DNA from: Gammaproteobacteria bacterium
Lineage (GTDB): Bacteria > Pseudomonadota > Gammaproteobacteria > SZUA-152
Assembly (NCBI GenBank): GCA_021647705.1
Contig: JAKIUF010000030.1
Coordinates: 1-55,182 of the forward strand
DNA: 55,182 bases
Reading direction: 5' to 3'
In this document: positions 1 through 55,182 of the stretch, piece by piece
Layout: each line of letters starts with the position of its first letter
Numbering within the stretch: position 1 is the stretch's first letter
The notes under the pieces: generated by a model
What the model saw: the letters and a program-made list of their open reading frames with translations, nothing else
Told to the model about the DNA's origin: nothing
The model's database searches: none
Translations under genes and position numbers: made by a program

Positions 1-1147
1 GGTGGTTGATGTCATCGGTTATTTTGTCGATGTCTTCGGCCTCGCTATGGGTGGCGTCAGGGATTGCATCATCAGTCTTTGGCGTATCAAACAGACCAAG
101 TTGTTCATGGGATTCGGATTCATTGCTATCAAACCCACCCACCCCCATGCCAATGAGCCGAATAGGTGGCAGGCCACTGGATATTTCTTTGTTCAGCAAT
201 TGCAGGACAGTACGCCACAAATCGCGGGTATGGTGCGTGGCGGTGCTGAGGCTGCGCGCGCGAGTGATGGTGTGAAAATCATCGAAGCGTAACTTGAGCT
301 GCACAGTGCGACCTTGTACGTTTTGACGGCGCATACGCCAGGCGACTTGTTCAGTGAGGTTGGAGAGTACACCGCGCAAAACTTCCACATCATTGATGTC
401 TTGCGCAAAAGTGGTTTCGTGGGAGATGGATTTGGCATCACGTTCGGTAATCACTGCTCGCGGATCATAACCCCGGGCCAATTGTCGCAGTTGCTCACCG
501 TATTGGCCGAAATGCTGACGGATGAATGATTCGGGTGCATGGCGTAAATCTGCAATGCTGTGAATCTGTTGGGCATGGAGCTTTTTCTCCGTTACCTTGC
601 CGACACCCCATAAGCGAGACACTGGCAGCGGGTCGAGAAATGCCTGTACGCCTGCGGCTTTCACCACTACAAAACCATTGGGCTTTTGCACATCCGAGGC
701 GATTTTGGCGACAAATTTGTTGGGTGCTACGCCCATGGAAATCACCAGTTGCAGCTCATCGAGTACGGCCTGTTTGATATCACGGGCAATGTGTTGCGCG
801 GGGCCGAATAACGTGGTGCTGGCGCTTACATCGAGAAAGGCTTCGTCCAGTGACAGTGGCTCGATGAGGGGCGTGTAGCGGGCAAAAATATCCTGAATTT
901 GCCGTGAGACCTCGCTGTACAGAGCCATGCGTCCTGGTAAAACAACCAGTTCGGGACAGCGCTTGAGTGCTGTTGCGGTGGGCATAGCACTACGAATGCC
1001 ATATTGCCGCGCGGTGTAACTGGCTGCTGCGACCACGCCCCGGTTTTCTGCCCGCCCACCTACCACCACAGGTTTACCACGCAGTGCCGGTTGCTCACGG
1101 ATTTCCACTGAGGCAAAAAAGGCATCCATATCGGCGTGAATAATCAT
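1..1147 (-). CDS. dinB: DNA polymerase IV, 3' end cut by window edge
   Basis: Y-family translesion DNA polymerase that copies past damaged bases with low fidelity. About 382 codons are open from the ATG at 1147 to the window edge, and no stop is reached, so the C terminus lies outside. The N terminus reads MIIHADMDAFFASVE, with the catalytic Asp at residue 8 (DMDAFF). The second catalytic pair is in SLDEAFLD near residue 105. A helix-hairpin-helix-like stretch (RLWGVGKVTEKKL) and the little-finger region follow. It is transcribed divergently from the cytochrome operon. The family match is strong across the whole visible length. Other open frames on both strands here are shadows of this gene. 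Confidence 0.95.
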   Translation of the reverse strand, partial: MIIHADMDAFFASVEIREQPALRGKPVVVGGRAENRGVVAAASYTARQYGIRSAMPTATALKRCPELVVLPGRMALYSEVSRQIQDIFARYTPLIEPLSLDEAFLDVSASTTLFGPAQHIARDIKQAVLDELQLVISMGVAPNKFVAKIASDVQKPNGFVVVKAAGVQAFLDPLPVSRLWGVGKVTEKKLHAQQIHSIADLRHAPESFIRQHFGQYGEQLRQLARGYDPRAVITERDAKSISHETTFAQDINDVEVLRGVLSNLTEQVAWRMRRQNVQGRTVQLKLRFDDFHTITRARSLSTATHHTRDLWRTVLQLLNKEISSGLPPIRLIGMGVGGFDSNESESHEQLGLFDTPKTDDAIPDATHSEAEDIDKITDDINH

Positions 1148-1342
1148 GTGTGTATTTTACGCATAAGTGCCTATGCCGCAAAAAAATATTATTAAGAGGT
1201 GGCGGGGTAATACATATTCAAGGTTTCCGATCGGGTTAAATCGCGTTGAAACCGGTTTTTTTTCAGTTTGGCTTCAGCTTGGTGGAGTAGCGTAACACTC
1301 AGCAACACTATAGCGCTGACAAAAGCAAAAGGAGATTGAGAT

Positions 1343-1981
1343 ATGAATACATCTGTTACAAAGTTTGATGATGACGCCACCGATGCCCAACAGGGGCAGG
1401 TTCAGCAAAAACAGGTCACCGTGTGGGATCCGTTGGTACGCATATTCCATTGGTCACTGGTGAGTGCCTTTTTTATTGCTTATTTCACTGAAGACGATCT
1501 GTTGGATCTGCATGTTTATGCCGGTTATGTCGTTGCCGGTTTGCTGGTTTTCCGACTGATCTGGGGGCTTGTGGGCAGTCGTCATGCACGTTTTACGGAT
1601 TTTGTGAAACGCCCCAGTGAAGTGTGGGCTTATTTGAAATCCATTATCGGCCAGCATCCTCGACGTTATCTGGGCCACAACCCTGCCGGTGGTGCGATGA
1701 TTATTGCTCTGTTGTCGTCACTGGTGCTGGTCACAATAAGCGGTATCGTTATTTACAGCATCGAAGAATCTGCGGGTCCTTTGGGGGCCAGTTTGTCCGG
1801 GGTGAGTGAGTTTTGGGAGGATGTGGTGGAAGAGCTGCATGAGTTTTTCTCCAATGCCACGCTGGCTCTGGTGTTTTTTCATGTGACCGGTGTGCTGATC
1901 GCGAGTCTCCAACACAAGGAAAACCTTGTTAAGTCAATGGTTAATGGCCGTAAACCTGTTGATGAAGAAGATGCAGCATGA
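1343..1981 (+). CDS. Cytochrome b561-type membrane protein (Ni/Fe-hydrogenase b-type cytochrome family)
   Basis: Predicted di-haem b-type cytochrome of 212 residues that moves electrons between the quinone pool or membrane and periplasmic c-type cytochromes. Four hydrophobic segments are visible. Candidate haem-ligand histidines sit in RIFHW (residue 36), DLHVYAG (56), ELHEFF and FFHVTG, the pattern of the family. AAAGGAG stands about nine bases before the ATG. The stop overlaps the start of the next gene by four bases (ATGA), so translation is probably coupled. The companions (SHP-like and diheme cytochromes) match a known proteobacterial gene set, which supports the assignment. The physiological donor and acceptor cannot be told. 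Confidence 0.88.
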   Translation: MNTSVTKFDDDATDAQQGQVQQKQVTVWDPLVRIFHWSLVSAFFIAYFTEDDLLDLHVYAGYVVAGLLVFRLIWGLVGSRHARFTDFVKRPSEVWAYLKSIIGQHPRRYLGHNPAGGAMIIALLSSLVLVTISGIVIYSIEESAGPLGASLSGVSEFWEDVVEELHEFFSNATLALVFFHVTGVLIASLQHKENLVKSMVNGRKPVDEEDAA

Positions 1982-2391
1982 AAACAAGCGACGATGTACT
2001 GCGTAAGGGGCTGTTCATTTTGTTGCTTACCGTACCGTTGGCCAGTCAGGCATCCGTGGTGGATGAGCAACTGGTCAGTTATCAGGCCAATGGGGCTGGG
2101 CCATTCAGCGCACAAAAAGGTGAGCAATTGTGGCAGCAAAAAGTGGTGAGTGAGAAGGATGGTCGTACACGTAGCTGTACTACTTGTCATGGCAATGATT
2201 TGCGCAGTACCGGCAAACACGCAAAAACCGGCAAGACTATCGAGCCGCTCAGTCCGGCGGTCAATGCTGAAAGCCTGAGTAGTGCGAAAAAAATCCGTAA
2301 ATGGTTTAAACGCAATTGCAAATGGACCTGGGGGCGTGAATGCACACCGCAGGAGAAAGGTGATTTGCTGAGCTTTATTCGTAATCAATAG
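1978..2391 (+). CDS. SHP-like monohaem cytochrome c (DUF1924 family)
   Basis: Secreted 137-residue c-type cytochrome. It starts with a signal peptide (hydrophobic FILLLTVPLASQA) and carries one haem-binding CTTCH at residues 67-71. The rest (KWFKRNCKWTWGRECT, then GDLLSFIRNQ at the end) resembles DUF1924 / sphaeroides haem protein, an oxygen-binding cytochrome whose usual partners are a diheme cytochrome c and a cytochrome b, exactly the two neighbours here. Two further Cys in the C-terminal part (NCKW, RECT) may form a disulphide, as in SHP. It overlaps the upstream gene by four bases. The family is well supported. The role (oxygen, NO or peroxide chemistry) is open. Confidence 0.82.
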   Translation: MKTSDDVLRKGLFILLLTVPLASQASVVDEQLVSYQANGAGPFSAQKGEQLWQQKVVSEKDGRTRSCTTCHGNDLRSTGKHAKTGKTIEPLSPAVNAESLSSAKKIRKWFKRNCKWTWGRECTPQEKGDLLSFIRNQ

Positions 2392-2431
2392 TTTGCAGCC
2401 ACTCTTATGTTAAAAGGTAAAGGTGACAATC

Positions 2432-3013
2432 ATGGACAATAGTAAAAGCAAAACCTGGAGTATCGTATTGACGATGGGCTTCACGCTGGGTTTGATCGGT
2501 ATCAGCGGGATGGTGCTCAGTGATGACGACGATGACTACGAAGGCAATGACCGATGGAGTCAATCCCGACTGGATGTGGCACCCGTGGATAATGCTTTTT
2601 ACAAAGAGGAATGTGGCTCCTGTCATTTTCCCTATCAACCGGGCTTGTTGCCTGCCCGCTCCTGGCAGCGGTTGATGGGTGGGCTGGAAGACCACTTTGC
2701 GGAAAATGCAGAATTGGAGGCTGTCGATGCCGAGCAGCTGACCGCTTATCTCACAGAAAACGCAGCGGATACATCTGATTATAAGCGGTCACGCGGTATA
2801 AGCCGTTCATTGGCCAAGGATGATGCTCCGTTGCGCATCAGCACAACACGTTATTTCAAACGTAAACACCACGAGCTTCCTGATCGTATGGTGAAAGATA
2901 ATCCCGACGTGCGTTCGTTCAGCAATTGCGAGCTTTGCCATGAGCGCGCAGCACAGGGGTCTTATGACGAGCATCAGGTAAAAGTGCCGGGTTATACGGA
3001 CTGGGATGATTGA
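2432..3013 (+). CDS. Diheme cytochrome c (DHC family)
   Basis: Periplasmic electron-transfer cytochrome of about 193 residues. It has an N-terminal signal or anchor helix (IVLTMGFTLGLIGISGMVLS), an acidic DDDDDYE linker, and two haem sites, CGSCH (61-65) and CELCH (166-170). It matches the DHC proteins encoded with SHP and cytochrome b. I chose ATG 2432, with AAGGTG six bases upstream. An in-frame GTG at 2423 would add three residues. It is the last gene of the cytochrome operon and is followed by a 411-base gap that holds repeats. Confidence 0.88.
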   Translation: MDNSKSKTWSIVLTMGFTLGLIGISGMVLSDDDDDYEGNDRWSQSRLDVAPVDNAFYKEECGSCHFPYQPGLLPARSWQRLMGGLEDHFAENAELEAVDAEQLTAYLTENAADTSDYKRSRGISRSLAKDDAPLRISTTRYFKRKHHELPDRMVKDNPDVRSFSNCELCHERAAQGSYDEHQVKVPGYTDWDD

Positions 3014-3051
3014 ACCCGTTTATTTCACCTGAATCACGGAGTTATAAAATC

Positions 3052-3090
3052 TAACGCAAAGACGCGAAGGTGCAGAGAACGCAAAGGGTT
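3052..3090 (+). repeat. Partial copy of the CGCAGAGG/CGCAAAG repeat
   Basis: This segment (AACGCAAAGACGCGAAGG, then TGCAGAGAACGCAAAG) resembles one arm of the larger inverted repeats at 3188, 28848 and 47923, but no matching second arm follows it. It is probably a decayed half copy. It lies in the non-coding gap between the diheme cytochrome gene and the PepSY gene. Confidence 0.55.
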
Positions 3091-3187
3091 TAGAGGATAA
3101 TGAACAAATATATATACCTGTGGCGAGTGAGGTTTTGGAGTTCAATGTGTACCACAGAATGTGGAAACAAAAACCACAATGTCTGTC

Positions 3188-3267
3188 ACGCAGAGGTCGC
3201 AGAGACACAGAGGCGCAGAGTTTTTAGTGTTTTTCTCTGTGTCTTTGCGCCTCTGCGGTCTCTGCGT
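3188..3267. repeat. Long imperfect inverted repeat (CGCAGAGG family), copy 1
   Basis: Two arms of about 33 bases face each other around a T-rich centre. The left arm starts ACGCAGAGGTCGCAGAG and the right arm ends CTCTGCGGTCTCTGCGT. Each arm is itself built from short CGCAGAG units. Similar elements lie at 28848-28940 and 47923-47990, so this is a dispersed family. It could fold as a long hairpin in RNA. The remainder of the gap 3014-3424 shows no convincing gene. Confidence 0.8.
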
Positions 3268-3424
3268 TTACAAGCACCTTATTTGATAAAACAACAGGTT
3301 TCCATGCCGCCCAGATTTTTGACCAAGTATGCTTAACTTAGTGGTATAGAGAGAATAATTTGAGTAATACCGGTTACTACAGTAGGTTCAATTGATTAAT
3401 TCGGATTGAAAAGAAGGTGTTTGA

Positions 3425-3733
3425 ATGAGGCGTTTACTGGTTGTGGTGTTGCTGATGGGATTGTCAGGTCTGTTTGTGCTGACTCCCGGATTGAGCGATG
3501 AAGACCATCAGCAGGCCCGGCGCTTAAAAGAGCTGGGGGAGATTCTGCCGCTGGAACAAATCATTAAGGCCGCCAAAGCCAGGCAGCCCGGTCGGGTGAT
3601 TGAAGTTGAGCTGGAAAATAAAGATGGACGCCATGTTTACGAAGTGGAATTGTTGAATGCACGTGGTGAAGTTTGGGAACTCTATTTTGATGCCGCTACT
3701 GGTGAGTTGATTAAACGCGAACGGGAGGACTGA
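3425..3733 (+). CDS. Secreted PepSY-domain protein
   Basis: Small 102-residue exported protein with a signal peptide (LLVVVLLMGLSGLFVL) and one PepSY-like domain. The domain pattern is visible: a helix with LEQIIKAAKARQPG, then GRVIEVELE, YEVELLNARGEVWELYFDAATGEL. PepSY proteins are thought to inhibit or sense in the periplasm and are often encoded with two-component systems. AAGAAGGTG precedes the ATG. The stop TGA overlaps the start of the response regulator by one base (TGATG), so the three genes at 3425-5777 form a coupled operon. It may modulate the sensor kinase; that role is inferred from position. Confidence 0.85.
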   Translation: MRRLLVVVLLMGLSGLFVLTPGLSDEDHQQARRLKELGEILPLEQIIKAAKARQPGRVIEVELENKDGRHVYEVELLNARGEVWELYFDAATGELIKRERED

Positions 3734-4422
3734 TGAGGCTGTTACTGGTCGAGGATGACGAAACCCTGGCGGCAGGCCTCAAGCAGGATTTATCGCGCGC
3801 AGGCTTTGCCGTGGATGTGGCGCATGACGGCATCGATGGGGAATTCATGGGCAACGAGGTGGATTACGATGTAGTGATTCTTGACCTGGGTTTGCCAAAA
3901 AAACCAGGGCTTGATGTCTTGGCTGACTGGCGCAAACAAAAAAATACCGTGCCGGTGATTGTGCTTACCGCGAGGGATGCCTGGAATGAACGGGTTGACG
4001 GGTTGCGTGCCGGTGCTGATGATTATCTGGGTAAACCTTTTCATGTGGAAGAACTACTGGCGCGCATTGACGCGATGATTCGTCGTCGTGGTGGGCGTGC
4101 CGATGGTTCACTGGAAGTAGCGGGCCTAGTACTGGACGAAGAACGTCAACAGGTGATGGATGCCACGGGCACCCATCATGCGTTGACGGGCACAGAGTTT
4201 CGGTTGCTGCGTTATTTTATGAATCACCCCGGCAAGGTGTTATCCAAAAGCAAACTCACAGAACATGTTTATGAAGATGATGCAGATCGGGACAGTAATG
4301 TCATCGAGGTTTATGTGCGCCGTTTGCGCGACAAACTGGGTAATGAGCGCATTCGTACCCGGCGTGGGCAGGGTTATGTGTTTGGAGAAAAAAGTGTCGA
4401 TAAAAGTGGAGACAAAGTGTGA
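3733..4422 (+). CDS. OmpR/PhoP-family response regulator
   Basis: DNA-binding response regulator of 229 residues. The receiver domain has the acidic pair EDD (7-9), phosphoacceptor Asp51 in VILDLGLP, the Thr in VLTARD and Lys in GKPF. A C-terminal winged helix (LTGTEFRLLRYF, then SNVIEVYVRRLRDKLG and TRRGQGYVF) is of the OmpR type. It lies between the PepSY gene and its cognate kinase, overlapping both. The regulon is not known. The cytochrome operon upstream is a plausible target because the two groups lie in series on one strand, but no binding site was identified. Confidence 0.93.
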   Translation: MRLLLVEDDETLAAGLKQDLSRAGFAVDVAHDGIDGEFMGNEVDYDVVILDLGLPKKPGLDVLADWRKQKNTVPVIVLTARDAWNERVDGLRAGADDYLGKPFHVEELLARIDAMIRRRGGRADGSLEVAGLVLDEERQQVMDATGTHHALTGTEFRLLRYFMNHPGKVLSKSKLTEHVYEDDADRDSNVIEVYVRRLRDKLGNERIRTRRGQGYVFGEKSVDKSGDKV

Positions 4423-5777
4423 ATTCAGTACAACAACGTTTGCAGCTGGGGTTGGCGGCCAGCGTAGTGTTGTTAATGCTGTTGTTGTGGTGGCTGGTGG
4501 CAGGGGCGATTGAAAAATTTGGTGAAGAGTTTGTGCAATCGCGGCTGGAGCATGATGCTGATAGTGTGTTGTCTGCCTTGCAGGTAGATGAAAACGATGT
4601 ATTGCAGTTAACACCGGGGCGCATGGCAAATATCTATAAGAAGCCCTTTTCCGGCCATTATTTTATGGTGTTGAGTGATGATGCAACGCTTTATTCCCGT
4701 TCGTTGTGGGATGAATCTCTGGCCGTGTCGCGGTTGCCCAAAGGAGAAGTGCGTCAATGGAATGCGCAGGGTCCGGCTGGGCAGACATTGCTGGTATGGG
4801 CGGGCGGGTTTCAGAAACAGGGGCAACGTTTTACGCTTGCCGTAGCAGAAGATTTGACGCCGTTATTGGAAAGTCTGGTGCGCTTCAACTGGTATTTCGC
4901 TGGTCTGTCATTATTGACATTAATGGTATTGCTTGGTGTGCAGCATTATGTTGTGCGTCGATCATTTCGACCGCTGGAACGAATTTTGCGTGAAGTTAAA
5001 AACCTGCAACAAGGAGCAGTGGGTAAGTTAAGTGAAGAAGTGCCCACTGAGGTGCAGCCGTTGGTGCGCGAAGTCAATCATCTGTTGCACCTGCTGGGTG
5101 AAAGGCTGCAACGTTCGCGCAATGCATTAGGTAACCTTGCTCATGCTCTCAAAGGCCCATTAAGTCTGCTAAGCCAGCTTGGGCAACAGGAAAGCGTGCG
5201 CGCATTGCCCGATTTATCGGCTAATTTGAAACAGCAGACTGATAGCATTCGGCAACTTATGGATCGCGAACTGAAACGCGCCAGACTGATGGGGCAGGGC
5301 GCGCCCGGTGTGCGTTTTGCACCGCAAGAAGAAATGCCAGTGTTGGTGGATGTGTTGCAACGTATGTTTGCAGCCAGGGATGAACAGGAAAAGCCTCTAA
5401 ATATCCATTGGCAGGCACCGGATGTGATTTTTGTTTTTGATCGTGACGATATGTTGGAGCTGATCGGTAACTTACTGGATAACGCTTGCAAGTGGGCCAA
5501 ACATCAAGTGCGTTGTGAATTGCTGGGTGATGAACACCATTTGCAGTTAGTGGTGGAGGACGATGGCCCAGGTTGCAGTGATGAAGAAATCAAACAGTTG
5601 ACGGCGCGGGGTGTGCGTATTGACGAAGCTGCACCCGGTCATGGGCTGGGTCTGGCGATTGTGCGTGATGTGGTGGAGATTTACAGTGGCAAATTGACAT
5701 TGGATCGCTCTTCGACATTGGGTGGTTTGCGGGTTTCAGTGTGTCTGGAAAATCGTGCAGTGAATGGCTCAGAATAA
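4419..5777 (+). CDS. PhoQ-like sensor histidine kinase
   Basis: Membrane histidine kinase of 452 residues. A first transmembrane helix (VVLLMLLLWWLVAG), a periplasmic domain of roughly 130 residues and a second helix (YFAGLSLLTLMVLLGV) precede a HAMP-like linker. The phosphoacceptor His is in LAHALKGPL, a PhoQ-type H-box. The ATPase domain has the N-box (GNLLDNACKWAK), DDGPGCS and GHGLGLAIV. The GTG start overlaps the regulator stop (GTGA), so kinase and regulator are translationally coupled. The signal is unknown; the PepSY protein may act on the sensor domain. Confidence 0.92.
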   Translation: MNSVQQRLQLGLAASVVLLMLLLWWLVAGAIEKFGEEFVQSRLEHDADSVLSALQVDENDVLQLTPGRMANIYKKPFSGHYFMVLSDDATLYSRSLWDESLAVSRLPKGEVRQWNAQGPAGQTLLVWAGGFQKQGQRFTLAVAEDLTPLLESLVRFNWYFAGLSLLTLMVLLGVQHYVVRRSFRPLERILREVKNLQQGAVGKLSEEVPTEVQPLVREVNHLLHLLGERLQRSRNALGNLAHALKGPLSLLSQLGQQESVRALPDLSANLKQQTDSIRQLMDRELKRARLMGQGAPGVRFAPQEEMPVLVDVLQRMFAARDEQEKPLNIHWQAPDVIFVFDRDDMLELIGNLLDNACKWAKHQVRCELLGDEHHLQLVVEDDGPGCSDEEIKQLTARGVRIDEAAPGHGLGLAIVRDVVEIYSGKLTLDRSSTLGGLRVSVCLENRAVNGSE

Positions 5778-5815
5778 AATGATTTAATGATGATCTGTAG
5801 TGGTTCAAACCTGAT

Positions 5816-6970
5816 CTAACCTGTAGCGGCTTTATCGGTGTTTTCACTGTACATGCAAATACCACTGCCAGTACGTTTTGCCGTGTACATGGCTGCATCG
5901 GCGCGGCCGATTAATGTATCAAGGTCGGTGCCATGGTCAGGGTAAAGTGTAATGCCGAGACTCGCACCAACGTTGATTTTTTCACCATTGCTATCCATGG
6001 TGATGGGGTTCGCAAAGGCGGACATTATTTTTTTCAGGACAATTTCGGGAGATTCCCTGGCAACGGTTGGTAAAACAAAAGCAAACTCATCACCACCAAG
6101 CCGGGCGACAGTGTCGCTGTCTCGCAAGGTTTTCTGGATACGGTCTGCCACGGTTTTGAGTACATAATCTCCAGATAGATGGCCTTGTTGATCATTAATT
6201 TCCTTGAATCCGTTGAGATCCATCATTGCTACCGCAAATTGGGTTTTGTTTCGTGTAGCCAGTTTGATGGCTTGCTCCAGTCGATCATGGAATAGTATGC
6301 GGTTCGGTAAACCGGTGAGCGCATCATGCAGGACAGCACGTTTGAGTTGGTTATTGGAATCAGCCAATTCGGCATTCTTTGCTTCCAGCTCAGCCAATAA
6401 GTCCTTGAGTTGAAGGGTGCGCTGCTCTACTTCCTGTTCCAGGTTCTGGACATAATTTCTGGCTTGTTCACCCAGGTTCCATTTTTTTACCAGGCTTAAT
6501 GCCATTTGTTGCACTGCTATGGCATCAAACGGTTTGCGCAGAAACAGCAGTTTATCGTTGCTGCCCAGTTTTTCAACAATGTCATCCCAGGTATAATCGG
6601 AATAAGCGGTGCATAACACCATTTCAATGTAAGGGTGTTTTAGCCAGATGCGGCTGATCGTTTCGATGCCATCCCAGCCCGGTGGCATGCGCACATCCAT
6701 AAAAATCAGCGCATAGGGTCGCCCTTCCTGTGCCGCTTTGTCCACCATAACCAGGGCTTCCTGACCCTGTAGTGCGGAATCGACGTCATATTTTAAAATA
6801 TCATCCGGGGTTTTGCTTTTGGGCTTATCTCCATCATCGCCAAACAGCTCAGCTTCCAAGTCATCCAGTGCGGCGCGGTCTTCATTCTGTTCATGGACTA
6901 AAACTTTACAAAAATCCTCATGGATAGATTCGTTGTCATCAACAATCAAAATACGTGTGTTGTGTTTCAT
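5816..6970 (-). CDS. REC-GGDEF response regulator, diguanylate cyclase
   Basis: Predicted c-di-GMP synthase of 384 residues. The receiver domain carries Asp92 in FMDVRMP and Lys in LRKPFD, and has an acidic insertion of about 35 residues (27-60) that is unusual between the first helix and second strand. A coiled coil (about 170-210, QNLEQEVEQRTLQLKDLL) links it to a GGDEF domain with intact ARLGGDEF. An RxxD inhibitory site (RDSD) stands five residues before GGDEF, so product inhibition is expected. The gene begins 33 bases after the histidine kinase gene on the same strand, which is its likely phosphodonor. The active site appears fully intact. Confidence 0.93.
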   Translation of the reverse strand: MKHNTRILIVDDNESIHEDFCKVLVHEQNEDRAALDDLEAELFGDDGDKPKSKTPDDILKYDVDSALQGQEALVMVDKAAQEGRPYALIFMDVRMPPGWDGIETISRIWLKHPYIEMVLCTAYSDYTWDDIVEKLGSNDKLLFLRKPFDAIAVQQMALSLVKKWNLGEQARNYVQNLEQEVEQRTLQLKDLLAELEAKNAELADSNNQLKRAVLHDALTGLPNRILFHDRLEQAIKLATRNKTQFAVAMMDLNGFKEINDQQGHLSGDYVLKTVADRIQKTLRDSDTVARLGGDEFAFVLPTVARESPEIVLKKIMSAFANPITMDSNGEKINVGASLGITLYPDHGTDLDTLIGRADAAMYTAKRTGSGICMYSENTDKAATG

Positions 6971-7003
6971 TATGATCTCTCGGGAGTGTTTTGATCTATT
7001 TAT

Positions 7004-9505
7004 TCAAGCGGCTTTTTTTACCGGCAGGATAACGGTAAAACAGGCACCTTTCTGAGTTCCTTTACTGTCAACTTTCAAAGCACCTTTCATTTCGGTCATG
7101 GCATTGGCGCAGGTGTGCAGGCCAAAGCCGTGCCCGGTTTCTTTTGTGGTAAAACCATGATTGAAAATTTTTGTAAGCTGTTCTTCGTTGATGCCACAAC
7201 CATTGTCTTTTATTTTTAGATAAACAGCAGTGTCGTTAGCCATACCGGTTTCAATGATCATTTCTTTGGGTTTGTTGAATTGATCATTATCACTCATGGC
7301 TTCTTTGGCATTTTTGATCAGGTTGGTAATGACTTGTAGCAGTTTGGACTTTTGCCCGATACATGCTGGGGTATTGGTAAATTGTGTATTCAGTTTAATG
7401 CCCCATTTTTTGAGCGATGCATCCTGAATTTTCAGGGCATCTTCTACCAGTTCAGGCAGGTTGAGCTGTTCATTATGGAAACCGGACCTGGCATAGGTTT
7501 GCTGAGTGCTGATGACTTCTTTCATTATCGTGGTTTTGGCGATCAATCCCTTGGATTCTTTTTGAATGTTACTGATTTCAATATTCAGTACCTTGCCCAT
7601 CTTGATGAAATATTCAGGTAATTTTTTTCCGCGGGCATCTTGGGTAAGGAATGCGTCTATGTTGTCACTGTTTTTCAGCAACATGTCACAAGCTTTTAAC
7701 AGACCGGTAATTTTACTGTTGTCCGAGATGCGATAAATCTCTTCACTGGCCAGATTGACACTGTTGAGGATGTTGCCAATATTATGCAACACACCGGTGG
7801 CCATATCGGCCATACCGGATTTGTGTGCGGCATCAACCAGTTGGTTTTGGATGTCAGCCAGCGTTTGCTCGGTTTTTTTGCGGGTGGTAATGTCACGCAC
7901 AATACAAACACGCATGCGTTTGTGACCAATCAGCATGCCGGACACCACGATTTCCATGGGGAAAGTGCTACCGTCAGCACGAAGCCCCAGACATTCCTTG
8001 GGTTGCTGGTTAGTGCTTTGATGCTCCGGTTCTGCAAATTTATCAACATCATAATCCCCGGCTAACAATGTGCTGTGCAGGCCAATGGCTTCATCGCTTC
8101 CCAAAGAAAAAATCGTCATGGCTGCCGGGTTTAGTGATTCAATGGTACCGGATTCATCTAACACAAGGATGCCTTCGCCGATGTTATCGAGAATGGCGCG
8201 AATCTTTATTTCACTTTCTTCGAAATCCCGGGTGCGCTCATCGACACGGGTTTCCAGGTCCTGATTCAGGGTTTGCAGTTCATTCAGCATTTGTTGCTCG
8301 GTCATGGCCGCGAGGCGCAGGTGGTTAACCATGGTGTTGAATGAATGGCCTAACTGTCCGATTTCATCATTGCTGGTTATCATCACTTCGGCATTGAGAT
8401 CACCTTCAGCCACTTGACCGGCAGCGCTCATCAAACGCTGGATTGGCGGTACGATGCTGCGGGTAAAGCGGAAAGCCAACAGTAGGCCAGTGAGTAATGT
8501 GAGTGCCATGCCGACAATGGAGGAAATACGAATCTCATATAGAGATTGGGTTAACTCCTGCGCATTGTCGAATGCTGCGTTGAGCAGCTTGTCAGCAGTA
8601 CCCTCGAAGAGAATTTGCAATTGATCCGTGACAGGTTGCACCTGGGTTCGCAGCAGATAAGTGTCGGCGCGCCAAGCGCCTGTTTCAAATATTTCCAGCA
8701 CTGGGGGAAGATTTACAAGATAAGCAGAATAGATTTCACTCATCTCCTCGATCTCACCGAAACCGATGTTGGCCTCTAGCCGGTCCAGCTTTTTCATCAG
8801 GATGTTGATATGTTCTTTGAAATTATTGAAATTGACCAGGGTTTCTTTGTTTTGGGAGGTGATATAGAGATTAAGTGCTCCCATCATCCTCACCCAGTTG
8901 TAACGCAGCTCCTGTAAAATGGGTAAGGCTTGGGCGATGCGTGGGTCATCGGGATTGATGTCGTCACCGTCCAACAGTGCATTGATGTTGCCCAGAAAAC
9001 GGACGGCCAGCGGATTCAGTGTTTCCCCTGCCAGCAGCAGGCCACGATTGTTCAGATTGTTGTTGTGCAGCGCGAACAATTCTTTTGCATGTTTCCGATA
9101 TTGTCGGAGTAGGGCCTGGGATGTGTGTAATGTGTCATCGAGCCCCAGGTTTTGGAAAATATCCTGCTGACGGGCACCGTCCAGGCGGTCGGCGATATCG
9201 TCGGCAATTCGCTTGAATCCCACCTTGTGTTCCACGTCTTCCGTTAACAAATAGCTGTTGAGTAAGGCAATGGCCTGATTAAGGCTTTGCGACAGACGTT
9301 GAAAGTAGTTGGCCGCAGGTTGGCGTTCTTCGAGTGCGGAGGCCGCCGTGCGTTTGACGCTATCGAGCTTTAACAGTGTGATGCCCATACCTGCCGTCAT
9401 GAGCAGGATCAGGCCACCGAAGCCAACGCTGATTTTCAGGCGCACACTCCAGTTGCGTGGACGAATTTTGTTAATGGCTGGAGATGATGTGTTTGGGTTG
9501 GTCAT
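7004..9505 (-). CDS. Sensor histidine kinase (HAMP-PAS-HATPase)
   Basis: Large membrane kinase of about 833 residues. A transmembrane helix near residue 30 (GLILLMTAGMGITLL) and another near 330 (GMALTLLTGLLLAF) enclose a helical periplasmic sensor. HAMP, a PAS domain (AILDNIGEGILVLDESG) and a catalytic core follow. The H-box is of the LHNIGNILNS type. The ATPase boxes NLIKNAKEAM, DNGCGI and GHGFGLH are intact. The start is uncertain: I chose ATG 9505, while an in-frame TTG at 9550 would add 15 residues; neither has a strong ribosome site. It precedes the REC-GGDEF gene and so probably controls c-di-GMP synthesis. It is divergent from parE. Confidence 0.9.
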   Translation of the reverse strand: MTNPNTSSPAINKIRPRNWSVRLKISVGFGGLILLMTAGMGITLLKLDSVKRTAASALEERQPAANYFQRLSQSLNQAIALLNSYLLTEDVEHKVGFKRIADDIADRLDGARQQDIFQNLGLDDTLHTSQALLRQYRKHAKELFALHNNNLNNRGLLLAGETLNPLAVRFLGNINALLDGDDINPDDPRIAQALPILQELRYNWVRMMGALNLYITSQNKETLVNFNNFKEHINILMKKLDRLEANIGFGEIEEMSEIYSAYLVNLPPVLEIFETGAWRADTYLLRTQVQPVTDQLQILFEGTADKLLNAAFDNAQELTQSLYEIRISSIVGMALTLLTGLLLAFRFTRSIVPPIQRLMSAAGQVAEGDLNAEVMITSNDEIGQLGHSFNTMVNHLRLAAMTEQQMLNELQTLNQDLETRVDERTRDFEESEIKIRAILDNIGEGILVLDESGTIESLNPAAMTIFSLGSDEAIGLHSTLLAGDYDVDKFAEPEHQSTNQQPKECLGLRADGSTFPMEIVVSGMLIGHKRMRVCIVRDITTRKKTEQTLADIQNQLVDAAHKSGMADMATGVLHNIGNILNSVNLASEEIYRISDNSKITGLLKACDMLLKNSDNIDAFLTQDARGKKLPEYFIKMGKVLNIEISNIQKESKGLIAKTTIMKEVISTQQTYARSGFHNEQLNLPELVEDALKIQDASLKKWGIKLNTQFTNTPACIGQKSKLLQVITNLIKNAKEAMSDNDQFNKPKEMIIETGMANDTAVYLKIKDNGCGINEEQLTKIFNHGFTTKETGHGFGLHTCANAMTEMKGALKVDSKGTQKGACFTVILPVKKAA

Positions 9506-9689
9506 GCGTTTGGGGTGACGAATGAGACCTGTTGAGTCCAAGTGCTTCAATCTTATGTTGATATCGGCAAACTTCAGGTGGTCTTGAGTGATGAGTGGTA
9601 CTGACCCGTTTAGTTGTTTTGAAGTCTCGCCTCATTCGCTCGGGGCAGGTAGACTGCGCCATTCTGTGAAAATTTTTCAGGAGTCCGAA

Positions 9690-11576
9690 TTGAGCAGTAA
9701 GTACGATGCCGCCTCCATCGAGGTATTAAGTGGCCTGGAGCCGGTGCGCAAGCGTCCCGGTATGTATACCCAGACCGAACGCCCTAACCATTTGGCTCAG
9801 GAAGTGATCGACAACAGTGTTGACGAGGCCATTGCCGGTCATGCCAGCACGATTGACGTTATTTTGAGCAAAGACGGCTCTTTGCAAGTGAGTGACGATG
9901 GTCGTGGCATGCCGGTGGATATTCATCCCGACGAAGGTGTTCCTGGCGTGGAGGTGATTCTCACCAAATTGCACGCGGGGGGTAAATTCTCCAATAAAAA
10001 CTACGAATTCTCCGGTGGCCTGCACGGCGTGGGTGTGTCCGTGGTCAACGCCTTGTCGAAACATCTCGAAGTCTGGGTGCGACGCGGCGGCAAGGAGTAC
10101 AATATCTCCTTCGCTGATGGCAACAAAGTCTCCGACCTCGAAGAAGTAGGCACGGTGGGCAAGCGTAACACTGGCACCACAATACAATTCTGGCCCGACC
10201 CCCACTTTTTTGATTCAAACAAATTTTCTGTGCCACGGCTCAAACATGTGTTGCGCGCCAAGGCTGTGTTATGTCCTGGTCTGAAAGTCAGCTTTTACGA
10301 GGAAAAAACCGACGAAACCAGCGAATGGTGTTACGAAGACGGTCTGCGTGATTACCTGATGGACGAACTGCAAGGCCAGCCCACCCTGCCGGAAGACCCC
10401 TTCATGGGCAGTTTTGCGGGCAATACCGAGGCCGCTGACTGGGCGGTGCTGTGGTTACCCGAAGGCGGTGAATCTGTCGGTGAAAGTTACGTTAATCTGG
10501 TACCCACTGCGCAAGGCGGTACCCACGTCAACGGTCTGCGCACCGGCCTCACCGAAGCCATGCGCGAGTTTTGCGAATTTCGTAACCTGTTGCCGCGCGG
10601 CGTCAAACTTGCCCCGGACGATGTGTGGGACAAAGTGAGTTACATCCTCTCGGTGAAAATGGCGGACCCCGCCTTCTCCGGCCAGACCAAGGAGAGGCTC
10701 TCCTCCCGTGAATGCGCACCGTTTATCTCCGGCGTCGTGAAAGACTCGTTCAGCCTGTGGCTCAACCAGCACACCGAGCAGGGCGAAGCCATCGCCGAAC
10801 TGGCTATTGCCAATGCGCAAAACCGCCTGCGTGCCGGTAAAAAAGTGGTGCGTAAAAAAATCACCCAAGGTCCAGCCTTGCCCGGCAAGCTGGCGGATTG
10901 TTCCAGCTCTGATCCCGCACAATCCGAACTGTTTCTGGTGGAGGGTGACTCCGCCGGTGGCTCCGCCAAACAGGCGCGCGACAAGGAATTTCAGGCCATC
11001 ATGCCCCTGCGCGGCAAGATACTGAATACCTGGGAAGTGGACGCCAGCGAAGTGCTGGGTTCGCAGGAAGTGCATGACATTGCCGTGGCCATCGGCGTTG
11101 ATCCCGGCTCCGATAAACTTGATGGTCTGCGTTACCGGAAAATCTGCGTGCTTGCCGACGCCGACTCTGATGGCGCGCATATTGCCACGCTGCTGTGTGC
11201 ACTGTTTCTGCGCCATTTCCGACCACTGGTACAAGCAGGCAACGTGTACATCGCCATGCCACCATTGTATCGTATTGACGTGGGTAAAGAGGTCTATTAT
11301 GCGTTAGATGATGCGGAAAAACAGGGCGTGCTGGATCGCATTGCTGCTGAAAAAACACGCGGTAAAGTCAACGTGCAAAGGTTCAAAGGGTTGGGTGAAA
11401 TGAATCCCAAACAACTGCGGGAAACCACATTGGCACCGGATACCCGACGGTTGGTGCAGCTCACCATTGAGCCCGGCGATAACACCAACCAGATGATGGA
11501 TATGTTGCTGGCGAAAAAACGGGCATCAGATCGCAAAGCGTGGTTGGAGACGAAAGGGGATTTGGCGGAGGTTTGA
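9690..11576 (+). CDS. parE: DNA topoisomerase IV subunit B
   Basis: ATPase subunit of topoisomerase IV, which decatenates daughter chromosomes together with ParC. The GHKL ATPase motifs (EVIDNSVDEAIAG, DDGRGMPVD) and the TOPRIM motifs (LFLVEGDSAGGSAKQ, LADADSDGAHI) are intact. The frame is open back to 9588, but the start is best placed at TTG 9690: AGGAG lies six bases upstream, and this gives 628 residues, close to the usual length (about 630). The partner parC lies 1.8 kb downstream, separated by a toxin-antitoxin pair, a RAYT element and a small membrane gene. The long open frames on the opposite strand are shadows of this gene. Confidence 0.97.
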   Translation: MSSKYDAASIEVLSGLEPVRKRPGMYTQTERPNHLAQEVIDNSVDEAIAGHASTIDVILSKDGSLQVSDDGRGMPVDIHPDEGVPGVEVILTKLHAGGKFSNKNYEFSGGLHGVGVSVVNALSKHLEVWVRRGGKEYNISFADGNKVSDLEEVGTVGKRNTGTTIQFWPDPHFFDSNKFSVPRLKHVLRAKAVLCPGLKVSFYEEKTDETSEWCYEDGLRDYLMDELQGQPTLPEDPFMGSFAGNTEAADWAVLWLPEGGESVGESYVNLVPTAQGGTHVNGLRTGLTEAMREFCEFRNLLPRGVKLAPDDVWDKVSYILSVKMADPAFSGQTKERLSSRECAPFISGVVKDSFSLWLNQHTEQGEAIAELAIANAQNRLRAGKKVVRKKITQGPALPGKLADCSSSDPAQSELFLVEGDSAGGSAKQARDKEFQAIMPLRGKILNTWEVDASEVLGSQEVHDIAVAIGVDPGSDKLDGLRYRKICVLADADSDGAHIATLLCALFLRHFRPLVQAGNVYIAMPPLYRIDVGKEVYYALDDAEKQGVLDRIAAEKTRGKVNVQRFKGLGEMNPKQLRETTLAPDTRRLVQLTIEPGDNTNQMMDMLLAKKRASDRKAWLETKGDLAEV

Positions 11577-11616
11577 TAGACTCAAGCTAAACTCTGGGAA
11601 AATAGGAGATAACGTT

Positions 11617-11805
11617 ATGTCATCAGCCGTACAAGATGTGAAAGATCTGATCGATCATTTGCCCGATGATACCAGCATTGAGGATATCCAATATCACCTT
11701 TATGTGTTGGAAAAGATTCGTCGCGGGCAGGCGGATATTCGTGATGGCAAGCATTTTAGCAGTGAAGAGGCCAGGGAGCGGCTAAGTAAATGGCTGAATC
11801 CATAA
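11617..11805 (+). CDS. Antitoxin of a RelE/ParE-type toxin-antitoxin pair
   Basis: Short 62-residue, charged, mostly helical protein (DLIDHLPDDTSIEDIQYHLY near the N terminus, EEARERLSKWL at the end). It precedes the toxin gene and overlaps its start by 16 bases. The composition and the order antitoxin-toxin match small antitoxins seen with RelE/ParE toxins. No clear DNA-binding fold can be assigned by eye. The ATG has a good ribosome site (AGGAG about eight bases upstream). The gene begins 40 bases after parE, so read-through from parE is possible. Confidence 0.8.
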   Translation: MSSAVQDVKDLIDHLPDDTSIEDIQYHLYVLEKIRRGQADIRDGKHFSSEEARERLSKWLNP

Positions 11806-12080
11806 TTTGGTCGCAAGAGGCGCTGGATGATATCGACGGTATCGCTGAATTTATCAGCCGGGACTCATTGCATTATGCCCAACAGGTTGTGGAGCGATTG
11901 TTTGAGCTAGGGGATGCCATTGTAGAACACCCAAAAGCGGGGCGTATTGTGCCGGAATTTGAGAATGCCGATATTCGTGAACGCTTTCTTTACAGCTATC
12001 GTTTGATTTATGAAATTCGAGCGAGTGAGATTTGCGTATTGGCGGTGATTCATGGGAAACGCTTGTTGGAGACCGATTAA
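11790..12080 (+). CDS. RelE/ParE-family toxin
   Basis: 96-residue toxin of the RelE/ParE superfamily. It has the N-terminal IIWSQEALDDIDGIAEFI helix, a central helix (AQQVVERLFELGDAI), PKAGRIVPEF, and the C-terminal strands YRLIYEIR and EICVLAVIHGKRLL typical of the fold. Family members either poison DNA gyrase (ParE type) or cut mRNA on ribosomes (RelE type); the target here cannot be told. It starts inside the antitoxin gene in another frame, so the two are co-translated. The name ParE for this toxin family is unrelated to the topoisomerase subunit encoded just upstream. Confidence 0.88.
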   Translation: MAESIIWSQEALDDIDGIAEFISRDSLHYAQQVVERLFELGDAIVEHPKAGRIVPEFENADIRERFLYSYRLIYEIRASEICVLAVIHGKRLLETD

Positions 12081-12188
12081 TTTTGTTGTCATTATTTCCG
12101 GTGGCGGTCGGAATCCAGACTGTAGAGTGGGGACATTGTTTGTGCTCATGAGTTGCTTGCGAAAGTGTGTACGAGGATTCTCAGTTAT

Positions 12189-12219
12189 GTAGGTTGGGGT
12201 GAGGAACGAACCCCAACAA
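12189..12219 (+). repeat. REP hairpin, left copy
   Basis: Starts GTAGG, followed by the stem GTTGGGGT (12193-12200), a loop of nine bases, and ACCCCAAC (12210-12217). The leading GTAG tetranucleotide next to an imperfect palindrome is the hallmark of REPs recognised by RAYT transposases. Confidence 0.85.
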
Positions 12220-12257
12220 GGCAATGTTCCGCATAACCCACCAGAGAGGATAAAGAA

Positions 12258-12920
12258 TTGCAATATCGACGGACCGATATCGCGGGTGGAACCTATTTTT
12301 TCACCGTAAATTTGGCAGAACGGAAACGCACATTATTGATCGATCAGGTAGCTGTATTACGTAAGGCGATTAAGAAGGTCAAACAAAAACATCCATTTGT
12401 CATTGATGCCATGGTTGTGCTTCCTGATCATTTACATATGTTGTGGACTTTGCCGCAGGGGGATCATGATTACCCGACACGCTTCATGTTGATTAAGACA
12501 GGTTTTTCTCGATGGATTGAAAGGGGCGAGTATCATAATGCCCGTCGGCAAGCAAAAGGCGAGCGAGGAATTTGGCAACGACGATATTGGGAGCACTTGA
12601 TTCGAGACGAGCGGGACTACGCCAGTCATGTGGATTACATTCATTATAACCCGGTGAAGCATGGGCATGTGGAGCAGGCATCAACCTGGCAGTATTCGAG
12701 TATTCATCGTTACATCCGGGCCGGGTTGATCGAGCGGGCCTGGGGTGGAGGTAAGGGTGTGCCCGAGAGTGGTAGATTTGGTGAGCGTTGGTGGATTTGT
12801 TGGGGTTCGTACCTCACCCCAACCTACGGGCTGGATTATTCATGTGAGGTGGGATGGTATGGTAAAAAAGTCTTATCTTTGGGCAGCAATGTTTACGCTA
12901 GTGTGTGCCGTTATATCTGA
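12258..12920 (+). CDS. REP-associated tyrosine transposase (RAYT, Y1_Tnp family)
   Basis: Single-strand DNA transposase-like protein. The metal-binding HxH is in LPDHLHML and the probable catalytic Tyr lies in YIHYNPVKHG. The N terminus (YRRTDIAGGTYFFTVNLAERK) is typical of the family. TTG at 12258 is preceded by GAGAGG, so a TTG start is likely. The frame runs through the right REP (12797-12827) and ends inside the next gene, so the last 40 or so residues come from REP and downstream sequence. The original protein may once have been shorter or longer. The catalytic core appears intact. Confidence 0.88.
   Translation: MQYRRTDIAGGTYFFTVNLAERKRTLLIDQVAVLRKAIKKVKQKHPFVIDAMVVLPDHLHMLWTLPQGDHDYPTRFMLIKTGFSRWIERGEYHNARRQAKGERGIWQRRYWEHLIRDERDYASHVDYIHYNPVKHGHVEQASTWQYSSIHRYIRAGLIERAWGGGKGVPESGRFGERWWICWGSYLTPTYGLDYSCEVGWYGKKVLSLGSNVYASVCRYI
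12797..12827 (-). repeat. REP hairpin, right copy (inverted)
   Basis: Reverse complement of the left REP with one mismatch. Reads TTGTTGGGGTTCGT, then ACCTCACCCC, then AACCTAC, so GTAG faces outwards. It lies inside the transposase reading frame, encoding part of WWICWGSYLTPTY. Confidence 0.85.
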
Positions 12921-13302
12921 AAAAAGTTCGAGCACATTTTCTATAGTTTGGGATTATGTATATTCGAATCCAGACACTATGACGCAGGGATGGGTTGTGA
13001 GATCAGAAGTGGGAAGATTTGGAGCAGTACATTTTAGGTTTCGTTACGGTTACGCGGTTAATGACAGATTGTATTTGGGGTCTCAGATTAGTTACGGCTC
13101 AAACATATTGCCTCCATACGAGATGCAGAGGAAGTACCCGGAAGGTAAGAGAATTATTGTTTATTATGACTCCTCTAGGCCGAGGTATTCAACTCTTGTA
13201 AAAACCTCTATAGGGTTGAAAGTTTATGTACATATTATAAGTCTTGCACTCATCTTTATAGTAATGTCAATGCTACTCAGACCATTAGATTACGGAAGTT
13301 AG
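12859..13302 (+). CDS. DUF3592-like membrane protein
   Basis: 147-residue protein with two hydrophobic segments (YLWAAMFTLVCAVI at the N terminus and HIISLALIFIVMSMLL at the C terminus) around an extracytoplasmic beta-rich domain. The pattern FRYGYAVNDRLYLGSQI, then KYPEGKRIIVYYDSSRP is that of DUF3592 proteins, whose function is unknown. ATG 12859 is preceded by GAGGTGGG. The first 62 bases overlap the tail of the transposase frame, so the right end of the RAYT element abuts or invades this gene's leader. It is richer in A+T than parC, which follows 70 bases later. Confidence 0.7.
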   Translation: MVKKSYLWAAMFTLVCAVISEKSSSTFSIVWDYVYSNPDTMTQGWVVRSEVGRFGAVHFRFRYGYAVNDRLYLGSQISYGSNILPPYEMQRKYPEGKRIIVYYDSSRPRYSTLVKTSIGLKVYVHIISLALIFIVMSMLLRPLDYGS

Positions 13303-13372
13303 ATTTATAAAAATAAAGAAATATAAGGGGATTAATTAAATTTCTCCGCCATTATCAATAAAAGACTAAATA

Positions 13373-15652
13373 ATGACACAAACAACCGAACTAAACTACG
13401 AAGGCGTAGAACAACAACCTCTCAGCACCTTTACTGAGAACGCTTACTTAAACTATTCCATGTACGTGATTCTGGATCGTGCTCTGCCACATATCGGCGA
13501 CGGCCTGAAGCCAGTGCAACGGCGCATTATTTATGCCATGTCAGAACTGGGCCTCAAGGCCGGGGCCAAGTATAAAAAGTCTGCACGTACTGTGGGTGAT
13601 GTCTTGGGCAAATTCCATCCTCATGGCGATTCGGCTTGTTACGAGGCCATGGTGTTAATGGCCCAGCCGTTTTCCTACCGTTATCCATTGGTGGACGGGC
13701 AGGGTAACTGGGGGGCACCGGATGATCCCAAGTCTTTTGCGGCGATGCGTTATACAGAGTCACGGCTGGCAAAATATTCGGAATTGCTGCTTAGCGAAGT
13801 CGGATTGGGCACGGTGGATTGGGCTCCGAATTTTGATGCGACACTGGAGGAACCTTCAGTGTTACCGGCGCGGGTACCGAATCTGCTGTTGAACGGTACC
13901 ACTGGCATTGCGGTGGGTATGGCCACGGATATCCCGCCACACAACCTGCGTGAAGTAGTGAACGCCTGTGTGTATTTGCTGGATACACCGAAGGCAACAC
14001 TGGCAGATATTTGCGAATATGTGCAGGGACCGGATTATCCCACCGATGCGGAAATCATTACACCACGTAATGAGTTAATCGCCATGTATGAAAAAGGTGG
14101 TGGCTCGGTGCGTATGCGTGCGATATGGGAGAAGGAAGACAGTGCCGTGGTGGTGACAGCACTGCCGCATCAAGTGTCTGGTAACAAAGTGCTGGAGCAA
14201 ATCGCTGCGCAGATGAATGCGAAGAAGTTGCCCATGGTGGAAGATTTGCGCGATGAATCTGATCATGAAAACCCGACTCGTTTGGTCATTGTGCCACGCT
14301 CCAATCGTATTGATCTCAATGAGTTGATGGCGCATTTATTTGCGACGACGGATCTTGAGCGGACTTACCGTGTGAACATGAACATCATCGGCCTTGATGG
14401 CAGACCGCAGGTGAAAGATTTGCTCACGCTGCTCAGAGAATGGCTGGTGTTTCGTACTGACACTGTGCGTCGGCGGCTGGAATATCGTCTGGAAAAAGTG
14501 AAGCGTCGTTTGCATTTATTGGATGGTTTACTGATTGCGTTTCTCAATCTTGATGAAGTGATTCACATTGTCCGCACCGAGGATGAACCCAAATCGGTAT
14601 TGATGAAACGCTTCAAGCTCACTGACGAGCAGGCGGATTATATTCTTGACACCAAGCTGCGTCAGCTGGCACGTCTGGAAGAAATGAAAATCCGTGCCGA
14701 GCAGGAAGAGTTGGCGGCGGAGCGTGACAAACTGGAAAAAACCCTGGGCTCAAAAGCGCGATTGAAAACGCTGGTACGCAAGGAGTTGATCGCTGACGCG
14801 GAAGAATATGGTGATGACCGGCGTTCCCCCATTGTTGAACGTGGTGCCGCTCAGGCGCTGGATGAAACGGCATTGATCAGCGCTGAGCCTGTCACGATTG
14901 TGTTGTCGGAGAAGGGCTGGATTCGGGCGGCCAAAGGCCATGATGTGGATGCTGGGGGCCTTAATTACAAAGCGGGTGATGATTTTAAAGCGGCGGCTTG
15001 TGGCCGCAGTAATCAGCAAGTGGTGTTTTTGGATGCCAGTGGGCGCTCGTATTCCATTGCGGCGCATACACTGCCATCAGCACGCGGGCAGGGCGAACCG
15101 CTTACGGGGCGTGTGACGCCACCCGATGCCGCCGGTTTTGTTGATGTACTTGCGGGTAAAGGCAGTGATTTGTATTTGCTGGCCAGTGATGCGGGGTATG
15201 GTTTTGTGACCCGGCTGGAAAATATGTACGCCAAAAATAAATCGGGTAAGGCTTTGTTGAAATTACCCAAGGGTGCGCGCGTGTTACGGGCCTGTGCTGT
15301 TAACGATGTCGCCAGTGACCGCATTGTAGCGGTAACCACTGAAGGGCGTATGTTGATTATCCCGCTACAAGAGTTACCGGAGATGGCCAGAGGTAAAGGC
15401 AATAAGATTATTGGTATTCCTCCTGCGCGGGTGGCAAATCGTGAAGAGTATGTTGTGGGAGTTGCGGTTATTTCTGCGGGTGATAGTTTGACCATTTATT
15501 CGGGTAAACGTCATTTGACACTTAAACCCAGGGATATCGAACACTACGAGGGTGAGCGTGGTCGTCGTGGCTCTAAACTGCCGCGTGGTTTTCAGCGGGT
15601 GGATAATGTTTCTGTCAGTGGTACAGTAAATGCTGGGGTGATTGAGAAATAG
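13373..15652 (+). CDS. parC: DNA topoisomerase IV subunit A
   Basis: DNA-cleaving subunit of topoisomerase IV, 759 residues, close to the usual length. The catalytic Tyr127 is in [10 protein letters not shown]. The quinolone-resistance region reads [11 protein letters not shown] with the wild-type Ser87 and Glu91 (E. coli Ser80 and Glu84), so no common target mutation is seen. The C-terminal beta-pinwheel region (from about residue 500) is present. There is no clear Shine-Dalgarno sequence before ATG 13373. The stop adjoins the next gene, which is probably cotranscribed. Confidence 0.97.
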
Positions 15653-15654
15653 TG

Positions 15655-17508
15655 ATGACCATTGATTTACTGCAATGGTGGGATCGCTTGCCTTATGTGG
15701 GTACAAAGGGCGAAGCGGCTGCACCACGGATTGTCCCATTAAAATTAGATGTACCGATGATGCGTGTGCGCAACCGGCATACACAGGAAAAGCTGCAACC
15801 ACCACCAGATAGCTGGAAAGACCTGAACAAGTATCCAACGGAATTGCTGCGCAAAGTTGATCGTTATTTACAACGTGTTAATACAGAGAAAATGCGTAAC
15901 AGCAAACGTATGGCCTGGATTGAGCTGGCTTTGCAATATGCCTGTCCAGCCATGAGAAAAATCTATTCTGAGCACTACAAGTCTGAAGCATTGCCAGAAT
16001 CACATGATCGACGTGAAGGATTGATGGCAGCAATTAATGTATGCGGTCAATTAGCTGTAGGTTATAAGCGTCAGCTGAATGAAGACTTTTCTTTGCCCGA
16101 TACCCGATATGCCCGAGTGCGCCCCCGAGTGCGCCATCATGCCTTGCGTATTTTGGAATTACTGCGCATGGAGCAACGTTTACGTGCTATGCGGTATCAA
16201 AAGTTATCGGAAAAGAGCTGGCAGGACTGTCATCAGATATTTTTTGCCCTTTCCCAATGTGAAGATATTGATGAGCAACGGTTGTCGCTCAATTGCTTGC
16301 AGGTGTTGTTGGACAGTTCTGCCAATGAAAGCACACGCCGGACGCCGATAATGACATCATTAAACCTGGTTTATCTTTCTATCCAGTTTAATGGTTTGTT
16401 TAACATCAGTGCCTTGTTATGCCAAAAACTACATGTGATAGATGCACAAATTGCAAACGTCATCGACTCAATTACGATTATTCCAGATCATGGTAAAAAA
16501 CTGGGGCGAGGAAAGCTGTTGATTTATTATGGTCAGGATTGTCCGCCATATTTTAAACGCCAGGATGAAATACACCGGAAAAAACAGCTTGCATGGTTAA
16601 AGGCCCGTGGTGAGTTTTGTACGGGTGAAGCAATTTCAGCAGAATATAAGCTGAGAGCCATCATCGTTGATGTTGCGCCGTTGGATGCAATGTTGATGAA
16701 AGAACATCAGCGATTATTAACACGGTTTGAATCACAGGATTTCATTGAGGGGGTGAAAGCAAAAGGGGGAGGGAATAAATACAATACTGTTGTTGACCAG
16801 GATGATTTGGCCAATTTGTTGACCATAGATGCCATGTGTGATGGTTTGCAACTGAAGCAGCGCAAGGAAGAAAGAGAATATATTCTTGGCCAGAAAATAT
16901 TGTATGTGTACAACGGATTTATGTCAGTTTACAAATTGCTGGTGGATCTGGCGACAGAAAAAAAGAATGAAACCCCTGGTCTGACAAGTGATAACGCTTT
17001 GCGTGATGCGTTGGCTGGTCGTTCGGCATTGATTGCTGCTGATTTACAGGATAATGAATTTGGTCAGTGGTTTGTGGTTGATAAAAGTGAGGGTGGGGTT
17101 CACATCAAAACACGAGAAAGTGAATTCACGACGGCCTTGTTTATTGGTCAGGTCGTGGCGTTTGCCTATTCGCGTGAAGAGCTTGCCAAACCGGCCCTGG
17201 GTTATGTAGTGCGCCTGCGCCGCAGTATCAGTAAAGAAATTGAAGTGACTATTCGTATTTTATCAAAAACCATTGTTGCTACTGCCGTGCAAAATGATTT
17301 TTTAACTCAAAACGACATGGCTCTCCCTGCCATCGTGCTTGAGAGTGATGACACGGCTGGGCGGCGCTTGATGTTGCACCACAGTCACCGTTTGTCATCA
17401 GGCACTCTGGTAAAGACTGAACTGGATCAGCAACAAACAGAGATTATTTCCGAGATGCTGAAAATTCAGCGGGAATTTGTGGTTTATTCGCTGCTGGAAA
17501 AATCGTAA
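15655..17508 (+). CDS. Conserved protein with PilZ-like C-terminal region (paralogue of 19650-21515)
   Basis: 617-residue cytoplasmic protein without a confident family name. The N-terminal half is helical and aligns by eye with the protein at 19650-21515: compare IYSEHYKSEALPES and QLAVGYKRQL here with LKTHYISQNLPLSP and EMAIGYKAI there. Near residue 480 it has DKSEGGVHIKT, which fits the D/NxSxxG motif of PilZ domains, followed by FIGQVVAFAY and beta strands. The preceding RxxxR motif of PilZ is not evident, so c-di-GMP binding is uncertain. It starts two bases after parC (a GTG at 15652 is an alternative) and converges on fimX with a 25-base overlap. A role with FimX is inferred. Confidence 0.7.
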   Translation: MTIDLLQWWDRLPYVGTKGEAAAPRIVPLKLDVPMMRVRNRHTQEKLQPPPDSWKDLNKYPTELLRKVDRYLQRVNTEKMRNSKRMAWIELALQYACPAMRKIYSEHYKSEALPESHDRREGLMAAINVCGQLAVGYKRQLNEDFSLPDTRYARVRPRVRHHALRILELLRMEQRLRAMRYQKLSEKSWQDCHQIFFALSQCEDIDEQRLSLNCLQVLLDSSANESTRRTPIMTSLNLVYLSIQFNGLFNISALLCQKLHVIDAQIANVIDSITIIPDHGKKLGRGKLLIYYGQDCPPYFKRQDEIHRKKQLAWLKARGEFCTGEAISAEYKLRAIIVDVAPLDAMLMKEHQRLLTRFESQDFIEGVKAKGGGNKYNTVVDQDDLANLLTIDAMCDGLQLKQRKEEREYILGQKILYVYNGFMSVYKLLVDLATEKKNETPGLTSDNALRDALAGRSALIAADLQDNEFGQWFVVDKSEGGVHIKTRESEFTTALFIGQVVAFAYSREELAKPALGYVVRLRRSISKEIEVTIRILSKTIVATAVQNDFLTQNDMALPAIVLESDDTAGRRLMLHHSHRLSSGTLVKTELDQQQTEIISEMLKIQREFVVYSLLEKS

Positions 17509-19562
17509 TCCAGCGATGTTTCCGGTTGTTGTAAATAGAACCCCTGAATAAAGTTGACGCCGTGCTGCCATAATACGGCCAGACAGGCAGGGTCTTGCAC
17601 ATGCTCGGCAATGGTTAATATATTGTGAGCCCGGCCAGCCTCAGCAACTTGCTGAATGATACGTTGGCTTTCTTCACTGGCTGCGTTGTTGATATGGCTG
17701 CCGTCAATTTTCAGGTATTTCAGTTTCAGGTGTTTCAGGTAGGCAAAATCATCTGATTCTTTTCCTGCGTGGTCGAGCGCCATGTTGCAATGTAACTGTG
17801 AGAGCCCGTCGGAGAAGGTTTTGGCGGCTTTGATATTTTCCTGAGCTATCTGTTCGCTGACTTCAAATACCAAGCTGTCGCCGTGTAAGCGCGCAGCCTG
17901 CAATAATTTGCTGATCCACGCCAGCAGGCTTGGGTCGCGTAAAGAGTCGGCAGATATTTTGATAAAAAACTGGATTTCCTTGCCCACTTTGCGTTTGTCG
18001 AGAATAGCCTTGGCGGCATTTTTGATCACCCACTTATCAATTTCTTTCATAAGTCCAGCCTGCTCGGCAGCCTCAAGAAAATCACAGGGCATGATGAGGG
18101 TGTTGTTCTGGTCTTGTAAGCGCAACAAAACTTCGTAACGCTCACCCGGCTCAGCGTGTAGGCTGACGATAGGCTGGTAGTGCAATACAAATCGGTTGTT
18201 TTTGAGGGCAAGCTCCAGCAGTGTAGAAATGCGTTTGTCGGCCTCCAGGCTGGCCAGAGCATCTTCTTCGGAAAATACATGTACCTGGTTGCCGCCTTTT
18301 TCCTTGGCGCTATTGCAAGCCATTTCTGTTTGAGAAACTGCTTTTTTTACATCGCTGGTGGTTTCAGTGATAGTTGAGATGCCAATGCTAAAGGTTGTGG
18401 TGACGGCTTTTTCTTCTACCTCAAATATTTTTTCAGCCAATCCTTCACACAGTTTTTTAGCCAGCTTTTCAGCCAGTTTTTGTTGTTGGCCAGAAAGGAT
18501 GACGGAAAAAATAGTGCCGGCATACCGGGCGATGTGAACGTTGTCTTCAGGGAGGATTTCCTGAATATATTGAGCAATGTCAGACAACACCAGATCACTT
18601 TCGGCGATGCCAAGCGTGTCTTTGATGTTCTTGAAATTGTCCGGCTCGATATACAGCAGTGCAAATTTTTCTTCATTTTTATTGGCCTGATTGACCGCAT
18701 CCTGTACTTTTCCCATGAAATACTGGTTGTTGTACAGCCCGGTCAACAAGTCCTGCTGGCGAAGTTGTTCAATCTCTTTTTCGAGCGCTTTGTTGTTGCT
18801 TTTACGATGTATCATCACCTGGGTGCAGGCTTCACCATCAATGCTGGCGCGTGAAAACTCCATGGTGGCGGCAAAGGCTTCTCCATCTTCACGTACAGCC
18901 TGATATTCGAGCGCACCTTCTGGCGGTTGGTTGTTATTGATGCCGCGTAATACGTCTTTGAAACCCTGTTGTTCGTCCGGGATGATAAGGTCCATGATGG
19001 GGATGCTTCTCAGGTCTTCAATATCTTCATAACCGAAAATATCCTGATAGCTTTGGTTGGCATAAATGTGCATGCCCTCATGGATGTAAGCAATGGGGTC
19101 GCGTGAGCTATCGATTAACACACGGTTACGTTTTTCGCTTTCGTGATAGAGGCTTTTGCAACGACGGTGCTCGCGGCGCTCACGAAGGTTGTTTATTTCT
19201 CTTTCTATGACCAGCAGGAGGTGTTCTTGCGCTTCGTCGGAAACCACATTGCTAGCACCGGCCTTCAGCAGCTCAATGATGGTGGCATTGTCAGGGTTGT
19301 GGCCAAAAACAATGCTGGGAATATCATTGCCGCTTTTTTTGATGATGGAAAGTGCTTGAATCGCCGGGAAGGTGCCCGTTTGTTGGGCAGCAAGCAGCAA
19401 ATCCCAGGTTTGGCTCTCCAGGGCTTCTTGCAGGTCTTCCGCGTCTTCGATGTATTTGTGACGAATGGCGTAACCCGCATTTCTTAATGCACTGACCAGC
19501 GCTTCTGCTTCGTTGGCAGATTCTTCCAAAATGAGAGGGCGGATGACATTTCCAGTATCCAA
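17484..19562 (-). CDS. fimX: FimX-like degenerate REC-PAS-GGDEF-EAL protein
   Basis: 692 residues with four domains in the order of Pseudomonas FimX, a c-di-GMP receptor that promotes type IV pilus assembly. The REC-like domain lacks the normal acidic site. A PAS domain follows (DSSRDPIAYIHEGMHIYANQ). The GGDEF site reads YAGTIFSV, so it cannot be a normal cyclase. The EAL domain starts YEVLLRL (EVL instead of EAL). The metal-binding DD is DH (ALDHAGKE), and AEGVE is AEHVQ, so phosphodiesterase activity is unlikely. A TTG start is supported by AGGAG six bases upstream. It is flanked by two related PilZ-like proteins. The name rests on domain order, length and the same degenerate sites. Confidence 0.78.
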   Translation of the reverse strand: MDTGNVIRPLILEESANEAEALVSALRNAGYAIRHKYIEDAEDLQEALESQTWDLLLAAQQTGTFPAIQALSIIKKSGNDIPSIVFGHNPDNATIIELLKAGASNVVSDEAQEHLLLVIEREINNLRERREHRRCKSLYHESEKRNRVLIDSSRDPIAYIHEGMHIYANQSYQDIFGYEDIEDLRSIPIMDLIIPDEQQGFKDVLRGINNNQPPEGALEYQAVREDGEAFAATMEFSRASIDGEACTQVMIHRKSNNKALEKEIEQLRQQDLLTGLYNNQYFMGKVQDAVNQANKNEEKFALLYIEPDNFKNIKDTLGIAESDLVLSDIAQYIQEILPEDNVHIARYAGTIFSVILSGQQQKLAEKLAKKLCEGLAEKIFEVEEKAVTTTFSIGISTITETTSDVKKAVSQTEMACNSAKEKGGNQVHVFSEEDALASLEADKRISTLLELALKNNRFVLHYQPIVSLHAEPGERYEVLLRLQDQNNTLIMPCDFLEAAEQAGLMKEIDKWVIKNAAKAILDKRKVGKEIQFFIKISADSLRDPSLLAWISKLLQAARLHGDSLVFEVSEQIAQENIKAAKTFSDGLSQLHCNMALDHAGKESDDFAYLKHLKLKYLKIDGSHINNAASEESQRIIQQVAEAGRAHNILTIAEHVQDPACLAVLWQHGVNFIQGFYLQQPETSLDYDFSSSE

Positions 19563-19649
19563 AAGTGGCTCCTAAAATTATGAGTGTTATTGGGGCGGCA
19601 GAATTAACCCGAGGTACTTTGAGTCAGATTGTTTTTCGAGAAAAGATTG

Positions 19650-21515
19650 TTAAATCAGTGTCCATACGGCGTCGAATTCGTCATCTGCCTTTATATCAGT
19701 CGATGGTTTTATTTCTTTCTGAACATTTTCAAGTACGGTAAATTCAAACTGAGAGAATACACCAGTCGATTCCAGTTGTTTAGTGAGTTTGATGAGTGTG
19801 CGGTGTCCGTGGACGTTGGCAATCAGTTGGTCATCAGTTTGGTGCCAAGCATGCGTGATCAGTGTGGCAGGTTGATCAATGCTGGACAATCGGGGTAATA
19901 CCAAGCTGCGCTGATATTTTTCCGCAGTGTCATCTTTAGTGATGGCCGAAAGCGCAATAGCGTCGGCACAGGGTGCCAGTTTCTGGATGCCAAGCTCAAG
20001 CCCATTTTTCCAGTTTTTTATGCGGCGAATAATACCAATGCTGAGTTGTGTGCCACTTGCAGCAATATTGTCACGGATGCCGACTAGTTCGCCTACCTGG
20101 ACCTTTTGTGAATCTTTTCCATAAACCAGATAGCCTAGCAGGCAATAACCACCGGCACTTTCGTTGACACCTTTGCAGGGCAGCGGAGTGTGTGCATATA
20201 AGGATGTTTTGTCCTGGTTTTCGTCTCCATTAGCGGCCCCTAAAGTGCGTTCGGGGTTGTTTGCCCGGTAGGTAAAATCCGGATCCCAGATGTCCGGTGT
20301 ATGGTCATCCAGATTGCTGATACCAAACACGGGGCTGCTGGTGTAGTGGGCACGTTCATCCAGCACAAAGTCCTCATCATTGTTATTTGTTGTCGAAACA
20401 GGGTTGCCTACCTGTAGGGCGTTTGTAGCTGAGGGGCAACTTGTTGTCGGGTCTTTCAATAGGGGGCGAATGACTTCATCGATGTAATGATGGGTCGCGC
20501 TTAGGCCGAGAGTGATGGCAATCTCGTTGCTTTTTGAGGTGCGAGGGAAAGTGCGGTGCGACTTTCCGCTCCAGGTGACGATCAGGCGTTTTTGTACATC
20601 GGGTGGAATTTTGGGGGCACCATCACCCCCGGAGAGCATTGAGTTACTCATGGCCTGCACCAGTTCGCTGGTATCCACGGTACGGCAGAATGCGGGGTCG
20701 GCGGTGCCATCGTCACGGAAATAACCAGGAGCGGCATCGCTGTTCATATTGATGTTAAAAGCGTAGCTATCGTCCAGGATTTTGCCGTAGGGATGGATAT
20801 GAGCATTGGCTCCCCAGGCTTCCAATGTCCGATACACGGCTTCAGTGACATGTTGGCGCAAGCGATAGGGGCCGACCAGGGCCAGCAGCAGGACTTGTTT
20901 GTAAATATCAGCGATGCTGCTGTCCAGCACGGCCTCGGGTGCAACATGATCCTTGATCAGGGTGATGTGCAACTGGCGGTGTTCTGCATACAGATAAAGG
21001 CGATGCACTTGCAACCAGACATTTTCCGGGTGCTGGATATAAATCTGATACGAGCACAACAGCACACTACTGAGATAACGAATGGCACGATGCAGGCAGA
21101 TACCTAGGGTTTTGTTGTTCAGGCGTGAAAAAGCTTTACTCAGTTTGCCCTGAATGATGGCCTTGTAGCCAATGGCCATTTCCGAGTTCAGTTGAATAGC
21201 CAGCTCGGCAATTTTTTGATTTTTGGGGGAAAGTGGCAAGTTTTGACTGATGTAGTGTGTTTTTAACACTTCGGTAATCTGATAAACCGGTTCGCGCAGG
21301 AGTTCCATGGATTTATAACGGTCATGCGCAGACATGCTCAGGCGATTCATTTCACACAGTGTTGTATAAATGAGGCGTGCGCTTTCGCCGATGTTGGCCA
21401 TCGGTAACGAGGCAACCCAGGCCTCAACCTGTTTTGGGCGAGGGTCGAACGAACCCGAGGTGGGTTTGCTTTGTTCCGGGATGTTCAGTAATCCTTCAGA
21501 CATGTTGCTTGCCAC
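19650..21515 (-). CDS. Conserved protein with PilZ-like C-terminal region, upstream of fimX
   Basis: 621 residues. The N-terminal helical domain contains VASLPMANIGESARLIY and LREPVYQITEVLK, a conserved module I recognise from proteins encoded beside c-di-GMP genes but cannot name. The centre is low in conservation (NNNDEDFV). The C-terminal part has NESAGGYCL, which fits the PilZ D/NxSxxG motif, then VQVGELVGIRD and GIIRRIKNW. The GTG start at 21515 has AGGAG five bases upstream. It stands 87 bases before fimX on the same strand, so cotranscription is likely. It is a distant paralogue of the 15655-17508 protein. A function as c-di-GMP effector or FimX partner is inferred only. Confidence 0.72.
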   Translation of the reverse strand: MASNMSEGLLNIPEQSKPTSGSFDPRPKQVEAWVASLPMANIGESARLIYTTLCEMNRLSMSAHDRYKSMELLREPVYQITEVLKTHYISQNLPLSPKNQKIAELAIQLNSEMAIGYKAIIQGKLSKAFSRLNNKTLGICLHRAIRYLSSVLLCSYQIYIQHPENVWLQVHRLYLYAEHRQLHITLIKDHVAPEAVLDSSIADIYKQVLLLALVGPYRLRQHVTEAVYRTLEAWGANAHIHPYGKILDDSYAFNINMNSDAAPGYFRDDGTADPAFCRTVDTSELVQAMSNSMLSGGDGAPKIPPDVQKRLIVTWSGKSHRTFPRTSKSNEIAITLGLSATHHYIDEVIRPLLKDPTTSCPSATNALQVGNPVSTTNNNDEDFVLDERAHYTSSPVFGISNLDDHTPDIWDPDFTYRANNPERTLGAANGDENQDKTSLYAHTPLPCKGVNESAGGYCLLGYLVYGKDSQKVQVGELVGIRDNIAASGTQLSIGIIRRIKNWKNGLELGIQKLAPCADAIALSAITKDDTAEKYQRSLVLPRLSSIDQPATLITHAWHQTDDQLIANVHGHRTLIKLTKQLESTGVFSQFEFTVLENVQKEIKPSTDIKADDEFDAVWTLI

Positions 21516-21801
21516 GCGTACTCCTAATCTTACTCATTTGGATCAAACAGTGGTATTGAATACATCAGGTATATTAAAAATATAGTGTACCTGTGGGTTT
21601 CTCTGCTCAGAGAGTATACGATGCTGCGGCAAAAACGCCACACTGATACACCTTTAGAGAGGACTTTGTGATTATTTCGGCAAAGAATAGACGTACTTTA
21701 GCTTGACGGGTAGGTAATATTCCCGATAGGCCGAGGTATTTTTTGTTACGTGGCTGGGGGGCTGTTTCCCATTAAGTTAACCAATAGCAGCACATGGCAG
21801 G

Positions 21802-22836
21802 CTAATGCTTGATGGGCGTTTTATGGGCTTCTCCGGCAATTTCACGCACCAGCTGAGGCACCAGAAATCCGGGTAGCCGTTGGCGAATTTCATTCATCAA
21901 TGATATGGCTGTGGTTTCGGGTACGTCAAAATGTTCCGCACCCTGCACACGGTCCATAAGATGCAAATAATAGGGCAGTACGCCGCAGGCAAACAGAGAT
22001 TCATTGAGTCTGCACTGTGCATTGACGCTGTCGTTCACATCTTTTAACAGCACAGCCTGATTGAGCAGGGTAACGCCGATGTGGCGCAGCTTGTTGAGCG
22101 CGTGTTGTACGTCATTACCGAGTTCATTGGCATGATTGCAATGGGTAACCAGCACAATCTGCCAGGGCAAACCGGACAACCAGCGTAAAAAACGGTCATT
22201 AATGCGTTCAGGTAACACAATAGGCATACGGGTGTGGATGCGTAGCCGTTTTATGTGGGGAATGTGAAGCAGGGCATTGCTGATCCCGCTCAGTCGTTTT
22301 GTGCTGAGCGACAGAGGGTCGCCACCACTGAGAATGACCTCGGTGATTTCCGGGCGGGCTGCGATATATTCGGCCACTGCCGTCCATTGATGATCAGCAG
22401 GCCGGTTTTTTGTGTAAGGAAAGTGTTGTCGAAAGCAGTAGCGGCAGTGGACAGGGCAGATACCCGTGGTGATCAACAGCACCCGCCCGTGGTATTTGTG
22501 CAGCAGACCAGGAAGGGCTGTCGCAGCACTATCGCCCACCGGATCGAGCAGAAAATCAGGCTGTATGGCCGATTCCTGTTGGCGTGGTAATACTTGCAGC
22601 AGCAGAGGGTCTGTCGGGTCTCCTGTGCGCATGCGTGCCACGTAATTGCGTGGCACGCGCAGGGGGAAGGTTGGTTGGAGGGCAATGCCGCCGGGAATTT
22701 CATCGACACGAAGCCCCACCGCAGCCAGTAACTCAAGCGGGTCTTTGATGGCGCGAGCCAGCTCTTTTTGCCAAAGGCTGTTTTCTGCGGATTCGTTGTC
22801 ATCTGACTGACAAAAGCGGGCAGTAAGCGGTATCAT
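21802..22836 (-). CDS. epmB: EF-P beta-lysylation protein EpmB (lysine 2,3-aminomutase-like)
   Basis: Radical-SAM, PLP-dependent enzyme that turns (S)-alpha-lysine into (R)-beta-lysine for modification of elongation factor P. The 4Fe-4S motif CPVHCRYCF places Cys at 127, 131 and 134 (CX3CX2C). GGDPLSL follows, as in the family. The length of 344 matches EpmB rather than the longer catabolic lysine aminomutases. It is divergent from efp (65 bases apart) and near epmA, so the whole local context concerns EF-P. Confidence 0.95.
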   Translation of the reverse strand: MIPLTARFCQSDDNESAENSLWQKELARAIKDPLELLAAVGLRVDEIPGGIALQPTFPLRVPRNYVARMRTGDPTDPLLLQVLPRQQESAIQPDFLLDPVGDSAATALPGLLHKYHGRVLLITTGICPVHCRYCFRQHFPYTKNRPADHQWTAVAEYIAARPEITEVILSGGDPLSLSTKRLSGISNALLHIPHIKRLRIHTRMPIVLPERINDRFLRWLSGLPWQIVLVTHCNHANELGNDVQHALNKLRHIGVTLLNQAVLLKDVNDSVNAQCRLNESLFACGVLPYYLHLMDRVQGAEHFDVPETTAISLMNEIRQRLPGFLVPQLVREIAGEAHKTPIKH

Positions 22837-22901
22837 GCGTCGTCTTTCGGAGATGAACTCTTCAACGGAAAAAACAGGTATGTTCCCAGATTGAGGTAGA
22901 A

Positions 22902-23471
22902 ATGGCTAATTACGCAACCAATGAATTTAAAAATGGCCTGAAAGTAATGGTCGATAACGACCCCTGCTCGATGATTGATGTCGATATGGTGAAACCGGGC
23001 AAGGGTCAGGCTTTTACTCGTGTCAAACTACGCAACCTGATTTCCGGGCGCGTGGTGGAGCGTACTTACAAATCCGGAGAATCCCTGCCTGGGGCCGACG
23101 TGATGGATGCCGACATGCAGTATCTTTATAACGATGGTGAATTCTGGTATTTCATGCACCCCGAAACCTTCGAGCAGGTGGCCGCCGATGCCGCCGCCGT
23201 GGGTGACCAACACAAATGGCTGAAAGAACAAGACATGTGTGAAGTAACCACCTGGAATGACCGGCCCATCGCAGTGACCACTCCTAATTTTGTTGAATTG
23301 CGCATCACCGAAACTGACCCCGGCCTTAAGGGTGATACTGCTCAGGGCGGCATCAAGCCTGCAACGCTGGAAACGGGGGCTATGGTACGTGTGCCACTGT
23401 TTATCGAGACTGACGAGATGATTAAAGTCGATACGCGCAGCGGTGAATACGTGGGACGGGTGAAAAGTTAA
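22902..23471 (+). CDS. efp: Elongation factor P
   Basis: Translation factor that relieves ribosome stalling at polyproline stretches. At 189 residues it is collinear with E. coli EF-P. The modified lysine is conserved: Lys34 in KPGKGQAF, the site of beta-lysylation. The C terminus ([12 protein letters not shown]) is typical. GAGGT stands before the ATG. The modifying enzymes EpmA and EpmB are both next to it, so this organism most likely uses the (R)-beta-lysyl pathway. EpmC, the hydroxylase, was not found in the window. Confidence 0.98.
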
Positions 23472-23509
23472 CGGCCGTTCCACTAACGGCCGAGACGGCT
23501 GGTGCGGTG

Positions 23510-24496
23510 ATGACTGAGCCGGTTTCTGACTGGCGACCCACGGCCACACTGGAAGCGTTGTGCCAACGAGCCGAACTGCTGGTCCGGTTGCGCCGGTATT
23601 TTGCCGGGCAGGGAGTGCTGGAAGTGGAAACCCCGCTGTTGTCTGCTGCCGGCATTCCTGACCCACACATCCCCAGTTTTTCTACCATGCCAGGTCCGGA
23701 TGGTGAGGCGTCACGTTATCTCAATACCTCCCCTGAATTTGCGATGAAACGTCTGCTGGCAGCAGGGGTGGGGCCGGTTTTTCAAGTCTGCAAAGCCTTT
23801 CGTCGTGGTGAGCAGGGCAAGCACCACAACCCCGAGTTTACTTTGCTGGAATGGTATCAGCCGGGTTTTGATCATTTGCGACTCATGGACGAAGTGGATG
23901 TGTTGGTGCGACAGTTGGCCGAAGGACATCGTCCGCTGGGTCGTTCAGAGAAACTGAGTTACCGGGCTTGCTTCCAACGATATCTGGAAATTGACCCGTT
24001 CAGGGAGGATGTGTCTATGCTGAAATCCTGTGCCCGGACACAAGGACTGGGGGACGTAGCAGGGCTGTCAGATGTAGACAAGGACGCTTGGCTGGACTTG
24101 CTCATGAGCCATTGCGTTCAGCCCCACCTGGGTAAAGAAGGGCCGACGTTCGTTTATGATTACCCAGCAAGCCAAGCGGCTCTGGCGCGTATTCGTCCTG
24201 GTGAGCCGCCTGTGGCTGAGCGTTTCGAGTTGTTTATTGATGGTATTGAGCTGGCCAATGGTTTTCATGAATTACAGGATGCTGATGAACAGCGTGAGCG
24301 TTTTGAGGCTGACCTGATGCGGCGGCAGACTGAGAAGCTGGAACCTGTTGCCCTGGATGAGCGTTTACTCAAGGCGTTGGCGGCGGGTTTACCCGCTTGC
24401 GCGGGGGTTGCTTTGGGCTTGGATCGGTTGCAACTTGTGCTGACAGGCTGTGACCATATACGGAATACCCTTGCATTTTCCTACGAGCGTAGTTAG
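23510..24496 (+). CDS. epmA: EF-P--(R)-beta-lysine ligase EpmA
   Basis: Class II lysyl-tRNA-synthetase-like enzyme without the anticodon-binding domain. It attaches (R)-beta-lysine to EF-P Lys34. Motif 2 is seen in CKAFRRGEQGKHHNPEFTLLEWY and motif 3 in GVALGLDRL. The 328-residue length fits GenX/PoxA. I took ATG 23510; a GTG directly before it (23507) is an alternative. It follows efp by 38 bases, which contain the short palindrome AACGGCCGTT, and is probably in the same operon. Confidence 0.96.
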   Translation: MTEPVSDWRPTATLEALCQRAELLVRLRRYFAGQGVLEVETPLLSAAGIPDPHIPSFSTMPGPDGEASRYLNTSPEFAMKRLLAAGVGPVFQVCKAFRRGEQGKHHNPEFTLLEWYQPGFDHLRLMDEVDVLVRQLAEGHRPLGRSEKLSYRACFQRYLEIDPFREDVSMLKSCARTQGLGDVAGLSDVDKDAWLDLLMSHCVQPHLGKEGPTFVYDYPASQAALARIRPGEPPVAERFELFIDGIELANGFHELQDADEQRERFEADLMRRQTEKLEPVALDERLLKALAAGLPACAGVALGLDRLQLVLTGCDHIRNTLAFSYERS

Positions 24497-24808
24497 TTTT
24501 GGACGTGCGAGCTTGGTTTAACATTGTTTGGCGGCATGAAATTGTCGAAGTTTTTTACATCTTTCAGTCGTTCGCTGGGTGGGTAATTGTAACTCGGCAT
24601 GCTAAGCTTATGACTTTATAGGATGTTTTCTACTTTTTCGGTGCTTGGCTTGTAAATTGCTACGTAATGAAGAAGCGATAAGCTGAAGATAGTCCCGTTT
24701 TATGTTTTTGCGAGGACGGAAAAAAACCGGTCTCGTTTTGGCAGTGAAATTGGAAGAGAAGCGGAACTGATGGTATCTTACAGCCTCCAATGGAGGGGAG
24801 AGACGAAC
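24497..24808. other. Non-coding gap between epmA and the PilZ gene
   Basis: 312 bases without a credible gene. The short frame on the minus strand (24608-24790) has no ribosome site and no recognisable sequence. An A-rich stretch (GACGGAAAAAAACCGG) near 24715 is a weak hairpin candidate only. The last 40 bases hold the ribosome site of the PilZ gene. Confidence 0.6.
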
Positions 24809-25168
24809 ATGGAAAAACGCTGGAGCGAAAGAAAATTATTACAGGTTGATGTTGATGTGTATCAGCAGGGTGAGCTGTTAGGCACCTGCGTCTCAGCAGA
24901 CATTGGCCTTGGAGGTGCCTTTCTCACTCGGGAATGCACGTTTGCCATGCCTTATGAGGCAGGTGTCGAGCTGGTTTTCAGTTTGGCTTTCGAAGACCAA
25001 AACACTAAGCATAAAATCAACGCGCGCGTGGCTCGGGTTTCCGACATGGGTGTTGGTTTGAAATTTTGTGATTTTGATACGGGTGTTTTTCGTTCTTTGC
25101 AGGAAATTATGTTGTATAAGAAAAATACGCCAGTAGAGAACATTATCAGCCAAACCGGCACTCACTGA
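24809..25168 (+). CDS. PilZ-domain protein
   Basis: 119-residue single-domain protein. RxxxR is visible as RWSER at residues 4-8. The second motif reads DIGLGGAFL, close to D/NxSxxG but with Gly for Ser. Beta strands with INARVARVSDMGVGLKF follow, as in PilZ. Such proteins bind c-di-GMP, or, as PilZ itself, act in type IV pilus assembly without binding it. ATG 24809 has GGGGAG upstream; an in-frame ATG at 24770 is less likely. It stands alone, so its target is unknown, but fimX lies 5 kb away. Confidence 0.82.
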   Translation: MEKRWSERKLLQVDVDVYQQGELLGTCVSADIGLGGAFLTRECTFAMPYEAGVELVFSLAFEDQNTKHKINARVARVSDMGVGLKFCDFDTGVFRSLQEIMLYKKNTPVENIISQTGTH

Positions 25169-25253
25169 CGCCTACTATTTTAGTGCTGTCCCACTAACAA
25201 ATAACAAAGTCGTGTGTTCCGCGACATCGTTAATGGGGCAGCACTGATGCCTT

Positions 25254-25451
25254 TCATTTTTCCGTTTGTGACTTTTCAGTTTTGTTGCGCCATCGGGCGT
25301 AGCATTCAATCCCACAAAAATACTGAGCGTATTCGTCAGCTTCACTGCTCATCGCAACCGATTCAGGAATTTCTGTTAAACAAACGCTACAGGTAATGTT
25401 GTCGGACTTGATGGGCGGAAGCTTTTCCGTAGTGTTGGTTTTTTCAGACAT
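25254..25451 (-). CDS. Small Cys-rich protein, DUF3330-like
   Basis: 65-residue protein with two CxxC-like pairs (CSVCLTEIPES and FCGIECYARW), which suggests a small zinc-binding fold. The pattern recalls DUF3330, a family of unknown function. ATG 25451 has GAGGTG six bases upstream. It follows psd on the same strand after 72 bases and may be the last gene of that operon. Function unknown. Confidence 0.62.
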   Translation of the reverse strand: MSEKTNTTEKLPPIKSDNITCSVCLTEIPESVAMSSEADEYAQYFCGIECYARWRNKTEKSQTEK

Positions 25452-25523
25452 GATAAACACCTCGTCTAAATGGTCTGCTTTAAGCATAGCTGATCCCAGC
25501 TGACGGTGCTTAACGAGGGCGAC

Positions 25524-26414
25524 TCAACATCGTTTGGCGATGGCTTGTCCCATTTGCACGCCGTCTGTTGCCTGAATACTGTCGAGCCAGTGAATGGCAT
25601 TCTTGCCGGTTAACAAAATGACCGTTGAGCCCATGTTGAAGCGGGCAATTTCATCACCTTTCTGAAATTGATGAGCAGGTGCTGCACTGTCGTAATCCCA
25701 GTGGCGAATTTGACGACCTGCGGGAGGGGTGACTTCACCGGCCCATACGGTTTCGATGCTGGCCACAAAAATGGCACCCACCATCACCATGGCCAGAGGG
25801 CCGATATCGGTATCAAAATAAGCGACCACACGTTCGTTACGTGCAAACAGACGGGGTACAGCGCGGGCGGTGGACGGGCTGACACTGAACAGGCGGCCAG
25901 GGATGTGTGTCATGGCCGTGAGTTTGCCGGCAATGGGCAGGTGAATGCGGTGATAATCCCGTGGCGAAAGGTATATTGTGGCAAAACCGCCGTCTTCAAA
26001 CTGTTGTGCCCTTTTTGTGTCATCGCCCACTAACTCCAACAGGGTGTAGTCACGTCCTTTGGCCTGAAAAATACGGCCATCTTTTATTGTGCCCAATTGG
26101 CTGATGGCACCATCCACCGGGCAAGCCAACAGGTTTTCATCAGTAACAACCGGTCGTGCATCGGCATGCAAGGCACGGGTAAAAAAGGCATTGAAATTGG
26201 GGTAGCTGTCCAGGTCCGGTTCCAGCGCCAGGCTCATGTCTACCTTGAACTGCTTGACGAACCAGCGGGTAAACGCTGTTTTCCACCAGTGGATTTCACT
26301 GCGGGTAATGGCATGCATGATGCGTGACAAGGCATGGTGTGGCAGCAGGTAACTTGGCCATGCTTTGACATAGTCAAGCAGGCTTGCGCCGTGTTGGGAG
26401 CGGGAAGTGGGCAT
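25524..26414 (-). CDS. psd: Phosphatidylserine decarboxylase proenzyme
   Basis: Membrane enzyme that makes phosphatidylethanolamine from phosphatidylserine. The self-cleavage site is NMGSTVILL (GST motif; the usual Leu before Gly is Met), where the Ser becomes the pyruvoyl group. CPVDGAISQ and YHRIHLPIAG are family hallmarks, with the His in RDYHRIH. Length 296, as expected. GAGAGAA precedes the ATG. It lies 17 bases after the copper chaperone gene, so it may be cotranscribed with SCO1 and PCuAC. Confidence 0.96.
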   Translation of the reverse strand: MPTSRSQHGASLLDYVKAWPSYLLPHHALSRIMHAITRSEIHWWKTAFTRWFVKQFKVDMSLALEPDLDSYPNFNAFFTRALHADARPVVTDENLLACPVDGAISQLGTIKDGRIFQAKGRDYTLLELVGDDTKRAQQFEDGGFATIYLSPRDYHRIHLPIAGKLTAMTHIPGRLFSVSPSTARAVPRLFARNERVVAYFDTDIGPLAMVMVGAIFVASIETVWAGEVTPPAGRQIRHWDYDSAAPAHQFQKGDEIARFNMGSTVILLTGKNAIHWLDSIQATDGVQMGQAIAKRC

Positions 26415-26431
26415 GGTTCTCTCGGTATTTT

Positions 26432-26932
26432 TTAATATTGATGTGAATGCGAATCGTGTTGCTCATTGTGCAGGGTGTGACGGGTATTTGCCGTTGCTTT
26501 TTTAACGGGCAGAGAAATTTCCAGCGAACTTTTTGTTGAATGCTCATCGCTAAAAAACAGGGTGAGGGTTATGTTGTCACCCGCTTTGAGAGGTTTTTTG
26601 GGGTTTATCAGCATCAGGTGCATACCGCCGGGGTGAAAGACGACATTACCTTTGCTGCTTAGCGTGACCTGTGGGACAGACAGCATTTTGCTCATTCCAT
26701 CATGTTGCTCTGTGCGATGCATTTCAATCCGTTTGAAATCAGGTGAGGAAAGGCGTGTCAAAGTATACCCTTTAGTCGAAGGGTTTTTTAACGTTAAATA
26801 GGCAGCCATTACACTGGTTCCAGGAGGGGCTTCCCGTGCCCAGGCATCATGCACATGGAGTTTGTCAGCCGCGTTGATGGTGGTCATCATTAATAAAAAA
26901 ACCAACGGAAATATTTTTGTCAGTGTCATCAT
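26432..26932 (-). CDS. Periplasmic copper chaperone, PCu(A)C family
   Basis: Secreted copper carrier that helps load the CuA site of cytochrome c oxidase. A signal peptide (IFPLVFLLMMTTINAA) is followed by the PCuAC domain. The copper ligands follow the family pattern, with the Met/His-rich loop MHRTEQHDGMSKM and FHPGGMHLM. A His-rich tail (HNEQHDSHSHQY) may hold extra copper. The frame is open further upstream to 27040, but ATG 26932 gives the signal peptide and is 19 bases after the SCO1 stop. The pairing with SCO1 supports oxidase assembly. Confidence 0.9.
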   Translation of the reverse strand: MMTLTKIFPLVFLLMMTTINAADKLHVHDAWAREAPPGTSVMAAYLTLKNPSTKGYTLTRLSSPDFKRIEMHRTEQHDGMSKMLSVPQVTLSSKGNVVFHPGGMHLMLINPKKPLKAGDNITLTLFFSDEHSTKSSLEISLPVKKATANTRHTLHNEQHDSHSHQY

Positions 26933-26951
26933 GAGTTGTTTCAACGAGCCA

Positions 26952-27578
26952 TTACGGCGTGTTAGGTGAATAGTTGTTACGCAACGCCAAGTATTGTGCA
27001 AGAATTTCTTCAGCATAGTGTGGCGCTTTGAGGCGTGCATAGTAGCGGGCTTGCGGGTCGATCAGCAGCATGGCACTGGAATGATTGACGATGGGTTCAC
27101 CCACAGGATCGGTTTCCAGGCTGAATTTGGAGTCTAGCTGGCGAGCAAATGTGGTTAGTGCGTCGATGCTGCCGGTGGCACCGAGAAAAGACTCGTTGAA
27201 ATAACCGATATATTCAGCCAGTGATTCGGGGCTGTCCCGCTGCGGGTCCACTGAGACAAACACAAATTGTGTGCTGCCCAGTATCTCTGGTGGCAGTTGT
27301 TGGGCCATTTGCGCCAGCTCAGTGAGCGTAATGGGGCACACATCAGGGCAGTGAGTGTACCCGAAAAAGAGCAACGTCCATTTGCCTTTCAGGCGCTCAA
27401 TATTCAGTGGTTTTAGATCGTGGGCGGTGAGCTGAAAGGCTGTTAACAGTTTTGGTGTCATTAGGCGTGCTTCGGTGCCGGGCACTGCGTTGTCGTTCTG
27501 TTGTACCAGACCGGCAGCGGCACCAATCAGCAAAAGGGTGATGATCAGGCTCAGCGTTATTTTTACGGTTTGGGACAT
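26952..27578 (-). CDS. SCO1/SenC-family copper-binding protein
   Basis: Membrane-anchored thioredoxin-like protein for CuA assembly in cytochrome c oxidase. From ATG 27578 it has 208 residues: an N-terminal transmembrane helix (ITLSLIITLLLIGAAAGLV), the copper motif CPDVCP and the distant His in NHSSAMLLID. The frame is open back to 27686, but the residues before Met27578 do not look like a signal sequence. No ribosome site is clear, and the start codon lies at the edge of a perfect inverted repeat (27578-27609), which could affect expression. It is divergent from hemH. Confidence 0.93.
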   Translation of the reverse strand: MSQTVKITLSLIITLLLIGAAAGLVQQNDNAVPGTEARLMTPKLLTAFQLTAHDLKPLNIERLKGKWTLLFFGYTHCPDVCPITLTELAQMAQQLPPEILGSTQFVFVSVDPQRDSPESLAEYIGYFNESFLGATGSIDALTTFARQLDSKFSLETDPVGEPIVNHSSAMLLIDPQARYYARLKAPHYAEEILAQYLALRNNYSPNTP

Positions 27579-27609
27579 GAGGTGAATTATCGCACGATAA
27601 TTCACCTCA
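27578..27609. promoter_or_regulatory. Perfect 15-bp inverted repeat between SCO1 and hemH
   Basis: TGAGGTGAATTATCG, a two-base spacer (CA), then CGATAATTCACCTCA. The arms are exactly complementary. The repeat touches the SCO1 start codon and lies 80 bases before the hemH start, in the divergent control region. It could be an operator for a dimeric regulator, or an RNA hairpin blocking SCO1 translation. There is no T-run, so it is unlikely to be a terminator. No known operator was matched. Confidence 0.7.
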
Positions 27610-27688
27610 GGCGGTTTATACTGTGCGTCTTTTTTTAGGCGACAGTACGTTGGTCGCAGCAAACAATACATGAGTGAATAGAGCAACT

Positions 27689-28795
27689 ATGTCCGCAAGT
27701 ACACAATTTCGCCACGATCAGCCTATTACCACCGGTGTGCTCATTACCAATCTTGGTACTCCGGATGCCCCCACTGCGCCTGCATTACGACGTTATTTAG
27801 CTGAATTCCTGTGGGACCCGCGCATCGTTGACAGTCTGCCACGACCTGTCTGGTGGCTGGTTTTGCATGGGTTGATTCTGCGTTTGCGGCCATCTCGCTC
27901 AGCAAAGTCGTACGCCAGTGTGTGGACAGATGAAGGCTCGCCGTTACTGGTTATTGCGGAGCGCCAACTCGCCGCCTTGCGTGAGTCGCTGGCGCAGCGC
28001 CTGTCTGGTCCTGTGGTGGTGGAACTGGGCATGCGTTATGGCAATCCGTCGCTCGCTTCGGCGATGCAAAAACTACGGGATGCCGGGGCGCGTCGTGTGT
28101 TGGTGCTGCCGTTGTATCCGCAGTATTCCTGTAGCACGACGGCCTCCACTTTTGATGCCATTGCCGCAGAAATGGCTGGTTGGCGCTGGATGCCCGAGCT
28201 GCGTTTTATCAATCAGTATCATGATGAAACCGGTTATATCGAAGCACTGGCCGCCAGTATTCGTGAATCCTGGGAGCAGCGCGAACAACCACAAAAATTA
28301 CTGTTTTCTTTTCACGGTACGCCTAAACGCTTTTTCACCGAGGGTGACCCTTATTACTGCCACTGCCAAAAAACCGCACGCTTGGTGGCCGAGCGTTTGG
28401 GATTGGCGGAGGATCGCTGGCAGCTGACTTTTCAGTCTATTTTTGGTCGTGAGGAATGGTTGCAGCCCTACACCATCGAAACGTTACGTGAGCTGGCTAG
28501 CAGCGGCGTGAAATCCGTGGATATTGTTTGTCCCGGGTTTTCAGCAGATTGTCTGGAGACGCTGGAAGAGATCACGGTGGAAAACAAGGAGGCCTATCTC
28601 AAGGCTGGTGGTGAGCAATTTCATTACATCCCGGCGCTCAATGACAGGCCGGATCACATCAAGGCATTGTCAGGGTTGGTGCAAAAACATTTGGCTGGTT
28701 GGCCGGAAGCATCACCGGATTGGAATGCTGCGCAGCATGAAAGTGAGAATGCTGAATGTTTAGCGCGGGCGAAAACAGCCGGGGCTGAGGTTTAA
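27689..28795 (+). CDS. hemH: Ferrochelatase
   Basis: Inserts Fe2+ into protoporphyrin IX, the last step of haem synthesis. The hallmark residues are visible: ITNLGTPDAP at the N terminus, the catalytic His in FSFHGTPKR and the Glu in CLETLEEI. Length is 368 residues from ATG 27689; a GTG at 27674 is an alternative. Haem supply fits the several cytochromes and copper/haem oxidase assembly genes in this window. The repeat at 28848 lies after the stop. Confidence 0.96.
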   Translation: MSASTQFRHDQPITTGVLITNLGTPDAPTAPALRRYLAEFLWDPRIVDSLPRPVWWLVLHGLILRLRPSRSAKSYASVWTDEGSPLLVIAERQLAALRESLAQRLSGPVVVELGMRYGNPSLASAMQKLRDAGARRVLVLPLYPQYSCSTTASTFDAIAAEMAGWRWMPELRFINQYHDETGYIEALAASIRESWEQREQPQKLLFSFHGTPKRFFTEGDPYYCHCQKTARLVAERLGLAEDRWQLTFQSIFGREEWLQPYTIETLRELASSGVKSVDIVCPGFSADCLETLEEITVENKEAYLKAGGEQFHYIPALNDRPDHIKALSGLVQKHLAGWPEASPDWNAAQHESENAECLARAKTAGAEV

Positions 28796-28847
28796 GCTGC
28801 TGCATCCGTAGTTATAAACGTTCTACTTTTAAAAAATCACCGGGTAT

Positions 28848-28940
28848 TTATAACGCAGAGGTCGCAAAGACGCAGAGGACGCAAAGTTTTTAATGTTTTT
28901 CTCTGCGTTCTTTGCGCCTCTGCGACCTCTGCGTTTATAA
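28848..28940. repeat. Long imperfect inverted repeat (CGCAGAGG family), copy 2
   Basis: The best-formed copy. The left arm begins TTATAACGCAGAGGTCGCAAAG and the right arm ends CTCTGCGACCTCTGCGTTTATAA-like, about 39 bases each, around a T-rich centre (TTTTTAATGTTTTT). The outer ends TTATAA are shared in inverted form. It lies between the convergent hemH and mlaA genes. Confidence 0.82.
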
Positions 28941-29027
28941 CACGTCACTTGTCAGTACCGCTGCAACATAACCCTTCGCTGTACTGGAATGTTTGTCCAG
29001 GAGGTTAAACCTCTGGTGAGGCATTTG

Positions 29028-29780
29028 CTATTCCATGTCTTCAAAGTCGTCCATCGGCGGATCACCATCGTATACATAATATTGCCGCCTTTGCAGGTAA
29101 GCTTCCCGGGTATAGACATAATGATCCATGGCAGCCGTTTCCAGCAATCGACTGGCTCCCAGAAAATCGGCACGAGTATCCACGAAGCCGGTCAAAAATA
29201 ACGCGCTGCGTGAGTTGATGTTTTTGACATTATTGGTCACTGGATCAACATAAGTGTAATCAACAGCCAGGCCCGCTGTGTCCCGAATAGTGCTGGGCCC
29301 CAAAAACGGCAATACAAAATAAGGGCCGCTGGGCATTCCCCAATAGCCCAGGGTTTGTCCAAAGTCTTCGTTGTGTTTAGGCAGGTCCATGTGTGAGGCG
29401 ACGTCGATAAACCCGAATAACCCGGCTGTGGTATTGAACAGGATGCGGGCAGCGTCCGAGGCGGCTTGTTGGAATTTGAACTGTAGCAGGTTATTTGTCA
29501 GTACCAGCACATCGCCCAGGTTGCCGAAGAAATTGGTGACGCCTTTATCAGCCCAGTCGGGCATTACTGTTTGGTAGGTTTCGGCGACCGGTGTGGCAAC
29601 CGTCCGGTCAAAGCTTTGATTGAAACTGTGTACGGCGCGGTTATATGACTGGAAGGGGTCGTGCGCGTCACTATCATCAATGTCATCATGATTTGCACCA
29701 CTAAGACTTGCGCAACCGGTTGTGGCGGCGCTGATGAACAGCGTCAGACTGAAAGCCCGTAAATAAGATAAGTTAGCCAT
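29028..29780 (-). CDS. mlaA: MlaA/VacJ-family outer-membrane lipoprotein
   Basis: Outer-membrane lipoprotein that removes misplaced phospholipids from the outer leaflet and passes them to the Mla system. The lipobox is ATTGCAS near residue 22. The domain follows from DPFQSYNRAVHSFN, FGQTLGYWGMPSGPY and FVLPFLGPST, all typical. A 250-residue length fits. ATG 29780 overlaps the end of the channel gene by eight bases, so translation is likely coupled. Other mla genes are not in the window. Confidence 0.94.
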   Translation of the reverse strand: MANLSYLRAFSLTLFISAATTGCASLSGANHDDIDDSDAHDPFQSYNRAVHSFNQSFDRTVATPVAETYQTVMPDWADKGVTNFFGNLGDVLVLTNNLLQFKFQQAASDAARILFNTTAGLFGFIDVASHMDLPKHNEDFGQTLGYWGMPSGPYFVLPFLGPSTIRDTAGLAVDYTYVDPVTNNVKNINSRSALFLTGFVDTRADFLGASRLLETAAMDHYVYTREAYLQRRQYYVYDGDPPMDDFEDME

Positions 29781-30600
29781 CTTGTTTTTTTGTTGTTTCG
29801 TCCGACCCTCTTTCCAGTTTCTGTTGCAGACGTTGCAGTGCCTCTTGAGTCTGGCGCAGTTCCCGCAAAATTTCATCTTTACTGGCAGGAGCCTGGAGTT
29901 CGGCCAGTTGTTCCTGTTTGGCTTCTTCGAGATTATTGAGCACTACGGCGATGAACAGATTGATCACCACAAAGGTGCCTAACACCACAAAACTGACAAA
30001 ATACATCCAGCTCAGGTAATGCATCTCCATGGCAGCGTACATCACGTCGGTCCAGTCTTCCAGCGTTACCACGCGGAACAGGGTGAGCAGGGATGTGCCC
30101 AGGTTGCGCCAGTGAGTGGGGTCGTTTTCGTGGAACAGGTGGTAACCGGCCACGGCGTAAATGTAAAAAATGATGCTCATCAGCATCAATACATGTCCCA
30201 TGCTGGGAATGGAGCGCACCAGGGTGTTGATAATGAGCCGTAGCTCGGGAATGGTGGACAGCAGACGTGCCACCCGCAGCAGACGGGCAAGACGGGCGAT
30301 CATTGCATATTCGCCGGTGGCAGGTATCAGAGACAACACCACAATGCTGAAATCGAACAGGTTCCAGCCATCGCCAAAGTAGAGCTTGAAACGAGGGGCA
30401 ACGGCAATAATTTTCAGTGCGGCTTCAAGAATAAAGATGGCGAGCACAAAATGATTGCCATAGAGCAGCCAGATGCCATATCTCTCCATAATCCAGGGTG
30501 AGGTTTCCAGGCCGAGGAGCACGGCATTGAACAAAATCAGCCCGATAATGAAATATTCAAAGGCGGGTTTTTTGACAATAATTTGAGCAAATTTTTTCAT
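29773..30600 (-). CDS. Voltage-gated cation channel, bacterial Nav (NaChBac) family
   Basis: 275-residue six-helix channel subunit, expected to work as a tetramer in the inner membrane. S4 carries regularly spaced Arg (ARLARLLRVARLL, residues 102-114). The pore filter is TLEDWTD (179-185). The C-terminal tail forms a coiled coil (about 232-268), as in this family. The commonest sodium filter is TLESWSM; the Asp at 182 and 185 occupy positions that carry Asp in the engineered calcium channel CavAb. Calcium permeation is therefore possible. It overlaps mlaA. Confidence 0.92.
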   Translation of the reverse strand: MKKFAQIIVKKPAFEYFIIGLILFNAVLLGLETSPWIMERYGIWLLYGNHFVLAIFILEAALKIIAVAPRFKLYFGDGWNLFDFSIVVLSLIPATGEYAMIARLARLLRVARLLSTIPELRLIINTLVRSIPSMGHVLMLMSIIFYIYAVAGYHLFHENDPTHWRNLGTSLLTLFRVVTLEDWTDVMYAAMEMHYLSWMYFVSFVVLGTFVVINLFIAVVLNNLEEAKQEQLAELQAPASKDEILRELRQTQEALQRLQQKLERGSDETTKKQDG

Positions 30601-30676
30601 AAGATGGGTAAATTAAAAAATAATGGGTGGTTTCAAAACAGCCAGCGCGCGACAGTAGCCATTCGGCGGGTCATTT

Positions 30677-31570
30677 TCAAGGGGCTGCCAGCAGGGATTT
30701 GAGGTCATCGAAAAACAGTGCCGGGTCCACCCGCGCATTATTGAGGCTTACTCCCCAGTGCAGGTGTGGTCCCGTGGCCCGGCCAGTCTGTCCTACCGCA
30801 CCGATGATTTCACCACGGGACACACGTTGTCCCGGTTCTACATCAATACGGCTCATGTGAGCATACAGGGTGACCAGCCCCTGGCCGTGCTCGATGAACA
30901 CGGAATTACCATTGAAAAAGAATTCTCCGCGCTCAATGACCTTGCCCGCCGCCGGTGCGTGAATGGGCGTGCCTTCCGGTGCGGCAATGTCGATACCACT
31001 GTGTGGCTTGCGGGGTTGTTCGTTGAAAAACCGGCGCAGTCCGAAGGGACTGCTGAAGCGACCTTTGAGTGGCAGGCTGAAACGAGTCTCTATTTCCGTC
31101 TGGGGTTCCCAGTGCCGTAGTGCGGCATTGATGCGTCCGCGTTCACCTTGAATACGCTTCATGTCAGTTTTGTTGGGGTTTACTTTGCGCTTGTTTTTGA
31201 TGGTGAGATATTGCTCAGGATATTGTTTGGCGCTGACTTGAAAGGGCAGCGGTGTGCTTTGTCCCTTTATCCGTAGCTGGTGTTTACCGGATTTGGCGGT
31301 GAGCGAAATACCCACCACAGCCTGCCATTGCTCGTTGTTCTGCACCACCATCACCCGTTTTTTGCGGTAATACACTTCGGGTGTGGGGTCGCTGGCCGGG
31401 CCGACATCAAGTATGACTACGCCGCCGGGCACCGCCGCCATGTGTGGCAAGCGCTGAGTGGCGGGTACGGTATTAACTTCAGCTGCCAGCGAATTTGTGC
31501 CGAAAAGGCTGATAAACAGCAGGCAAAGTAGAGTGAAGAGTAGCGTGAGATGACGGTGTGTGTGGCGCAT
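30677..31570 (-). CDS. M23-family murein peptidase
   Basis: Secreted peptidoglycan endopeptidase-like protein of 297 residues with a signal peptide (LLFTLLCLLFISLFGTNSLA). The N-terminal beta-rich domain is followed by a LytM/M23 domain with the zinc ligands in HSGIDIA and HLHWGV; GTPIHAPAAGKV is a family hallmark. All zinc residues appear to be present, so it may be active. It starts two bases after xseA on the same strand and is thus cotranscribed. Confidence 0.93.
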   Translation of the reverse strand: MRHTHRHLTLLFTLLCLLFISLFGTNSLAAEVNTVPATQRLPHMAAVPGGVVILDVGPASDPTPEVYYRKKRVMVVQNNEQWQAVVGISLTAKSGKHQLRIKGQSTPLPFQVSAKQYPEQYLTIKNKRKVNPNKTDMKRIQGERGRINAALRHWEPQTEIETRFSLPLKGRFSSPFGLRRFFNEQPRKPHSGIDIAAPEGTPIHAPAAGKVIERGEFFFNGNSVFIEHGQGLVTLYAHMSRIDVEPGQRVSRGEIIGAVGQTGRATGPHLHWGVSLNNARVDPALFFDDLKSLLAAP

Positions 31571-31572
31571 GG

Positions 31573-32934
31573 TCAGTTTTTCTCTTGTGGGTGATGCACA
31601 GTTTCGACACGGCAGTCGAGCTGGCCGTTGCCGAGCCGGGCGTGTACTTTGTCTCCCACGCGGACTTCATCGCTCCTGCGTATTATTTCGCCATCCGGTT
31701 TTTGTACGATGGCGTAGCCGCGCCCCAGAGTTGCGAGTGGGCTAACGGCGTTCAGTGCCCGGCTGAGATTGCTGAGGCGGGCGCGCTGTTGTGCCAGTGT
31801 TACGGTGATGGCACTGTGATTATTATGCCGCAGTTTATCCAGCCGCAGGCGCATTACCCGTAGACGCTGGACCGGAGAATGGCCGCGCAGGCGTGCCCGC
31901 AGTGTGTTAAGTCGTGCTTGCTGTTGGTGTAGCCGAGCCTGTTGCGCGAGATTGAGCCGTTGCTCCAGCTCGTCCAGCCGCTGTGCGCGTTCGCGCAGCC
32001 GTTGGCCGGGATGTTTTAGCTGGCGGCACAGCCAGTCCAGGTGTTGCCGTTGTCGGGCAATGCGCCCCTGCCAGCTGCGCAGCAGGCGTTGCTGCCAACC
32101 TGTTAACGTGCTTCTCCATTCGTCGCGATCCGGGCTCACCAATTCTGCGGCAGCGGAGGGTGTGGGTGCGCGCAGGTCGGCAACAAAATCGGCGATGGTG
32201 AAATCCACCTCATGGCCGATGGCGCTGACCACTGGAATGGGGCAGGCGTGAATTGCCCGGGCCACAGCCTCGTCGTTAAAAGCCCATAGATCCTCCAGTG
32301 ATCCACCACCACGGGCAAGGATTAACAGGTCACATTCGTTTCGTTTTCCGGCATTTTGCAAAGCGGCGACAATGGCGGACGGTGCTTCGACACCTTGTAC
32401 GGGCACGGGATAAATTAGCACGGGAATGCCGGGAAAGCGGCGCTTGAGCACACTGATAATGTCCCGAATGGCTGCACCAGTAGGGGAGGTGATCACTCCC
32501 AGGCGAGAGGGCAGTTCAGGTAAAGGTTGTTTGCTGCTGTCATCAAACAGGCCTTCGTCATGCAGTCGGTGTTTAAGCAATTCGAACTGACGGCGTAATG
32601 CACCATCACCGGCTTCTTCCATGTGCTCGGCAATGAGCTGGTAATCGCCGCGTGCCGGGTACAGGCTGAGCCGACCGCGTACCAGTATCTGCTGCCCGTT
32701 TTCAGGGCGAAAGTTGACCTGCCGGTTGCGCATTTTAAACATGGCGCAACGCAGTTGAGCCGATTCGTCTTTAAGACTGAAATAGATGTGACCGGAAGCA
32801 GGGCGGGCGAGATTGGAAATTTCACCTTCCACCCAGATTAGAGGGAATTCGCTTTCCAGCAGGTCGCGGGCCGCGTGGTTTAAATGGGAGACGCTGTAAA
32901 TTCTTCGCTCGGATGTATTATCTGTGATGGACAT
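31573..32934 (-). CDS. xseA: Exodeoxyribonuclease VII large subunit
   Basis: Large subunit of the single-strand DNA exonuclease VII, used in repair. The N-terminal OB-fold (LWVEGEISNLARPASGHIYFSLKD) and the catalytic core (VITSPTGAAIRDI, ILARGGGSLEDLWAFNDE, SAIGHEVDFTIAD) are intact. A long Arg-rich helical region follows and the C-terminal GRGYAIV motif is present. Length 453 is normal. The small subunit gene xseB is not in the window. Confidence 0.97.
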   Translation of the reverse strand: MSITDNTSERRIYSVSHLNHAARDLLESEFPLIWVEGEISNLARPASGHIYFSLKDESAQLRCAMFKMRNRQVNFRPENGQQILVRGRLSLYPARGDYQLIAEHMEEAGDGALRRQFELLKHRLHDEGLFDDSSKQPLPELPSRLGVITSPTGAAIRDIISVLKRRFPGIPVLIYPVPVQGVEAPSAIVAALQNAGKRNECDLLILARGGGSLEDLWAFNDEAVARAIHACPIPVVSAIGHEVDFTIADFVADLRAPTPSAAAELVSPDRDEWRSTLTGWQQRLLRSWQGRIARQRQHLDWLCRQLKHPGQRLRERAQRLDELEQRLNLAQQARLHQQQARLNTLRARLRGHSPVQRLRVMRLRLDKLRHNNHSAITVTLAQQRARLSNLSRALNAVSPLATLGRGYAIVQKPDGEIIRRSDEVRVGDKVHARLGNGQLDCRVETVHHPQEKN

Positions 32935-32984
32935 GTGGCGTAGTGTATCCCGAGTATCTTGATTACGGTGAAAAAGGGTTCATT

Positions 32985-33018
32985 AAAAAAGGCAGGTTGC
33001 CGGGGCAACCTGCCTTTT
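32985..33018 (-). terminator. Rho-independent terminator of the small lipoprotein gene
   Basis: Perfect stem GGCAGGTTGCC / GGCAACCTGCC (32991-33001 and 33004-33014). Read on the minus strand it is followed by six T. It lies 50 bases after the stop of the gene at 33068-33397 and before xseA, so it separates the two. Confidence 0.85.
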
Positions 33019-33067
33019 GGTACCTGTCTGCTGAACAGGACAGTTGTTGATTTACACCGTATTCAGA

Positions 33068-33397
33068 TTAAAACAGCCAGGGACCAGCGTCTTTCTGTTC
33101 CATAGCCTGGGTATACCCCATGTCAGCTTGGAATTTGGCCTCGTTGGCCAGTTCGATGGCTTTTTTGAAGTCACCCTTGCTGGCAGCGGCCTTGGCTTTT
33201 TTGAGGATCTTTTTCCCGGCGTCGCGCCATTCACCGTCCACGCTGCGTGCCTTTTTCAGAGCATCTGTCGCGGAAGCAATCGCGGATTTGGCAGCAGCAG
33301 TGTTTTTGGCAAGGGCATCCTCAGCATTTTCACCACCAAAAATCGAGCAGCCGCTGAGGGCAAAAATCAGGGCACCAAAAATTATTAACTTTTTCAT
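33068..33397 (-). CDS. Small Ala/Lys-rich lipoprotein, SoxXA-binding-protein-like
   Basis: 109-residue lipoprotein. The signal peptide ends in the lipobox LSGCS (Cys17). The mature part is helical and rich in Ala and Lys. The sequence KARSVDGEWRDAGKKILKKAKAA and FKKAIELANEAKFQ resembles SoxXA-binding proteins (SoxK), small partners of the thiosulfate-oxidising cytochrome SoxXA. No other sox gene is in the window, and similar short helical repeats occur in other lipoproteins, so the name is tentative. It has its own terminator. Confidence 0.6.
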   Translation of the reverse strand: MKKLIIFGALIFALSGCSIFGGENAEDALAKNTAAAKSAIASATDALKKARSVDGEWRDAGKKILKKAKAAASKGDFKKAIELANEAKFQADMGYTQAMEQKDAGPWLF

Positions 33398-33620
33398 TAT
33401 TTCTTCTCCGATGCTTTTTAATATCGTCCATCCTGGCCTTAGTGACCTGGAACCGCGTACTACCTTCTTTATCTTTGCCTATATTTCGAGGCAATTTTTA
33501 CACACGGGCTACTTAATCACACTATGCCTGCGAAGATCAAGCTGACAAGGTTGATGTACTTAATGAGAGCAGTATTGACAGAGCGATGATTGTCCGCAGG
33601 CTCCGTTGATATCTTGACAG

Positions 33621-35148
<1,528 letters not shown>

Positions 35149-35170
35149 TGAATTGGAAAAAAATAAGTTT

Positions 35171-35233
35171 TGCAGGGTGGGTACTGTCCACCTTCCAGCC
35201 TGAAACAAAACGGTGGGCAGTGCCCACCCTACA
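35171..35233. repeat. Inverted pair of REP-like hairpins between guaB and guaA
   Basis: Left unit TGCAGGGTGGGTACTGTCCA plus CC (35171-35192) and right unit GGTGGGCAGTGCCCACCC plus TACA (35212-35233) are inverted copies. Each is also a small palindrome (GGTGGGCA/TGCCCACC in the right unit). The right unit in reverse starts TGTAGGG, so a GTAG tetranucleotide faces outward. It differs in sequence from the REPs around the RAYT gene and so is a second REP class. Confidence 0.7.
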
Positions 35234-35245
35234 TTGGACACTCTT

Positions 35246-37349
<2,104 letters not shown>

Positions 37350-37396
37350 CGGTGTTTGAAAATTTCTGCATAATGCGTATGCTATGCGCTCTTTTG

Positions 37397-37489
<93 letters not shown>

Positions 37490-37680
37490 AACTTGTCTGG
37501 CTCCCCCGTGGACACAAGGTTCATGTGGTTCCTTTGTATTCTTTAATCCCGTTATTCGGCAATCGTTGAATTACACGCTATTGTTGCCTTCCAGAAAATA
37601 TCAAAATACGCCTTATTCCATTTTCTGCATCGCTTGGCAGGATGGGCATTGCGTTACAAAATAAACTAGGGAGAAGGTAA

Positions 37681-37950
37681 AACGAAGGCAGCCTATATTT
37701 TTTCAACATAGGGTCATTCAGTTTCTTACAAACTGGGCCAAATGATTTTGCCGCAGTTAGAAAATGGCATGGGGATGTTTTTTTCGAAGATAATAACGAT
37801 GTACTGATGGATGGCGACCCAATAGGCACAAGGCTTGCAAAAGCTGCAAAAGTTACAAAGGATACGGGTATGTTATTAATGGTTTGCGACAAATGTGGTT
37901 ATGAAAGAAAAATAAAAAAATTAGTTGAGGGAGCCGTCATCTATTTTTCA
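37681..37950 (+). pseudogene. Possible remnant of a lost gene
   Basis: An open frame without a good start runs from a stop at 37680 into the antisense of the next gene. Part of it looks coded (NDFAAVRKWHGDVFFEDNND, then VCDKCGYERKIKK with a CxxC pair), but it has no ribosome site and no family I recognise. It may be the tail of a gene damaged by rearrangement next to the tRNA. The rest of the 37488-37940 gap shows nothing. Confidence 0.3.
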
Positions 37951-38279
37951 CTACCATTTTCCACGCATCGCGCTACATTTTGCTTGGCGGTGGCTGAGCA
38001 TTTCAGGTGTCCGCCCGGGTCATTTCCATGCAATTGCCCGCAGGCTTCGTAGGCGCGGATTAATACCCAGTTGCATTCAAGTTGACGAGATAGCGCTTCA
38101 AGCTGCTTGTCTTGCTGTTGGCGTTGTTGGGTGGCCTGGTCCAGTTTCTGCAATATTGACTGGAGTTGCTGCTGGCCACTTTTCCCCCCTGTAATGTCTG
38201 TTTCGGCCTGACTGGGTATCGCTGAAAAACAGAGGAAAGCGATCAATATGACGGAATATGTTTGTGACATGTGGTGCAT
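37941..38279 (-). CDS. Hypothetical secreted coiled-coil protein
   Basis: About 112 residues with a signal peptide (SVILIAFLCFSAIPSQA) and a Gln-rich coiled coil (LQSILQKLDQATQQRQQQDK). Four Cys follow in the C-terminal half, which suggests two disulphides in the periplasm. No family was recognised. The start could be at 38279 or 38270; neither has a clear ribosome site. Confidence 0.6.
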   Translation of the reverse strand: MHHMSQTYSVILIAFLCFSAIPSQAETDITGGKSGQQQLQSILQKLDQATQQRQQQDKQLEALSRQLECNWVLIRAYEACGQLHGNDPGGHLKCSATAKQNVARCVENGSEK

Positions 38280-38563
38280 AATGTAGAGCCACTGATAAAT
38301 TTGGAGTCGAGGCACGTAGAATAACAGGCTAATGGTTATTTTTCAGGGGATAGAATATCAATTGCAGTGAAAAAATATTTTAAATCAACAGGTTAACTGT
38401 TTTTTGTTTCGGTGGCATTTGAAATGCCAGCGCATTATGTGTATCAAGTACGTGCGTGGGCATGCCGATGCCAATTATGATATGTATTCCGCGTTGGAGT
38501 TTTATGATGCGTTGGATAAATGCTGATGATGAAACAAAACCAGTGAAGGGATTGTTCAGATAA

Positions 38564-40627
38564 ATGAAACCTCTGCGCGTTTTATTAGTTGAAGATTCTG
38601 AAGACGATGCGGCGCTGACTTTGCGCCAGCTCAAAAAAGGAGGTTATGCACCTTCTTTCAAAAGGGTGGATACTCCCGAGACCATGCGTGCGGCACTGGA
38701 AGTGCGCGAATGGGACATTATTCTTTCAGATTATAATATGCCGGAATTCAGTGGTCCTGCGGCGTTAGCTTTACTGCGCTCAACCGGTATTGATCTCCCA
38801 TTTATTGTTATTTCTGGTGCCATGGGTGAAGAATCCGCCGTCTCGCTAATGAAGGCTGGCGCACATGACTACATTATGAAAGATAATCTGGCACGACTGA
38901 TTCCCGCCATTGAACGCGAGTTGCGTGAAGCCGAAGTGCGTCGGGCCCGCCAACGGGCGGAAGCGGACCTGCATTTATCAGCCAAGGTTTTCGAGTCCAG
39001 TGTGGAAGGGGTGATGATCACGGACCGGGAAGCGCACATTCTGCGCGTGAACAAGGCTTTTACTGAAATTACCGGCTACTCGGAAGCGGATATTATTGGT
39101 CAATCCCCAAGCATTTTGCAGTCGGGCCGACATGACAAAGATTTTTACTGCGGTATGTGGCAGTCCATTAATGATAATGGTTACTGGCAGGGTGAGATCT
39201 GGAATCGGCGAAAAAACGGTGAAGTCTTTCCGGAATGGTTAACCATCAGCGCTGTGACTGACGCGACCGGGCAAATAACACATTTGATCGGTGGCTTCAC
39301 CGATATGAGCCAGCAAAAACAGGCGGAAGACCGTATTCAGCATCTTATGTATTACGATGCCTTGACGGACCTGCCCAACCGGGTGCTGTTTCGGGAGCGA
39401 TGCAAACAGGCTATGTCGCGCGCGCGGCATAGTGGCAAGCGTGTCGCCTATTTACATTTTGATATTGACCGGTTCGTGAATATTAATGACACCCTGGGGC
39501 ATCAGGTGGGCGACCAATTGTTGCAGCAGGTTGGACAACGTCTGGCAGGGTGCGTGCGCCAACAGGATTTGGTCGCCCGTTTTGTGGGTGATGAATTTGG
39601 TGTTGGAATAACGGACATTGACCGTAATGACCCGGTGGATGGTTTAGTGCAAACGGTGGTCGGCGCCTTTGCTGAGCCTTTTTACATACAAAGCCGGGAA
39701 ATTTTCTTAGTGCCGAGTATTGGCGTGTCTTTTTTCCCGGATGATGCGGTGGAGTTTGATGAACTGGCGCGCTTTGCAGATACCGCACTGCACGTTGCCA
39801 AGCGTGATGGTGGTGCCAACTACCATTTCTATCAAAAATCCATGAATGCAGATGCAGATGACCGGTTGTCAATGGAAAGCGCGTTGCGCCGTGCATTGGA
39901 GCGTGAGGAATTCCTGCTTTATTACCAGCCACAGTTATCACTGGAAACGGGGGCGATCATTGGTGTGGAAGCGTTGCTTCGCTGGCAGCGCAGCAGTGAC
40001 GACTTGGTCTTGCCAGGAAAATTTATCCCCCTATTGGAAGAAACCAGTTTGATTATTCCCGTGGGTGAGTGGGTTTTACGCCAAGCCTGCCGGGATCATC
40101 ATGCCTGGATTGACGCAGGGGGCAAACCTGTGCCGATTGCCGTTAACCTGTCGGCGCGCCAATTTCGTGATAAAGGTTTAGTGGCGATGATTCGTCAAGT
40201 GCTTGTAGAAAATAATGTTGCCGCAGAAATGATTGAGCTGGAAATTACTGAAAGCTGTGTGATGGAAGACCCTGAAGAAGCATTGTTAACCCTGGAGGTT
40301 TTCCATGAAATGGGGATTCGTATTGCCATTGATGATTTTGGTACTGGCTATTCATCGCTGAGCTATTTGAAGCGCTTCCCGCTGGATGTGTTAAAAATTG
40401 ATCAATCCTTTGTTGCAGATATTCCGACAGATGAAGACGATGCTGCCATTATCGATACGATTATTGCCATGGGGCACCGACTTAAACTTTCGGTAACGGC
40501 TGAAGGCGTGGAAACGGAAGCACAAGCCGATTTCCTACGCGCACATGGTTGTGACAATGTACAAGGTTATTTTTATGATCAGCCCATGCCCCGTGAAGAT
40601 TTGCTCATGCGGATTCCTGATGCATAG
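38564..40627 (+). CDS. REC-PAS-GGDEF-EAL protein, probable c-di-GMP phosphodiesterase
   Basis: 687 residues. The receiver has Asp56 in LSDYNMP. A PAS domain (about 145-265, FESSVEGVMITDREA) is followed by GGDEF with the altered motif FVGDEF, so cyclase activity is doubtful, although RxxD (RQQD) is kept. The EAL domain has all visible catalytic residues: EALLRW, NLSARQF, EITES, DDFGTGYSS, KIDQSF, AEGVET. It is thus predicted to break down c-di-GMP under control of phosphorylation. It precedes the kinase-like gene by 12 bases and is the first gene of a signalling block. Confidence 0.92.
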   Translation: MKPLRVLLVEDSEDDAALTLRQLKKGGYAPSFKRVDTPETMRAALEVREWDIILSDYNMPEFSGPAALALLRSTGIDLPFIVISGAMGEESAVSLMKAGAHDYIMKDNLARLIPAIERELREAEVRRARQRAEADLHLSAKVFESSVEGVMITDREAHILRVNKAFTEITGYSEADIIGQSPSILQSGRHDKDFYCGMWQSINDNGYWQGEIWNRRKNGEVFPEWLTISAVTDATGQITHLIGGFTDMSQQKQAEDRIQHLMYYDALTDLPNRVLFRERCKQAMSRARHSGKRVAYLHFDIDRFVNINDTLGHQVGDQLLQQVGQRLAGCVRQQDLVARFVGDEFGVGITDIDRNDPVDGLVQTVVGAFAEPFYIQSREIFLVPSIGVSFFPDDAVEFDELARFADTALHVAKRDGGANYHFYQKSMNADADDRLSMESALRRALEREEFLLYYQPQLSLETGAIIGVEALLRWQRSSDDLVLPGKFIPLLEETSLIIPVGEWVLRQACRDHHAWIDAGGKPVPIAVNLSARQFRDKGLVAMIRQVLVENNVAAEMIELEITESCVMEDPEEALLTLEVFHEMGIRIAIDDFGTGYSSLSYLKRFPLDVLKIDQSFVADIPTDEDDAAIIDTIIAMGHRLKLSVTAEGVETEAQADFLRAHGCDNVQGYFYDQPMPREDLLMRIPDA

Positions 40628-40639
40628 GTTGCAGCCAAA

Positions 40640-42181
40640 ATGAACTGGGGGCTATATACGCGGGTTATTGTCAGTCTTGGCTTTGTATTAAGCATTGCGA
40701 TGTTGCTATTGGGTTATGTGTTGTCACATGACTTTAATGAAACAGAAAAAATGGAAAGCATCGTTCTGACGCTTGGTGGCATATGGCTGTTAGTGATGAT
40801 GGTTATTCACCTGGTTTTACGCAGCACGATAAAACCTTTATCCGTGCTTACCAAGCACATTACAACGACATCGTTTGAAATGTCTCACCGGGAAATCAGT
40901 GCAGATTTACGCACCAGAAAAGATGAAATTGGCATATTGGCTTGTGCATTTGACGCAATGTTGTCAAATCTCCAAAAATCCTACTCCGATCTGGAAAAAA
41001 GAGAAGAGCACTACCGGCGGCTAGTGGAAACAGCCAATGTTATCCCCTGGGAACTAGATTTAAACTCACGACGTATAACCTATGTAGGGCCACAGGCGAA
41101 AGCCATGCTGGGTTATGAAATTAGCGATTGGTATGAAGAAAAATTTTGGTTGAATCATGTTTGTGAAGAAGATGTCGATTTGGCCGAGAAGTTTTATCGT
41201 CATGTTGCCTCCATTGATGAAGGTCGTGAAATTGAATATCGAATAACGCATGCCAATGGCAAAGTAGTCTGGGTGCGTGATTGTGTGCATAAATCGACGT
41301 ATGACCCACGTTCACCCACATTACAGGGATTGATGTTTGATGTTGATGAAAGAGTCAAGGCTCGCCAGGAACTGCAACGTTATCGAGAGCATTTGGAAAG
41401 AGTGGTGAATGAGCGCACGGCTGAATTGTTAACAGTTAACCAGGAGCTACAGTCATTTGCACATTCTTTATCTCAGGATTTGCGTGTGCCGCTACGTGCT
41501 ATCAATGGGTTTAGTGAAGCCATGCTGGAAGACTATGGCAATGTTGTCGGTGATGAGGGACGAAATTATTTAAAGAGGATCTGTGGCGGAACAAAAAGAA
41601 TGGGGAAAATGATCGATGATATTTTGATTCTTTCCCGAGTTACCCGTAAAGAATTGTATCGGAAAAAAATCAACCTTTCTCAAATGGCCGCTGAGGTGGA
41701 AAAAAACCTTAGAGAAGAATATACAGACCATCAGGTGGAATTCATTGTTGACAAGCAATTGACCGCCTATGGTGATGAAGAATTAATGGAAATATTACTG
41801 AATCACTTGTTGAGTAATGCCTGGAAATTCACTCAAAAAGTGGATCATCCGCGTGTTGAGGTTACGGGTGAATTATCCACAGGAAATATGGTTTATACGG
41901 TAAAGGATAACGGTGTCGGCTTTGATATGCAGTACGTCGAGAAATTATTTTTACCCTTCAGGAGATTACACAACGTTGAGGAATTTGAAGGCGTGGGCGT
42001 TGGCTTGGCAGCGGTAAAACGCATTGTATTGCGACACGGTGGGAAAGTCTGGGGAGAAGGGAAAGTTGATGGCGGTGCCGTGTTTTGCTTCACACTGGCA
42101 GAATCTTCGCCTGAGCAACAAAATTCTGGTAAGAAAATTTCGCTGGATAGCGATATCATCGATATGGGCGATGTAAGTTGA
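40640..42181 (+). CDS. Degenerate sensor histidine kinase lacking the phosphoacceptor His
   Basis: 513 residues: two transmembrane helices (about 8-28 and 42-60), HAMP-like region, PAS domain (about 125-240), coiled coil and a kinase core of the Cph1/bacteriophytochrome type. In the H-box the usual SHDLR is SQDLR: Gln279 (CAG at 41474-41476) replaces the phosphorylated His. The ATPase part is intact: LLSNAWKFT, DNGVGFD and EGVGVGLAAV. A His at 275 (FAHSL) cannot replace it by position. It may be a pseudokinase that binds ATP and regulates a partner, or transfers phosphate by another residue. It sits between two REC genes. Confidence 0.9.
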   Translation: MNWGLYTRVIVSLGFVLSIAMLLLGYVLSHDFNETEKMESIVLTLGGIWLLVMMVIHLVLRSTIKPLSVLTKHITTTSFEMSHREISADLRTRKDEIGILACAFDAMLSNLQKSYSDLEKREEHYRRLVETANVIPWELDLNSRRITYVGPQAKAMLGYEISDWYEEKFWLNHVCEEDVDLAEKFYRHVASIDEGREIEYRITHANGKVVWVRDCVHKSTYDPRSPTLQGLMFDVDERVKARQELQRYREHLERVVNERTAELLTVNQELQSFAHSLSQDLRVPLRAINGFSEAMLEDYGNVVGDEGRNYLKRICGGTKRMGKMIDDILILSRVTRKELYRKKINLSQMAAEVEKNLREEYTDHQVEFIVDKQLTAYGDEELMEILLNHLLSNAWKFTQKVDHPRVEVTGELSTGNMVYTVKDNGVGFDMQYVEKLFLPFRRLHNVEEFEGVGVGLAAVKRIVLRHGGKVWGEGKVDGGAVFCFTLAESSPEQQNSGKKISLDSDIIDMGDVS

Positions 42182-42629
42182 TCATGTAAACACACTCACA
42201 GATCAGGCGTTACAACACTGTTGGTATGGTTTATTGGATAGTAAAAAAAGCCGTTGGTGTTGTGTTGTCTGGTGTTGTTAAAAAGCATGTATATTTTAAG
42301 GGAATTATGAAATGTACCCTTTCAGGGTGTATACGCATAAAAAGTGGATTGCTTGTAGGGTTGGGGTATGCTGTGCATAGCATTAATTCGGTATTCTATT
42401 TTACGTTATCGGAATCGCCTTTGAATGTTGTGTTATAACGTTGTATTGGTTGGATATATTAGAAAAATCGTTATTCCAGCATAATAGTTGTGGTTTTAGG
42501 GGGTGCAGGGGCTGGTATTTTACCACCCATGTATAGCTGGAAAATAACCCTGTATCGACTAGATTAGGGGGAGAGCTTTTGCTTTTTGGGCAGGAACGAC
42601 AATAAAGCGAAAGACAAAAGGGGAAATGG
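42182..42629. other. Non-coding gap before the receiver gene
   Basis: 448 bases without a convincing gene. The 70-codon frame at 42226-42438 has no recognisable sequence and no clear ribosome site. A small inverted repeat (ATGCT-GTGCAT-AGCAT, near 42369) lies after GTAGGGTTGGGG and may be a degraded REP. The last 30 bases contain the ribosome site AAAGGGG for the next gene. Confidence 0.55.
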
Positions 42630-43079
42630 ATGTCGGATAAAGTTATTTTATTGGTTGAAGATAACCCGGATGATGAGGCTCTGACTCTGCGAGCCTTGAA
42701 AAAAAATAATATTCTTAATGAAGTCGTTGTGGCGCACGATGGCGAAGAAGCCTTGGAATACTTGTTTGGCACTGGAAAATATGAGGGGCGTGATACCAGT
42801 ATTCAGCCCCAAGTAATTTTACTGGACCTGCAATTACCAAAAATCAACGGGCTTGAAGTGCTTAAACGTTTGCGCGCGGACAAGCGCACGATGCTGCAAC
42901 CTGTGGTGATTCTCACCACCTCCAGTGAAGAAATGGACGTTATCGCCAGTTATGAAAACGGAGCCAATAGCTATACCCGTAAGCCAGTGGATTTCAATCA
43001 ATTCATTGAAGCGGTAAAGCAGCTTGGTTTGTATTGGCTGGTATTGAATGAAGCACCTGTAAAGCGAGGGGGAAATTGA
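42630..43079 (+). CDS. Single-domain response regulator (Rcp1/CheY-like)
   Basis: 149-residue stand-alone receiver of the Rcp1 type. The acidic pocket is VEDNPDD (9-15), phosphoacceptor Asp66 is in LLDLQLP, and the Thr/Lys positions are TTSS and TRKPVDF. Rcp1-type receivers usually pair with phytochrome-like kinases, and the upstream kinase core is of that type, although its acceptor His is missing. The next gene starts two bases after its stop, so they are an operon. Confidence 0.92.
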   Translation: MSDKVILLVEDNPDDEALTLRALKKNNILNEVVVAHDGEEALEYLFGTGKYEGRDTSIQPQVILLDLQLPKINGLEVLKRLRADKRTMLQPVVILTTSSEEMDVIASYENGANSYTRKPVDFNQFIEAVKQLGLYWLVLNEAPVKRGGN

Positions 43080-43081
43080 GT

Positions 43082-44785
43082 ATGGCGGTATCACTGCGAG
43101 TTCTCCTTGTTGAAGACTCTGAAAATGATGCCATGTTACTCAAGCGAGAGTTACAACGGGCAGAATATGAGCCGATTGTGCTACGGGTCGATAGTGGTGA
43201 GTCAATGCAGCTAGCCTTGCAAAATCAAAATTGGGATATCGTTGTCACTGATCATAATATTCCTGGTTTTAGTTCTGAAGAGGCCATTGAGATCGCGCTG
43301 AAATGTAAACCGGATATTCCCATCATTATTGTTTCCGGCAGCATCGGTGAAGACATTGCTGTGGCGGCCATGAAAATGGGCGCACACGATTATATTATGA
43401 AGGACAACCTTAAGCGCCTTGTGCCTGCCATTGAGCGGGAATTGCGCGAAGCGGAAATGCGGCGCTCCCATCGGCTTGCGGAAGCAACGATTCATCATCT
43501 TGCCTATCATGACCAGTTAACCGGCTTGGTTAATCGTAATGAATTTGACCGACATCTCAATAATGCCCTGGATTCCGCCAAGTGCAATAATCTCTCGCAT
43601 GTATTGCTGTATCTGGACCTGGATCAATTCAAAGTGATCAATGATACCTGCGGCCATCAGGCCGGTGATGAATTGTTGAGTCAGCTGGCGTTGTTGTTAC
43701 GGGAAGAGGTGCGTGGCAATGATATTCTGGCACGCCTGGGGGGGGATGAGTTTGGCTTGTTGCTGGAAAACTGTCCATTGGATAAGGCAAAGGTGATTGC
43801 TGAAGACCTGCGGGAACTCGTCAGTGATTTTCGTTTTGTTTGGCGTGATAAAAGTTTCAGTATTGGTGTCAGTATCGGTATGGCTAAAATCACCAAAGAT
43901 GCACAAGGCGCTGATGAAGTGCTGGGTGCTGCTGACATAGCCTGCTATGCGGCGAAAGACATGGGCCGTGACCGAGTGCATGTGTACAAGGATGATGATT
44001 CAGAATTGTTGCGGCGACAAACTGAAATGCAATGGGTTTCTCGCATAAAGGATGCGCTGGAAGAGGGGCGGTTTGTATTGCATCAGCAACAGATGCGCTC
44101 ACTCAGTCGCCTTAATGGTACGGTTCAGTGCGCTGAGTTTTTGGTGCGCATGCTAGATGAACAAGACAATATTATTATGCCGGGTGCCTTTATTCCGGCC
44201 GCGGAACGTTACGGCATCATGCCCTTGCTGGATCGTTGGGTGGTGCGTTCTGCTATCGCCTATTTGGCCGGCAATTTGTCAGAAAATGAAAAAAAAGACA
44301 GCATATTTTTCATTAATCTTTCGGGAGGGTCTCTCAGTGATAACGACTTTTCGACCTATATCCGACAACAAATCACACACTACAATATTCCGCCCGAATT
44401 ATTATGTTTTGAAATTACCGAAACGGCAGCGATATCGAACTTGAGTGAGGCGGTTAAGTTTATCAATGAAGTACGCAGCTTCGGCTGCCAGTTTGCACTG
44501 GATGATTTTGGCTCCGGCTTGAGTTCTTTTTCCTATCTTAAAACACTGCCCGTAGACTATTTGAAAATAGATGGTTCATTTGTGCGTGATATTGAAATTG
44601 ACCCAATGAATTTCGCAATTGTGCAGGCAATCAATGAAATTGGTCATGTTGCTGGTTTGCACACCATTGCAGAATTTGTTGAGAATGAAAAAACCTTGGA
44701 AAGCCTGCGTGGGATTGGTGTTGATTTTGTACAAGGTTATTGTATTGCTCATCCGTTGGCCGTGCATTCGAGAGTTACGGTCTAG
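43082..44785 (+). CDS. REC-GGDEF-EAL protein, probable diguanylate cyclase
   Basis: About 567 residues. Receiver Asp57 is in VVTDHNIP. The GGDEF domain is intact (ARLGGDEFGLLL) with an RxxD inhibitory site (RGND) five residues ahead. The EAL domain has AEFLVRM in place of EALLR, but keeps NLSGGS, EITET, DDFGSGLSS, KIDGSF and AEFVE. It therefore likely makes c-di-GMP; whether it also cleaves it is unclear. I took ATG 43082, with GAGGGGG upstream, over the earlier TTG at 43076. It is the mirror image of the first REC-GGDEF-EAL protein of this block. Confidence 0.9.
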   Translation: MAVSLRVLLVEDSENDAMLLKRELQRAEYEPIVLRVDSGESMQLALQNQNWDIVVTDHNIPGFSSEEAIEIALKCKPDIPIIIVSGSIGEDIAVAAMKMGAHDYIMKDNLKRLVPAIERELREAEMRRSHRLAEATIHHLAYHDQLTGLVNRNEFDRHLNNALDSAKCNNLSHVLLYLDLDQFKVINDTCGHQAGDELLSQLALLLREEVRGNDILARLGGDEFGLLLENCPLDKAKVIAEDLRELVSDFRFVWRDKSFSIGVSIGMAKITKDAQGADEVLGAADIACYAAKDMGRDRVHVYKDDDSELLRRQTEMQWVSRIKDALEEGRFVLHQQQMRSLSRLNGTVQCAEFLVRMLDEQDNIIMPGAFIPAAERYGIMPLLDRWVVRSAIAYLAGNLSENEKKDSIFFINLSGGSLSDNDFSTYIRQQITHYNIPPELLCFEITETAAISNLSEAVKFINEVRSFGCQFALDDFGSGLSSFSYLKTLPVDYLKIDGSFVRDIEIDPMNFAIVQAINEIGHVAGLHTIAEFVENEKTLESLRGIGVDFVQGYCIAHPLAVHSRVTV

Positions 44786-45558
44786 CCCGGCAGTATGGCA
44801 GACCGGAGAGGGGCAGCAAGGTGAGCGGCTGATCTTCCTTTGCTGCGAGAAGAAGGCCGACGTAACAAACTACTCGCAATACTGCTCAAATCAGTCGCAA
44901 TTTCCCCATCTTTTGCTGCGCCATTTTTTGCCTCCTCAATATGATGACGGTTGTGCAATAAATAACCACCACATTCCAGTTTTAATGAGAGCAGAACCTG
45001 CGCATTCTTGTATAAAAAACCAAAAAAACGTTTGGCTGTTGCCTTGGTTTGTGCGCCGAGTATGATGACATAAATGGTGAAATCAGTGTTTATTGAGGCG
45101 ATAAATGCTAACTGCTCATAGGCAATGCGTACGCCGCTCAATGAGGCTTGTACAGCGATGAGCAGGCAATCACTTTTTAGTGTCAGAGTGGTTGAAGGTG
45201 ATAATACCGGGATCAAGCAATAATCAGGCAAGTCGATTTCTGCGCCATCTTTGAGAGTGTTTAATGTGGGCGTTATATTGTTTGCCAGCACAGAACGATG
45301 ATGAGAAGCCGCCAGACAATTTTCAATTTTTAATACCATGCTGCTGCTGTTCTGGCAATTAAGGGCGTGGCTTAATTCATAGGCAATATAGTCATCATTT
45401 CTTGAGCCCAGTAATACCGGAATAATGGTGGTGTTTTTCCAAATTGGCAGATGCTCATTGGTATCGTTGAGAAAATAATGGCTGATTTGGGCAAGGCGGT
45501 GCTTTGAAAATGGGGTATTGCTTTCAGCATGTGCATGATTAGGGGTTATTTTTAACAT
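44782..45558 (-). CDS. MinD/ParA-like protein without a Walker A motif
   Basis: 258 residues of no certain family. The pattern resembles the second half of MinD/ParA folds: CLIPVLSPSTTLTLKSDCLLIAVQAS, then VRIAYEQLAFIAS, then IYVIILGAQTKATAKR. The segment where the P-loop should be (IIPVLLGSRNDDYIAYELSHAL) lacks GKT/S. It follows the ParA-CBM gene by 83 bases on the same strand and may be a catalytically dead partner. The C-terminal tail is Ser/Arg/Ala-rich. It overlaps the end of the convergent REC-GGDEF-EAL gene by four bases. The fold assignment is my inference. Confidence 0.6.
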   Translation of the reverse strand: MLKITPNHAHAESNTPFSKHRLAQISHYFLNDTNEHLPIWKNTTIIPVLLGSRNDDYIAYELSHALNCQNSSSMVLKIENCLAASHHRSVLANNITPTLNTLKDGAEIDLPDYCLIPVLSPSTTLTLKSDCLLIAVQASLSGVRIAYEQLAFIASINTDFTIYVIILGAQTKATAKRFFGFLYKNAQVLLSLKLECGGYLLHNRHHIEEAKNGAAKDGEIATDLSSIASSLLRRPSSRSKGRSAAHLAAPLRSAILPG

Positions 45559-45641
45559 GGTGCAGATCCATTATGTTATTGCTTAGGAACGGAAATTAAT
45601 GTGTTAGTGATGTTAATCAACGTGTTTGTCTAGCATGCTTA

Positions 45642-46814
45642 CTACCTGCCAACATGCAGCATGGAGTTATGTACGCCCAATGGGTTTAGTATCTGGTCTG
45701 GATTGGTAGGGTCGTTTCGCCATTTTCCATCGATAATCAGGCGATATTGATATTCACCCGCCGGGGCAAAAAATATTTTATGTACGGTGTTATTTTTTTG
45801 GATCGTTTCGATGCCTTCATCCGGAATCCAGTTATTGAATTCACCGGCCAGTTTTAAATTGCGGTTTATATAATTTTTATAAGTGAGCTCAACCCGGTGT
45901 AGTGTGTCAGAGCAGTTATTTTTTTCAGAAATGCTTGTTGGGTGATTATTTTCTTTGGTGTTGGCAGTGGCCGTCGGTGAGGAAAGTGTAAGCGATTGAG
46001 CGATAACATCGATGCAGTTTATCAGCCAGGAGGCTTCAGCCTGTACCGTGGATTTTTCATCCGTTGATCGACGAATAATTTCATCGGTCAGGCCCTGATA
46101 ATCTCTGGTCGCGATGGATGCTTTATCAAAGTGAAGAATCGGTTGCCCTGCACATGCCGCTTCTTTAAGTCGTACCGTGTTGTGAATCGGGCTAGGTAAT
46201 ATGTTTTCCCGGTATCGTTCCCATATGCCCAGTAAAAACTCCCTGCAAAGACGGGTACATCTGTCAACCAGTGTTGGCAATATATTAATTTCGATATCGA
46301 GCCCATATTCTTGTGAGAGCGAATCCACCGCCTCGCTAAGGTGTTCGATGCCATCGATGGCAAACAGACTCATATCGATAGGTACAATAACCCGGTTTGC
46401 GGCACGTATAGCACTAATGGACAACAGATTAAGCGATGGAGGACAGTCAATAATGACAAAGTCATAAATAGACTCCACCGTTTGCAAATGGTCAGCGAGT
46501 TGTGGTTCATGTTTAGGCATGTCGGCGAGGACGTGCTCCACCGCGGCCAATGAAATAGTAGCGGGCAGCAAATCGACGCCTACAGTGACATTCATGATGA
46601 TGGCTTCTGCCAGAGGGAAATCCAGGGCAAGCACCTCATATAGTCCGCGCTTATCCTGTTTGCGCTGTCCCAGTCCCAGGGATGCATGACCCTGGGGATC
46701 AGCATCCACCAACAGGGTGCGCAAGCCTTTTTCACCCAGGCCCGCCGCCAGGTTAATCGCCGTTGTTGTTTTACCGCATCCACCTTTTTGATTTGCAATT
46801 GCAACAATATTCAT
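45642..46814 (-). CDS. ParA-family ATPase fused to a glycogen-binding (CBM48/AMPK-beta-like) domain
   Basis: 390 residues in one frame. Residues 1-265 are a ParA ATPase: deviant Walker A NQKGGCGKTT with the signature Lys10 and Lys15, VDADPQGHAS, and Walker B FVIIDCPPS. A linker (270-305, rich in Asn, Thr, Ser) follows, and residues 307-388 resemble the AMPK-beta/isoamylase N-terminal carbohydrate-binding module: LKLAGEFNNWIPD (Trp329), PAGEYQYRLIIDGKW (Trp365), NPLGVHNSMLHV (Asn383). Those Trp and Asn match sugar-contact residues of the AMPK module. ParA proteins position cargo on the nucleoid; a module for alpha-glucan suggests glycogen as cargo, which is inference. A MerR-like gene precedes it. 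Confidence 0.9.
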   Translation of the reverse strand: MNIVAIANQKGGCGKTTTAINLAAGLGEKGLRTLLVDADPQGHASLGLGQRKQDKRGLYEVLALDFPLAEAIIMNVTVGVDLLPATISLAAVEHVLADMPKHEPQLADHLQTVESIYDFVIIDCPPSLNLLSISAIRAANRVIVPIDMSLFAIDGIEHLSEAVDSLSQEYGLDIEINILPTLVDRCTRLCREFLLGIWERYRENILPSPIHNTVRLKEAACAGQPILHFDKASIATRDYQGLTDEIIRRSTDEKSTVQAEASWLINCIDVIAQSLTLSSPTATANTKENNHPTSISEKNNCSDTLHRVELTYKNYINRNLKLAGEFNNWIPDEGIETIQKNNTVHKIFFAPAGEYQYRLIIDGKWRNDPTNPDQILNPLGVHNSMLHVGR

Positions 46815-46891
46815 AAAACGCTCTGATTTAACGGAGTATCACTGATGTGTTGATGAAGGCTTTCGCGCAAAAAAATGGTGCTGTCAATTGA

Positions 46892-47359
46892 TTACTGGTT
46901 AACCGCTGTATTTTTATGCGTGTTTTCCGATGTGGTAAAAAGCTCTTTTTGTTCCGGCTCTACAATGCCACGGCTTGTGGCTGCCTCGCGTTCCAGTTCT
47001 GCTACGGAATAAATCCATTCTTGACCGGTGAGTGCTTCGAAAGCAGTTTTCCGGTGTAGTACCAGAATCATGTCACCCGTAGCAACGAGAGAAAGCTCGG
47101 TAAGCGGTATGTTGCAAGAGGGTAGAAAGTCCGTCAGAGACGTAATACTTTTACGGATGCGCTGTACCGAAACACCTGCATCAATCAGTTTTCGGGCAGT
47201 TTTGAGTATCAATAAATCAGCAAAGGAATAGCGTGCATGACCACCAGAGGTGCGTTGCTTAGGAATGATCAAACCGGTTTTTCGCCAGTAACCGAGTTGA
47301 CGTTGGCTGAGCCTGGTGATGTGCATCACCTGCTGACAGGTATAACCTGTTTCGCTCAT
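46892..47359 (-). CDS. MerR-type DNA-binding protein
   Basis: 155 residues. The N-terminal winged helix is of the MerR type (CQQVMHITRLSQRQLGYWRK, then GGHARYSFADLLILK). The C-terminal part (about 80-155) has no metal-binding Cys pattern and ends in a polar tail, so it is not a metal sensor. It lies 77 bases before the ParA-CBM gene on the same strand. It may regulate that operon, or serve as the DNA- or partner-binding protein of the ParA system, as small DNA-binding proteins do in other ParA loci. Confidence 0.85.
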   Translation of the reverse strand: MSETGYTCQQVMHITRLSQRQLGYWRKTGLIIPKQRTSGGHARYSFADLLILKTARKLIDAGVSVQRIRKSITSLTDFLPSCNIPLTELSLVATGDMILVLHRKTAFEALTGQEWIYSVAELEREAATSRGIVEPEQKELFTTSENTHKNTAVNQ

Positions 47360-47683
47360 CCCTTCCCTCCATTATTTTTTAGTGGATGTAATTTTGTGAC
47401 AGCGGCTGTTATTAGCGGCTTATCATCAGCAATATGTGATTGATATTAGTAAGGATTCAGTGCAGTGTGGTCGGTGATTAAAGAATGTCAAGAAAAAGCA
47501 GACAAAAAATACCATTTTTGTTTGTTTTGATATCAGGCGTGTTCTATCGCCATAAAAAGGCCACAGCCTTAATCTCAAATAAGAATTAGGGAATCAATAA
47601 ATATTATTTTTTAAAATAACGATGGGCTGTTAATGTGTATTCCACATGGCCCCTACATGTAACTGCTACTTATAAGAACTGAC

Positions 47684-47726
47684 AAAAAGCCGCAACGCCC
47701 CCATCGTTGCGGCTTTTTGTTTTTTG
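47684..47726 (+). terminator. Strong rho-independent terminator, no obvious gene upstream
   Basis: Perfect stem GCCGCAACG / CGTTGCGGC (47689-47697 and 47705-47713), flanked by AAAAA on the left and TTTTTGTTTTTT on the right. It could work in both directions, but better on the plus strand. The 320 bases upstream carry no protein gene, so it may end a small RNA. Confidence 0.82.
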
Positions 47727-47922
47727 CGTATTTTTGGCCGTTGAGTTTTCCATATGCAAGGTACGAACTGTGATGTTACGCACTCGAATAATCAATGATT
47801 GACGGTTTTATATGACGCTACAACGCGTACTCTAACGGAAGCTTGTGAAATATCAAAAGCTCTCAGGTAATCGTGCCAGTTTATTGGGATGTTATGTTGT
47901 CATGGTGCTGACAAGTGGCATG

Positions 47923-47990
47923 TTATAAACGCAGAGGTCGCAAAGGCGCAAAGAAAAACACTAAAAACTTTGTGCTTTCTGTGTTTTTGG
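47923..47990. repeat. CGCAGAGG-family repeat, degenerate copy 3
   Basis: Begins TTATAAACGCAGAGGTCGCA like copy 2, then AAGGCGCAAAG and a centre AAAAACACTAAAAAC. The right arm (TTTGTGCTTTCTGTGTTTTT) is decayed and lacks the CTCTGCG blocks. Confidence 0.7.
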
Positions 47991-48186
47991 GACCCTCGTG
48001 TTAAATACCCTGTGATTCTTAAAACAGATGTTTTTAGCACTTAATTCATATTTGAGACCTGTGTCACATCCGTTATGAAATTGCGATGCCTGCACGTATA
48101 CCCAATTAAAATGCTCAAAAAAGCTTTTAACATTTTCGTGTGGCAGGTAATATAGCCGCATACCCCGGATTAGGGAGGGGGGGAAA

Positions 48187-48224
48187 GTGTTTGCCCTGAC
48201 GGGTTCAGGGCATACGCTTTTTTT
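48187..48224 (+). terminator. Second orphan rho-independent terminator
   Basis: Stem GTGTtTGCCCTGA / TCAGGGCAtACGC with loop CGGGT (48200-48204) and a run of seven T (48218-48224). The stem has one internal mismatch. It stands about 275 bases before the invertase start, so it ends an upstream transcript or is an attenuator. Confidence 0.72.
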
Positions 48225-48498
48225 ATTCCACGACTGATAGTCCTTCAGTTCGTCACCTTTAATCTCTTTTTTATGTGTTACCTCTCAAGGTTTTTTGGCA
48301 TTTTGCGGGTTGATTTGTACCGACTGCATGCGTCTGTTTTATCGTCAGGCATCCTTCGGCTTTCCAGAATTGATTGGCTGGGTTACCGTATATATTGCCA
48401 CGGAAATGTACAGTATTGCCCTGCACGGACGATGTTGATTGCGAGTGGAAATAATTGAAAGCAAACGACAATATAACAATCTGGGAACCCGCCAAGCA

Positions 48499-49875
48499 AT
48501 GACTTCAACCAGCACAGAAGATATCCTGAAATCGGCTTACGCACTGCTCGACAGCGCCGTGCTGTCGTACAAAGGTGAGCCAACTGGCACCGCTGCCGCG
48601 TTAGATGACCGCGTCGCTGCGCCGAATTACGAAGAATGCTTTGTACGTGATTTTGTACCCAGCGCGCTGGTGTTTTTATGCGATGGCAAACCTGAAATCG
48701 TGCGCAACTTCCTGAAAATGGTGGTGAGTCTGCGTCATCAACAATCCGTTATGGAAGGTCACGAACGTGCGCTGGGCCTGATGCCCGCCAGTTTTCGTGT
48801 GCCGGGTGAACAGGATGTGGACGGTACACCCACCGCTGATTTTGGCGAATTGGCTATTGGCCGGGTGGCACCCGTGGACTCAGCGATGTGGTGGGTGATC
48901 CTGTTGCGCAGCTACGTGTTGGTGACAGGTGATGTTGCACTGGCCCACAGTGAAGAATTCCAGGAAAGTATGCGTTTTACCCTGGATTTGTATTTGAAGG
49001 AAAGCTTTGAAACCTCGCCCGCCATGCTAGTGCCGGACGCCTCGTTTATGATTGACCGGCGTATGGGAGTATACGGCCACCCACTGGAAATTCAGGCGCT
49101 ACTGTATGGCATGTTAAGTACCGCGCAGGAACTGTTATTGCCCACGCCGGAAAATGAACGATTGCTGTCCAACAGCAAAAAACGCATGCAAACTCTGCGC
49201 TCTTATGTACGTATTTATTATTGGCTGGACTCCCAGCGCCTGAACGAAATTCACCGTTTTCGATCCGAAGAATTTGGTGAAGATGCCGCCAATCACCTGA
49301 ATATTTACCCCGAAACCATTCCGCCCTGGATGGATGGCTGGTTGCCGCCAAACAGCGGTTACCTAGTGGGAAATCTGGGTGTAGGCCGTATGGATTTTCG
49401 GCTGTTTTCATTCGGCAACCTGCTGGCGATCATGTTTGGCCTGACCACCGACAAACAAGCCGAAAATATCATGAACCTGTATGATGCGCGCTGGAGTGAG
49501 TTGGTGGGCGAAATGCCGTTGAAAATTGTTTATCCCGCCCTGGATGGCGACAAGTGGCGTTACACTACGGGAAGTGACCCCAAAAACGTGCCCTGGTCAT
49601 ATCACAATGGAGGCAGTTGGCCGTGTCTGATCTGGGCATTTGTGGGTGCCGCCGTGCGTACCGGGCGGCATGATCTTGCGCGAAGAGTGATGGCGCAATC
49701 CATGGAAAAATTATGTAAAGATCAGTGGCCGGAATATTATGACGGGAAGAACGGCAGCCTGATCGGGCGGCGTTCCAATTTAAAACAGACCTGGTCAGCC
49801 AGTGCAGTGATTTTAGGTCACCAATTTCTGGAAGACCCGGATGCTCTGGCGGTGTTTGAATCCATTAACTTCTGA
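48499..49875 (+). CDS. Glycoside hydrolase family 100 neutral/alkaline invertase
   Basis: Cytoplasmic sucrose-hydrolysing enzyme of 458 residues that releases glucose and fructose. Matches to the plant and cyanobacterial family run along the whole protein: NYEECFVRDFVPSALVFL, GRVAPVDSAMWWVILLR, MIDRRMGVYGHPLEIQ, LNEIHRFRSEEFG, GEMPLKIVYP, PWSYHNGGSWP. Asp186 (MIDRRMG) and Glu412 (WPEYYDG) correspond to the catalytic pair Asp188/Glu414 described for Anabaena InvA. ATG 48499 is chosen; an in-frame GTG at 48439 would add a poorly conserved tail. The family is uncommon in proteobacteria, so gene transfer is possible. Confidence 0.92.
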   Translation: MTSTSTEDILKSAYALLDSAVLSYKGEPTGTAAALDDRVAAPNYEECFVRDFVPSALVFLCDGKPEIVRNFLKMVVSLRHQQSVMEGHERALGLMPASFRVPGEQDVDGTPTADFGELAIGRVAPVDSAMWWVILLRSYVLVTGDVALAHSEEFQESMRFTLDLYLKESFETSPAMLVPDASFMIDRRMGVYGHPLEIQALLYGMLSTAQELLLPTPENERLLSNSKKRMQTLRSYVRIYYWLDSQRLNEIHRFRSEEFGEDAANHLNIYPETIPPWMDGWLPPNSGYLVGNLGVGRMDFRLFSFGNLLAIMFGLTTDKQAENIMNLYDARWSELVGEMPLKIVYPALDGDKWRYTTGSDPKNVPWSYHNGGSWPCLIWAFVGAAVRTGRHDLARRVMAQSMEKLCKDQWPEYYDGKNGSLIGRRSNLKQTWSASAVILGHQFLEDPDALAVFESINF

Positions 49876-49926
49876 AACAGGCTCTGAAACCGACCCTGAA
49901 GCAGATAAAAACAAAAAGAAACTATC

Positions 49927-50754
49927 GTGCCACCACCTATCAAGCTGGATCAACTGAACTTCCCCAGGGCATCTCCCCAGGCGGCCAAAGTGCTCGGCTA
50001 TTTATCGGGTGAAGACCCTGACATGAATGAAGTGGATAACATTATTATGCAAGACCCGGTGCTCGCAGGCACCTTGCTGCGCTATGCTAATTCGCCGCTG
50101 TACCGGCGTGGCGGTGAAATCAGTAACGTACCGGCGGCAACACGGATGATAGGCATAAAAAATGTGCGTAGCGCCGTGGTGATGACCACCCTGCGTGCAA
50201 TCTGCCCCGCAGAAAGCGAACTCACAAAAACCATTTTGCAGCACTCGCTGGGTATTGCCACACTGTGCAAACTGATCGCCAAAAAAAGCTGTCCGGCGGT
50301 GGCAGATGATCTGGAATTACTGGGACTTATTCATGACATTGGTATGGTCGTGCTGGCCTGTAATGTTGAAGATGAATACCAGGCTTTGTTAATGCGCGCC
50401 CAGGCTGAAAATATTGCTGTAGATGTACTGGAAAAAATGGAATTTGGTTTTACTCATGACCAGATTGCCGCCAGAGCCCTGCACGAATTTCGACTGCCAA
50501 AACGTCATGAAAACGTATTGACCCATTTTCATCAACCACCCGATGAAAATGAAACAGATGATGAATTAAAAAAAGAACGCGCTGTGCTGGTATTGGCGCA
50601 CCGACTGTTGTTCGACATGCGTGGTGATGATGCTTGTACCGAAACACTTTTTGAATCAACCGACGAGCTTATGCACACCTTGAATCTTGATGAAGGGGCA
50701 TTGGATGCTGTTCGTGAGCAGGCCCAGGTGCATTTTTCTGATTTTACGGGATAA
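49927..50754 (+). CDS. HDOD-domain protein
   Basis: 275-residue HDOD (HD-related output domain) protein, used in signalling and often in c-di-GMP or stress pathways. The domain shows IIMQDPVLAGTLLRYANSPLYRRGG, AATRMIGIKNVRSAV and LLGLIHDIGMVVL. No second domain follows apart from an acidic C-terminal helix region. The start is GTG 49927, 51 bases after the invertase stop, so the two could be cotranscribed. The function is not known. Confidence 0.9.
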   Translation: MPPPIKLDQLNFPRASPQAAKVLGYLSGEDPDMNEVDNIIMQDPVLAGTLLRYANSPLYRRGGEISNVPAATRMIGIKNVRSAVVMTTLRAICPAESELTKTILQHSLGIATLCKLIAKKSCPAVADDLELLGLIHDIGMVVLACNVEDEYQALLMRAQAENIAVDVLEKMEFGFTHDQIAARALHEFRLPKRHENVLTHFHQPPDENETDDELKKERAVLVLAHRLLFDMRGDDACTETLFESTDELMHTLNLDEGALDAVREQAQVHFSDFTG

Positions 50755-50807
50755 TCCCGAGTACATTTTTCTCTTTTCATTCCTTTCCGTTTTGGTATTT
50801 CCTGATT

Positions 50808-52730
50808 ATGGCTTTAATTAAATTCGATGATGTTTCCCTGGCTTTTGGGCATGTTGCCCTGCTCGACAAGGTTGCCTTGCAAATCGACCCCGGTGAGCGG
50901 GTTTGTCTGCTAGGTCGCAATGGCACCGGTAAATCGACATTAATGCAGATTCTACGGGGCGCGGTCAGCCCGGATGACGGCAGTGTATGGCGTCAGCAAA
51001 ATGTCCGCATTGCCTGGCTCGCGCAGGAAGTGCCCGAAGATCAAACGCAATCTGTGTTTGATGTGATTACTGCCGGGCTGGAAGGTGTAGGTACCTTGCT
51101 GGCGGAATATCATCATGTGGTGCTGTCCCTGGAAAAAGACGCCTCACCAGCCGTACTGGAACGTCTTGCTGAATTACAAAGCAAGCTGGAAGCCGAAGAC
51201 GGCTGGCGTTTGGAGCAAAAAGTCGAAGACGTGATATCACGACTGGAATTGCCCGCCGATAAATTACTGTCAGAATTATCCGGTGGACTTAAACGTCGAG
51301 TGATGCTGGCGCAAGCCCTGGTGACCGAGCCGGACCTGCTGTTACTGGACGAGCCCACCAACCATCTTGATCTGGCCGGTATTCAATGGCTGGAAGATTT
51401 TCTGCTGAGCTGGAATGGCAGCGTGTTGTTTATTACCCATGATCGTGCCTTCCTGCAAAAACTGGCTACACGTATTGTAGAGCTGGATCGCGGCAATCTT
51501 ACTTCCTGGCCCGGTGATTACAAAAACTACCTGCAAAAGAAAGAAGAAGCACTGGCCATTGAGGCCGACCACAATGCGAAATTTGACAAACGTCTGGCAC
51601 AGGAAGAAGTGTGGATACGCCAGGGCATCAAGGCGCGCCGTACCCGTAACGAAGGTCGGGTGAGAGCATTGCAATCCATGCGTCGTGAATACAGCGACCG
51701 ACGTAAAGTGCAAGGTAAAGTCAGCCTTAACCTCGAAAATGCCGAACGCTCCGGCAAGCTGGTAGTGGAAGTGGAAAATGCCAGCGTGGGGTACGACGGC
51801 ACGACCATCGTACGTGATTTTTCCACACGCATTCAGCGAGGTGATCGCATTGGTATTATCGGCCCCAATGGCGCGGGTAAAACCACATTGCTGAAATTAT
51901 TGCTGGGGGAACTGGAGCCGACAGAGGGCTCAGTGCAGCTTGGCACCAAACTGGAAGTCGCTTATTTTGATCAACAGCGCGCCGTGCTGGATCCGAAAAA
52001 AACGGTCATGGACAACCTCAACTCCGGCAGTGATACGGTCATCATCAATGGCCGTGAAAAACACATCATCAGTTATTTACAGGACTTTTTGTTTCCGCCA
52101 CAGCGAATACGTTCACCGGTATCATCACTCTCCGGAGGAGAGCGTAATCGCCTGTTACTGGCACGTCTGTTTACGCAACCCGCCAACCTGCTGGTTATGG
52201 ATGAACCGACCAACGACCTCGATGTGGAAACCCTGGAATTACTGGAAGAGCTGTTAAGCGAATACAAGGGAACACTATTGCTGGTGAGCCATGACCGCGC
52301 CTTTCTCGACAACGTAGTGACCCGCACCCTGGTCTTTGAAGGGCAGGGCACAGTGAATGATTATGTGGGCGGGTACGACGACTGGTTGCGCCAGCGACAA
52401 CAACCCGGTTCAAAGATTGTAGCTAAAAAAAATAAAGCCAAAGCAGAGAAGCCCGGATCAGAAGAAACCAGCACAGAACAAAAGCCAGCGATAGCCAAAG
52501 TAAAAAAACTCAGCTACAAAGCGCAGCGGGAGTTGGATAGTCTGCCAGCACGCCTTGAATTACTGGAAACAGAGCAAAACAGTTTGCAGGCACAGATAGC
52601 AGCCCCTGAATTTTATCAGCAGGATAAAGACGCCGTTGCCAAAACACTGGCAAAACTTGAGCGGGTAGGCAATGAGCTGGAACAGTGTTTTGCGCGCTGG
52701 GAAGAGCTGGAAGCAGAACAGGCAAGCTGA
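50808..52730 (+). CDS. uup: ABC-F ATPase Uup
   Basis: 640-residue soluble ABC-F protein with two nucleotide-binding domains. First: GRNGTGKST, LSGGLKRR, LLLLDEPTNHLD. Second: GPNGAGKTT, LSGGERNR, LLVMDEPTNDLD. The C-terminal extension is a Lys-rich linker and a coiled coil (about 565-640), typical of Uup, which acts on DNA and ribosomes. ATG 50808 lies 53 bases after the HDOD gene. Confidence 0.95.
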   Translation: MALIKFDDVSLAFGHVALLDKVALQIDPGERVCLLGRNGTGKSTLMQILRGAVSPDDGSVWRQQNVRIAWLAQEVPEDQTQSVFDVITAGLEGVGTLLAEYHHVVLSLEKDASPAVLERLAELQSKLEAEDGWRLEQKVEDVISRLELPADKLLSELSGGLKRRVMLAQALVTEPDLLLLDEPTNHLDLAGIQWLEDFLLSWNGSVLFITHDRAFLQKLATRIVELDRGNLTSWPGDYKNYLQKKEEALAIEADHNAKFDKRLAQEEVWIRQGIKARRTRNEGRVRALQSMRREYSDRRKVQGKVSLNLENAERSGKLVVEVENASVGYDGTTIVRDFSTRIQRGDRIGIIGPNGAGKTTLLKLLLGELEPTEGSVQLGTKLEVAYFDQQRAVLDPKKTVMDNLNSGSDTVIINGREKHIISYLQDFLFPPQRIRSPVSSLSGGERNRLLLARLFTQPANLLVMDEPTNDLDVETLELLEELLSEYKGTLLLVSHDRAFLDNVVTRTLVFEGQGTVNDYVGGYDDWLRQRQQPGSKIVAKKNKAKAEKPGSEETSTEQKPAIAKVKKLSYKAQRELDSLPARLELLETEQNSLQAQIAAPEFYQQDKDAVAKTLAKLERVGNELEQCFARWEELEAEQAS

Positions 52731-52990
52731 TTAGGGAAATCTTAGGCACTGGATGTCATTTCTCGTCTGTGTGAGATTCAGCTAGAAGAAAAGGGACGAA
52801 GTATCATAATGACGCTTTATTTTAGCTGCTAATTTAGCGAAATTAATCTCAGCTTTTATATGTAACTTTCATTTCGAGTGGTTTAAGCATGTCTGAAAAG
52901 GTAATTTTCTACCAACTAGCCGCTAATATGATACTTGGCCCCCCTTTCTTCGCCACCAATATCTCCAGCCCCGTCTGATCTGACTGCGCG

Positions 52991-54166
52991 ATGATGTCAC
53001 AATTGAGACGTCTGGCATTATTCAAGCAAGGCCTAGCGCCGCAACAGTGCTTTGGCGCAGGCTTGTCTGGAACGCGTAACGCAATCGAGCATCTTGGTTA
53101 TGTGCAAATTGATACGCTATCGGTGGTCGAGCGCGCGCATCACCATGTATTGTGGAGCCGGGTGTCGGACTATGACCCGGCCCACTTGAACCAGCTAATC
53201 AGCGAGCAGCACATTTTTGAGTATTGGTACCATGCTGCTTCGTATTTACCAATGCGCGACTACCGTTATGCGCTACCGCACATGACGTCGATACGCAATG
53301 GTGAAAACCGCTATTACACCAATGTCGACGAACACCTGATGAACGAGATATTGGCCCGTGTGAGCGCAGAGGGAGCGTTACGGCTGCGTGATTTTGACAA
53401 GGGGAACAAGGGAAAGGGCAAATGGTGGAACCAGAGGCCGGGGCGGCGCGCTTTCGACAAGCTGTTTATGCAAGGCGATCTGATGGTGTGCGGACGTAAT
53501 GGCATGGAGAAGGTCTATGACCTCGCTGAACGCTGTTTGCCAGAGGGTATCGATCTGAGCGTACCCACGCTGAGCGAATATGCAGCCTATTTGTTCGACA
53601 CCACACTCAGGGCGCACGGTGTTTTTACCTGGAAGCAGTTATTACATCTGAAGACAGGTAAAGCCTTGCGGGACGCGATGCGTGAAGTTCTCGACAAGCG
53701 TATCGAAGCTGGCGTGGTGAGAGCACTGAGTAACGCTGATGCGCCAGCCGCCTACGTGGACATCAAGGCACTCGAACAAGCACCGACAATCGATGGTGCA
53801 TTGAAGGTGCTGTCCCCATTTGATAACGTGGTGATCCACCGTGATCGCTTGAATGCGCTGTTCGAATTTGACTACCGGATTGAATGCTATGTCTCGGCAC
53901 CTAAGCGTAGGTTTGGCTACTTTTGTCTGCCAATCCTTTACGGCGACAAGTTCGTCGGTCGAATCGATTGCAAGGCGCATCGGGCTGACCAGCGTTTTGA
54001 AATTTTAAGCCTGAACCTTGAGGATGGCACACTCGACCGGGATCAGTTTTTTCCCGAGTTAAGCGACGAGTTGCAAAGGCTCGCCGACTTCAATAAGTGC
54101 CCGCTACTCGATGCGAGCATAGTTGCTGCGGAGGTGAGTAATCACCGATATGCAGATTCTGTATAG
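52991..54166 (+). CDS. YcaQ-family DNA glycosylase (winged-helix, HTH_42)
   Basis: 391-residue protein of the AlkZ/YcaQ group, which removes alkylated bases and unhooks interstrand cross-links. The catalytic QxD motif of the YcaQ branch is seen as QIDTLSVVERAHHHVLW (Gln-Ile-Asp), near residue 39. YHAASYLPMRDYRY and LSPFDNVVIHRDR are family hallmarks, with the C-terminal FVGRIDCKAHR strand. A second ATG follows directly (52994). It is preceded by 260 bases without a gene and is followed after 70 bases by the methyltransferase. Confidence 0.9.
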   Translation: MMSQLRRLALFKQGLAPQQCFGAGLSGTRNAIEHLGYVQIDTLSVVERAHHHVLWSRVSDYDPAHLNQLISEQHIFEYWYHAASYLPMRDYRYALPHMTSIRNGENRYYTNVDEHLMNEILARVSAEGALRLRDFDKGNKGKGKWWNQRPGRRAFDKLFMQGDLMVCGRNGMEKVYDLAERCLPEGIDLSVPTLSEYAAYLFDTTLRAHGVFTWKQLLHLKTGKALRDAMREVLDKRIEAGVVRALSNADAPAAYVDIKALEQAPTIDGALKVLSPFDNVVIHRDRLNALFEFDYRIECYVSAPKRRFGYFCLPILYGDKFVGRIDCKAHRADQRFEILSLNLEDGTLDRDQFFPELSDELQRLADFNKCPLLDASIVAAEVSNHRYADSV

Positions 54167-54236
54167 CACCATAATTAATGATTCTGTATACTGGACCGTT
54201 GGGCCAATAAATATTCAAACAAAACAGGGGAAAATT

Positions 54237-55016
54237 ATGACGAAAAGGCATCGAATACAATTTCCGAAGGATGAATTAACCGGCATAAATCAAGACGAAG
54301 CCTATTTCTACCTTCAAGGATCTGGCGGCAAAAGGAAAATTAGATTTCACGACTACGATGAAATTTATCAAGTACAAGGCCTCTATGAACAAATATTTTA
54401 TGATCGCCTTAAATGCACATCTCCACATAAAGTAGCATCAATACTCGAAGCCGCAGTAAAACAGTATCAAAATAATTTTTCTGAGCTTAGGATATTGGAT
54501 TTAGGTGCGGGCAATGGAATGATGGGAGAGGAATTAAAAAAGCATGGCGTTTCTCGCTTAATAGGCGTGGATATAATTCCCGAAGCTTATGATGCAGCAA
54601 TCCGAGATAGGCCGGGAATATATGACGCATATTATGTTGAGGATTTCACAAAGCTAGAAAAAGATAAAAAAGAAGAAATAGCATCTTGGCAATGTGATTG
54701 CATGGTAACAGTTGCCGCACTTGGTTTCGGTGACATCCCAGCGAAAGCATTTTTGGAGGCGTTTAATATAATCAAAAATGAAGGGTGGGTGTCCTTTAAT
54801 ATAAAGGATACCTTCTTTGATATTAGTGATAAATCAGGTTTTTCAAAAATGATTAGGGAATTAATTTTCTCAAAATATCTTGATATTTATTACATCGAAC
54901 GCTATCAACATAGATTATCAATTGAGGGAGAGCCGCTGTATTATTTCGCGATAACAGGATGGAAAACGTCAGATGTTCCTGATGACTTTTTGGAGTTAAA
55001 AGGCATCACGGCTTAA
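54237..55016 (+). CDS. Class I SAM-dependent methyltransferase
   Basis: About 259 residues. Motif I is LDLGAGNGMMGEEL, followed by acidic GVDII, and a later strand with CDCMVTVAALGFGDI; together these give the Rossmann-like methyltransferase fold. The substrate cannot be told. ATG 54237 has AGGGG seven bases upstream; the frame is open to 54150. The gene is clearly richer in A+T than its neighbours, with many AAA, AAT and ATA codons, so recent acquisition is likely. No gene is visible in the last 166 bases of the window. Confidence 0.85.
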   Translation: MTKRHRIQFPKDELTGINQDEAYFYLQGSGGKRKIRFHDYDEIYQVQGLYEQIFYDRLKCTSPHKVASILEAAVKQYQNNFSELRILDLGAGNGMMGEELKKHGVSRLIGVDIIPEAYDAAIRDRPGIYDAYYVEDFTKLEKDKKEEIASWQCDCMVTVAALGFGDIPAKAFLEAFNIIKNEGWVSFNIKDTFFDISDKSGFSKMIRELIFSKYLDIYYIERYQHRLSIEGEPLYYFAITGWKTSDVPDDFLELKGITA

Positions 55017-55182
55017 TGGGTAGCCAAGGGTCTCTAACTCTCAGCCCCACAACGCCTTTCTATTACCCATAAGTTATATACTCTGCGCAAGAACCCAGCC
55101 TCGCGAAATATCATTGAGTCGTTTCCAGCCTCGCCACAACGTTGTTATTCCCGGGTCTCCATCACCCGCCCTTCCTAAAAAT

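Follow-up and report, generated by a model that had tools for sequence, protein, structure and literature searches.

In many uncultured bacteria, an ATPase of the positioning type ends in a domain of the sort with which the human energy sensor AMPK holds glycogen; such a protein may serve to place or sense storage sugar within the cell. Such a combination is encoded in the window analyzed here (the whole stretch of 55,182 nucleotides), and it raises the question of what the ATPase acts on. We know of no explanation for how glycogen is placed and inherited in bacteria; if a conserved ATPase carries a glycogen module of the AMPK type, both could be approached through a direct molecular handle.

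The fusion gene and its two domains

The preliminary description had recognized one frame joining a complete ParA ATPase to an AMPK-beta/CBM48-type domain, and matches to PF13614 and PF16561 bear this out. Its coordinates proved exact, whereas the strand, which it left unstated, is minus (Table 1); frame 1 of the plus strand is interrupted by stops over the same 45642-46814 interval.

Table 1 Features of the fusion locus and of the host's glycogen cluster.
Feature	Position	Strand	Basis or remark
ParA-CBM fusion gene, 390 aa	45642..46814	minus	Single open frame
ParA/Soj ATPase domain, about residues 1-257	46044..46814	minus	PF13614 E 1.2e-50; solved ParA/Soj structures, phmmer E 2.8e-44; Foldseek TM 0.95 of target
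Walker-A NQKGGCGKTT, residues 8-17 of the fusion	46764-46793	minus	
Low-confidence linker, residues 280-301	45912..45977	minus	pLDDT <50
AMPK-beta-type carbohydrate-binding module, Pfam match residues 317-388	45651..45866	minus	Predicted strands from residue 305
Candidate partner, 258 aa, 83 bp downstream of the fusion	44782..45558	minus	FlhG/MinD-like predicted fold; no Pfam family
N-terminal partner motif KHRLAQISHYFLND, residues 19-32	45463..45504	minus	Predicted helix 19-30, pLDDT about 50-60 (low confidence)
MerR-type HTH protein, 155 aa, 77 bp upstream of the fusion	46892..47359	minus	PF13411 E 1.7e-15
GH100 alkaline/neutral invertase, divergent neighbor	48439..49875	plus	PF12899 E 1.7e-187; not assigned to the system
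Host GlgA, directly after GlgB	23373-24080 of contig C15		

In the Pfam scan, the PF13614 match covers residues 1-173 of the fusion (E 1.2e-50). The deviant Walker A (KGG-x-GKT, with its signature lysine) and the Walker B (DCPPS) are both present, and K10, K15, D39, and D123 are invariant in a 37-member alignment; judged by these motifs, the domain belongs with the deviant Walker-A ATPases of the ParA/MinD family. The AlphaFold2 model of the fusion, based on a 37-row alignment, has a mean pLDDT of 88.3, and its ATPase part is nearest to Soj/ParA in Foldseek (TM of target 0.95 for 9a6n_A and 0.94 for 8ray_A; best match 37% identity). The predicted fold is Soj-like.

The C-terminus matches AMPK1_CBM (PF16561) with an E of 4.6e-8 and 33.6 bits, above the curated cut-off of 26.8, and on this score is a member of that family; it is the single PF16561 match in the host genome. 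When taken alone, the last 92 residues match the AMPK beta-2 module 2f15 (E 2.6e-10), and among the 23 sequences they matched in solved chains the 15 best are all AMPK beta chains. The three hallmark residues named in the preliminary description were correctly positioned: in the 2f15 alignment, Trp329, Trp365, and Asn383 fall on AMPK beta contact residues, which we take to be W100, W133, and N150 (K126, used below, follows the same assumed numbering). Structure prediction, which had been suggested as a check on this domain, gave a well-predicted fold with ten-residue pLDDT means of 82-97 from residue 301 onward and beta strands from residue 305 in the AlphaFold2 model. The preceding linker (residues 280-301) is probably flexible, as its model confidence suggests.

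Genes around the fusion and a candidate partner

The minus strand of the window reads MerR gene, 77 bp, ParA-CBM, 83 bp, and the 258-aa gene. No ParB is found beside the fusion in the window, the neighbors being the MerR gene and a gene for a protein without a Pfam family; the arrangement expected of ParABS, an adjacent ParB with ParB_N/HTH domains, is thus missing at this locus, and the host has a separate ParA-ParB pair elsewhere in its genome. A gene of the MerR blastp cluster lies at -1 or -2 in 25 of the 89 listed loci (three of these 25 are without the module). Clustering found no MerR gene in the Omnitrophota- and Planctomycetota-titled loci, and neither MerR nor partner stands beside the carriers L118, L119, and L122.

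The product of the 258-aa gene opens with the helical motif KHRLAQISHYFL, and other partners with RRLTDISHHFLS, RERLEKISHHFLT, etc. Its blastp cluster is represented at +1 or +2 in 25 listed loci, in 22 of them by the partner itself; the other three (L034, L042, and L044) were counted through a fourth gene, apparently merged into the cluster via a 462-aa ORF of L035 that holds both. The best Foldseek matches of the partner model (mean pLDDT 74) are FlhG, FleN, and MinD (E 1.5e-8), including FleQ-FleN complexes. A G-x4-GK[TS] P-loop is missing from 28 of 29 proteins of the cluster, some of which are the fourth gene, and from the window member. Since an hhalign comparison of partner and ATPase profiles gave a weak match (probability 2.4%, E 0.019), the MinD-like assignment rests on the Foldseek result for a model of pLDDT 74 and on two longer proteins encoded downstream, those of L072 and L047, that match ParA/CbiA weakly.

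A profile of the N-terminal motif was built from 14 stretches of 18 residues (loci up to L045) and used to search the starts of 3,525 ORFs in 66 loci, L046-L111, including four gammaproteobacterial ones (L049, L052, L054, and L063). Of these ORFs, 125 were adjacent, i.e., on the same strand and -150 to +500 bp downstream of the fusion. The seven best matches (E 4e-4 to 0.2) all lie directly downstream of fusions, in L066, L099, L056, L063, L051, L072, and L058; the cluster of the partner itself includes those of L063 and L072, and the other five fall outside it. Ranks 8 to 11 are unrelated ORFs, the adjacent genes of L047, L062, and L053 score lower, and below the seven best matches the profile mixes adjacent with unrelated ORFs. 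Partner starts in Desulfobacteraceae/Desulfobacterales-titled loci read MAKKSLGRGLDEISDIFLS, MREKSLGRGLEDISQIFLS, or MGKKRLGRGFNDISDIFLS, and a Myxococcota variant reads MPRDLADVLHYFLPE (L053 and L062). Planctomycete loci are mostly without an adjacent partner.

The host's chromosomal ParB starts with MVAKKRGLGRGLGALLDGS, and some of the downstream genes likewise carry LGRGL in their starts. We take the N-terminus of ParB to be its contact with ParA. By this resemblance, the N-terminal peptide of the downstream genes appears to be a ParB-like partner signature in many loci, so that the direct tether pictured in the preliminary description would be joined by a second component. In a preprint (PMC12204374), 20 N-terminal residues of McdB are reported as necessary and sufficient for McdA binding, and partners are described as contacting their ATPase via a positive charge at the N-terminus. 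Docking of the same kind was done in PMC10241942 with the first 30 residues of partner proteins; its main text does not contain the word glycogen.

Several other features were seen around the system. An invertase gene that by eye looks very similar to the divergent neighbor occupies the same place in genome G018 (L115 2-1327), and sucrose metabolism may neighbor the system by more than chance. A search for ParS-like or operator repeats over 1 kb of sequence upstream of MerR gave one terminator-like palindrome and otherwise chance-level promoter and terminator matches; the palindrome (47682-47720, in the 1 kb gap between the MerR and invertase genes) is perfect over 16 bp, has a 7-nt loop, and is terminator-like on both strands. 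Response-regulator/GGDEF/EAL and sensor-kinase-like genes converge on the system at 38564-44785 of the window, and genes of the same cluster adjoin it in several relatives. One to three genes after the fusion there is repeatedly a gene of cluster 4 (16 loci; L083 9412-9834), whose small product is Lys-rich and very basic at its N-terminus and shows a weak match of the EF-Tu domain-2 type. In several Gammaproteobacteria the partner is followed by the fourth operon gene, of about 190-200 aa and assigned to no Pfam family (L124 5060-5641); a similar-sized gene takes a like position in Myxococcota-titled loci (L050 9890-10492), and none was seen next to the window copy of the system.

Upstream genes differ among loci. 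In 13 listed loci, by title mainly Omnitrophota, the upstream genes include one from a cluster whose tested representative is a protein of the alginate-export type. A membrane protein with a cytosolic-looking N-terminus, e.g., MTRDEIYDHLAQVYLGKR, stands at -1 in 15 listed loci; the start of these proteins looks related to the partner motif, a likeness that we regard as a lead only.

Distribution of the family and association with glycogen genes

The best 80 relatives listed from a one-genome-per-species scan and 9 from the host's order were aligned, giving 89 rows, 87 of them distinct, since the window itself (L002) is included along with two identical pairs (L026/L032 and L008/L033). The module is present in 86 of the 89 listed relatives, a share biased upwards because the rows were collected by whole-length likeness to the fusion. 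In an evenly drawn class sample, taken to be gammaproteobacterial from the titles of loci in identical or closely related genomes, 17 of 369 genomes have an ATPase relative at E 1e-52 or better, the threshold that defines a carrier here (more distant carriers fall among the others), and 15 of these 17 relatives have the module; the sample overlaps the listed relatives, G226/L041, G285/L063, and G324/L037, for example, being judged the same genomes. The same fusion, which the preliminary description had proposed to seek in other genomes, is therefore widespread, and its recurrence, both among the relatives gathered by likeness (86 of 89) and among those of the class sample (15 of 17), makes chance or chimeric assembly very unlikely as its origin. 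Five relatives are without the module: L049, L052, and L054 of the listed set and L117 and L121 of the class sample.

The titles of listed relatives name Gammaproteobacteria, Nitrospirota/Nitrospira, Myxococcota, Deltaproteobacteria/Desulfobacterales, Planctomycetota, and Omnitrophota; other groups appear with one record each, and there is a Methanomassiliicoccales bin. Of 145 genomes sampled from the Omnitrophota-titled phylum of L083, 76 have a match that extends to the C-terminus (in one case divided between two contigs) and were counted as carriers, and 33 further genomes have long frames that match the ATPase only. A tblastn search of the fusion against 72,556 plasmid records gave four matches at E 1e-40 or better, none covering 80% of it; all four hit the ParA part only, and a plasmid origin was rejected. 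Decay of the locus was seen in genus g2 of the host's family, where three of seven genomes (G001, G003, and G006; loci L114, L112, and L113, respectively) keep the module, still in frame, and the ATPase tail with no ATPase in front. The module of L112 follows what by eye is an apparent MerR remnant, and in G005 of the same genus the fusion is intact.

Among the 86 listed rows with a module, W329 and W365 are each found in 86, the N383 position holds Asn in 77 rows and Asp in the other 9, and at position 358, aligned to AMPK K126, 71 rows have R, 9 have K, and 6 have Q (R/K in 80). The putative glucan-contact residues are thus kept across the family. Invariant tryptophans alone are no proof of glucan binding, which weighs against reading glycogen directly from these residues.

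In the host itself, a single cluster of contig C15 holds GH77, GH57, a GlgC-like nucleotidyltransferase, GlgB, and GlgA. In the class sample, GlgA (PF08323, E threshold 0.001) was detected in 221 of 369 genomes: in 17 of 17 with the ATPase versus 204 of 352 others (Fisher p 1.3e-4), and in 15 of 15 with the module versus 206 of 354 others (Fisher p 3.8e-4). When genomes G024-G180 (157) were taken as one per family, the enrichment remained at p 0.001-0.004, depending on the carrier families counted. In Omnitrophota (threshold 1e-40), 72 of 76 carriers have GlgA versus 53 of 69 others (p 0.0017), and adding the 33 ATPase-only genomes gives 101 of 109 versus 24 of 36 (p 3.1e-4). These counts take genomes as found, and incompleteness can inflate co-occurrence. 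Within the host's order, 23 of 24 genomes have GlgA, which makes a contrast at that level uninformative. Two open frames of the Omnitrophota sample, of 37,731 aa (G535:C3) and 57,099 aa (G543:C6), contain glycosyltransferase-5 matches.

Close to the fusion, glucan-enzyme genes lie at most two genes away in 8 of the 89 listed loci: seven Omnitrophota loci have a GH57-cluster gene at -2, confirmed by Pfam for one of them, and L107 has at +1 a 391-aa ORF in which a GlgB N-terminal domain and a CBM_48 domain were identified. Most loci, among them that of the window, showed no glucan gene beside the fusion. PF02922 (CBM_48) matches were rejected as a count of GlgB, many of them fitting the frame length and a partial match of the fusion's own module.

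A wider set of carriers was checked for GlgA in 50 of the 80 listed loci, for GH57 and phosphorylase in 36, and for GH13 in 16. PF08323 matched in 42 of the 50. Sixteen of these 42 matches are weak (best E 1e-22 to 1e-6), mostly in Planctomycetota- or Phycisphaerae-titled carriers, and may be other glycosyltransferases; for 11 of the 16, the contig also carries a GH57 gene at a distance of about 1-1.5 kb. Not every carrier has glycogen synthesis genes, as no PF08323 match was found in 8 of the 50, namely L107 and the seven carriers L046, L050, L053, L055, L057, L060, and L062. These seven belong to the ten carriers titled Myxococcota, Myxococcales, or Deltaproteobacteria, the other three having a weak match (L076 and L089) or a strong one (L099). 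All seven are without phosphorylase; GH57 is absent in three and partial or marginal in four (best E 7.4e-9), and GH13 is absent in six, L057 having one. For six of the seven, no convincing alpha-glucan gene of the families tested was found. The modules of all seven keep both tryptophans and the asparagine. Either alpha-glucan is made there by other gene families, or the module binds something else in these hosts.

The co-occurrence with glycogen genes expected in the preliminary description consequently holds in part: GlgA is enriched in Gammaproteobacteria and Omnitrophota, whereas 7 of 10 Myxococcota/Deltaproteobacteria-titled carriers are without it. That description had counted the fusion's occurrence in genomes without glycogen genes against its own proposal, and in view of this group the proposal is not supported for carriers in general. 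The glycogen link is supported, not universal, and because of these GlgA-less carriers our confidence in glycogen as the general cargo is below one half.

Possible roles and comparison with known systems

The sequences and models show a Soj-like ATPase that is intact, a linker that is probably flexible, a predicted beta-sandwich module in which the putative glucan-contact residues are conserved, and, in many loci, a downstream gene whose product has a conserved peptide at its N-terminus. Our best reading of this combination is a widespread, apparently undescribed ParA-type system that in most of its hosts would act on alpha-glucan; both the binding and the positioning are inferred. That it is a chromosomal system whose ATPase bears its own alpha-glucan hook and spaces or shares out storage glucan over the nucleoid has, in our judgment, just short of an even chance. 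The fuller version, in which a built-in glycogen hook and a partner with a ParB-type peptide would share storage glucan between daughters as the first ParA system with a polysaccharide cargo, is put forward tentatively, as somewhat improbable.

The ParA-partner machine may be the same while the module binds another polysaccharide or a protein, with a cargo that differs or varies by lineage. This would suit the six carriers that keep the binding residues with no convincing alpha-glucan genes of the families tested, and also the alginate-export-type cluster gene upstream in 13 listed loci and the -1 membrane protein in 15; the 15 closest solved relatives of the module, all AMPK beta chains, argue against it, as do the enrichment of GlgA in two groups and the GH57 or GlgB-like neighbors, and we regard it as unlikely. 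That the fusion is simply a partition ParA of a chromosome or plasmid, to which a further domain was added incidentally, is very improbable and largely refuted: the 32-37% identity of the ATPase domain to solved Soj/ParA proteins is what speaks for it, whereas the host has a separate ParA-ParB pair and no ParB next to the fusion, none of the four matches in 72,556 plasmid records covers 80% of the fusion, and 15 of the 17 relatives in the class sample retain the module.

FleN restrains FleQ, and together with AMPK-style glycogen sensing this offers a model for a glucan-sensing regulator, in which the module would report glycogen status to the ATPase, which with its MinD/FleN-like partner would control the MerR protein. 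The MerR-cluster gene upstream in 25 of 89 listed loci fits such a regulator, and so do FlhG and FleN, including FleQ-FleN complexes, as the best solved matches of the partner fold. The FleN likeness, however, fits the body of the partner and not the fusion, whose ATPase is nearer Soj than FleN; the partner peptide resembles that of ParB, and no MerR gene was detected in Omnitrophota- or Planctomycetota-titled loci. We consider regulation by glucan sensing rather unlikely.

If the system does position alpha-glucan, the ATP-bound fusion dimer would sit on the nucleoid like Soj while the module holds glycogen or another alpha-glucan, so that ATPase dimers would link particles to the nucleoid. 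The partner peptide would stimulate ATP hydrolysis, and the ATPase would be released and redistributed, as with ParB, McdB, and MinE; the MerR protein would regulate the operon. Storage-glucan particles would thereby be spaced and shared out over the nucleoid. Such a layout would be inverted, with the cargo hook on the ATPase, whereas usually the partner is on the cargo.

The open-access literature searched, as far as its texts were available, yielded no ParA with a carbohydrate-binding module or with glycogen as cargo, in line with the preliminary description, which knew of no ParA system with a glucan cargo, and nothing relevant to AMPK1 CBM with MerR or to the LGRGL motif. By that literature, the fusion combined with its own partner is apparently new. 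If the glucan reading is true, the cargo of the ParA/MinD family extends from DNA and protein organelles to polysaccharide, and the cargo hook has moved from the partner onto the ATPase. Even with a ligand other than glycogen, a conserved ParA-partner system in several phyla would be new biology.

Compared with known systems, the fusion shares its ATPase fold and motifs with Soj/ParA of chromosomal ParABS (2bek, 8ray, and 6iub; 32-37% identity), and several fusion loci have a partner gene with an LGRGL-like N-terminal peptide. Nevertheless, the system is not ParABS: its locus has no ParB, the ATPase has a C-terminal carbohydrate-binding module, and in many loci a MerR gene lies upstream. The module resembles the glycogen-binding domain of AMPK beta (PF16561; 2f15 and 1z0m) in sequence (E 2.6e-10) and in its equivalents of W100, W133, and N150, and differs in having Arg at the K126 equivalent in 71 of 86 listed modules and in being attached to an ATPase, not to a kinase scaffold. 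The downstream partner recalls FlhG/FleN, which are MinD-like, in its predicted fold (Foldseek E 1.5e-8), unlike which it starts with an ISHHFLS-type N-terminus and, in 28 of 29 proteins of its cluster, has no G-x4-GK[TS] P-loop. With McdA/McdB, which position carboxysomes, the fusion shares a ParA-type ATPase and the idea of a cargo other than DNA. To our knowledge McdA has no cargo-binding domain, whereas here the putative cargo hook is borne by the ATPase itself. McdB contacts McdA by a basic N-terminal helix, according to PMC12204374, and the partner of the fusion has a candidate counterpart in its N-terminal peptide.
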